Assembly: GCA_913055705.1 (NCBI GenBank)
Contig: CAJXKT010000003.1
Location: 1-46,184 of the forward strand
Source: an uncultured bacterium
Lineage (GTDB): Bacteria; Planctomycetota; Brocadiia; Brocadiales; Scalinduaceae
Direction: 5' to 3'
DNA length: 46,184 nt
Positions 1 to 46,184 of the stretch are shown here, one piece after another. Positions within the stretch are counted from its first letter, which is position 1. Each line of letters opens with the position of its first letter. The translations under genes and the position numbers were made by a program. The notes below the pieces were generated by a model that worked only from the letters and a program-made list of their open reading frames with translations, was not told the origin of the DNA and searched no databases.

Positions 1-194
1 CTTTTATGTCAAGTACTTTTTATTTTTGCAAAATATAATATAATTAAACATTTTACAAACTACTTTTTTTTAGTAAATCCATCAATTTTACCCTGAAACA
101 AGACTAGTTGGCCTCTAAAACCACACACCCCGTGAGCAACTCAAAGCCAGCCAGGCAGAAATCAAGAAAGTTCTGTTAAACATTTACCAATGAC

Positions 195-2246
195 CTAATC
201 TACAGTTTCAGCTTCCTTCTTTGCCTGCGCTATAATTGCCTGAGTAAGATGTGAAGGAACTACATCGTAATGTGAAAGCTCCATCGTATATGAACCCCTG
301 CCGCCCGTCATTGATTTTAGTTCTGTCTCGTAGTTTTTAACCTCATCCATGGGAATACTGGCCTTTAAAACCTGAAGATCTCCAAACGAATCCATACCCT
401 GTACGCGCCCTCTCCTCGAAGAAAGATTACCTGTTATATCACCCATAAACTCGGAAGGTATGGTTACCTCTATGTTAACCACAGGTTCCAGCAAAACAGG
501 TTTTGCATCGTTAAATGCCAGATTAAATGCCTTTGATGCTGCTATCTTAAAAGCAGCTTCCGAAGAATCAACATTATGAAAAGAACCGTCATATAGTTCG
601 ACTTTCACGTCTACTATCGGATTTTTACTTAGAATCCCCTTAGCTATTGTTTCCCTTAAACCTTTTTCCACTGCCGGAATATACTGCGATGGAATTGCTC
701 CACCAACAATTTTGGTTGCGAATTCAAAACCGCCACCCCTCTCTAACGGTTCTATACGCAAATAAACCTCACCATACTGCCCCTTACCTCCGGTCTGCTT
801 TTTGTGTTTATATTGCGCGTTCGCTTTCGTTGTAATCGTTTCTTTGTGTGGAATCTTTGGTTGCCGTGACTCTACCTCAATGTCATAACGACTCTTTAGT
901 CTACTCAGGATTACATCCAGGTGCAGATTACTCATACCCGTAACAACTAATTCATGCGTTTGAACGTCTCTTGAGACCTTAAATGTACTGTCTTCAACTA
1001 CCAGCCTGTGTAGCGTTTCACTTATCTTTTGTTCCGCCCCGCGGCTCTTAGGCTCAATGGCCAGAGACGCCATAGGATTCGGAAATTTAATATCCTTAAA
1101 CTTAACTTTCACGTGAGGGTCACATAATGTATCTGAAACAGATATGTCTTCGACTTTTGATATTGTTACAATATCACCAGGTATGGCGCCATTTATTTCC
1201 TGCTGTTCTTTTCCGAAAGTCTTAAACATGTGTCCGATCTTTTCATTCTTTTCCGTACGAACGTTATAAACTTCCGGATGATTTTTCAGCTCCCCTGAAT
1301 AGACTCTAAAGAAACTCAGTTTACCAACAAAGGGATCTGTTATTGATTTGAACACCTGTGCACTGAAAGGAGCGCTCTTTGAGACCTCTATCTCTTTTTC
1401 TTCCCCTTCCCCTTCTATACTACCGCACATCCGCGCCAAACCTTTTTCAGGTGAAGGAGTAGACTTTGCAATTACACCCACAATCTCTTCGACACCCAAA
1501 CTCCCCTTGTTCTCACAGCATAAGACCGGTACAATACTACCAGACGCAACAGCAGTGCTAAGACACCCCTGAAGTGTTTCAACATTTATTTCCTGCCCAT
1601 CAAGATACTTTTCCAGTTGTTCATCGCACACAGAAACAATTGCTTCAACCAGCTTCTCACGGTTCTCACTTACATCACCAATCACTTCGCCCGGCACTTC
1701 ATCCGGCAGGTTTAATATATCTACCACTCCTTTGAAACCTGACCCATGACCTATAGGCAGCATTAAGGGTATACACTCTTCACCAAATGTATTTTGAATA
1801 GAATCCAGAAGTGCAGGGAAATCAATATTATCACCATCCATCTTTGCGATTACGACCACTCGAGCCAACCCTGCATCACCGGCAATATCCCACATTTTCT
1901 GAGTGTTGACCTGGATTCCACTTGTAGCAGCAATCACTATTACTGCAGTTTCTACGGCACTTAAGGCACCGATCGAACCGTTTATAAAGTCAGGATATCC
2001 GGGAGTATCAATTATGTTAATCTCTCTACCTTGCCAGCTGCAATGCAGAATTGAAGAATCGATGGTAGTCTTTCTCTCTTTTTCTTCCGGATCAAAATCT
2101 GAAATGGAAGTGCCATCATCAACACTACCTAAACGTTTTGTAGCACCTGCCTTGAAAAGTATACCTTCAACCAGCGAAGTTTTTCCTGACGCACCATGTC
2201 CAACAAACGCCACGTTCCTGATATCTTTCGTTTCATATTGTCCCAT
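195..2246 (-). CDS. Elongation factor G-like translational GTPase (EF-G2/FusA-like paralog)
   Basis: ORF with P-loop GHGASGKTS, DTPGYPDF G3 motif, and C-terminal EF-G domains IV/V (GGKGQYGEV, SSRRGRVQGM). G4 is AKMD rather than NKMD. Start probably MGQYETKD; ORF extends to 2270. Confidence 0.9.
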   Translation of the reverse strand: MGQYETKDIRNVAFVGHGASGKTSLVEGILFKAGATKRLGSVDDGTSISDFDPEEKERKTTIDSSILHCSWQGREINIIDTPGYPDFINGSIGALSAVETAVIVIAATSGIQVNTQKMWDIAGDAGLARVVVIAKMDGDNIDFPALLDSIQNTFGEECIPLMLPIGHGSGFKGVVDILNLPDEVPGEVIGDVSENREKLVEAIVSVCDEQLEKYLDGQEINVETLQGCLSTAVASGSIVPVLCCENKGSLGVEEIVGVIAKSTPSPEKGLARMCGSIEGEGEEKEIEVSKSAPFSAQVFKSITDPFVGKLSFFRVYSGELKNHPEVYNVRTEKNEKIGHMFKTFGKEQQEINGAIPGDIVTISKVEDISVSDTLCDPHVKVKFKDIKFPNPMASLAIEPKSRGAEQKISETLHRLVVEDSTFKVSRDVQTHELVVTGMSNLHLDVILSRLKSRYDIEVESRQPKIPHKETITTKANAQYKHKKQTGGKGQYGEVYLRIEPLERGGGFEFATKIVGGAIPSQYIPAVEKGLRETIAKGILSKNPIVDVKVELYDGSFHNVDSSEAAFKIAASKAFNLAFNDAKPVLLEPVVNIEVTIPSEFMGDITGNLSSRRGRVQGMDSFGDLQVLKASIPMDEVKNYETELKSMTGGRGSYTMELSHYDVVPSHLTQAIIAQAKKEAETVD

Positions 2247-2982
2247 TGTATGCCTCCATAGAGAGTCCACTCTTGCTTATTTTTATTGCCTCTGACAACG
2301 AAATATTACCCGTATAGAGCGCTTTGCCGATAATCATTCCCTCAAGAGGAAAAAGAGATAGCTTCTTTACGTCTTCAATAGAAGACACTCCCCCTGAAGC
2401 GATAACCGGCATATTAACACTCTTTGTAAAGTCTAAAATACTTGAAAAGCTTGGCCCCTGCAGCATCCCATCTTTTGAAATATCCGTAAAAATAACGGCG
2501 GCAGGATTTGCCTTCTCTATTTCCCGTGCAAAATCAATGGCCGTACTGTCCGAAACAGACGTCCATCCTTTTACGGCGACCCTGCCATTCTCCGCATCAA
2601 TCCCGACAGCTATTTTTCCGGGAAACTCAGAACACAGTTCAAAGAGCCACTCCGGTGAATCAAGCGCTCTCGTCCCTATAATAAGCCTGTCAATCCCCAT
2701 ACCAATCAATTCATCTACTACCTGCTTATCCCTGATACCCCCTCCGACCTGTATGCATACGTCAACATTCTCCTTAATCTGCTTTATAATATGCATATTC
2801 CTGGGCTCGCCTTCAAATGCCCCGTCAAGATCAACAACATGGATATATTCCGCCCCCTGCGACTTCCAATCTTCAGCAACTTGCACAGGATTATCCGAAA
2901 AGACCGTCTCATGTTCCTTCTTCCCCATAGACAGCCTTACGCATTTTCCATCTTTTAAATCTATTGCAGGTATTATTAACAT
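2233..2982 (-). CDS. hisA: Phosphoribosylformimino-5-aminoimidazole carboxamide ribotide isomerase
   Basis: MLIIPAIDLKDGKCVRL start, VGGGIRD, ASGGVSSIEDV; adjacent to hisH. Confidence 0.95.
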   Translation of the reverse strand: MLIIPAIDLKDGKCVRLSMGKKEHETVFSDNPVQVAEDWKSQGAEYIHVVDLDGAFEGEPRNMHIIKQIKENVDVCIQVGGGIRDKQVVDELIGMGIDRLIIGTRALDSPEWLFELCSEFPGKIAVGIDAENGRVAVKGWTSVSDSTAIDFAREIEKANPAAVIFTDISKDGMLQGPSFSSILDFTKSVNMPVIASGGVSSIEDVKKLSLFPLEGMIIGKALYTGNISLSEAIKISKSGLSMEAYNGTI

Positions 2983-2984
2983 AT

Positions 2985-3611
2985 CTATAATTCACCAAAG
3001 TTCTTGAGAATCATCAAACCATAGTGTTGACTCTTCTCGGGATGAAACTGCATCGCAAAGACATTATCGATTGATATCATTGATACAAATGCGCCGCCGT
3101 ACTCAGTTTCAGTAGCTACAACATCATCTCGGTCAGGAATTACATAATAAGAGTGTACGAAGTACATATATTGATTATCCGGCAAACCTTTTAAGATAGA
3201 CACCTCTTTCTTCGCTCTTATCGTGTTCCACCCCATATGAGGTATTTTTAATTTCTGGTTGTCTCCACCGGACAATTTGTCAGGTTCAAATCTTACTACT
3301 TCACCAGGCACTATGTTCAGGCCTTCATGTATACCGTCCTCAATACTTCTGGTAAAAAGCAATTGAAGACCAAGACAAATCCCCAGAAATAATTTACGCT
3401 TTTTTATGTGATTTATTATTGGTTCTACTAAATTCCTTTCCTGCAAACCTTCTTTAGCATCCTTAAAGGCTCCAACACCCGGCAACACAATCTTATCAGC
3501 TTTTTCTATTGTTTCAGATTTATCCGTTACCACTGATTCAAAGCCAACTTTTTCGAATGCCTTTTCTACACTCCTCAGATTGCCCATTCCATAATCAATA
3601 ATCGCAATCAT
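2985..3611 (-). CDS. hisH: Imidazole glycerol phosphate synthase glutaminase subunit
   Basis: MIAIIDYGMGNLRSVEKAFE, GICLGLQLLF nucleophile elbow, MQFHPEKSQ. Confidence 0.96.
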   Translation of the reverse strand: MIAIIDYGMGNLRSVEKAFEKVGFESVVTDKSETIEKADKIVLPGVGAFKDAKEGLQERNLVEPIINHIKKRKLFLGICLGLQLLFTRSIEDGIHEGLNIVPGEVVRFEPDKLSGGDNQKLKIPHMGWNTIRAKKEVSILKGLPDNQYMYFVHSYYVIPDRDDVVATETEYGGAFVSMISIDNVFAMQFHPEKSQHYGLMILKNFGEL

Positions 3612-4267
3612 CTGTCTGTCAGAATAACAATCTCTACGCGCCGATTCTTCTTCTTACCTCCCTTGCTTTTGTTGCTTGCAACAGGCTGATGTTTTCCAAA
3701 ACCGGCAATATATAACTTTTTAGGGTCTAAACGGCAACTGTCTACCAGATAATGAAGTACATTTGATGCCCTCAAAGCAGAAAGTTCCCAATTGGACTTA
3801 TAAACATTTTTTGTACGTTTAAGCGGGTCACTATCAGTATGCCCCTCAATTCTAATGGTTGCATTGGGGAAATCTTTTTTGAGCACATTACATACTTTCT
3901 TCAGGCTGTTCTTTGCTGCCTTCTTCAGTTTGGTCTGACCAGAATTAAATAAGATTGACGATGGAAGCATAACCGAAATCTTACCTTCCTTAATCCGGAC
4001 AGATGCACCGGAACCCTGCAGCCTCTCCTCCATACTACGCCTTGCATTCTCTAACCTGTCCCGCTCTTCAATCAATTCTGCCTTTTCCTGTTCACTTAGA
4101 TTATATCTACTATCCAAATCATCTCTTTCTCTCTGTAATTCTTCTATTCTTTGATTCATTACTACTCTTTCTTCACGAAGACTTTTCAACTCTGCACATC
4201 CAACAAAAAGAACCATCAATGACAAAAAGAGACACCTTACAAAACCAGATTTGAACCCCATAAACAC
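3608..4267 (-). CDS. OmpA-family lipoprotein with coiled-coil linker
   Basis: Lipobox LFVGC, coiled-coil, C-terminal OmpA peptidoglycan-binding motif (IRIEGHTDSDPL, LSALRASNVLHYL, NRRVEIVI). Confidence 0.85.
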   Translation of the reverse strand: MFMGFKSGFVRCLFLSLMVLFVGCAELKSLREERVVMNQRIEELQRERDDLDSRYNLSEQEKAELIEERDRLENARRSMEERLQGSGASVRIKEGKISVMLPSSILFNSGQTKLKKAAKNSLKKVCNVLKKDFPNATIRIEGHTDSDPLKRTKNVYKSNWELSALRASNVLHYLVDSCRLDPKKLYIAGFGKHQPVASNKSKGGKKKNRRVEIVILTDR

Positions 4268-4288
4268 CTCCGTTCTCTAAATTTGAGA

Positions 4289-5161
4289 TTATAAAAGTTG
4301 AAAAATGCTTAAATAAATATTTAAATAGTGATCAATAGTCTTAATAGAAAAATCTTTAAATAATAAACATACAAAAGCTGCCAGTGACAAAAACGGACCG
4401 TAAGGAATCACATTGCCTTTTTTAAAAATAAGCCTGGGAAGGCCAAACAATAACCCCAAAAAAGGGGCTAAAAAGAAAGTTGCAACGGCAAGCTTCCATC
4501 CCAGAAATCCACCTATCACACCCATAAGCTTCACATCACCAAAACCCATTGCATCTTTTCTGAATACTAACTTACCAAAAACACCACATAGAAAAATCAA
4601 CCCCCCGGAAACAAATATTCCTATCAGTGATGCCAGTAATGAAGCAATCCATTGATTGCCGCTATCAACAAAAAACCTCAATGAACCACTTAAATCATGA
4701 AGGCCAACACACAAAATACTAGCTATAGGAGCTAAAATCAACCCCGTATAGGTGATTTCATTTGGTATGATGTGAAGTCTTAAATCTACGAAAGAACCAA
4801 CAATAAGAAGACAGCAAAATACTATGAAGAAGACATAAACACAAGTAGTGCCACTGCTTACCATTAACACACTACGAAATAGAAGCAGAAAAACAATACC
4901 TGTAAGGAACTCTACTATTGGATATTGAGCAGATATCTTACGTTGACAATGCCGACATTTACCCCTTAGAAAGAGATAGCTTAAAACCGGGATATTATCA
5001 TACCATACTATGCGTTTACTGCAATAAGCACATTTAGAAGCCGGCCATACTATTGAGATTCCTTCGGGTATTCTATGAATACAAACATTTAAGAAGCTTC
5101 CGACAACGAGTCCCAGGCCAAAAACCCATAGTTGTATTAATATGAGGCCTTGTATGCTCAA
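4289..5161 (-). CDS. Prepilin peptidase / leader peptidase (A24 family)
   Basis: Two CxxC pairs (CAYC...CRHC), GSFVDLRLHIIPNE and GFGDVKLMGVIGGFLG catalytic Asp motifs. Confidence 0.93.
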   Translation of the reverse strand: MSIQGLILIQLWVFGLGLVVGSFLNVCIHRIPEGISIVWPASKCAYCSKRIVWYDNIPVLSYLFLRGKCRHCQRKISAQYPIVEFLTGIVFLLLFRSVLMVSSGTTCVYVFFIVFCCLLIVGSFVDLRLHIIPNEITYTGLILAPIASILCVGLHDLSGSLRFFVDSGNQWIASLLASLIGIFVSGGLIFLCGVFGKLVFRKDAMGFGDVKLMGVIGGFLGWKLAVATFFLAPFLGLLFGLPRLIFKKGNVIPYGPFLSLAAFVCLLFKDFSIKTIDHYLNIYLSIFQLL

Positions 5162-5213
5162 GTTTTCCTCTTATTAGATTAGTGCGTTATGTTAATAGAA
5201 CGTTATTTCGTTT

Positions 5214-7100
5214 TCAAGTAGAAATATCCTTTACCTCAATCTCCACATCTTCTTTATACATCCCATTATAGTCAGACAAGTTATCTGCTTCTTTCCGGTA
5301 AGGCGACCTGAGCGCATAGGCAATAGAACAATTTCCACCGTTTTGTTCCAGAAACTCTATTTTATCCCCCATCCCAAATGCAACTGCCTTGAACGAAACG
5401 TCTCCCTGGCGCACATAGAAACCCAGGTGCTTACCATTAACCCCAAAACGACGTATCTGACCAACAATACTTACATCTCTGGTGGCAAAGACAGGAATAG
5501 GGTTGCCTTCTCCATGAGGCAACAAACATTTTAATTCTTCTAATAAAGATCTTGAAATTGATGACAACTCAACTTCAAGATCTATATTTAACGCTGAAAT
5601 TAAATCTTCTTCTTCCAACTGTCCTTTTGAAATAGTATTAAATACCTTCTTAAACTCTGGAATATCTTTTTCCAATATTCTCAACCCGGCTGCTTGTGAA
5701 TGACCACCGAATGAAATAAGCAACTTCCTGTCTGTGGAAAGTTCCTGACATTTTAGCAACGCATTGTGTAAATGAAAACCAGGGATAGATCTCGCAGAGC
5801 CATGCCCTACTTCACCATCAATCGCAATTATAATGACCGGCCGGTGATGTTTCGCTACCAACCTTGAGGCGACAACCCCTATCACGCCTTGGTGCCAGTT
5901 TTCATCGATTATATCGGATATTATAATTGCCATATCAGAGTTGAAATCTACATCATTTCGTACTTTCTTTTTTGCCGACTCCAGCATATTGCTTTGTATT
6001 TTCTGCCTTTTCTTATTTTCACTTTCTAAATATAAGGCGATCTCCTTTGCTGTATCCTCACACTTTGCAGTCAACATTTCAACACCCTTCTTTGCATTTC
6101 CCATTCTGCCGGCAGCATTGATTCTCGGCCCTAAACAAAATCCTACATGATAAGAATAAATCTTTTTACCATTAAGCCCTGCAACTTCTTTTAATGCCTT
6201 AATTCCCGGATTTTCAGAATGCTGTAGAGAACTAAGTCCATATTTTGCCAATATCCTGTTTTCCTGTTTCAAGGGAACTACATCAGCAATTGTACCTAAT
6301 GCTGCCAATCCCATAGCACTCATAAGAAAATCTTTAAACGTGGGTGCAACCTTCTTATTGCCTGAACCGGCAGACTGGCTATTTCTGTTTGGGGCATTCT
6401 GCCCCAGTGCCCAGGCAAGCATAAAAGCAACCCCAACACCGGAAAGCTCTCTGAATGGATAATTTGAAGTGGCCAGTTTCGGATTAATCAATCCAAAAGC
6501 GCAATTGCAACCACCATGACCCCCTGCCCGTCCGGCCTCCGGTAGTTCGCCACATGGTTCGTGATGATCGGTAATAATGAGATCAATACCTTTCTCCCTG
6601 GCAAATTCAGCCTCCTCAAAAGCATTGACACCACAATCAACAGTAATAATAACCTTTGTACCAGTCTTGCTTATCGTCTCGATCGCCCCTGTGCTTAAAC
6701 CATAACCTTCTTCCAATCTGTCCGGTATGTAATAATCGATTATAGATTCCTGATTCCAATATAATCCGGAAAGAGTCTCCAGGCACTGCACCATCAATGC
6801 AGTTGCGGAAATACCATCTACATCATAATCACCATATACAGTAACTTTTTCACCTTTACTTAACGCATCAATAATCCTTTTGCTCGACTTTTCTATATCA
6901 GGCAACAACATTGGATCGCTAAGTAAAGACAGGTCTGATTGTATAAAGGTCCTGGCAGATTCTATATCGGCAATTCCTCTATTGATTAACAGTTGTGATA
7001 ATACTGGAGAGATACGAAGTGAATTAGAAATCTCCGTCTGAAGATTTATATTCAAAGGTGGGATAATCCATTTCTTTTGGGACAATTCCTGGATGGCCAT
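5214..7100 (-). CDS. recJ: Single-stranded-DNA-specific exonuclease RecJ
   Basis: VYGDYDVDGISATALM, DHHEP, GPRINAAGRMG, SFGGHSQAAGL DHH/DHHA1 motifs. Confidence 0.95.
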   Translation of the reverse strand: MAIQELSQKKWIIPPLNINLQTEISNSLRISPVLSQLLINRGIADIESARTFIQSDLSLLSDPMLLPDIEKSSKRIIDALSKGEKVTVYGDYDVDGISATALMVQCLETLSGLYWNQESIIDYYIPDRLEEGYGLSTGAIETISKTGTKVIITVDCGVNAFEEAEFAREKGIDLIITDHHEPCGELPEAGRAGGHGGCNCAFGLINPKLATSNYPFRELSGVGVAFMLAWALGQNAPNRNSQSAGSGNKKVAPTFKDFLMSAMGLAALGTIADVVPLKQENRILAKYGLSSLQHSENPGIKALKEVAGLNGKKIYSYHVGFCLGPRINAAGRMGNAKKGVEMLTAKCEDTAKEIALYLESENKKRQKIQSNMLESAKKKVRNDVDFNSDMAIIISDIIDENWHQGVIGVVASRLVAKHHRPVIIIAIDGEVGHGSARSIPGFHLHNALLKCQELSTDRKLLISFGGHSQAAGLRILEKDIPEFKKVFNTISKGQLEEEDLISALNIDLEVELSSISRSLLEELKCLLPHGEGNPIPVFATRDVSIVGQIRRFGVNGKHLGFYVRQGDVSFKAVAFGMGDKIEFLEQNGGNCSIAYALRSPYRKEADNLSDYNGMYKEDVEIEVKDIST

Positions 7101-7125
7101 TCAAATTTAATCGGCAATTACCAAT

Positions 7126-7872
7126 TTATGATTTAAACAGGATATCCTGTATCCTGTCAATAAATGCTTGATTGAAATAGTCTTCTTCCGAATAAGGGTT
7201 GACTACATAAAAGGGTACATCATATCCAAGAGCAAGCATTTTCTCTTTGCATTTCTCAATCTCTTTACTCGTATGACGTTTATGCACATTAATAACAACA
7301 AAGTCTATTTTATTGAGCAATATCTTTGCAGACCTTTTTGTTTTCTCTACAGAGGGAGATACAACCAGAACCGCCACATCCGCACCATGAACACGGAGGA
7401 AACTATTGCCTTCAATCACAAGATTATGTTCTTTGTCAAAACAGGCCAGCGCTTCCTCAATACCAACCTTCTCTACATCCGAGTCGGATTGCAACCACAC
7501 CACTTTAGAAGCGCCTGCTATTGATAATCGATCAGTATCTTTTCCTTTTTCCCTTATAATATCATCACTTGTTAAAATCTTAAAAGGTTCATATCCGTCA
7601 TCACACGTATCACATCCCGTGTGCCTGGGACAAGAACCTTCATGCCTTATTGTAATTTTCAAGGCACTCCAGGGTCTTTTATAATGAAATAATTCAGGAA
7701 AATTTTCTATTGTTTCACGAGACGTACTTCCTGCATGTTGGAGCACACGCCCATATTTCTCTGTCTTCTCTTTAGGGGAAAATGTACGATTTGATAGACT
7801 ACTTAAGATATACGATACTACAGTAGTCTTGCCTACTCTACTTGCAGTTCCAGCAACGGTAATTATTTTCAT
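7126..7872 (-). CDS. P-loop NTPase (MobB-like) with Cys-rich insert CPRHTGCDTC
   Basis: GTASRVGKTT Walker A at N-terminus, central CPRHTGCDTCDDGYEPF. Confidence 0.7.
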   Translation of the reverse strand: MKIITVAGTASRVGKTTVVSYILSSLSNRTFSPKEKTEKYGRVLQHAGSTSRETIENFPELFHYKRPWSALKITIRHEGSCPRHTGCDTCDDGYEPFKILTSDDIIREKGKDTDRLSIAGASKVVWLQSDSDVEKVGIEEALACFDKEHNLVIEGNSFLRVHGADVAVLVVSPSVEKTKRSAKILLNKIDFVVINVHKRHTSKEIEKCKEKMLALGYDVPFYVVNPYSEEDYFNQAFIDRIQDILFKS

Positions 7873-7914
7873 CTGTAAATGTTACAAATTTTTATCAAAT
7901 TTAAAATAACAAAC

Positions 7915-9579
7915 CTAACTACCTGTTTTCAGAAGATCTTCGTATTCGTTCATAAAATACCTGATTGTGGATAATACGGGATTAGGCGCCGTTTGTCCAA
8001 GTCCACATAGAGATGCAGTTTTTGTAACATACGCCATTTCTTTCAAATCTTCTATATCACTTCTACATCCATTTCCTTCGGTTATTCTTGTCAATATATC
8101 CAGCATCTTTTTTGTACCAACTCTACAAGGAACACATTTCCCGCAAGACTCATCCTGCACAAAATCCATAAAATATTTTGAAATATCAACCATTGACGTA
8201 TCGCTATCCATAACAATTAGACCTCCAGATCCCATGATAGCTCCAACTTCCTTTACAGTTTCATAATCAATCGGTAAATCCAGGTGTTCTGCAGGCACAC
8301 AACCACCTGAAGGACCTCCCATCTGTGCCGCCTTAAATTCACGGCGACCGGGTATGCCGCCTCCTATATCAAAGATAATCTCTCTAAGAGTTGTACCCAT
8401 TGGAACCTCTACTAACCCGGTATTTTTTACTTTTCCCGCCAATGCAAATATTTTAGTTCCCGTGCCATTCTTCGTGCCAAGTTGTTTATACCATTCCGAA
8501 CCGTTAGAAAGAACCACAGGTATATTAGCTAATGTTTCTACATTATTAATATTAGTAGGTTTATTCCATAATCCGGAATTTGCAGGAAAAGGAGGCCGTG
8601 GACGCGGCATTCCTCTTTTACCTTCAATGGAAGCAATTAAAGCGGTCTCTTCACCACAGACGAAAGCACCTGCCCCCATCTTGATCTCCAGATCAAAATT
8701 GAACTCGGTTCCAAGGATATTGTTTCCAAGTAAATTCAATTCTCTGGCCTGCGCAATAGCATTCTTAAGATGGGCTACTGCAATTGGATATTCAGCGCGT
8801 ACGTAGATAAAGCCTTTTTCAGAGCCGATCGTGTGCGCGGCAATAAGCATGCCCTCAATTACTGCATGGGGATCGCCCTCTAATACAGCTCTGTCCATAA
8901 ACGCCCCGGGGTCACCTTCATCAGCATTACATATTACATATTTAGTATCACTTTTTGCCTTTCTACAAAATTCCCACTTAAGCCCGGTTGGGAACCCGGC
9001 ACCACCACGCCCCCTTAAACCGGAACGTGTAATCTCATTAATCACATAATTCGGGTCAACGTTAAGAAGTGCCATTGCAAATGCTTCGTATCCTTTTCTG
9101 GCTATATAGTGTTCAACATTTTTCGGGTCAATTATTCCGCAGTTTCTAAGAACAATCTTTTTTTGTTTACTATAAAAAGGGATGTCCTTTAAATAAGGTA
9201 TTTTTTTACCGGCTTCCGCATAACAAAGTTTATTTATAACCTCACCCTTTAAAGCTGTACTGGAAATAATATCAGGTACAATATCAGTCGTAACTCTGCC
9301 ATAGAAGATCCTTCTATGAGAAAAGGCTCCGGGCGGGTTAATAGTCATCACAGGTGCCCTTGCACACAATCCCTGGCAGCCCGTCTCTATAACCTCAACC
9401 TTGTCTGTCAGTTTTTGTTTCTTAACCTGCTTTCTAAATTCATCGTATACCTCTTCAGCACCTAAGGCACGACAACCAGTCATACAGATAGATACCTTAA
9501 CCTTATCCTGGTTGAACTTTTTCTCACCAGACTTTCTCATAGAAACCAGATCATCATACGACGTCAACCTTTTCAGCAT
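7915..9579 (-). CDS. nuoF: NuoF/HoxF-type NADH dehydrogenase flavoprotein subunit with N-terminal thioredoxin-like 2Fe-2S domain
   Basis: GRGGAGFPTGLKWEF, GAGAFVCGEETAL, ESCGKCVPCRVGTKKM; N-terminal CMTGCRALGA ... GCQGLC. Confidence 0.92.
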   Translation of the reverse strand: MLKRLTSYDDLVSMRKSGEKKFNQDKVKVSICMTGCRALGAEEVYDEFRKQVKKQKLTDKVEVIETGCQGLCARAPVMTINPPGAFSHRRIFYGRVTTDIVPDIISSTALKGEVINKLCYAEAGKKIPYLKDIPFYSKQKKIVLRNCGIIDPKNVEHYIARKGYEAFAMALLNVDPNYVINEITRSGLRGRGGAGFPTGLKWEFCRKAKSDTKYVICNADEGDPGAFMDRAVLEGDPHAVIEGMLIAAHTIGSEKGFIYVRAEYPIAVAHLKNAIAQARELNLLGNNILGTEFNFDLEIKMGAGAFVCGEETALIASIEGKRGMPRPRPPFPANSGLWNKPTNINNVETLANIPVVLSNGSEWYKQLGTKNGTGTKIFALAGKVKNTGLVEVPMGTTLREIIFDIGGGIPGRREFKAAQMGGPSGGCVPAEHLDLPIDYETVKEVGAIMGSGGLIVMDSDTSMVDISKYFMDFVQDESCGKCVPCRVGTKKMLDILTRITEGNGCRSDIEDLKEMAYVTKTASLCGLGQTAPNPVLSTIRYFMNEYEDLLKTGS

Positions 9580-9587
9580 TTTATCTC

Positions 9588-10070
9588 CTAAGCATTATCA
9601 CCTGTATACCTGTCAACAATGTCCGTCACAGTATCAGTAGTCAGCTTGCCAAAATATCTATCATCTACCATCATTACCGGTGCAAGAAAGCATGTTCCTA
9701 TGCAAGCCACAGTTTCCAAAGTAAATTGATAATCTGCCGTTGTCTCTCCTTCGACTACGTTTAATTGATCCTTTACCTTTTGTTTCACATCATTCACACC
9801 CTTTACATGACAGGCTGTACCGGTACAGATCTTTATTGCATGTCTACCACGAGGTATAAGAGTAAACTGTGAATAAAACGTAACAATGCCAAAAATCCTT
9901 GTCAACGGAACATCCATTAACCTTGATACCTCTTTCAGTGCCTGTTTCGGTAGATATCCATATTCATCCTGAGTTTGCTGCAAAGCTGCTATCAGGTTAG
10001 AGTCTTTGTCATTGCCATATCCTGCAACAATTTTTTTCACAGGCCTCAAATCTATGGTCTTTTCTGCCAC
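9588..10070 (-). CDS. nuoE: NuoE/HoxE-type NADH dehydrogenase 24 kDa subunit
   Basis: KICTGTACHVKG ... CIGTCFLAPVMMV 2Fe-2S thioredoxin-like fold. Confidence 0.93.
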   Translation of the reverse strand: MAEKTIDLRPVKKIVAGYGNDKDSNLIAALQQTQDEYGYLPKQALKEVSRLMDVPLTRIFGIVTFYSQFTLIPRGRHAIKICTGTACHVKGVNDVKQKVKDQLNVVEGETTADYQFTLETVACIGTCFLAPVMMVDDRYFGKLTTDTVTDIVDRYTGDNA

Positions 10071-10891
10071 ATCTTCTCCTTAACATAATTAACCGCATTC
10101 CTGAAAATGGCAATCCCATCGCCTTCTGCCTTAAGTCCTTCCCTGGTCCATCTCGGATGCTGGGTTGGCTCTATATAACGCTCAGGATGAGGCATCATAC
10201 CAAGCACTCTTCCTGTAGAGTCACAGATTCCGGCTATATTATCCAATGAACCGTTAGGATTCCATGGATAATTTGCTATATTACCATCTTTATCAACATA
10301 TTTAAATATTATTTGTCCTGATTTGCCAAGATTCTCCAACTCTCCCCCATCACCTGCCACAAACTTTCCCTCTGCATGTGCAATCGGGACATATAATAAA
10401 CAATCTTTATCAATAAAAACAGACTTATCTGAAAACGACTTTAAATATACCCACCTGTCTTCAAATTTGTTGGAATCGTTATAAGTTAGAGTAAATTCCT
10501 GTCTATATTCATTAGAAGAAGGTTGAGTCCCGTTTATCCCCGGTAATAATCCCATCTTTATTAAAACCTGAAAACCGTTACATATCCCTATAACAAGCTT
10601 ACCATCATCAACAAATCGTGTAAGCTCATCCAATAAATGATGCCTGAGCTGGTTCGCCAAAACCTTCCCTGCGGCAATGTCATCTCCATATGTAAATCCA
10701 CCCGGTAAAACAAAAATGTGATAAGAACCTAAAAGTCCTTTATCCTTAACTAATTGGTTTACATGTACTAAATCAACATCGGCACCGGCTTTTTCAAGGG
10801 CATACCTCGTCTCATAATCACAATTGGTTCCCGCCGTGCGCAGGATTATTGCCTTTGGCTTATTATCAGGTGTTTCAGTTTTTAAAGTCAT
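10052..10891 (-). CDS. purQ: Phosphoribosylformylglycinamidine synthase subunit PurQ
   Basis: AIILRTAGTNCDYET, GGFTYGDDIAAGKV, GICNGFQVLIKMG, MMPHPERYIEP. Confidence 0.95.
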   Translation of the reverse strand: MTLKTETPDNKPKAIILRTAGTNCDYETRYALEKAGADVDLVHVNQLVKDKGLLGSYHIFVLPGGFTYGDDIAAGKVLANQLRHHLLDELTRFVDDGKLVIGICNGFQVLIKMGLLPGINGTQPSSNEYRQEFTLTYNDSNKFEDRWVYLKSFSDKSVFIDKDCLLYVPIAHAEGKFVAGDGGELENLGKSGQIIFKYVDKDGNIANYPWNPNGSLDNIAGICDSTGRVLGMMPHPERYIEPTQHPRWTREGLKAEGDGIAIFRNAVNYVKEKMWQKRP

Positions 10892-10900
10892 ATTTTTATA

Positions 10901-13795
10901 TTACAATCTCAGGGTTGCCTGCCATGCCTCCTTAAGATCAGAAATTTTTTCTGAAATCACATTCTTTCCGCCCTGTGATTGAATGGTAAAAACATCATTA
11001 TCCAAAACCTTCCCCATACAACCATATGGGATACCACTAATTGTCTCCTCAAATTCTTTCTGTTTCTCCGGCTGTACTTCAACAATGAATCGCGAATTAG
11101 ACTCAGAAAAAAGAATAATATCATCCCGATCAACTCCTGTTTCAACCGGCACTCGAGACAAATCAAGCTCTATTCCGTACCCGCCTGCAAAACTCATCTC
11201 TGCAGCCGCAACAGCAAGCCCTCCCTCCGAACAATCATGACACGACCGGACCAAACCTTTTCCTGTTGCATTGGCAAGCAAATCCATAGTTTTCTTTCCA
11301 ACCTCTCTGTCTACTTTTGGAACTGAGTTGCCTTTAAAACCATGGATATCGTAATAATGTGAACCTCCAAGTTCATCTTTTGTCATACCTAAAATATAAA
11401 TCAGATTATCAGGTGACTTCACATCCATGGAAATTGCCCTGGTAACGTCCGGCATTACACCGATAGCAGAAATCAATAGAGTCGGCGGTATGGAGATAGT
11501 TTTATCGCCAGATTTAAACTCATTATTCAGACTATCCTTACCGGATATAAACGGAGTTTCATAGTATATTGCCATATCGTAACACGCCTTTGCCGCCCTG
11601 ACAAGGCCGCCCAGGCATACAGGTTTATCAGTATTACCCCAGCTAAAGTTGTCAAGCAGGGCAACCATTTCCAGATTGCCACCCACGGATATTATTTGTC
11701 TCAGTGCTTCATCAATTGCCGAAGCCGCCATATGATAAGGGTCTATATCTCCGTATTTGGGATTCATCCCATTCGATACAATTATTCCTTTGCCGGAGCT
11801 TAAAACCGGCCTGATTATGCATGCATCACCCGGACCATCATTATCCACTCCCTGCAACGGTTTCAAAACGCTTCCGCCCTGCACTTCATGATCATATTGC
11901 CGGATTACCCACTCTTTGCTACAAACGTTCCATGAAGATAGAACCTTTTTCAAATCTTCACCATAGTCCTTCTTCACTTTTATGTCCGGCTCTTCATGAG
12001 AGGGTGAACGCCATACTGCCTTGCGTATAATCCTGGGCAGCCCATCATGTAAGAACTCCATCTCTATATCAGCAACATCCTCGCCTTTGTATCTTAACCG
12101 TAATCTTTTATCTCCCGTAAACTCTCCAATAAATGTAGCTTCTACATCTTCCCTCTGAAAAACTTCCCGGATCTCCTCCATGTTCTCCGGAGGTACAGAA
12201 AGTACCATTCTCTCCTGAGCCTCAGAAATCCAAATCTCTGAATAAGAGAGTCCATCATATTTAAGAGGTACTTTTTCAAGATCAACAACAGCCCCAAGTT
12301 CTTCTCCCATCTCACCCACAGCAGAAGAGAGGCCTCCCGCACCACAATCAGTAATATTGTTATACAAACTACGATCCAGCGCCTTCATGAGTGCGTCAGT
12401 AACCTTCTTTTCCATTATTGGATCGCCAATCTGTACCGCACCTCCGGACACTACCTCGGATTGGTGTGTTAACTCTACAGATGAAAATGTTGCCCCGTGG
12501 ATACCATCTCTTCCGGTTCTACCGCCCACAAGCAAAATCAAATCACCCTCGTGTGATTTCTTTTCACACTTATCCCTTGAAATCAATCCGACATTTCCAC
12601 AATAAACAATTGGATTACTCGTGTATCTTTCATCAAAAAATATAGAGCCATTTGCCGTAGGTATCCCCATACGGTTGCCATAATCCCTGACACCGCCCAC
12701 CACTCCCTTAAATATTCTTTTTGGATGGAGAACCCCTTCCGGTATCATTTCCTGACCAATATCCAGAGGTCCGAAACAAAAAACGTCTGTATTTAAAATT
12801 GGCTTTGCACCCAGACCTGTACCTAAAGTATCCCTGATGACACCGCCAATTCCGGTATTTGCCCCGCCATAAGGTTCAATTGCTGATGGATGATTATGCG
12901 TTTCAACCTTGAAACAGATATTATAATTTTCATCAAACTCAATGATACCGGCGTTATCTTTAAATACAGAAACGCACCACGATTTATCTAATTCTGAAGT
13001 CGCTTTCATTACCGTATTGGCCAGAAGGTTATCAATAAGCTCTCCGTCGCAATCTATCATTCCCCTGAATGTTTTATGCATACAATGTTCAGACCATGTC
13101 TGAGCAATTGTTTCAAGTTCAACGTCGGTAGGATTCCTGCCAAGAGTGGTAAAATACTTCTGAACAGCCTTCATCTCCTCGAGACTTAAATACAACTGCC
13201 CCTCCTGACTGATCGACAGGAGTTGCTCATCGTCTGCATTCAATATCTCAAGCGTATGCCTGTGGAAGACGTACTCTATTGCTTCATTCTTATCCTCATA
13301 AAACAAATTATCTTTGTTTATGAAAACATCTTCTATAATTTTGTTGGCCAGTACCTTATCAGCAATAGCCTCAACCTGTTCAATTGAAAGTGAACCTGCT
13401 ACCAGGAATCTCTTTGCCGTTTTGACAGATCTTGCACTCATGCCTAGATCTCTAATCCCCTTAATCACAGTAGATTCCACGGGATCCATTACACCCCGTT
13501 TACGGGTCACTTCAATCGTATAAACAGTATTATCCCTATGCCCTGCCTGAATGTCAGCAGGTTGCTCTGACGAACCATTGATGCAGGCGTAATCCTGCGT
13601 CAATCCATCAATTAACAGTTCACTGCAAATACGTTTGATTTCGTCTTTAGACAACTCTCCATCTATCAGGTACACCTGTACCGTACGGATTTCATCCACA
13701 GATGTAATTCCAATATTTGCTATCTCTGAGGCTACTTCATTTCCGATGGCATCCGGAAAATTTGCCTTAGTAAATACCTCTATCCTTTTTTCCAT
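10901..13795 (-). CDS. purL: Phosphoribosylformylglycinamidine synthase, PurL with N-terminal PurS-like repeats
   Basis: PurL core (TWSEHCMHKTFR, ETHNHPSAIEPYGGANTGIGG, DCSEGGLAVAAAEM); about 160-residue N-terminus contains two PurS-like repeats. Confidence 0.95.
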   Translation of the reverse strand: MEKRIEVFTKANFPDAIGNEVASEIANIGITSVDEIRTVQVYLIDGELSKDEIKRICSELLIDGLTQDYACINGSSEQPADIQAGHRDNTVYTIEVTRKRGVMDPVESTVIKGIRDLGMSARSVKTAKRFLVAGSLSIEQVEAIADKVLANKIIEDVFINKDNLFYEDKNEAIEYVFHRHTLEILNADDEQLLSISQEGQLYLSLEEMKAVQKYFTTLGRNPTDVELETIAQTWSEHCMHKTFRGMIDCDGELIDNLLANTVMKATSELDKSWCVSVFKDNAGIIEFDENYNICFKVETHNHPSAIEPYGGANTGIGGVIRDTLGTGLGAKPILNTDVFCFGPLDIGQEMIPEGVLHPKRIFKGVVGGVRDYGNRMGIPTANGSIFFDERYTSNPIVYCGNVGLISRDKCEKKSHEGDLILLVGGRTGRDGIHGATFSSVELTHQSEVVSGGAVQIGDPIMEKKVTDALMKALDRSLYNNITDCGAGGLSSAVGEMGEELGAVVDLEKVPLKYDGLSYSEIWISEAQERMVLSVPPENMEEIREVFQREDVEATFIGEFTGDKRLRLRYKGEDVADIEMEFLHDGLPRIIRKAVWRSPSHEEPDIKVKKDYGEDLKKVLSSWNVCSKEWVIRQYDHEVQGGSVLKPLQGVDNDGPGDACIIRPVLSSGKGIIVSNGMNPKYGDIDPYHMAASAIDEALRQIISVGGNLEMVALLDNFSWGNTDKPVCLGGLVRAAKACYDMAIYYETPFISGKDSLNNEFKSGDKTISIPPTLLISAIGVMPDVTRAISMDVKSPDNLIYILGMTKDELGGSHYYDIHGFKGNSVPKVDREVGKKTMDLLANATGKGLVRSCHDCSEGGLAVAAAEMSFAGGYGIELDLSRVPVETGVDRDDIILFSESNSRFIVEVQPEKQKEFEETISGIPYGCMGKVLDNDVFTIQSQGGKNVISEKISDLKEAWQATLRL

Positions 13796-14646
13796 TTTTT
13801 CTTATCACGTACTGCTTTTGACTTTTTCAATCTTTTTAAAATCTTATTGTCGTTTCCCTTCTCCAGGTCATTTAACGTAGACTTTACTTCTTTAGAAAAA
13901 CATTTCAGCGCCTTAATTATTCTCGCCTTATTCTGCTTGCAGATACCCAACCATAGATCCGGGTCTCCCGAAGCAACCCTTGTGGTATCCCTTAAACCGC
14001 TGGCAGCAAACTTCCAATATTTCTCATCAATCACGCTCACAAGGCCGGAAGCAACTAAATGAGGTAAATGGCTGACTAATGCAACAATCTCATCATGTTT
14101 AGAAGGCGTCATGATACTTACTTCAGCTCCCAATGCCTTCCACATTTTCGATAACCTTGTTATACATTTCTTTGAATTAAGGCTTGTGGGTGTCAGCACA
14201 CAGACACTACCTTCAAAAAGGTCCGGCCTTGCCGACTCAATACCCCTTTGTTCTGAACCTGCCAGTGGATGTGCGCCTATAAAGTTTGGCCTGTCCCCTT
14301 TATGCTTACTCTTTATCTCCTTGTTTATTTGAGAAACTATATAATTCTTAGTACTTCCGACATCAGTAAGAATGGCCGATACCTTCATTAAAGGGATTAT
14401 TTTCCTTGCAAGATCCGGTATAAGGTCAACGGACGTTGCTAATATTATAATATCTGCCTGTTTTACGGCTTTTTCAATATTGATTGTACCTTCGTCAATA
14501 GCTTTGGCCCTAAGTGCCTTATTTATTGAGGTTCTACGGTGCCCGACACCTATAATTGACCCGGCCAAACCTCTTTCCTTCAGGCCAAGACCTATTGAGC
14601 CACCTATCAAACCTGTCCCTATTATGGCAACAATTCCAAAGTTCAT
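13780..14646 (-). CDS. tyrA: Prephenate dehydrogenase
   Basis: GTGLIGGSIGLGLK NAD-binding, GAHPLAGSEQRGIESA, HDEIVALVSHLPHLVAS. Confidence 0.92.
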   Translation of the reverse strand: MNFGIVAIIGTGLIGGSIGLGLKERGLAGSIIGVGHRRTSINKALRAKAIDEGTINIEKAVKQADIIILATSVDLIPDLARKIIPLMKVSAILTDVGSTKNYIVSQINKEIKSKHKGDRPNFIGAHPLAGSEQRGIESARPDLFEGSVCVLTPTSLNSKKCITRLSKMWKALGAEVSIMTPSKHDEIVALVSHLPHLVASGLVSVIDEKYWKFAASGLRDTTRVASGDPDLWLGICKQNKARIIKALKCFSKEVKSTLNDLEKGNDNKILKRLKKSKAVRDKKKWKKG

Positions 14647-14865
14647 TTAGTATTTTTTCCCACAAAAAAACTTAAAATATTTCACGAAAGCAGAGTAAAT
14701 TTCGAGTGCTGATGTTAACCTCGTTAAAGAATTTTGTCAAATTTAATTAATCTATATTCCCTTGATTTGCATAAAAAAACTGCTAAAATTGCAACTAACC
14801 TCAATTCAACAACTTAAGGTATTGTAAACTATTATAAACTTTATAACTGTTAGATATGGATTGTT

Positions 14866-15918
14866 ATGAAGAAAGACAAACTGAAACACAAACTGAAAGA
14901 CAAACTGAAACACAAACTGAAACACAAACTGAAAGACAAAGACAAAGAAAAGGAAAAAGACAAACAAAATACCGAGAATATAATTCTTGAATTAGATAAA
15001 CGTATTAGCGCGCTACATGATAGCACAGAAGAAGATTCATCTGCTCAAATAAAAGAACTGGAAGAGCAGAAAACATCCCTTCTAAAAGAAATGTATTCCA
15101 ATCTTGCACCCTACGAGATTGTAAAGGTTGCACGCCATCCTCTCAGGCCTCCTGTATCTGATTACATAAAAATGATGGTTGTTGATTTTATAGAACTACA
15201 CGGGGACCGTAATTACGGAGACGATAGAGCCATAACTACAGGTTTTGGTAGTATTGGCGGCAAAAAAGCTTTGATAATCGGCCAGCATAAAGGAAAAACA
15301 ACAAAGGAGAGAATTGACTGCAATTTTGGTATGCCCAATCCTGAGGGATATCGAAAGGCGTTACAAAAAATGAAACTGGCAGAAAAATTTCATTTACCCA
15401 TAATCACCCTGATTGATACGCCGGGTGCAAATCCTGATATAGGAGCAGAAGAGCGTGGCCAGGCGCATGCAATAGCCATAAACATTGCAGAAATGAGCAA
15501 ACTCCGAACCCCCGTAATATGCATCGTCATTGGCGAGGGCGGAAGCGGCGGTGCACTGGGAATAGGTGTGGGTGATAAATTTTCGATTCTTGAGTATGCA
15601 TACTGCTCTGTTATCTCACCGGAAGGTTGTGCGGCTATCCTGTGGAAGAGCAAAGACAATGCAGAGGACGCTGCCAATGCACTGAAATTAACTGCAAAGG
15701 AATTGTTCAAGCTGGGAATAGTAGATGAAGTAATACCGGAACCAACAGGAGCAGCACACAGTAACCCGGAAGAAATGTCTAAGATATTAAAAGAAACAAT
15801 CATTAGATATATAGACGAACTCCAGGCAATACCTTTAGACAAATTAATCGAGAAAAGATATAAGAAATACAGGAAGTTTGGCAGTTTCCTGGGCGGAGAA
15901 CAGGCAGCAACTAATTGA
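14866..15918 (+). CDS. accA: Acetyl-CoA carboxylase carboxyltransferase subunit alpha
   Basis: VARHPLRPPVSDYI, NFGMPNPEGYRKAL, DTPGANPDIGAEERGQ, IGEGGSGGALGIGVGD, ISPEGCAAILWK. Lys-rich repetitive N-terminal extension. Confidence 0.95.
   Translation: MKKDKLKHKLKDKLKHKLKHKLKDKDKEKEKDKQNTENIILELDKRISALHDSTEEDSSAQIKELEEQKTSLLKEMYSNLAPYEIVKVARHPLRPPVSDYIKMMVVDFIELHGDRNYGDDRAITTGFGSIGGKKALIIGQHKGKTTKERIDCNFGMPNPEGYRKALQKMKLAEKFHLPIITLIDTPGANPDIGAEERGQAHAIAINIAEMSKLRTPVICIVIGEGGSGGALGIGVGDKFSILEYAYCSVISPEGCAAILWKSKDNAEDAANALKLTAKELFKLGIVDEVIPEPTGAAHSNPEEMSKILKETIIRYIDELQAIPLDKLIEKRYKKYRKFGSFLGGEQAATN
14878..14961 (+). repeat. 12-bp tandem repeat (aaactgaaa[c/g]ac x5) and degenerate continuation, coding for KLKHKLKD-type tract
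   Basis: Five consecutive in-frame units 14878-14937 followed by a gac/aaa-rich degenerate tail. Confidence 0.9.
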
Positions 15919-16013
15919 GAAAAACACAAGAGGAGATTTTACTTTGGTTAAAGAAGAAGGCAAGTGGAAGGTTCTTCTAGATCCAGAAAATAATATACAG
16001 TAAGGACAATGTT

Positions 16014-16535
16014 GTGAGACAAATATTATTAGATATTGCAAAAAGAGTCAGCATTAATGTTAATCAATTGCAGAATGAGGTTGAGGAGTGGTTTAAGGGT
16101 AAATTTGAGAAGCTCGCCAAAATCAAAGAATCTCTCCAGGAAACCAGTTCATGTACATACGAAAACCAAACCACTCTTTTTGGTAAAGAGCGAGAGTATC
16201 TGATTGATTTACATAAGGGAATCCTGGAAGAAGGAAAGTACGAAACGGAAGATATGAGAATCTTAGTACAGAATATTTTTAACGACTATGATGAAGCAAT
16301 CCGTAAATATCGTGGAATCATACCCCTGGACTACTCCATACATATAATCCCGGACAAAGCCCATGCGGAAGAAGGCAGTGAAATCGAAGCAGAAATTCTG
16401 CATTTCTTTCCATCAAATTGCAAAAGAGAAGAAATCACACAGCAAGTAACAGAAATTATTAAACATATCCAGGAAACGTCCTTTTCTGATACACCAATCT
16501 GGGTCAAGGTAACCCAACACAAAGAGAAACAATAG
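16014..16535 (+). CDS. Hypothetical protein
   Basis: GTG-start ORF between accA and purN with upstream AGGA, compact spacing; no family recognised. Confidence 0.65.
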   Translation: MRQILLDIAKRVSINVNQLQNEVEEWFKGKFEKLAKIKESLQETSSCTYENQTTLFGKEREYLIDLHKGILEEGKYETEDMRILVQNIFNDYDEAIRKYRGIIPLDYSIHIIPDKAHAEEGSEIEAEILHFFPSNCKREEITQQVTEIIKHIQETSFSDTPIWVKVTQHKEKQ

Positions 16536-16545
16536 AAAACAAAAT

Positions 16546-17178
16546 ATGCCTGTATCCAATATGCTTAATCTTGCAATCCTTATCTCTGGCAGTGGGACAA
16601 CACTCCAGAATCTAATTGACAGAATAAATGATAAAACTCTTAATGCCAATATTCAAATCGTGATTAGCAGCGCTCCGGACACTCATGGTATAAAGAGAGC
16701 AGAACAAAACAGTATTCCTGTAGCCATAGTAGAACGTAAAGGTTTTGATAACTCAGACAATTTCAGCAACACAATAATAAACGAAATTGAAAAATATTCT
16801 GTAGACTTAATAATACTTGCCGGTTTCTTACACCTCTTTAAGATACCTGATAAATATACCGGCAAGGTAATGAACATTCACCCGGGACTAATTCCTTCTT
16901 TCTGCGGTAAAGGATATTATGGACATCACGTCCACGAAGCCGTTATTGAAAGTGGAGTCAAGGTCTCAGGCTGTACTGTTCACTTTGTTGACAACGAGTA
17001 CGATTGCGGACCCATTATAATCCAGAGAGTTGTTCAAGTGCATGAAGATGACTCTCCGGAGACACTTGCACAAAGGGTTTTTAAAGAAGAATGCATAGCA
17101 TATCCCGAAGCAATAAACCTCTTTGCTGAAGGGAGATTAAAAATTGAGGAAAGAAAGGTTAAGGTCTTAAACAAATAA
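16546..17178 (+). CDS. purN: Phosphoribosylglycinamide formyltransferase
   Basis: LAILISGSGTTLQNLID, NIHPGLIPSFCGKGYYG, GCTVHFVDNEYDCGPII. Confidence 0.95.
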   Translation: MPVSNMLNLAILISGSGTTLQNLIDRINDKTLNANIQIVISSAPDTHGIKRAEQNSIPVAIVERKGFDNSDNFSNTIINEIEKYSVDLIILAGFLHLFKIPDKYTGKVMNIHPGLIPSFCGKGYYGHHVHEAVIESGVKVSGCTVHFVDNEYDCGPIIIQRVVQVHEDDSPETLAQRVFKEECIAYPEAINLFAEGRLKIEERKVKVLNK

Positions 17179-17185
17179 TTAAATT

Positions 17186-19285
17186 ATGAAAAACAATAAT
17201 ACATCAAAAACCGGACAATATTCATTTTTGCTTATCAAGAAACTTTTAATCATTTCAATAGTATGCCTGCTTATATTGCAGAAAAGCACTCCATCCTCTG
17301 CAATCTCTATATTGAGGGTTGAACCTTCAGTAATCGAACTTCAGAATCAAGCCTACTTCAATTTAAGGAGAGGTAAATTTCTTGAGGTTTTTAAGAATTG
17401 CGAAGAATTATTGACCATCAACAAAAAGAGTACTCTCGCCTACGAACTACTGGGCGTTTCATATGCCGGAATCGGAAGATACGACAAGGCACAGGAAGTG
17501 GTTGAATCTCTAAAAGACATTACCAAGGATTCATCACTGTTACATCTATGCAAAGGGATGATCTTGCATTCCCTACAGAAACTTGATGGAGCAATTGCAG
17601 AGTGCCAGGAATCCATAACCATAGACCATGACAATCCCATCGCACACTATGTCATCGGCAGGGTATATTTAGACAAAAAAGATTTCAATAAAGCTGAAGA
17701 ATACCTGAGGAAGGCCGTTGAAAAGGAACCGGAGCTTGCTGCGGCGTACACCGGCCTGGGCGTAAACTACCTGCTCCAGGGAAAAATGGAAGAATCTTTC
17801 AAGTACTATAATAAGGCTCTTGCAATCAATCAGGACGAACACATGGCACGAATGGGCCTTGCCACAATATTCATAGGATTAAAGGGCTACGAAAACGCTA
17901 TAGAACAATATAACATTGTAATCAAGAAGATACCCACTTTTATAAGGGCCCGTCAAAACCTGGCCGCACTCTATCTTCAAATAGGCAGGTTTCAGGATGC
18001 AATCGTACAATCCGGCGAAATCCTGAATATCGACCCAAAGATAGCTCCTGTATATCTGATCCTGGCCAGATCTTATTCCTACTCCGATAATCTTGACGAT
18101 GCTGTTAAAAACATTAAAAAGTTTATAGATCTACAGGAATCTTCCTATGAGGGACATTACCTCCTGGGAATTTTCCAGATGGCAAGCGGAGATAATGAAT
18201 CTGCTAAGAAAGCGTTAGAAAAGGCCGGGAGTATAGATGCTGAGCAAGGCAACATAATGGTCGCAAACGCTCTAATTAATCACATCGAAGGTAACTATAA
18301 TACAGCAGAAACCTTTCTTCAGAAGGCACAAAGCTTAACCCGGGAAATCAATAACCAGATAATCAACATATTCTTAACAAACCTTTACCTGTCGCAGGAA
18401 AAACACGCACCATCAAAAGAGAGTTTAAATATATCCGGCGGTTTTATAGATGGATTCAAGCCTGACAACCTTGATCTAAAATCTGACAGCAAAACAAGCC
18501 AATCTTTCACCCACACAAACCTTGCGATCTTTTTCTACCTTAACAAATGGTATGACAAGGCAATCAAGATGTGCGATGCCGCATTAGAAATCTATCCGGA
18601 TAATCCTATTACTCTGTATGTAAAGGGTAAATCACTTATAGATAAAAAAGATTATAATCAGGCCCTTTTGCAATTTAAGAAGATCGTTGAAATACAACCT
18701 GACTTTTTATCTCCTCATTATGATTTAGCAAAACTCTACCTTATAATGGGTGACAATGATAAAGCTATTGAAGAATACAAGAGGGCAGCAGAGTTAGACC
18801 CAAAGGATGCATCAGTCCATCTCTCTATAGGAAATATATATACCAGGCTGGGGGAAAATGATGAAGCTTTAGCTGAATACAAACAGGTCCTGACTCTGGC
18901 ACCTGATTCTCCGGTTGGATACAATGAGCTGGCTTATATCTATGCAGAAAGTGAAACCAATCTGGACCAAGGTCTGGAATATGCACTAAAAGCAGCCGAG
19001 TTAGCCCCAAAAGATGCATCGATCCTGGATACGTTAGGCTGGGTATACTTTAAGAAAGGCAATTTTGAGAAAGCTATCGAAGGCCTGAAATCTTCAGTCG
19101 AATTAAGACCAAATTCACCAACAATAAGATACCACCTTGGAATGGCACTTTATAAAAACAGTGATCTCAACAACGCCTTAAATGAATTCAGGAACTCTCT
19201 AGCAATCTCGGTAAGATTTAATGAATCATCCCGATCTAAGGAAATGATTAGATTGATTGAAAGCCAGTTGGGTCAAACACAATAA
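17186..19285 (+). CDS. Signal-peptide/TM-anchored TPR-repeat protein
   Basis: N-terminal hydrophobic segment, more than 10 TPR units (e.g. PIAHYVIGRVYLDKKDFNKAEEYLRKAVEKEP). Confidence 0.88.
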   Translation: MKNNNTSKTGQYSFLLIKKLLIISIVCLLILQKSTPSSAISILRVEPSVIELQNQAYFNLRRGKFLEVFKNCEELLTINKKSTLAYELLGVSYAGIGRYDKAQEVVESLKDITKDSSLLHLCKGMILHSLQKLDGAIAECQESITIDHDNPIAHYVIGRVYLDKKDFNKAEEYLRKAVEKEPELAAAYTGLGVNYLLQGKMEESFKYYNKALAINQDEHMARMGLATIFIGLKGYENAIEQYNIVIKKIPTFIRARQNLAALYLQIGRFQDAIVQSGEILNIDPKIAPVYLILARSYSYSDNLDDAVKNIKKFIDLQESSYEGHYLLGIFQMASGDNESAKKALEKAGSIDAEQGNIMVANALINHIEGNYNTAETFLQKAQSLTREINNQIINIFLTNLYLSQEKHAPSKESLNISGGFIDGFKPDNLDLKSDSKTSQSFTHTNLAIFFYLNKWYDKAIKMCDAALEIYPDNPITLYVKGKSLIDKKDYNQALLQFKKIVEIQPDFLSPHYDLAKLYLIMGDNDKAIEEYKRAAELDPKDASVHLSIGNIYTRLGENDEALAEYKQVLTLAPDSPVGYNELAYIYAESETNLDQGLEYALKAAELAPKDASILDTLGWVYFKKGNFEKAIEGLKSSVELRPNSPTIRYHLGMALYKNSDLNNALNEFRNSLAISVRFNESSRSKEMIRLIESQLGQTQ

Positions 19286-19469
19286 AGAAGCGATTGAGGT
19301 GTTAAAGGTTGCAATAGAGAGAGACCCTGAACATGCAATGTCTTATTATAATCTCGGCATTCTTTATAATTCATCAAACGATAAAGACTCTGCCTTAAAG
19401 CAGCACGAAATACTAAATGGCCTTGACTTCGATCTGGCAGATAAACTGTTTGGATTAATCAGAAAATAA
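19257..19469 (+). pseudogene. TPR-protein C-terminal fragment, out of frame with the preceding TPR gene
   Basis: NKEAIEVLKVAIERDPEHAMSYYNLGILYNSSNDKDSALKQHEIL is TPR-like, lacks an obvious own N-terminus, and overlaps the 3' end of the upstream gene in another frame. Confidence 0.5.
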
Positions 19470-19587
19470 TTCAGGAAGAAAAACAACCCTGCCTCAAACC
19501 ACATCTCACCACTTGACACGTTCAAAAGTCCTAAGAACTATAATTTTTTGATTTTTATCTAATCTCCAATCCTCTTGCAAACAGGTT

Positions 19588-19647
19588 TGCCCGCCCGGCA
19601 AGCCGTTCGCCAGCCAGACGTATTCTGGCGGGGACGGGAAGTAGGCC
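19588..19647. repeat. GC-rich palindromic intergenic repeat (copy A)
   Basis: gcccgcccggcaagccgttcgccagccagacgtattctggcggggacggg; internal CGCCAG...CTGGCG hairpin in an otherwise AT-rich intergene. Confidence 0.6.
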
Positions 19648-19664
19648 GGTTATTTGGAATATAC

Positions 19665-19694
19665 TTGACACCTTAAAAACGTTTTTTATATAAT
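19665..19694 (+). promoter_or_regulatory. Sigma70-type promoter for tRNA-Cys/tRNA-Leu
   Basis: TTGACA (19665-19670), 18-nt spacer, TATAAT (19689-19694). Confidence 0.75.
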
Positions 19695-19819
19695 CTTGCC
19701 CTTGTTTATAACGTATCTGAAAATTCTATAACATTTCGAATGAATTTGCCCTTCAGGTCAACCATGCGGGTAATCATACCGATAGCATTTATAGATACTC
19801 CAGAATATAATTGGTTTGA

Positions 19820-19895
19820 GGCGGCATGGCCAAGTGGACTAAGGCAGTGGATTGCAAATCCATTATCCAGGGTTCGAATCCCTGTGCCGCCTCCA
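19820..19895 (+). tRNA. tRNA-Cys(GCA), CCA encoded
   Basis: GGCGGCA/TGCCGCC acceptor stem, anticodon in ATTGCAAAT, GGTTCGAATCC T-arm, U73 and CCA. Confidence 0.95.
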
Positions 19896-19914
19896 TTTCT
19901 TTGAGAGATTTAAT

Positions 19915-19997
19915 GGGCGGGTGGTGGAATGGCAGACACGAGGGACTTAAAATCCCTTCCTCGCAAGGGGGTGAGGGTTCGACTCCCTCTCCGCCCA
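19915..19997 (+). tRNA. tRNA-Leu(TAA), CCA not encoded
   Basis: GGGCGGG/TCCGCCC acceptor, anticodon in ACTTAAAAT, long variable arm, GGTTCGACTCC T-arm. Confidence 0.94.
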
Positions 19998-20052
19998 TTT
20001 CTTAATTCCTTAGCAGTTTTTTTTAGAAAAGCTTAATGCAAGCTATTTCCTG

Positions 20053-20685
20053 CTAACTATAAATAGCTTTCTCACGTGCGATACGTTTAAGTTCCTGAGT
20101 GTAAAAGAGTTCGTCCTGATCTCCTGATTCAGTGCCTCCGCCAACATTTTCCAGCTGTTTATTCAGTCTGGCTATTTTCCCTGTAACCCGTTCTACCTCT
20201 TCGATATCCTCACTTTTCCTCCCACTTGCCTTTTCTATCTTCCCTTGCACGTTACCCTTTCCTTTCAGTTCAGCAAGTTTTGCCCGTGCATTTCTAATCT
20301 CTTCAATATCTTTATTTTTAGACGCGCCCTTTCCCTCTGATTCATTGCCGGCTTCAATTTCACTAATCTTCTGTTCTAATTGCGAGGTAAACTCTTTTAC
20401 TTCAGAATCTGAAAACTTTCCCACCTCACGTATATGTTTATCCACATATTCATTCATCTTGTTAAGACCTGCTCGAAGTTTTTCAATCTCAGAAATATAG
20501 CGCTTAATTGAATCAGTATATTTCCTCTGCCCTTTAAAACTTTTCAAATTGATAAGTTTATCTTTCCATCGAGAGACATCTCCCAAAAGTATCTCTATCT
20601 CACTTCTTATCAAATTCTTCTCATGAATGTCCTGTTTTAGTTTTTTCTCAATAATTGTATCTATCATATTCCCCTCCATTCTCAA
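20053..20685 (-). CDS. Hypothetical coiled-coil protein
   Basis: Charged heptad-like sequence throughout; ORF in clear intergenic space upstream of pyrBI direction. Confidence 0.6.
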   Translation of the reverse strand: MRMEGNMIDTIIEKKLKQDIHEKNLIRSEIEILLGDVSRWKDKLINLKSFKGQRKYTDSIKRYISEIEKLRAGLNKMNEYVDKHIREVGKFSDSEVKEFTSQLEQKISEIEAGNESEGKGASKNKDIEEIRNARAKLAELKGKGNVQGKIEKASGRKSEDIEEVERVTGKIARLNKQLENVGGGTESGDQDELFYTQELKRIAREKAIYS

Positions 20686-20725
20686 GCCGGGTTTAATTTT
20701 TCTCCGGACGATTCAGATTAAACGT

Positions 20726-21175
20726 TCAAACTAACTCAATATCATCCTCACCCATATGACGTTCGCAATAGTGACACCTTATTCTTATCGGATTTTTATT
20801 TATTACATGAAATCTGCTTTGTACATTCTGATGATTGCTGACACAATTCGGATTAAAACATTTCAGGAATTCTTCTATGGAATCAGGTATGGCAACTTTA
20901 AACTTTTCTACAACTTCAGAATCCTTGATAATATTAACAGTCGCATCCGGGGCAATTAATGAGATCTTATTTACTTCCTCCTGAGTAAGGAGCTTTCCCT
21001 CAATCTTTATAATACCTTTACTACCCAGCTTCTTACTCGATAAATTATACCCGATCAGTACTACCTGATCTATACCCTGGATGTTCAATATATTGGCAAC
21101 TTTGAAGGTGCTTCTACTTGCAATCTGGTCGATAACCGTACCTTCTTTAATTGCTGAGACTTCATATTTCTTCAT
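20726..21175 (-). CDS. pyrI: Aspartate carbamoyltransferase regulatory subunit
   Basis: IKEGTVIDQI, Zn motif CFNPNC...CHYCE; overlaps pyrB by 4 nt. Confidence 0.94.
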   Translation of the reverse strand: MKKYEVSAIKEGTVIDQIASRSTFKVANILNIQGIDQVVLIGYNLSSKKLGSKGIIKIEGKLLTQEEVNKISLIAPDATVNIIKDSEVVEKFKVAIPDSIEEFLKCFNPNCVSNHQNVQSRFHVINKNPIRIRCHYCERHMGEDDIELV

Positions 21176-22098
21176 TGTATGGCACCCAATACCGTGGCTA
21201 AAAGTGTTTCTCTTACCGGAATACCACTATGAGCCTGCTGAAAATACACCGCATAGCTTGTATCGTCCAGGCTTTCATCCATCTCATCTACACGCGGCAG
21301 GGGATGGAGTATCTTAAGATCGTCCTTAACATCTAACTCATCCATAACGAATTTACTGAGTTTGTAAACACCTCTTACTTTTTCATACTCTACCGGGTCT
21401 GAAAACCGCTCCTTCTGTATCCTTGTACAATAAAGAATATCAAGTTTGCTGCTTACTTCGTCTAGAGACTCCACCTCATGATATGTGACATTTCTTGATT
21501 CCAGCTCCTCCAGATAATCTTTAGGAATCCTGAGACTTGGTGGTGAAATAAAGTACATCTCGGCACCAAAATTGGACATCGCATATGCCAGTGAGTGTGA
21601 GGTCCTGCCGTATTTCAGGTCTCCCAGAAACCCGATTGACAGGTTCTCAAGTCCACCTTTCACCTTTTTTATAGTATAAAGGTCTACAAAGGTCTGGGTT
21701 GGATGTTGACTTGCCCCATCACCACCATTAATAACCGGTATACTTACGGAATCAGCCGTTAGCCTGGAAGCACCTTCAAGGAAATGCCTTAAAACAATAA
21801 TATCACAATAACCCTCAATAATCTTAACGGAGTCCCTTAATGATTCCCCCTTTACAGTAGAAGTTGTGCCCAGTTCATCAAACCCGACAACCTGTCCGCC
21901 AAGCCGTTTCATTGCCGTTTCAAAACTCAATCTCGTGCGCGTTGAAGGCTCAAAGAAAAGATTTGCAAGCACCTTCCCCTTTAAAATGTCAGAACTACCT
22001 TCTTCTTCCATCCTCTTTGATATATCAAGAATGTATAATATTTCTTCTTTTGTGACGTCCAGGATGGAAATTATATCTTTGTTTTTTAAGCTAATCAT
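21172..22098 (-). CDS. pyrB: Aspartate carbamoyltransferase catalytic subunit
   Basis: FFEPSTRTRLSFETAMKRLGG, DGASQHPTQTFVDLYTI, HPLPRVDEMD. Confidence 0.96.
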   Translation of the reverse strand: MISLKNKDIISILDVTKEEILYILDISKRMEEEGSSDILKGKVLANLFFEPSTRTRLSFETAMKRLGGQVVGFDELGTTSTVKGESLRDSVKIIEGYCDIIVLRHFLEGASRLTADSVSIPVINGGDGASQHPTQTFVDLYTIKKVKGGLENLSIGFLGDLKYGRTSHSLAYAMSNFGAEMYFISPPSLRIPKDYLEELESRNVTYHEVESLDEVSSKLDILYCTRIQKERFSDPVEYEKVRGVYKLSKFVMDELDVKDDLKILHPLPRVDEMDESLDDTSYAVYFQQAHSGIPVRETLLATVLGAIQ

Positions 22099-22280
22099 TA
22101 CTCTACGTTAACCTGTTTGCTGGTAATTGCTTTAAGATATTATCAAAGAGGGTCTGACATAACAAGAAAAAACCCCTGGAAAGTTGTGGCAAGTAGTGTC
22201 CTTCGCAACATTTACATTCAAATTATATTGATATAATCATGGGGGTCTGTTATATTAAATTTTTGACTTTTTTTAAAGAT

Positions 22281-23477
22281 ATGAAATATTGCATCATCAT
22301 TCCTGACGGAATGGCCGATTATAAACTGGAGAAACTCAGCAACAGAACACCACTGGAGGCGGCAAGAACACCTAATCTAGATAATATAGCATCCGGTGGA
22401 GTACTCGGACTTGTCAGCACCGTACCAAAAGGATTCAAACCGGGAAGTGATATTGCCATCCTTTCAGTATTAGGTTACGACCCGAGTGTTTACTATACAG
22501 GCCGTGCACCGCTCGAATCTGCAAGTTTAGGTATAGAGCTTGGAAAGCAGGACTGGGCCGTTCGCTGTAATCTAATCACAATAAATGATGGTATACTGGA
22601 AGACTTTACTGCCGGACATATATCCGATAATGAGGCAGAGCTAGTCATCGGATTATTAAATGAAGGCCTGGGAAACAACAACATTAGCTTCCATGCCGGC
22701 ACGAGCTATCGAAACATAATGGTTTATAAAGGAGATAGCAGGATAGAGGCTGATTGCACTCCCCCTCATGACATAATCGGCAAATCAATAGAAAAATATT
22801 TACCAAAAGGAAATGGCAGTGAAATATTATTAGATTTAATGAAGAGTTCATATCCTTTACTTGTGGATCATGACGTAAACAAAGTAAGGATAGACCTTGG
22901 TGACAACCCGGCTAATATGATCTGGCTGTGGGGACAGGGACAACGCCCTTCTATAGAACCCTTTAAGAAGTTATATGGAATCTCAAGTGCAGTCATAACA
23001 GGTGTGGATTTATTAAAAGGTCTTGCTACTTATCTTGGTTGGGACATCATAAACGTGCCCGGCGCTACTGCATATTTAGACACCGATTATGGTTCTAAGG
23101 CGCGATGTGCAATTAAAGCAATTGAATCACATGATCTGGTTTTAATACATATAGAGGCGCCGGATGAGGCAGGCCATGAGGGGAATATACGTGAAAAGGT
23201 TCGGGCTATTGAAAATATCGACAGAAAAATTATCGGTCCGGTTTTCAATGTACTACAAAAGTATAAGGAATTTCGTATGCTTGTACTTCCCGATCATTAT
23301 ACACCGATTAGTAAAAAGACTCACACTTCAGAACCTGTACCTTTTACCATTTACAGCTCAGATTCAGTTAAAGAGAGCAAACTTTCTTTCTCAGAATCAA
23401 ATGCGAAAAAAACCGGCCTGAAGGTGAAAAAAGGATTTAAATTAATGAGTCATTTTATCGAAGGCGATCTCGCTTAA
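22281..23477 (+). CDS. apgM: Cofactor-independent phosphoglycerate mutase, ApgM type
   Basis: MKYCIIIPDGMADYKLEKLSNRTPLEAARTPNLD, HIEAPDEAGHEG, LPDHYTPI. ORF extends upstream to 22239; start at 22281 preferred. Confidence 0.9.
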   Translation: MKYCIIIPDGMADYKLEKLSNRTPLEAARTPNLDNIASGGVLGLVSTVPKGFKPGSDIAILSVLGYDPSVYYTGRAPLESASLGIELGKQDWAVRCNLITINDGILEDFTAGHISDNEAELVIGLLNEGLGNNNISFHAGTSYRNIMVYKGDSRIEADCTPPHDIIGKSIEKYLPKGNGSEILLDLMKSSYPLLVDHDVNKVRIDLGDNPANMIWLWGQGQRPSIEPFKKLYGISSAVITGVDLLKGLATYLGWDIINVPGATAYLDTDYGSKARCAIKAIESHDLVLIHIEAPDEAGHEGNIREKVRAIENIDRKIIGPVFNVLQKYKEFRMLVLPDHYTPISKKTHTSEPVPFTIYSSDSVKESKLSFSESNAKKTGLKVKKGFKLMSHFIEGDLA

Positions 23478-24827
23478 ATCACCGAAGAGTGTTAAATCTG
23501 TTGAATCCACAATATCAATATTAACAAGCTTGCCGGACATTAAAGAGGATATACCAGCTTGATTGCTTCCTTCCGGCAGATCAAAGGCAACAATCTGATT
23601 TTGCCTTGTCCTCCCGCTTAATCTGCCTGCATCAGATTTACTCGTCCCTTCCACCAGGACCTCAACAGATTTCCCAACTATTTTCCTGTTTTCTTCAGTA
23701 CTTATCTTTTTATGCAAGTCCAACAGTATATGATTTCTTCCTTTCTTTGTTTCTTCCTGCACATCATCAGGAAATTCTGCTGCTGCAGTTCCGGTTCGTG
23801 GTGAGTATTTGAATATAAAACTATTCTGACAGCGTACATCGTTCAACAACTTCACCGTATCTTCAAAATCCCCTTCTGTCTCACCGGGAAAGCCAACAAT
23901 AAAGTCACTGGCAATTTTAATATCAGGCACTAAAGACTTAGCCATCTCAATAAGCTCTCTATAGTGTGCGGATGTATATTGCCGTCTCATTCTTTCCAAT
24001 ATTTTATCTGAACCTGACTGTGCCGGCATATGCAGATACTCACAAACCCCAGGCAATTCTCCAACAGCCTCTATGATCTCTTTGGTCATATCCCTCGGAT
24101 GAGAGGTAACAAAACGGATTCTTTCTATACCTTCAATTGGATCCAGTTTTCTCAGCAGTGTAGCTAAAGTAACTTCCCCATTCAAACCCTTTCCGTAAGA
24201 GTTTACATTTTGACCCAATAGCGTAACCTCTTTACAACCATCATCCGCAAGTCTCTTGACCTCATCTATGATATCGGTAACAGGCCTGCTGAATTCACGG
24301 CCCCTTACATACGGCACAATGCAGTAAGAACAGTAATTATCACATCCCCTCATGACGGATACAAAGGCATTGTATCGATTTTGTCTCTGAGTAACCAGCC
24401 GATCAAAGCTTACTTCACCATCTTCATCAACAGCAATGATGCGTTTATTGGTTCCATTTATTTCTTCAAGTAACTCAGGAAGTTTAGAAAACATCCTCGT
24501 ACCGCAGACAAGATTAACGTGAGGCATCCGTTTGAATATTCTGTCTCCCTCATTTTGTGCCATACAGCCAAGGACACCAAGAATCAGTTCCGGGTTCTTC
24601 TCCTTCTGATCTCTTAGACTGCCGAGCTGAGAATACACCTTGTGTTCAGCCTTGTCGCGTACACTGCAGGTATTCAGAAGGATAACGTCCGCATCCTTCT
24701 CCTCTTCGGCAAAAGCGTAGCCACTCTTCGCAAGTGAACCTATCGACAACTCTGAATCCAGCTTATTCATCTGGCAGCCATAGGTCTTGATAAATACTTT
24801 AGGTTGATTTGTATTCATAGATTTCAT
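23442..24827 (-). CDS. miaB: tRNA-2-methylthio-N6-dimethylallyladenosine synthase
   Basis: YGCQMNKLDSE, radical-SAM RGCDNYCSYCIVPYVRGRE, C-terminal TRAM region. Confidence 0.95.
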   Translation of the reverse strand: MKSMNTNQPKVFIKTYGCQMNKLDSELSIGSLAKSGYAFAEEEKDADVILLNTCSVRDKAEHKVYSQLGSLRDQKEKNPELILGVLGCMAQNEGDRIFKRMPHVNLVCGTRMFSKLPELLEEINGTNKRIIAVDEDGEVSFDRLVTQRQNRYNAFVSVMRGCDNYCSYCIVPYVRGREFSRPVTDIIDEVKRLADDGCKEVTLLGQNVNSYGKGLNGEVTLATLLRKLDPIEGIERIRFVTSHPRDMTKEIIEAVGELPGVCEYLHMPAQSGSDKILERMRRQYTSAHYRELIEMAKSLVPDIKIASDFIVGFPGETEGDFEDTVKLLNDVRCQNSFIFKYSPRTGTAAAEFPDDVQEETKKGRNHILLDLHKKISTEENRKIVGKSVEVLVEGTSKSDAGRLSGRTRQNQIVAFDLPEGSNQAGISSLMSGKLVNIDIVDSTDLTLFGDLSEIAFDKMTH

Positions 24828-24948
24828 CTCTTTGATACTCTTTTTATTCTTATTTTATCTATACTATATATTATATGGATATTATAATACCTTGAATAGT
24901 TAAACTGAAAAGTAAAATATCTTTTCTTTCTATTTTCAGAATGCAGTT

Positions 24949-25332
24949 ATGGCAGACACGGCTATATTAATATATGATGATGAATGTAGCTTATGCTGTG
25001 GATGTATGAGATGGCTTAAGTTACATGCAATTGGGAGCGATGCTTTCGAGATTATTCCATGCCAGTCTAAGAAACGTATGAGTCTGTTTCCGGGTTTAAA
25101 CGAGAAGGCATGTCTGGAGGAGTTACACATGGTTCTTCCTGATGGACAAATCCTTACAGGCGACAAGTCGCTACCGGAAGTTCTTATACGGCTCAGATAT
25201 TTCAGGCGGTTGGCTGTTTTGTTTAGAATACCTGTAATCCGCTTGTTTTCGTATGCAGTCTACCATTTGATAGCTAACAATAGATATATTATCTCAAAAA
25301 CAATATTGCCCCTGACAGAAGAAAAAATATAA
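24949..25332 (+). CDS. DCC-family thiol-disulfide oxidoreductase-like protein (DUF393)
   Basis: YDDECSLCCGCMRWLK N-terminal DxxCxxC-like motif, C-terminal FRIPVIRLFSYAVYHLIANNRY. Confidence 0.8.
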   Translation: MADTAILIYDDECSLCCGCMRWLKLHAIGSDAFEIIPCQSKKRMSLFPGLNEKACLEELHMVLPDGQILTGDKSLPEVLIRLRYFRRLAVLFRIPVIRLFSYAVYHLIANNRYIISKTILPLTEEKI

Positions 25333-25348
25333 GGTTACACAGATCACC

Positions 25349-25585
25349 CTAATCCATATGACCGCGTGCTTCTTCGATTAATGGAAGAAGAGCTTCTATC
25401 TCTTCTTTGGCCAATCTTCCCAACTTGGCAAACCTGTAACCACCCTGACTGTTTTTGTTCTCTCTGGTGAGCTGCAGTTTCTTTATCCCCTTATTGTAGG
25501 AATAAATACTTGCAGTCAATCGTTCATCATCATTTTCCCATGACTTTACGAACACACATTCATCCAATTCTTTGTCATACGGCAT
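25349..25585 (-). CDS. Small hypothetical protein (78 aa)
   Basis: ORF with plausible upstream AGGAGG (ccgc cctcct on + strand) and stable amphipathic sequence; no family recognised. Confidence 0.6.
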   Translation of the reverse strand: MPYDKELDECVFVKSWENDDERLTASIYSYNKGIKKLQLTRENKNSQGGYRFAKLGRLAKEEIEALLPLIEEARGHMD

Positions 25586-25794
25586 ATTTAACCTCCTGCT
25601 TTTGAGTTAAAATATTACCTTTAAATGTATTTAAGATTAAGTTTCTTCCTGATTCAAATATTAATTATCTGCTATAAACAGCTTCTTCCATCTTTAGAAT
25701 ACTCAATACATTTATTTCAATCACCGGATGTGTGAGATTCGCATGAATATATTAAATACAGCAAGTCATAATGTCAATGATTATAATTGCTTAG

Positions 25795-25939
25795 TATCTA
25801 AATTGAGCAATTTATTTGGGTAATTTATTGTAGCCGAAGGCTTTAGCCTGCGATTGCCATCACCTATTCGGTGTATTCAATGTTAATGTAAGTTGCGCAA
25901 CCTAAAGGTTGCGTCTACATAAATCGCTCAATTTGGATA
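25795..25939. mobile_element. MITE-like palindromic element with 20-bp terminal inverted repeats
   Basis: Left tatctaaattgagcaattta (25795-25814) and right taaatcgctcaatttggata (25920-25939) match 18/20 as inverted repeats; interior carries tgtagccgaaggctttagcctgcg and cgcaacctaaaggttgcgtctaca. Confidence 0.7.
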
Positions 25940-25949
25940 TTAATGTTTC

Positions 25950-26948
25950 TCAATGAGGAACATTATCCTGCCTTTCAGGAGGTATTGTCCTCAATACTGC
26001 CTCTTTATATGACATTGGTTCAAACGGGAGATATTTCTTGATGGATTCATCATTACAGATTGCCTCATTCTCAAGCCCTTCTACCAAACATCTTGTTATT
26101 GAGTTTGGTATCGGCGTAAGTAAACCTGCCAGATATGTATAAAGCCTGATATTAAGAAAAGGAAACGGAACAAAAATTATTCTTTTATCAAGGAAGCTGG
26201 CAAGTACCTTAAGCATCTCTACATATGTCAAAATATCTTTCCCCCCGATATCAAAATCTTTCCCTGCAGTTTCAGGAACTTCCAGTACGCCGACAAGATA
26301 TTTGATCACGTCACTAATCGCCACAGGTTGGCATTTATTTCTTGCCTGACGGGGAAAGGGAATAACAGGCAGTCTTTTCACAAGATATTGCATAATCTCA
26401 TAAGAAGCACTCCCTTTACCAACAATAACTGCTGCACGGAGAACAGTCACCGGTGTTTTTCCTTTTTTTAATTCTCTGGCCACTTCAATGCGATTACCAA
26501 GATGAGATGAAAGGGAACTTCTGATATCTTCAAGACCTCCCAGATAAATCAGTCTTTTAACGTGTTTTTCATCTGCAACCTTTCTAAAGTTAGCAGATGC
26601 ACTGATATCTGCAGCCTCAAAGCTTTTAGGTCCCAGACGCAAGGAATGAATTAAATAATAAGCGGTATCGATCCCGTCAAGAGCAGTTCTCAGATGTTCT
26701 TCATTCAAGGCATCAGCAATAACTATTTCAACCCCTGTCCATCTACTCTTATATGCAATTTTTCTTCCCCTTACCATTACCCTCACCTTATATCCTCTTG
26801 CCAATAATTCGGGAATTAATCTACCGCCAACATACCCTGAAGCACCTGTAACTAAAATTGTACCGACATGAGGAAGAGGTTTTGAGGGTAAATCATGGCA
26901 AAGCAGCCCTTCATCCTTACACGTATCAGTAACGGAAGAATTATTCAT
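25950..26948 (-). CDS. NAD(P)H-binding epimerase-like protein (SDR, NDUFA9-like)
   Basis: ILVTGASGYVGGRLIPELLARGYKVRVMVR, AYYLIHSL, IYLGGL. Confidence 0.85.
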   Translation of the reverse strand: MNNSSVTDTCKDEGLLCHDLPSKPLPHVGTILVTGASGYVGGRLIPELLARGYKVRVMVRGRKIAYKSRWTGVEIVIADALNEEHLRTALDGIDTAYYLIHSLRLGPKSFEAADISASANFRKVADEKHVKRLIYLGGLEDIRSSLSSHLGNRIEVARELKKGKTPVTVLRAAVIVGKGSASYEIMQYLVKRLPVIPFPRQARNKCQPVAISDVIKYLVGVLEVPETAGKDFDIGGKDILTYVEMLKVLASFLDKRIIFVPFPFLNIRLYTYLAGLLTPIPNSITRCLVEGLENEAICNDESIKKYLPFEPMSYKEAVLRTIPPERQDNVPH

Positions 26949-27109
26949 CTTTTCTTATTATACCAAAATCTTCTTATGGCAATTCAAATATTGTGTAATT
27001 ATTGAGGATAACTTGAAGTGTTATGTGGAATGGAGCAGTAAATAATATTTAAATCAAGTGTAAAAATGGTTTATTACTCAAGTAATCTTGGATATTGTCT
27101 CATTTAATT

Positions 27110-27670
27110 TCAGTAATCAATCCCCGGTTGGGGTTCAATTTCCTTTCTGTAGGCGTGTTTAATTTCATTAATCTCACTCACCGTATCCGCTGATTCAATT
27201 ATTTCAGGGTGTGCATCACGTCCTGTCAATACCAGATGCATGAGTGGTGGTTTACGTTGAATGATCTCCAGGACTTGCTCCAGATCTACTAAACGGAGCT
27301 TGAGGGCGTTGTTAATCTCATCCAGTATAAGTATGTCAAACCGGCCTGATTCCATCTTCTGACAAGCAAGTTGAATAGCATCCTGAGCATTTTTTCTGTG
27401 CTCTTCATGCGGATAAGGATTCCCCTGTATACCACAGAATCCTTTGCCGGTAGGAATTAATTCCACTTTACAATCCATCTTCTTTATACCGTCCCACTCA
27501 CCGGCATAGAGATCTCCCTTCATAAATTGAATAATAGAAACCCTCATATCGTGGCCGCAAGCCCTGACGGCGATACCGAGAGCGGAGGTAGTCTTTCCCT
27601 TACCGTTACCGGTAATGACCACTATAAGGCCCTTTTTTTCTTTGGGAACAAGCCGGGTTATTTCTGGCAT
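27110..27670 (-). CDS. cobO: Cob(I)yrinic acid a,c-diamide adenosyltransferase
   Basis: VVITGNGKGKTTSALGIAVRACGHDMRVSIIQFMKG, LDEINNAL, LTGRDAHPEIIESAD. Confidence 0.94.
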   Translation of the reverse strand: MPEITRLVPKEKKGLIVVITGNGKGKTTSALGIAVRACGHDMRVSIIQFMKGDLYAGEWDGIKKMDCKVELIPTGKGFCGIQGNPYPHEEHRKNAQDAIQLACQKMESGRFDILILDEINNALKLRLVDLEQVLEIIQRKPPLMHLVLTGRDAHPEIIESADTVSEINEIKHAYRKEIEPQPGIDY

Positions 27671-27715
27671 CTTGGATTTTAATAACAGAATGAAATACTT
27701 TCAGACTTAGGGATT

Positions 27716-27782
27716 CCCGCCTGACAGACCTTCCTAACAAACTGGCGCCCGCCCGTGCCGGATCGGACGGGGACAGGCAGGT
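27716..27782. repeat. GC-rich palindromic intergenic repeat (copy B)
   Basis: cccgcctgacagacc...gcgcccgcccgtgccggatcggacggggacaggcaggt; shares cggggac-gg and cccgcctgac blocks with copies A and C. Confidence 0.6.
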
Positions 27783-27814
27783 ATTCAGGTATTAGGGTGT
27801 CAATTCCTCAATTC

Positions 27815-28516
27815 CTAAATCAGCTTAAAGAAGTTTGTGCAGAATTGTTTTGCCTGTGCCTTGTAATCCTCATATTTTGCCTTTGTATCAGAAATAATCT
27901 GGTCAGGATCCACTATACCATTTAAAGAATCTATTTCGTCTCTATAGGCATCTATCCATTGATAAATCATTTCATCAGTTACTTCAACATGAAACTGCAG
28001 GCCATAAATATTGCTGCCGATCCTGAACGCTTGATTTGAGCAAAGTTCTGATGATGCAAGTTTAACAGCTTCATTTGGAATCTCGAACGTATCACCATGC
28101 CACTGAAAGACGTCAACCTCTTCCCAAAAACCCCGAAATAATAGATCGCTAGGGCTATTCGCGCCCAACGTTATCTTAAACCAACCTATCTCTTTTTGAG
28201 GGGCCTTCTTTACAATTGCCCCTTTTGCCTTTGCAATTAATTGAGCGCCAAGGCAAAAACCTACTGTCGGTACCTCTTCTATTATAACCTTTTTCAGAAA
28301 TGCATCTTCCTGTTTGAGAAAAGGGTATTTATCCTCTTCATATACATTCATCGGCCCTCCAAGTACAATAACAGCAGAGATGCCAGAAAGGGAAGTTGGT
28401 AATGGTTGGCCATCGAAGACGTTGATTATCTGGTAAGGGATGTCGTTAACATCCAGAAAATCACCGATTGTGCCCGGCCCCTCTATGTCAATATGCTTAA
28501 TTATTATTACTTTCAT
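27815..28516 (-). CDS. Class I glutamine amidotransferase (GMP synthase glutaminase-like)
   Basis: VLGGPMNVYE, VGFCLGAQLIAKAKGA, LQFHVEVT. Start chosen at MKVIIIKHID; ORF extends to 28546. Confidence 0.88.
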   Translation of the reverse strand: MKVIIIKHIDIEGPGTIGDFLDVNDIPYQIINVFDGQPLPTSLSGISAVIVLGGPMNVYEEDKYPFLKQEDAFLKKVIIEEVPTVGFCLGAQLIAKAKGAIVKKAPQKEIGWFKITLGANSPSDLLFRGFWEEVDVFQWHGDTFEIPNEAVKLASSELCSNQAFRIGSNIYGLQFHVEVTDEMIYQWIDAYRDEIDSLNGIVDPDQIISDTKAKYEDYKAQAKQFCTNFFKLI

Positions 28517-29780
28517 CTGCCACTTTAAACACACAAAACTCAGCACACATTGAGCACACGTCTACATTCTGAGGCGTACCCTTCTCTCTGATTTTTCTTG
28601 CATGCTCCGGATCAATACATGTTGAGAATTGTCCTTCCCAATCTCGCTTTCGCCTGAGCTGAGACATAGTCCTGTCCCAATCCCACGCTGATTTTATACC
28701 CTTGGCAATATCGGCAGCATGCGCCGCGATCCTTGTCGCAATAACACCATCATGCACATCATCAGGTTGTGGCAGGCCCAGGTGTTCTGTAGGTGTCACA
28801 TAACACAGGAAATCAGCTCCGGCAGATGCTGCTATAGCACCCCCTATTGCAGACGTTATATGATCGTATCCCGGCGCAATATCTGTCACAATTGGCCCAA
28901 GGACATAGAAAGGTGCTCCTTTACAAAGTTCTTTTTGCAGCTGGATTTGTGACTGGATCTGATTAAGCGGAACATGCCCGGGACCTTCTACTATTACCTG
29001 TACATCCGCATCCCACGCCCTTTGAGTAAGCTCAGCCAATACGTTTAGTTCATATACCTGCGCCCTGTCAAATGCATCCGCCAAAGCTCCCGGCCTCAAT
29101 GCATCTCCCAGGCTCAGGATCACATCATACTCATGTGCAATTGATAATATTTCATCAAACTGTTCGTAAAGAGGATTTTCTTTTTTATGGAAAGACATCC
29201 AATCTACAAGAAATGAACCTCCCCTGCTTACGACTCCACAGACCCTTTTGTCACCTACTAGATGTTTCAATACTCCCTGCGTCGCACCGCAATGAACCGT
29301 AATATAATCGATCCCATCCTCGCAATGACGCTTTATCGCGTCAATCATACTTGCTGCCGTCATATCTCTGACAGAATGTTTTTGCTTAACGGCATCAACT
29401 GCAGCTTCATATATTGGGACACTGCCTATGGTAATCGAACAGTTTTCCATTATCTCCAGCCTGATCTCACGAAGATCTCCACCTGTACTGAGATCCATCA
29501 CGGTGTCTGCCTGCGCATCTTCTGCGGCACGCAGTTTTTTTAACTCTTCTCCCACTCCATGATAGTCAGCTGACGTACCAATGTTTGCGTTAACCTTAGT
29601 CCTGAGCCCCTTGCCGATACCACAGATTTTCTTTAACGAATGCTTCCGATTGCGTGGAATCACTACCTTTCCTTCAGCCATGTTTGACCTTAACGTTTCA
29701 ACATCGCAGTCTTCAAGCTGTGCAACCTGCTTCATTTCAGGAGTAATCTTGTTTAACCTTGCCTGCTTTAACTGAGTCAT
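28497..29780 (-). CDS. thiC: Phosphomethylpyrimidine synthase
   Basis: NANIGTSADYHGVGEELKK, DLSTGGDL, VEGPGHVPLNQI, CSMCAEFCVFKV. Confidence 0.95.
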   Translation of the reverse strand: MTQLKQARLNKITPEMKQVAQLEDCDVETLRSNMAEGKVVIPRNRKHSLKKICGIGKGLRTKVNANIGTSADYHGVGEELKKLRAAEDAQADTVMDLSTGGDLREIRLEIMENCSITIGSVPIYEAAVDAVKQKHSVRDMTAASMIDAIKRHCEDGIDYITVHCGATQGVLKHLVGDKRVCGVVSRGGSFLVDWMSFHKKENPLYEQFDEILSIAHEYDVILSLGDALRPGALADAFDRAQVYELNVLAELTQRAWDADVQVIVEGPGHVPLNQIQSQIQLQKELCKGAPFYVLGPIVTDIAPGYDHITSAIGGAIAASAGADFLCYVTPTEHLGLPQPDDVHDGVIATRIAAHAADIAKGIKSAWDWDRTMSQLRRKRDWEGQFSTCIDPEHARKIREKGTPQNVDVCSMCAEFCVFKVADESNNN

Positions 29781-30536
29781 TTATATCTTCTCCATCTTTC
29801 TTTTCTTAAACGTATTAACAGGAACAGCCAGTGAGTACAAACTCTCAACCTCTACCTTATTTAGAGACCTGTATTTTCCAACCTTCAGATTCTGACTCAC
29901 TTTCAGAGGCCCGATTTTAATTCTTCTCAATGAGACTACCGGATGATCTATCTTTGCAAGTATACGTCTGATTTCTCTGTTTTTACCTTCTCGGAGTGTT
30001 ATCTCCAAGACACTGTATTTAAATTTTCTATGTAAAACCTTAACCCTGGCCGGTAATGCCTTGCCCTCAGAAATCCAGACACCCTTTTTAAGAGAACGTA
30101 TTGTCTCATCAGTCACTCTTCCTTTAACCTCTGCCAGGTATGTTTTTTCTATCCCATACCTCGGATGGGAAAGCAGGTTTGCCAATTCGCCGTCATTAGT
30201 TATTATGATAAGCCCCTCACTCTCTTTATCCAACCGGCCTACAGTATATATTCTTTGTTCTATGTTACTCAACAAATCTATGGCCCTGGGGGCCTTAGAG
30301 TTTTCAACATTAGTGCATACAAACCCTCTGGGTTTATTGAGAAGATAATAAATCTTTTTCTGCCTTTTTATTGGTTCACCGTCACAGTAAATACTGTCTT
30401 TAGTTGAGTCTGCCACCTGGCCCATCTTCGTAATACGCTTACCATTAACTGATACACGTCCGGATGTTATCAGGCTTTCACATTTACGCCTGGAACCAAG
30501 CCCTGCCTCTGCCAGAATTTTGTGGAGTCTTTCCAT
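29781..30536 (-). CDS. RluB/RsuA-family pseudouridine synthase
   Basis: S4 domain MERLHKILAEAGLGSRRKCESLI, YTVGRLDKESEGLIIITNDGELA. Confidence 0.92.
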   Translation of the reverse strand: MERLHKILAEAGLGSRRKCESLITSGRVSVNGKRITKMGQVADSTKDSIYCDGEPIKRQKKIYYLLNKPRGFVCTNVENSKAPRAIDLLSNIEQRIYTVGRLDKESEGLIIITNDGELANLLSHPRYGIEKTYLAEVKGRVTDETIRSLKKGVWISEGKALPARVKVLHRKFKYSVLEITLREGKNREIRRILAKIDHPVVSLRRIKIGPLKVSQNLKVGKYRSLNKVEVESLYSLAVPVNTFKKRKMEKI

Positions 30537-30575
30537 GATGTTTTATACAAAATAATAGATTAATTCGTTAATAAT

Positions 30576-30899
30576 TTACTGTACCCTGGAACCGGGCTCT
30601 ACATCTTTCTCTGTAGTAAGCAGGACAACTTTATCACCATCCCTTGCAGCAAGGAGCATACCCTGACTTTCCACACCCCTTAAAACCGCCGGTGCAAGAT
30701 TATTAACAACAATGATTTTCTTACCAACAAGTTCTTCTGCACTGTAATGATTCTTTATACCTGCCACCAGCTGTTTCTCATCATCACCGGTATCAATCTT
30801 TAATACCAGCAGTTTGTCCGCATCCGGGTGTTCTTCAACCGCCTTTATCTCTGCAACCCTTAAGTCTATTTCAGAAAAGCCTTGAATGCTTATCGTCAT
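30576..30899 (-). CDS. Stand-alone tRNA-binding domain protein (MetRS C-terminal/CsaA-like OB-fold)
   Basis: DLRVAEIKAVEEHPDADKLLVLKID, ESQGMLLAA. Confidence 0.88.
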   Translation of the reverse strand: MTISIQGFSEIDLRVAEIKAVEEHPDADKLLVLKIDTGDDEKQLVAGIKNHYSAEELVGKKIIVVNNLAPAVLRGVESQGMLLAARDGDKVVLLTTEKDVEPGSRVQ

Positions 30900-30993
30900 T
30901 ATAATCCCTCTGCATCTGCATTAAAATCCCACTTTTTTACTGATTTTTGATTCTAACAAATGTCATTCTTGATTAGCAAGTTAAAACTCTACG

Positions 30994-31740
30994 TCAATAT
31001 TTAACCCTTAAAAGGCATAAACCATTTGCCGGAACAGTATTTCCTGCCTTTGCCCTGATTCCTGATTTTACTGTTTCCCTGAATTTTCCTAATGTCATCT
31101 TCCCCCTGCCAACCTCAAGCAGAGTTCCGACTATCGCCCTGACCATCTTATAGAGAAATCCGTCTGCCTCTATGGTAAAGAACAGATATTCTCCCTTCTT
31201 TTTGATCTCCAGCTTTTTTATAGTTCTTACACTACTGATAACCTCAGATTTTGATTTGAATGTACTGAAGTCGTGTTTACCAATTAAGGCTTTTGATGCC
31301 TTCTGCATTTTCTCAATATCTAAATCCGTAGCGTAATAATGGCAATAGTTCCTGCCTATCGCATTTCTGGTTTTGTTGTTCAAAATAGTGTAACGGTAAA
31401 CTTTCGATTTGGCGCTATACCTGGAATGAAACTTTTCAGGCACTTTCTTCGCAGATTTAACTACGATATCTTTCGGAAGATAATAATTTATCGCCTGTAT
31501 TAAATTAAAGAAAGGAATGTTCGATTGAGTCTTAAAATTTGCAACCTGGCCAATTGCGTGAGTACCGGCATCTGTCCTGCCTGCACCATGAAGCTTTATC
31601 TCCTCATTAACCACTTTTACAATAGCTTTATTAAGCGTGTGATGAATTGTCTTACCATTCTTCTGCTGCTGCCAGCCGGCATAATTTGTACCATCATACT
31701 CTATAACAAGTTTTATATTGTTCACGAGAAATTCCCACAA
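30994..31740 (-). CDS. truA: tRNA pseudouridine(38-40) synthase
   Basis: YDGTNYAGWQQQKNGKTI, GAGRTDAGTHAIGQVANF, FLYKMVRAIVGTLLEVGRG. Confidence 0.95.
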   Translation of the reverse strand: MWEFLVNNIKLVIEYDGTNYAGWQQQKNGKTIHHTLNKAIVKVVNEEIKLHGAGRTDAGTHAIGQVANFKTQSNIPFFNLIQAINYYLPKDIVVKSAKKVPEKFHSRYSAKSKVYRYTILNNKTRNAIGRNYCHYYATDLDIEKMQKASKALIGKHDFSTFKSKSEVISSVRTIKKLEIKKKGEYLFFTIEADGFLYKMVRAIVGTLLEVGRGKMTLGKFRETVKSGIRAKAGNTVPANGLCLLRVKY

Positions 31741-31827
31741 GTGGTGGTTGCACTGTTCATTGCATTATTAAAACAGTGCTATCTAAAGAGTGATTAATGA
31801 ATTGTAGATTTAGCGAGGATTAAAAGA

Positions 31828-31910
31828 GGGGTGTTTGGCGGCGAAGCTACCCAGATCAGCCCAAAACTGAGTAAGATACAATCAAGGCTTTTCCCCGACA
31901 CCAACACCCC
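31828..31910. ncRNA. Candidate structured RNA or attenuator, strand unassigned
   Basis: Perfect 8-bp closing stem GGGGTGTT/AACACCCC around an 83-nt element with further imperfect internal pairing; on the minus strand it is followed by TCTTTTAA and lies 5' of truA. Confidence 0.35.
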
Positions 31911-32212
31911 ACTTTAATAAGATCTCAACGTCTATACTTTTAAAAACCGCTAGCTTACCAAATGAATAACCTGACCACCGCAACACACACCTGAACTAAC
32001 GTAAACCCTCAGGCTAGTTAATATTCTATTTACTACCTATTTGTTTGTCAACCATGAAAAAAGCATTAAATGCATAATACACCTGATCTAATATGAAAAA
32101 TCCTTGAGAATGACAAGCTCGTATATTAATGCAAATGAAAGGGAGAGGAAATGGAAGCGGTTGTTTGCAGGACCAAATACCTAATCACATAAGTGTTCTT
32201 TCTTATACTTAT

Positions 32213-32419
32213 TCAGATAATTCGTATAGTTTGAGAAATAATGATGAGCTTTTTTATTCTGCAAAGAGAGCGGATATGAATCTTACCGTCTTTAGATACA
32301 TTGTCTGATAGCAGCAGTCTAAGTTCATCAAGGTTTGCATTATCCGGATCGTTATTCTCCAGATACTCAATACGTTCCATGATAGTATTAATAAGCGCAA
32401 AATAAGCTTCTTTATCCAT
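32213..32419 (-). CDS. Small hypothetical protein (68 aa)
   Basis: ATG ORF, preceded on minus strand by AAGGAC; no family recognised. Confidence 0.5.
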   Translation of the reverse strand: MDKEAYFALINTIMERIEYLENNDPDNANLDELRLLLSDNVSKDGKIHIRSLCRIKKLIIISQTIRII

Positions 32420-32509
32420 ATTAATGTTCGTCCTTATTTACGAGTAAACCCTTTTAAAAAAATAAGTATTTCCGGTACAACCTCACCAGGATTCTCCAGC
32501 CTGTTTTCG

Positions 32510-32689
32510 TTAAACAAATCTTACATATCTTCCATAACACTTGATAAAATCGCTCAATGCACACTCTGCCACGGTACGCACATCTTCAGGTTTTGTACAA
32601 ATAGACTGTGCTTCTGCTTTGAACATAGACAAAAGTTCTTCTATTGTATATTTTGCACATCTATTAAAAGCAATATCCTGTTTATGCAT
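32510..32689 (-). CDS. Small Cys-containing hypothetical protein (59 aa), absent from ORF track
   Basis: Read directly: MHKQDIAFNRCAKYTIEELLSMFKAEAQSICTKPEDVRTVAECALSDFIKCYGRYVRFV, with GGAG 7 nt upstream of ATG. Confidence 0.55.
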   Translation of the reverse strand: MHKQDIAFNRCAKYTIEELLSMFKAEAQSICTKPEDVRTVAECALSDFIKCYGRYVRFV

Positions 32690-32851
32690 TTTTATACTCC
32701 GTATTTAACAAATCCTTAACAAACCTTTTCTCTTATTATCGTCAAATCCACACAAATCTTTACCTGAAACCCCCTAAAATACTATCTTTTCTAGTATTTA
32801 TTTCAATTCAACCATGTATTGAAGCTTCACATGTCAGGCACATTCAGGTGG

Positions 32852-32889
32852 TAAATCGTTCGATTAAGCTAAAGCTTAAGTCTGATTTA
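32852..32889. repeat. CTAAAG-centred palindrome
   Basis: TAAATC...TTAAGCT-AA-AGCTTAA...GATTTA nested inverted repeats. Confidence 0.55.
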
Positions 32890-32935
32890 TAAAATACTTG
32901 CCTATTTCCATAGCGGGCTTATAATTGAATTTATT

Positions 32936-33544
32936 ATGAAAAAACACTTAACAACACACATATTAATTATATTGTTTGTATCCTTTTCGACTCCAATCGT
33001 ACAAGCAGGAGAAGAACCACGCATAAATCTGCGTCCGTATTATAAGCAATTGTCTGTTGCTCAGGTACAGGAAATACCTAACATCTCAATACGTAAAAAA
33101 GAGGTATGGGGATTTCATGGACATAGTACAATTGATAGAGATTTCTATCTGAAAACAATCAATGATGATAAGGTTGTAGCGGACTCTGCCACCGGCCTGA
33201 TGTGGCATCAGTCCGGTTCTGGTAAATATTTTAGTTGGAAAAGAGCAAAGAAGTGGATAGGCAAGTTGAACAAAGAAGGTTATGCGGGTTTTCAAGACTG
33301 GAAATTGCCAACTGTGGAGGAAGCGGCGTCACTATTAGAACCTGAGAAGAAAAGTGATAATCTGCACATAAATCCTGTATTTGATAAAAAACAATGGAGT
33401 ATCTGGACATGTGACAGTCATATTTCGGATGACAGTCTTACTCTGAATGGTGCATGGCGCGTTTCCTTCAGCGATGGCACCGTATCCTGGGGCAGCAACA
33501 GCTTAGATTTATTCTATATTCGTCCTGTACGTTTAAACAAATGA
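32936..33544 (+). CDS. Secreted DUF1566-type (Lcl C-terminal) domain protein
   Basis: Signal peptide ending VQAGEE; DSATGLMWHQ, W..A..W, DWKLPTVEEAASLL, YIRPVR. Confidence 0.85.
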   Translation: MKKHLTTHILIILFVSFSTPIVQAGEEPRINLRPYYKQLSVAQVQEIPNISIRKKEVWGFHGHSTIDRDFYLKTINDDKVVADSATGLMWHQSGSGKYFSWKRAKKWIGKLNKEGYAGFQDWKLPTVEEAASLLEPEKKSDNLHINPVFDKKQWSIWTCDSHISDDSLTLNGAWRVSFSDGTVSWGSNSLDLFYIRPVRLNK

Positions 33545-33725
33545 TACCTTCCAGAAACCTGTCGCGCAGAAGGCTTGATCATTTTCCTTTCTTCGATTTG
33601 TTGCCTAAATAAATCGATTCATAAAAAGGGGTAAAGAAAGAGCATGCCCCCTTGATAAAGATAATATTAATATACATTGTATAATTGACATCTTTTAAAA
33701 GGTTTGCTTACTTAAAAGATTAGAA

Positions 33726-34532
33726 ATGCTTACTCTTTTCTTATTATATAAACTCTTCTTTAGGGATACAGGGAGACCAGAAACGGTATACTTGGCATTT
33801 GCTTTCTGTTTTATTGTAATTGTCTTTACAAGCTTCGGCATTGAAAAGCTGTGGTCAAAGCATATTAACGCAAAGGCCTTCAGGCTTTTCCTTTTCCCCG
33901 GCGCCATAATACATGAACTCAGCCACGCATTTCTATGCCTGATTACGGGTACCACCATAAAGGAACTGAATATTTTCAAGTCTGGGAGTAGTGGCATACA
34001 GTACGACAGGCCAAAAATCCCGTTCCTCTTTGATTTTTTTATAGCAACAGCTCCTATCTTTGGCTGTGCTTTCATCCTGGTACTAATCTCCATAATCCTG
34101 GGAAATCCCATTCGCGTAGATGAATCCTTACCTAATGAAATAACATTTTCCTTCAAGATAGTATTTGATTATGCCAAAAACTTCATGGATATGATATGGC
34201 TGACACTCAATGCATTCTGGAAAAGCGGTATCCGTAGCATAAGTTCTGTATTCTTCATAATAGCATCAATCATTTTTACTGTAACCATGGCCCCACACAA
34301 AAACGACATAAAGTATATAGTTCTGGGGTTTATCATCCTGGGATCAGTTTTATTTGCCCTGGAGTGGTTTGGCATATCTCTATTACAATACAAGTGGTGG
34401 GATAAGATGTTAGACAGATCGTGGGTAATAATTACTTACATCATTTCAATATTGCTGACCATGCTCTTTATATCTTCAATAATAATTGGCATGATAAAAG
34501 GCGTAAAGCTGATTCTTGGTCATAAAGGTTAA
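33726..34532 (+). CDS. Putative membrane metalloprotease (M50-like)
   Basis: Multiple TM segments with IIHELSHAFLCLITG (HExxH). Confidence 0.75.
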   Translation: MLTLFLLYKLFFRDTGRPETVYLAFAFCFIVIVFTSFGIEKLWSKHINAKAFRLFLFPGAIIHELSHAFLCLITGTTIKELNIFKSGSSGIQYDRPKIPFLFDFFIATAPIFGCAFILVLISIILGNPIRVDESLPNEITFSFKIVFDYAKNFMDMIWLTLNAFWKSGIRSISSVFFIIASIIFTVTMAPHKNDIKYIVLGFIILGSVLFALEWFGISLLQYKWWDKMLDRSWVIITYIISILLTMLFISSIIIGMIKGVKLILGHKG

Positions 34533-35032
34533 TGAAAGACATTATCAATTACTCCTGCCTTGACTCCCCATTCGGTCCTGTATTTATTGCAAAGAATATC
34601 AGGGGCGTATGCTTTGTCAATCTATCAAAGATTTCCGAGGCCAGATTTCAATCACTTTTAAGAAAGAGGTTCCGGAAGGATGCAATCCGGGACGATAAAA
34701 AACTAAAGAATGCAATTCGTGAACTATCCAGTTACTTTAATGGACATCGGGTAAATTTCAAATCTATATTGGATTTAAGTATTGGAACAGGATTCCAACG
34801 AAAGGTTTGGGAGAAAGTAAGTGAAATACCCTATGGAGAGTTGAAGAGTTATAAATGGATTGCCGATGAAATAGGAAATCCGAATGGTGTCAGAGCTGTT
34901 GGTAATGCCGTAGGGAAAAATCCGGTACCTCCGATAATTCCCTGCCACCGTGTAATACGTTCTGATGGAAAGCTTGGAGGATTTTCTTCCGGAATTGCAC
35001 TAAAGAAATGGCTCTTGAGATTAGAGAAGTAA
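34532..35032 (+). CDS. ogt: Methylated-DNA--protein-cysteine methyltransferase
   Basis: IPYGELKSYKWIADEIGNPNGVRAVGNAVGKNPVPPIIPCHRVIRSDGKLGGF. Confidence 0.95.
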   Translation: MKDIINYSCLDSPFGPVFIAKNIRGVCFVNLSKISEARFQSLLRKRFRKDAIRDDKKLKNAIRELSSYFNGHRVNFKSILDLSIGTGFQRKVWEKVSEIPYGELKSYKWIADEIGNPNGVRAVGNAVGKNPVPPIIPCHRVIRSDGKLGGFSSGIALKKWLLRLEK

Positions 35033-35097
35033 CACCGGCACAACATATAGAAAGCAAACAGCAGAATAAACTCCAGACGGGGTAAGGGTTTGATAAC

Positions 35098-35190
35098 TGG
35101 CGGAGAGGCCGGGATTCGAACCCGGGGTCCCACTATCAGCAGGACAATGGGTTAGCAACCCACCGCTTTAAGCCGCTCAGCCACCTCTCC
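35098..35190 (-). tRNA. tRNA-Ser(GCT), CCA encoded
   Basis: Minus-strand ggagaggtggctgagcgg...ttgctaac...long variable arm...ggttcgaatcccggcctctccGCCA. Confidence 0.95.
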
Positions 35191-35226
35191 ATTGATGGTT
35201 TAAAACGCATTCTTTCTTATTTGATT

Positions 35227-35316
35227 TGGCGGAGGGAGTAGGATTCGAACCCACGGTCCCGTTGCCAGGACTGCAGTTTTCAAGACTGCCGCCTTCGTCC
35301 ACTCGGCCATCCCTCC
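35227..35316 (-). tRNA. tRNA-Ser(TGA), CCA encoded
   Basis: Minus-strand ggagggatggccgagtgg...cttgaaaac...ggttcgaatcctactccctccGCCA. Confidence 0.95.
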
Positions 35317-35417
35317 TGTAGTATCACTCTACAAAGCTGAGTTTTGGAACTGTAAAACTTCTATTTTTACCGGTTTTTTGAGTCTGATAAAAAGTTAGAC
35401 TTTGCCTCACTATGCTA

Positions 35418-35822
35418 TTAAATATTTTCCCACTTACAGACCTCTTCCAGAACCGTCTTAGCTACATATATTGGTGTGTTGCCCTGCATGGCCAGAGCGA
35501 TAGCATCACTTGGCCTTGAATCTATCTCTAAAGCACTGCCGTTTTGACTTATGATTATTTTGGCATAGAAAGTATTATTTTTCAGATCACTTATTTCAAC
35601 TCTCTCTATGCCTCCACTTAACTGTATTATCACATTTGAGAGCAAGTCATGAGTAAGCGGCCTTGGTGTTGCGATATCCTTAACCGCTCTATCAATAGCC
35701 CATGCTTCATGCAAGCCTATAACAATAGGAAAACTCCTTTGGCCGCCTTTTTCCTTAAGAACAATTATCTGATGGTCGCTCGTTTCAGATATCATTATCC
35801 TTGATAATTCCATGTGAACCAT
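35418..35822 (-). CDS. Bifunctional nuclease family protein (DUF151)
   Basis: MELSRIMISETSDHQIIVLKEKGGQRSFPIVIGLHEAWAI, IDSRPSDAIALAM. ORF extends to 35876. Confidence 0.92.
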   Translation of the reverse strand: MVHMELSRIMISETSDHQIIVLKEKGGQRSFPIVIGLHEAWAIDRAVKDIATPRPLTHDLLSNVIIQLSGGIERVEISDLKNNTFYAKIIISQNGSALEIDSRPSDAIALAMQGNTPIYVAKTVLEEVCKWENI

Positions 35823-36025
35823 CACAGTATTTCCCTCATAATCTGTCCAAATTACAACAAAAATTCTAACATACAAGGTATCATAGTCAACATTATTGTC
35901 AACATTATTTTGAAATACGCAAAATCAGACCACGCTAAAACTTGGGAGGGTATTATACCTTTATTCACCGTGTATTCTTTACCTTACATATAGGGTAGTT
36001 TTTCCTTCTATCAAGGCAAAAATTA

Positions 36026-36054
36026 TTGACACTAAATATAGCGATTGATATACT
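36026..36054 (+). promoter_or_regulatory. Sigma70-type promoter upstream of uppP
   Basis: TTGACA (36026-36031), 17-nt spacer, TATACT (36049-36054). Confidence 0.6.
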
Positions 36055-36108
36055 TGGCATCCTTTCACCTGCCACAATTAGCAAATATTTAGACAGTATC
36101 CCAAGTAA

Positions 36109-36930
36109 ATGTTAATAAAATCAATAATACTGGGTGCAATACAGGGACTAACAGAGTTTCTACCAATCAGTAGTTCCGGTCATCTTGTAATCTTCAAGAG
36201 TTTTCTAGACATAGAGACCCAGGGTGTTATTTGGGAAATATCATTACACTTCAGTACGCTTCTGGCTATCTTTGGAGTCTTCTACAAAGATATATTTCTG
36301 ATTTTAAAAAGTGTTTGTCATTCCTTTAAAAAGTTAATATCCGGCGAAAGTATTACCAGCATCTTTAGAGACGACATTCATACCCGTACCTTCCTTCTTA
36401 TAATAATAGGTACAATACCTACAGTAATAATAGCATTTTCCTTTAGAAGCTCATTCGAGAGTCTTTTCAGTAAGCCGGCAGTCGCAGGATATATGCTGCT
36501 CGTAACCGGCACCGTACTCTGGTTTACCAAATATAGTTTAAAGGCAGATGGTAATAAAAAGAATTTAGGTATTATTGATGCCTTGGTAGTCGGCACCGTA
36601 CAGGGACTTGCAATTACCCCTGGTATATCACGTTCAGGTACAACAATCGCTGCCGCCATTTTCAGGGGAGTTGACAGAGAAACTGCTGCCAGGTTTTCCT
36701 TTCTACTGGCAATACCCGTGATCATGGGGGCAATGGCAATGATGGCGAAAGACACTGTTACTCTCAAAAATGAGGAAATTTCTTTTCTCATAATTGGGAG
36801 TGTTGTCGCCGCAATAACGGGTTACATTTCCCTGCGCATATTGCTAAAAATCGTTACCATCGGAAAGTTGCATCTTTTCTCCTATTACTGCTGGCCAGTC
36901 GGGTTGTTTGTAATCCTTTTCTTCCTATGA
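36109..36930 (+). CDS. uppP: Undecaprenyl-diphosphatase
   Basis: ILGAIQGLTEFLPISSSGHLVI, GLAITPGISRSGTTIAAA. Confidence 0.96.
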   Translation: MLIKSIILGAIQGLTEFLPISSSGHLVIFKSFLDIETQGVIWEISLHFSTLLAIFGVFYKDIFLILKSVCHSFKKLISGESITSIFRDDIHTRTFLLIIIGTIPTVIIAFSFRSSFESLFSKPAVAGYMLLVTGTVLWFTKYSLKADGNKKNLGIIDALVVGTVQGLAITPGISRSGTTIAAAIFRGVDRETAARFSFLLAIPVIMGAMAMMAKDTVTLKNEEISFLIIGSVVAAITGYISLRILLKIVTIGKLHLFSYYCWPVGLFVILFFL

Positions 36931-37628
36931 ATGATTATCTGACTCGTTCAAGAAATCTACCGAAAAGCTTTCTTTTCATTTTGCCCCTTTTAGTTTTTTA
37001 TGAGGTTGGCATAATCTTGTGCGGTTCAGAAACAAAAAACACGGCTGATGTCATCATAAAAAAACCATTTGAAATCTTTGGAAATCACGCTACTCTGGCA
37101 TTTAATTCCTTAATTATCATTGTCTCTTTCTGTTCGATATTTTATATTGAGAAGAAAAACCGCTTAAGCTGTGGAATCTTTATTCCCATGTTTTTAGAAA
37201 GTGCAGCTTATGCCTTCTCCCTCGGGTACGTAATCCTGTTTTTTGTATATGGATATTTACCATTTAATGTTACTGATTTACATGTACAGAGTTTTATAAA
37301 TGGTATAATTACTTCTTTAGGCGCTGGAATCTATGAAGAGATTCTCTTCCGGCTTCTGCTATTAAGCATTCTTTATCTGGTTATAGTCAAAGTTTTTAAA
37401 CTCAATGCAATAATAGGTTCTCTTCTTAGTATACTAATATGTGCCTGCATCTTCTCTATTATGCATTATATAGGAATGGCAGGTGATAGTTTTTCGGTAA
37501 GCACCTTCTTGTTCCGTACAGTCGCAGGGGTTATTTTGTCAGCAATTTTTATTTTTCGCGGTTTGGGGATTGCAGTTTATACACATGCTATTTACGATAT
37601 CTTAATTATCAATAATGCTTATACATAG
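36927..37628 (+). CDS. CPBP-family intramembrane glutamic endopeptidase
   Basis: GAGIYEEILFRLLLLS (EExxxR) and SIMHY; polytopic. Confidence 0.85.
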   Translation: MNDYLTRSRNLPKSFLFILPLLVFYEVGIILCGSETKNTADVIIKKPFEIFGNHATLAFNSLIIIVSFCSIFYIEKKNRLSCGIFIPMFLESAAYAFSLGYVILFFVYGYLPFNVTDLHVQSFINGIITSLGAGIYEEILFRLLLLSILYLVIVKVFKLNAIIGSLLSILICACIFSIMHYIGMAGDSFSVSTFLFRTVAGVILSAIFIFRGLGIAVYTHAIYDILIINNAYT

Positions 37629-37634
37629 CACGGC

Positions 37635-37663
37635 ACCTGCCCGAAAGACATGGTCAGGCGGGT
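37635..37663. repeat. GC-rich palindromic intergenic repeat (copy C, short)
   Basis: acctgcccgaaagacatggtcaggcgggt; reverse complement begins acccgcctgac as in copy B. Confidence 0.5.
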
Positions 37664-37822
37664 AGCTACAACCAGGTTTAAAGTGTCCAAATTTAAAAAT
37701 AAGAGAGTAATTGATTAGTAATTTATGCTAAAATTTGTAATAATATTGAAAATAATGAATGTGATTAATTAAGTATGTAAACAAATTTTTACAGATTTAA
37801 GACGTAATGGAGTGCCATTTAA

Positions 37823-38449
37823 ATGGAAAACATAATAGTAGGTATTACGGGAGCCAGTGGTGTAGTTTATGGACAACGTCTTTTACAGGCTTTGAGTGAT
37901 AAATCCTATCCTATTCACTTAAGTGTATCCGAGGCCGCTGTAAAAGTGATTGAAAGTGAATTAAATCTTTCCCTAAACCTGAATGAGTTCGATGTAAGTA
38001 AATTTATAGACAGAAAAAACCACAGTGTAATTTACCACCATATATCAGATATTGCCGCATCCATCTCAAGCGGTACATTTAAAACCAGGGCAATGATTAT
38101 AACACCATGTAGTATGAACACACTCTGTTCAATAGCAAATGGGATTGCATCAAATCTCATTCAACGTACCGCCAGTGTGACTCTAAAAGAGGGAAGGAAA
38201 TTGATTGTTGTACCACGTGAGACCCCACTAACACCTATTCACCTGGAGGGCATGTTGAAATTATCAAGGGCACAGGTTTGTATTCTACCTGCTATGCCCG
38301 GATACTATTACCATCCAAAAACTATCGATGATCAGATAGACTTCATAGTAGGAAAGATCCTCGACTATATCGGCATAGAATATCCACCATATACAAAAAA
38401 AAGATATGGGGAGTTGGGATACATGGATCCAGAATTGATGATTAAATAA
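37823..38449 (+). CDS. ubiX: Flavin prenyltransferase
   Basis: IIVGITGASGVVYGQRLL, TPCSMNTLCSIANGIASNLIQRTA, VPRETPLTPIHLE. Confidence 0.95.
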   Translation: MENIIVGITGASGVVYGQRLLQALSDKSYPIHLSVSEAAVKVIESELNLSLNLNEFDVSKFIDRKNHSVIYHHISDIAASISSGTFKTRAMIITPCSMNTLCSIANGIASNLIQRTASVTLKEGRKLIVVPRETPLTPIHLEGMLKLSRAQVCILPAMPGYYYHPKTIDDQIDFIVGKILDYIGIEYPPYTKKRYGELGYMDPELMIK

Positions 38450-38490
38450 GCAGGCAGGATAAAAAATTACTATAGAATTTAGAACTTACA

Positions 38491-39555
38491 ATGAATGACA
38501 ATAAGAAAAAGAGTAGAGTAGGTTTCTGGATTGCAACCTCACTGGCAATATTCTTCTTTCTTTGCAGTGTGGCATTCTTTTCTTCGTTGATGGGGCTTTT
38601 CATGATCAGGGGCGCACTCTCACCACATGAGGAAGAAGGGAAGACAAAAAAACTAGCCGAAACCTTAATAGAAGGAACAGGTACTGATAAAGTACTCATA
38701 ATCCCCGTCAAAGGTGTTATTACAGCACAATCATCCATGAAACTTTTCCAGGAAACACAAAGTGTGGTTGAAAGTGTAACACAACAACTTGAGCAGGCAC
38801 GTGATGATAATGACGTAAAAGCAGTGATATTGGAGATTAACAGTCCCGGTGGTGGGATTACAGCAAGTGATATCATTTATAAAGAAATCCTGGAATTCAA
38901 AGAGAAGACAACCAAAAAGATAATCGTAAGCATGCAGGATGTTGCGGCATCAGGTGCTTATTATATTTCAGCTGCTGCTGATCAGATCATCTCTCATCCA
39001 ACGACAGTTACAGGGAGTATAGGTGTAATCATGCCTCTTCTAAATATAACTGATCTGGTAGAAAAATACGGTATTAAAGACACTTCTGTAAAATCCGGAG
39101 ATATGAAGAATATAGGCTCGCCACTTAAAAAGATGTCTTACGCAGAGAAAAAGGTTTTACTCGATATTGTAGACGAAATGTATACAAGGTTTCTGAATAT
39201 TATTGCTGACGGCAGAAATATGGAAATAGAAGATGTTAGAAAGTTGTCGGATGGCAGAATATATACCGGTAAACAGGCACTGGAAAATGGCCTGGTAGAC
39301 CAACTGGGCTATATGGATGATGCAATAACTTTAGCTAAAGAGATATCAGGTTTAGAAGAAGCAAAAATCATAAAATACAAGAAAAAGTTTGATCTGGCAG
39401 AAATCTTTGCAGGCTCAATGGATAATTTATTTGGTAATCGTACAATAAAGATTGGAATAAATGCCACCGCAACAGATAATGATTTCCCGAGATTTATGTA
39501 CTTATGGACAGGATACCAACAAAATTATCTCTTCAAATGGCCTGCATTTAATTAA
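38491..39555 (+). CDS. sppA: Signal peptide peptidase SppA
   Basis: LEINSPGGGITASD, VASGAYYISAAADQI, TGSIGVI, DGRIYTGKQALENGLVDQLG. Confidence 0.94.
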   Translation: MNDNKKKSRVGFWIATSLAIFFFLCSVAFFSSLMGLFMIRGALSPHEEEGKTKKLAETLIEGTGTDKVLIIPVKGVITAQSSMKLFQETQSVVESVTQQLEQARDDNDVKAVILEINSPGGGITASDIIYKEILEFKEKTTKKIIVSMQDVAASGAYYISAAADQIISHPTTVTGSIGVIMPLLNITDLVEKYGIKDTSVKSGDMKNIGSPLKKMSYAEKKVLLDIVDEMYTRFLNIIADGRNMEIEDVRKLSDGRIYTGKQALENGLVDQLGYMDDAITLAKEISGLEEAKIIKYKKKFDLAEIFAGSMDNLFGNRTIKIGINATATDNDFPRFMYLWTGYQQNYLFKWPAFN

Positions 39556-39802
39556 AAAACCACAAATCATGTTTTCAAATCAAGAAAAAGTCTAAATATC
39601 CGTAAACAAGAATTCCCCAAAGGCACAGAAAACAGATTTTGGAAATTTGACACTTAAAGATGGAATTATGAAAAAAACCATCAACATTTCACCTTTATCC
39701 ATAATATACAGTATTAATGTCCTCTCCCTCCAAACCTACAGGAATATTTGATGTGAAGAACGAAGATTGACTCCAACAAATTCTACGAATTTTAGACTTG
39801 TT

Positions 39803-40867
39803 ATGAAACTTCTAAATCAAACCATAGAAAATATCGAGGAGATCTCGATAGACTCAGATGGAAATATAAGAGATAGATTAAAAAATCTGGCCATTCCTGC
39901 CGGAAGCCTTGGACGATTGGAAGAGTTTGCAACTATTTACGCCTCTATAAAAGGATCAACAGAAGCGACAATAAGACACAAAGTTGTTTTTACAATGGCT
40001 GGAGATCATGGAGTCTCCAGTGAAGGTGTAAGCGTTTTTCCTCAAGAGGTAACCAGACAGATGGTAAATAACTTTCTCGATGGAGGAGCCACTATAAGTG
40101 TTTTCGCACGACATGCAGGTGCAAGGGTGGTTGTAGTTGATTGTGGCGTAAAGGCTGATTTTGAGCCTGTTGAGGGTTTAAAGATAAAAAAGGTTGGTTA
40201 TGGAACCGGTAATATTGCATGCGGGCCGGCAATGTCCAGAGAACAGGCAATAAAGTCTCTGGAAGCGGGCATAGAAATTATTAACGAAGAACTCTGCAAC
40301 GGTCTGGACATCGTTGCCACTGGAGATATGGGAATAGCCAATACTACACCAAGTAGCGCAATAATTGCATGTTTAACGGGAGTAGATGTAAGCAAAGTAA
40401 CCGGAAGAGGTACCGGTTTAGATGATGAGGGTATGGAAAAGAAGATCGGTATTATCACGAGAGCATTAGATGTTAATAAACCTGACACATCAGACCCGAT
40501 AGACGTACTCTCAAAGGTAGGAGGATTTGAGATAGGTGGTATTGCGGGTCTGTGTCTCGCTGCGGCACGTCATAGGATACCGGTATTGATTGACGGATTT
40601 ATCTCTACTGCCGCCGCATTGATAGCTTGTACAATAGAACCCAAGGTAAATAACTATCTCATATCATCTCATGCATCTGCAGAAAATGGCCATAAAATCG
40701 CACTGGAGAAATTGGGGAAAAAAGCAATCTTAGATCTGGATTTAAGACTCGGAGAAGGTACCGGTGCTGTATTGGCAATGAGTTTGATTGAGGCTGGTGT
40801 AAGTATCCTGACACAGATGGCATCATTTACTGAAGCCGGAGTCTCCGTACCACACCTTCATAAATGA
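39803..40867 (+). CDS. cobT: Nicotinate-nucleotide--dimethylbenzimidazole phosphoribosyltransferase
   Basis: PAGSLGRLEEFA, MAGDHGVSSEGVSVFPQEVTRQMV, GDMGIANTTPSSAI. ORF extends to 39767. Confidence 0.95.
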   Translation: MKLLNQTIENIEEISIDSDGNIRDRLKNLAIPAGSLGRLEEFATIYASIKGSTEATIRHKVVFTMAGDHGVSSEGVSVFPQEVTRQMVNNFLDGGATISVFARHAGARVVVVDCGVKADFEPVEGLKIKKVGYGTGNIACGPAMSREQAIKSLEAGIEIINEELCNGLDIVATGDMGIANTTPSSAIIACLTGVDVSKVTGRGTGLDDEGMEKKIGIITRALDVNKPDTSDPIDVLSKVGGFEIGGIAGLCLAAARHRIPVLIDGFISTAAALIACTIEPKVNNYLISSHASAENGHKIALEKLGKKAILDLDLRLGEGTGAVLAMSLIEAGVSILTQMASFTEAGVSVPHLHK

Positions 40868-41023
40868 AAATGTCACACTGATTGAAATACTGGCAATTTT
40901 ATTTATTTTTAAACACAACTTATAGTATTCTTGACAATCACCTTCAATATTAGTTCTCCCCTACTACCTCTCATGGTAATCATATTTTTCAAAGTAGACC
41001 AAGAACTTTAATATCATTAACTT

Positions 41024-42292
41024 ATGAAGAAAGTAGAAATAATATCTGTTGGCTCTGAACTTGTGTGTGGCCAAATCAGAGATTTGAATGCACCATTTGC
41101 CGCATCAAAACTAACAGAACTTGGCTTCAATGTTATAAATCAATCAATTGTAGGTGACAATCCTCAAGATTTAAGACTTGCGCTTCAAACTGCATCGGAG
41201 AGAGCAAATCTGGTTATAATAACAGGAGGATTAGGGCCCACGATGGATGACATTACAAGGGAAACTGTTGCCGATTTCTGTGATGTTAAATTAATAACAG
41301 ATGATGATTCCGTAAATCATATTGAGAGCTTAATTAAAAGCGCACATAGCCACAAGTATATTAATAACTTAAAGCAGGCAATGATACCGGAGAGTGGTAT
41401 TGTCATCCATAACGCAACAGGGACAGCTCAAGGTTTTCTTGTAAGTACATCTCAATCCAGTATTATTTGCCTGCCGGGTGTACCTGCAGAGATGACGTTA
41501 ATGTTTGAGGATTGGGTTATCCCATACATTCTTCGAGAATCAGATGATAGAAGAGAAAAATGTACCAGGATAATTAATACATTTGGGATGTCAGAATCTA
41601 TACTTGATGAGAAAACCAGGGAAATAATTCAACCTGATGAGCATTTGTCTTACAGCACGCTTGTAAATGATGGCATAGTTTCCATACGTATCACAGTAAG
41701 CGATGTAGAAGAGAAGAAAGCAATCTCTATACTTAATGAGATTGAAGAAAATATTTGCATGGAGCTGGGAAAATTTGTTTTTAGCAAAGGCGAAGATACT
41801 CTTGAAGATACTATTTCAAAACTTTTAAAGAAACATTCCACAACATTGGCAGTCGCCGAGTCCTGTACCGGAGGGCTGGTTTCAAATCTGTTGACAAATG
41901 TCCAGGGTAGTTCAGATTTCTTTTCAGGAGGAATCGTTTCTTATAGTAATAAAGCAAAGAAAGACCTGCTCAACGTTTCAGAAAAACTCATTGAAAAATA
42001 TGGGGTAATAAGTGCAGAGGTTGCAAAGGCAATGGCTCATGGCGTAAGAGAACGAATACAGACCGATATAGGATTGGCTGTTACCGGAATAGCCGGACCT
42101 GCCGGTTTTGAGGAAGGAATTGACCAGGGAAAACCTGTGGGACTGGTTTATGTAGCAACCGCAATAAATGGAGATCTGAAATGTGAGGAATATCGCTTTT
42201 TCGGCTCAAGAATAGATATAAAAAAACGTGCTGCAAATGCAGTACTGAACACGTTGAGATTACATTTGTTAGGAAAAGCAGCAAGATGCTGA
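41024..42292 (+). CDS. cinA: CinA-family nicotinamide mononucleotide deamidase-related protein
   Basis: N-terminal MoaB-like domain (GGLGPTMDDITRE) and C-terminal PncC domain (AESCTGGLVSNLLTNVQGSSDFF, GIAGPAGFEEG). Confidence 0.95.
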   Translation: MKKVEIISVGSELVCGQIRDLNAPFAASKLTELGFNVINQSIVGDNPQDLRLALQTASERANLVIITGGLGPTMDDITRETVADFCDVKLITDDDSVNHIESLIKSAHSHKYINNLKQAMIPESGIVIHNATGTAQGFLVSTSQSSIICLPGVPAEMTLMFEDWVIPYILRESDDRREKCTRIINTFGMSESILDEKTREIIQPDEHLSYSTLVNDGIVSIRITVSDVEEKKAISILNEIEENICMELGKFVFSKGEDTLEDTISKLLKKHSTTLAVAESCTGGLVSNLLTNVQGSSDFFSGGIVSYSNKAKKDLLNVSEKLIEKYGVISAEVAKAMAHGVRERIQTDIGLAVTGIAGPAGFEEGIDQGKPVGLVYVATAINGDLKCEEYRFFGSRIDIKKRAANAVLNTLRLHLLGKAARC

Positions 42293-42317
42293 AAACATGC
42301 TAATTTGCTCTGCAATC

Positions 42318-42449
42318 CTATGTATTCAATTTTTGTCCCTTTGCTCTGCGTCTTTTAATTATTGCCCTTCCGCCTTTTGTCCTCATTCTCTTGCGAAAAC
42401 CACACATTCTGACTCGTTTAATTGAACTTTTCCTGACTCTTATTTTCAT
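42318..42449 (-). CDS. rpmH: 50S ribosomal protein L34, absent from ORF track
   Basis: Read directly: [43 protein letters not shown]; GFRxRMxTKxGRxxxxRRRAKGxK is the L34 signature. Confidence 0.93.
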
Positions 42450-42599
42450 AAAATCGTCCTTTGTTGAGTAATAACCCTTTTTACCAGCCTAACTTAGGGT
42501 GTTTTTATCGTATACACGACATAATACCCGCTTGATTACACAATTCAAACGTTTGTTGGCCGTTTCCCTGTAAAATCTAAGAATTGCGTAAAAGTATAG

Positions 42600-42627
42600 A
42601 TTTTATAGAATGATATATATTTGTCAA
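42600..42627 (-). promoter_or_regulatory. Sigma70-type promoter for rpmH
   Basis: On minus strand TTGACA (42627-42622), 16-nt spacer, TAAAAT (42605-42600). Confidence 0.6.
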
Positions 42628-42679
42628 ACAAAAGATATTTTTTTTTAAAATATACTTAAGTAAAAGTCATAAAATCGTA

Positions 42680-42708
42680 TTGACATAAGTACTTAGACTT
42701 GATAGCAT
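42680..42708 (+). promoter_or_regulatory. Sigma70-type promoter for HU gene
   Basis: TTGACA (42680-42685), 17-nt spacer, TAGCAT (42703-42708). Confidence 0.55.
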
Positions 42709-42768
42709 GTCCCGAAAGTTACGTGTTTCATTGTAATGGACTTTCACAAAAGAAAGGGGTGTGATTAA

Positions 42769-43089
42769 GTGCAAACTACTACAAAGAGAGATTTATGTGA
42801 GAAAATAGTACGAAAAACAAACAATTCACAATTACTTGTCAAAGAAACGATTCAAATGTTCCTGGACAGAATCGTTGAGGAATTGTCACAAGGCAACCGG
42901 ATAGAATTGAGAGACTTTGGTGTATTTGAAGTTAAGAAAAGAGCGGCGAGGAAAGCAAGAAATCCCCGCACCGGAGAAGAAGCCTTTGTACCTGCCAAAA
43001 ATGTCGTTGTTTTCAAGGTGGGGAAATTAATGAAAGAAAGTGTAAACAACAGCACAAGCAACAACTCAAATACAGCAGATCCATCTTAA
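42769..43089 (+). CDS. HU/IHF-family DNA-binding protein
   Basis: GTG start with AAAGGGG upstream; IELRDFGVFEVKKRAARKARNPRTGE. Confidence 0.95.
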   Translation: MQTTTKRDLCEKIVRKTNNSQLLVKETIQMFLDRIVEELSQGNRIELRDFGVFEVKKRAARKARNPRTGEEAFVPAKNVVVFKVGKLMKESVNNSTSNNSNTADPS

Positions 43090-43281
43090 AATCAGAAATC
43101 ATACCACGGAAAAGCCAGTTTCAGGATCTTTTGTTCCAACTAACACGAGGTTAGTACCATAATAATATTTAACACTTTCTAATAAGTTAAACACTACTGC
43201 CACAACCCCACCTCTATAACATATTCAATCCACACTAAATAAGACAGACTATAACCACCCTTAATCCCATCTAGAAGGTAA

Positions 43282-44451
43282 ATGGAAGAACAGATTTCGA
43301 GTTATATGCAAAGCCAGGAGAATGAAATTGTGCGCCTGGCAGATGAGTTGATTGGCGCTAACACCGTAAATCCACCCGGTAATGAGCGTCTGGCTGTAAA
43401 CATAGTAGAGAAATATTTTAAAACACACGGCATTCGGTACGATATTTTTGAAAAAATTGCAGGAAGAGCAAATATAGTTGGATATATTGGAAATGGGAGC
43501 CCGACATTACTCGTTGCCTGTCACCTGGATGTAGTTCCACCTGGTAATGGATGGGACACAGACCCTTTTAAGTCAGTTGTAAGAAATGGTAGAATTTACG
43601 GACGTGGAGCAAACGATAATAAGGGACAAATGGCTTCCATGTTGGTACTGGCAAAGCTTTTAAAAGACAATGAATCAAGGCTTAATGGTAGTTTCTTATT
43701 AATTGGCGCGGCTGATGAAGAAAAAGGTTCGGACTTAGGGTTAAAATATTTACTTGATGAATGTGGGATATCTGCAGATTTTGCAATTATACCAGACGTG
43801 GCACACAATATGAAAATAATAGACGTTGGAGAGAAAGGAGCTTTATTTCTGAACATAACGTCATACGGTAAACAAGCCCACGGTTCAACACCGGAAAAAG
43901 GTACTAATGCTATATGGAATATGGTTGAGTTACTTAATCAATTAAAGAATATAAAATTCCTGCGCTTGTCTCATGAATTATTTTCCCATCCAACCTTAAA
44001 TCTTGGTACTATCTCTGGTGGAGCAGCACATAATGTCGTTCCTGCCAAATGCGAGGTAAAACTTGATATCCGTTATTTACCGGGTGAGACAGAAAAGGAA
44101 ATAGTGGGCAATATTAATGAGATAATTACTTCAATAAAAAAGAATAATCCAACCTCAAAGTTTGATATTACTGTTGATGCACATCTGCCCCCTACTCAAG
44201 TGCCGGCAGACAATCCGCTGATTAACATAATTGCAATGCATTCTGAATCTGTTCTCGGAGCAAGACCAATACCCATGGGGTTTTCGGGTGTAACGGTAAC
44301 TAAACAACTAATAGAAAAAGGTATTATGGCGGTTGGATTTGGCCCTGGTGACGAAGACCAGTCTCATATAGCAAATGAATCTATAGAGATACAAGAGTTG
44401 ACAAATTTTGGAAAGATTATGGGCCTTATAGTTTTTGATATACTTAAATAA
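43282..44451 (+). CDS. M20-family metallopeptidase (ArgE/DapE-like)
   Basis: ACHLDVVPPGNGWDTDPF, YGRGANDNKGQMASM, GAADEEKGSDLG, FGPGDEDQSHIANE. Confidence 0.93.
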   Translation: MEEQISSYMQSQENEIVRLADELIGANTVNPPGNERLAVNIVEKYFKTHGIRYDIFEKIAGRANIVGYIGNGSPTLLVACHLDVVPPGNGWDTDPFKSVVRNGRIYGRGANDNKGQMASMLVLAKLLKDNESRLNGSFLLIGAADEEKGSDLGLKYLLDECGISADFAIIPDVAHNMKIIDVGEKGALFLNITSYGKQAHGSTPEKGTNAIWNMVELLNQLKNIKFLRLSHELFSHPTLNLGTISGGAAHNVVPAKCEVKLDIRYLPGETEKEIVGNINEIITSIKKNNPTSKFDITVDAHLPPTQVPADNPLINIIAMHSESVLGARPIPMGFSGVTVTKQLIEKGIMAVGFGPGDEDQSHIANESIEIQELTNFGKIMGLIVFDILK

Positions 44452-44609
44452 TTCTGCCTTAAAATATTTTTGAGAAAAATAAAAATCGTCTTGACTCTGA
44501 TTCTATGAAATATATAATTTGGTAATACAAGAGTAAGTGTTGCACATCAGAAAACTTTTTAAGCTTTATAATTAAAGTTTTGTTTTTGCGGTCTATAAAA
44601 GAGTAAAAG

Positions 44610-44792
44610 ATGGTTTCCAATTTCAGGGTACACATAAACAAGAGTCATAAGAAAATGAAAAGGTTGGCTTTCCTGAAAGAACGGTATAAAAAGCTTATAT
44701 TAGAACCTAGAAAAGAGATAGAATCTGAGATAGATAAGGACTTAAAAGAAGAAGAAAGCGTCAAACACTCAAATGTTAAATGTCTTCATTAA
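44610..44792 (+). CDS. Small basic hypothetical protein (60 aa)
   Basis: Only ORF in its intergenic region; weak ribosome-binding context. Confidence 0.3.
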   Translation: MVSNFRVHINKSHKKMKRLAFLKERYKKLILEPRKEIESEIDKDLKEEESVKHSNVKCLH

Positions 44793-45000
44793 TAAAATGA
44801 TTAGATTTAACGTTTTCATATTTCGCAACTATTCTAAATCATTCCTAATCAAATATAATACTTTTAACACCATTCCCAAGTAGTGATGAAGTATTTATAA
44901 TTCACTATTCTTTTTTTCTTGAAAAATCTTTTTCTGTTTTATATTTTAGTTTTGTTTTAGTAAATACATAATCAACATATTCTGCGAATTTGAATAATGT

Positions 45001-45078
45001 CGGGGCGTGGCTCAGCTTGGCTAGAGTGCCTGCCTTGGGAGCAGGAGGTCGCTGGTTCAAATCCAGTCGCCCCGACCA
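45001..45078 (+). tRNA. tRNA-Pro(TGG), CCA encoded
   Basis: CGGGGCG/CGCCCCG acceptor, anticodon in CCTTGGGAG, GGTTCAAATCC T-arm, ACCA. Confidence 0.95.
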
Positions 45079-45079
45079 T

Positions 45080-46147
45080 TTAACTCAACAACTTACGACA
45101 TTCTTGATGATTCTCATTTTCATCAATTGTCGCCAAATTGTCGCCAGAATTTAAAATCTGGATAGTAGATCGTAGCTTTTCTGGACTTAAATGGGCATAC
45201 CTCTGAGTAGTTTTAATATCCTTATGCCCAGCCAAACCTCCAACTGAATAAAGATCAGCCCCCCTTTGTACCAACCTTGAACAAAAATCATGGCGGAGGT
45301 CATGGAAGCGAAAGTTCTCAACACCTGCACTCCTACACGTGTCCCTGAAAGACTTACTAATCCACCAATGGCGATAAGGTTTGCTTCCCTCACCATAACC
45401 AAATACATAGTTATTTTTCTTGTCCACAAATAACGTCTTAAGTATATTGTGAACATTCTCACTCATTGGAACACTATGCGGTTCACCATTCTTTGTTCTC
45501 TCCAGGATGATCATCTCAGAGAATGTGTTGACTTCACTCCACTTGAGATAAGCTATGTTTGATAATCTCAAGCCTGTCTCCCTCGCAATCACTACAATGG
45601 GTTTTAACCATTCTGGCAGGGCACTCATTAACTTCTTTTCCTCATCTGGAAAAAGATATCTTACCCGCCTGACATCACCGCTTGGAATCTTAATCCTGGC
45701 AAAAGGGGTCTCATCAACCAATTCCCAATTACGAATAGCCAAATTATAAGCATGACGTAATAGACGAAGCTCGTGGTTGATAGTAACATCCCCCACCCCG
45801 TCCATACGCCTATCCGTAACAAATTTAGCTATATGACTGGGTTTTACATCACTGAGTAACTTCTTACCAAAACACTGAAGTATCCTTTTTGAGAAATAGA
45901 TGTCGTTTTTGTAGGTAATTGCTCCCTTGTTTGGTTTAGAATGCTCAGCAAGGTATTTATCAATCAGGATTGCAACAGTTATCTTGTTCCCTTTGGGTTT
46001 CTTAAAGAAGGAACCTTCAATAATCTCCGTCCTGATTTTTGCCTCTCTCGCTTGAGCAGATTTTCGATTGCGTGTTCCAAGGCTTTTTTCTACCTTTTTA
46101 CCGTCATGCCGTATTTTAGTCCACCAAATTTGGCCTCTTAAAAACAT
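45080..46147 (-). CDS. Tyrosine recombinase / phage-type integrase
   Basis: ARETGLRLSNIAYLKWSEV, FHDLRHDFCSRLVQRG, GHKDIKTTQRYAHLSP (R...HxLR...Y); GGGAGG ribosome-binding site upstream. Confidence 0.93.
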   Translation of the reverse strand: MFLRGQIWWTKIRHDGKKVEKSLGTRNRKSAQAREAKIRTEIIEGSFFKKPKGNKITVAILIDKYLAEHSKPNKGAITYKNDIYFSKRILQCFGKKLLSDVKPSHIAKFVTDRRMDGVGDVTINHELRLLRHAYNLAIRNWELVDETPFARIKIPSGDVRRVRYLFPDEEKKLMSALPEWLKPIVVIARETGLRLSNIAYLKWSEVNTFSEMIILERTKNGEPHSVPMSENVHNILKTLFVDKKNNYVFGYGEGSKPYRHWWISKSFRDTCRSAGVENFRFHDLRHDFCSRLVQRGADLYSVGGLAGHKDIKTTQRYAHLSPEKLRSTIQILNSGDNLATIDENENHQECRKLLS

Positions 46148-46184
46148 GATAAACCTCCCTTCCGAAGCCTGAACAGTGTCTGCA

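Follow-up and report, generated by a model that had tools for sequence, protein, structure and literature searches.

Descriptions of short palindromic repeats that insert into genes in frame have come chiefly from Rickettsia and from a small number of other groups. The Rickettsia palindromic elements (RPEs), specific to this genus and 105–146 bp long (PMC2229807), form several families whose members lie between genes as well as in frame within conserved genes, where the extra peptides are apparently tolerated (Ogata et al., 2000, 2002, reviewed in PMC2229807 and PMC10969869). Another example is provided by the intragenic REPs, palindromes tagged with GTAG/CGTC that occur in several phyla (Di Nocera et al., 2013, PMC3733652). 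These elements are short (20–40 bp) and mostly intergenic, with several families per genome, and some of them lie in frame in conserved ORFs; the host genes include DNA-repair genes, UvrD-type helicases and RecBCD, and grouped copies code for 20–30 residues (PMC3733652). Intragenic palindromes are, then, a known kind of element; PMC3733652 mentions neither anammox bacteria nor RecJ, and no report of palindromic repeats in Scalindua or other anammox bacteria was found in the open-access literature. Scalindua is a free-living clade of global importance in nitrogen cycling, and many of its relatives have been sequenced; with empty and filled sites available at graded distances, it becomes possible to measure how old such peptides are, what becomes of them and how well they are tolerated.

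The window analysed here, a stretch of DNA of 46,184 nucleotides, derives from a bacterium of the Candidatus Scalindua clade, which comprises marine anammox bacteria, and its relevant features are collected in Table 1. The product of 5214–7100 carries the full RecJ domain set (DHH, DHHA1, and OB) and scores 505.8 bits against TIGR00644 (cut-off 396.9), thus passing the equivalog threshold. Its best-segment identity is 87–88% to the proteins of Scalindua sp. OFTM1 and Planctomycetota bacterium B27T3L11. The assemblies compared are mostly metagenome bins; B27T3L11 is referred to below as G003, OFTM1 (which has two RecJ copies) as G010, S. arabica as G001, and S. rubra as G014. In the OFTM1 bin, two distinct full recJ genes have been found (G010:C72 and G010:C23), each 88–90% identical to recJ of the window, which possibly reflects two merged strains.

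Table 1. Location of recJ, its two loops and the repeats discussed in the text (window coordinates).
Feature	Position	Strand	Description
recJ	5214..7100	minus	628 aa; DHH, DHHA1, and RecJ_OB domains
Loop 2	6357..6398	minus	residues 235–248, NAPNRNSQSAGSGN; hypervariable; occupied by P1 in S. rubra and by P2 in S. arabica
Loop 1, residues beyond those of other families in the order	6501..6533	minus	about G190–C200, GRAGGHGGCNC
16-bp block CCCCTGCCCGTCCGGC	6521..6536	plus	identical to the P4 core; AGRAG(G) when read on the minus strand
Copy A, intergenic repeat of the first-pass annotation	19586..19638	minus	one half P1-type, 21/26 positions
P3, intergenic hairpin-rich repeat	27715..27792	plus	CGTGCCGGATCGGACGGGG, GTGCCGGATCGGACGGGG; also in stretches L073 and L082 of the same genome

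The first-pass annotation had proposed that Gly/Cys-rich residues were inserted into RecJ shortly before the NPKL motif, and the extra residues are indeed there. The minus strand of 6501–6569, within RecJ, reads DHHEPCGELPEAGRAGGHGGCNC, and the protein has 32 residues from the DHH motif to NPKL (DHHEPCGELPEAGRAGGHGGCNCAFGLINPKL), against 20 in the other families of the order (e.g., DHHRPGQEIPNAFAVVNPKL). The word insertion calls for a qualification, given that a long loop 1 (29–63 residues) is present in all 17 RecJ copies of the Scalindua family with a readable loop (from 16 genomes, that of the window included). The sequence of this loop is kept only inside subclades, and no empty loop 1 exists within the family, for which reason the insertion event itself is not visible. 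Since all RecJ proteins of the Scalindua family have the lengthened loop, most of the extra length must be old, and the loop in its entirety is a permissive site of long standing that the family shares, not a recent insert in the genome of the window. A second loop of the protein, located after the AWALGQ helix, has 31–51 residues where it can be delimited, against 22 in the comparison family. The loop 1 position falls in an alignment gap of the RecJ structures 8y30 and 5f54, and an AlphaFold2 model of the window protein (mean pLDDT 75.8) assigns low confidence and no regular structure to loop 1 (residues 183–196, below 50) and loop 2 (residues 240–248); on this model, both loops are predicted to be unstructured. 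A cysteine occurs near the end of loop 1 (window 6501–6515) in nearly all RecJ proteins of the family, in contexts such as GGCNC, SGCDS, SCGCDD, QPCKE, and RPCED; the two longest versions of the loop (G015 and G016) are devoid of it. In S. sediminis, loop 1 of recJ contains a small hairpin, CTTGCCTGGGCAGACAAG (L015:2044-2079).

Part of the loop 1 DNA recurs elsewhere in the genome. A search of this genome with 6470–6590 at an E value of 0.001 returned only the query itself, and the short repeat surfaced only at an E value of 10 with 6340–6590, which gave four exact 16-base matches at other places, all of them to 6521–6536. These other copies sit in hairpins, including CCCCTGCCCGTCCGGCAGGCGAGG and CCCCTGCCCGTCCGGCAGGGGCG, and define a family, P4, with the consensus CCCCTGCCCGTCCGGCAGGCGGGG. 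Allowing at most one mismatch, the 16-mer has been found 53 times in G003, 14 in G010, five in the genome of the window (recJ counted), three each in G001 and G014, and once each in G008 and the outgroup G037; it is absent from the other ten genomes searched, and the reversed pattern gave no occurrence in any genome. Hence, the suggestion of a genome-wide palindromic family represented in recJ holds for GC-rich palindromes and for an exact P4 match, but the repeat-derived part would measure about 16 bp instead of 60. The recJ block agrees with P4 at 16 of 16 positions, which amounts to only 16 of the 24 core bases: the 3′ arm AGGCGGGG is not in recJ, where CTCCGGTA stands at that place (3 of 8 positions matching). 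Nearly all other P4 copies continue with AGGCGGG or a near variant, while the recJ block does not. The loop DNA of recJ folds no better than its shuffles (z = +1.0).

Against a background of 5–7 mismatches, the block shows 0, 0, 1, 2, and 2 mismatches in the five RecJ proteins of one well-supported clade (window genome, G003, both G010 copies, and G001) and 6–9 in all others. The genomes of this clade hold P4, and both the P4 16-mer and the recJ block are absent from the next relatives, G002 and G005. The block is confined to this single clade; the long loop around it extends to all members of the family. A recent insertion private to the genome of the window was considered and ruled out, the block being common to four other RecJ proteins.

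The main competitor of descent from P4 is coincidence. On that view, an unstructured loop rich in Gly, Ala, and Arg would reproduce 16 bases of P4 by accident through its GC-rich codons, having lengthened through ordinary substitutions and small indels, and the translated repeats seen in relatives would be unconnected with it. This explanation, which we regard as unlikely, draws on the partial state of P4 in recJ, on relatives such as clade B and S. rubra, whose loop 1 is long and variable without showing any repeat match, and on the E value of 0.45, which makes one 16-bp hit of a 251-bp query in this genome unremarkable. However, the same 16-mer has four further sites in this genome and dozens in G003. 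Across about 1.03 Mb of coding DNA (three genomes), no match of at least 13 bp to the P4 consensus was found other than the recJ loop, and 500 shuffled consensuses gave in the same DNA a mean of 0.004 matches at 14 bp and none at 16, figures that are post hoc, as P4 was found by searching with the recJ loop itself. Of 44 GC-rich coding blocks prepared from other parts of this genome, 18 were searched and none had a recurring match elsewhere, and on the tree the presence of the block tracks that of P4. De novo k-mer repeat finding in a 446-kb sample of the genome did not pick up P4 because the other copies lie outside that sample, and a phage search with 6440–6620 gave no match. Quite improbable, finally, is that the ancestor of the family acquired a longer loop 1 for a function, for example partner or metal binding through the recurrent cysteine, with the GC-rich stretch as part of it: the loop is long in every member and the cysteine recurs in most, but length and sequence vary widely, the two longest loops are without that residue, the segment is predicted to be unstructured, and a function of the old part would leave the 16-bp repeat match unexplained. 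Altogether, the distribution of P4, the shuffle and GC-block controls, and the confinement of the block to the clade that holds P4 favor descent of 6521–6536 from P4; with only two thirds of P4 in recJ, and with the match itself having led to P4, we rate this descent at about two in three, chance being the main but less likely alternative.

A different origin had been suggested by the resemblance of the recJ segment to copy A. The likeness exists as written, although the two belong to different types: copy A is a P1-type element (CCCGTCCGAACGGCTTGCCGGGCGGG and kin), and the recJ block is of the P4 type. What they have in common is an arm shared by P1 and P4, plus the motif TTCGCCA, which in recJ represents the Gly-Glu codons of GELP; the aligned counterpart of this segment in relatives without the loop is GQEIP. 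The two-block pattern of recJ and 19588 occurs exactly twice in the whole genome and never in the reversed control, but this is weak evidence because the pattern was taken from those same two sites. Evidence independent of that choice comes from the exact recurrence of 6521–6536 at four other sites of the genome. Copy A as a sister of the recJ block was therefore ruled out, being P1-type and sharing, in its TTCGCCA half, nothing other than ordinary GELP codons.

Clearer cases of repeats within genes have been found in the relatives. In S. rubra, which harbors about 40 copies of P1, loop 2 of RecJ is occupied by a P1 copy identical in 33 of 33 bases to an intergenic one. In S. arabica, the same loop contains a 48-bp P2 insertion in frame, and the site is empty in six RecJ relatives. 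Another example is the ValRS of S. rubra, in which 27 bp of P1 (TRPNGLAGR) are inserted in frame at a site that is empty in 14 of 16 relatives; in two distant relatives, a different insert is found at the same spot. In the MiaA of S. arabica, 30 bp of P5 (GAGGCAGATCCGCCGTGGCGGA) lie in frame and are missing from the 88% identical MiaA of the window genome. In a scan of 128 ortholog pairs from three genome samples, only 11 indels reached a length of 6 aa, and the one with the highest GC content was this MiaA repeat. Finally, a UDG-superfamily protein of OFTM1 (G010:C21:47255-48232) carries 25 additional residues in frame, which are composed of P4 and neighboring repeats and are missing from 11 relatives. 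The inserts with empty sites in relatives measure 27, 30, 48, and 75 bp. Further copies, placed by their position in Pfam-recognised ORFs, are found in S. rubra (an AddA-like UvrD protein at two sites, CheA, a CDC48-like ATPase, the C-terminus of a HisA/HisF-type protein, an O-antigen ligase-like protein, and a TPR/glycosyltransferase), in S. arabica (a histidine kinase and archease), and in OFTM1 (a CHAT protein and a histidine-kinase protein). Overall, the in-frame repeats of relatives involve RecJ and about ten other proteins. The two P1 copies of the AddA-like UvrD/PDDEXK ORF (G014:C15:31312-35232) lie about 2.2 kb apart and seem to be in the same frame. Regarding folding, P1 performs well against shuffles (z = −2.9), P4 moderately (z = −0.6, same-GC shuffles), and the P1 copy in the S. 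rubra ValRS no better than shuffles.

The proposal that palindromes can enter genes in frame and leave them open is thus borne out, as far as sequences can tell, in RecJ and ValRS of S. rubra, RecJ and MiaA of S. arabica, and the UDG protein of Scalindua sp. OFTM1. The alignments firmly indicate that short repeats of the Scalindua clade enter conserved genes in frame and stay open, and they are presumably translated. The RecJ loops have been hit twice for certain (P1 and P2) and a third time probably (P4). To account for these observations, we favor, with a probability of roughly 0.65, a combination of permissive unstructured RecJ loops and dispersed hairpins, a piece of P4 having entered loop 1 in a common ancestor. 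REP-like GC-rich hairpins of several families (about 24–55 bp) are dispersed in Scalindua genomes, chiefly between genes, presumably by some transposase or repair process. Occasionally, a hairpin would land in a loose loop or linker, and the gene would survive when the added length is a multiple of three and brings no stop codon. In the common ancestor of the window genome, G003, the G010 copies, and G001, a P4 piece would have entered a loop 1 that was already long, with a near-neutral effect on RecJ; the 16-bp block could be what remained of it after incomplete copying or a subsequent loss of the 3′ arm. After insertion, the hairpin may decay, as suggested by the lost folding excess of the ValRS copy of S. 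rubra. A broader and more tentative extension is that several unrelated hairpin families act as insertion elements of coding DNA, which would repeatedly enter unstructured loops of conserved proteins, with DNA-repair enzymes among the preferred hosts, and supply new surface peptides, RecJ having been hit independently by three of them, loop 1 by P4 and loop 2 by both P1 and P2. The main value of these observations lies in the clade-wide pattern more than in the single loop of recJ, and they offer an explanation for odd GC-rich loops of anammox proteins that could otherwise be mistaken for functional insertions or sequencing errors.

In comparison with known systems, the RecJ of the window resembles other bacterial RecJ proteins (TIGR00644; PDB 8y30, 5f54, and 2zxo) in its DHH, DHHA1, and RecJ_OB domains and conserved motifs, and the Scalindua proteins differ from them in having two additional variable loops, one following the DHH motif and the other the AWALGQ helix. 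With respect to the repeats, the parallel drawn with the Rickettsia elements is valid in that the Scalindua palindromes also comprise several families and occupy intergenic sites as well as in-frame sites in conserved genes. Unlike RPEs, they are far shorter (about 24–55 bp) and GC-rich, and the sequences are unrelated as far as the papers show. The closer resemblance is to the intragenic REPs, with which they share the short length and the many dispersed copies (a P4 core of 24 bp with 53 copies in G003, and P1 of about 27–33 bp with some 40 copies in S. rubra) as well as in-frame copies in conserved ORFs, such as those of ValRS and UDG with empty sites in relatives. On the other hand, the consensuses of P1 and P4 are without the unpaired terminal GTAG/CGTC tag of REPs, the CGTC of P4 being inside the hairpin. 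Therefore, without a terminal tag and much shorter than RPEs, the Scalindua elements are filed in neither family.
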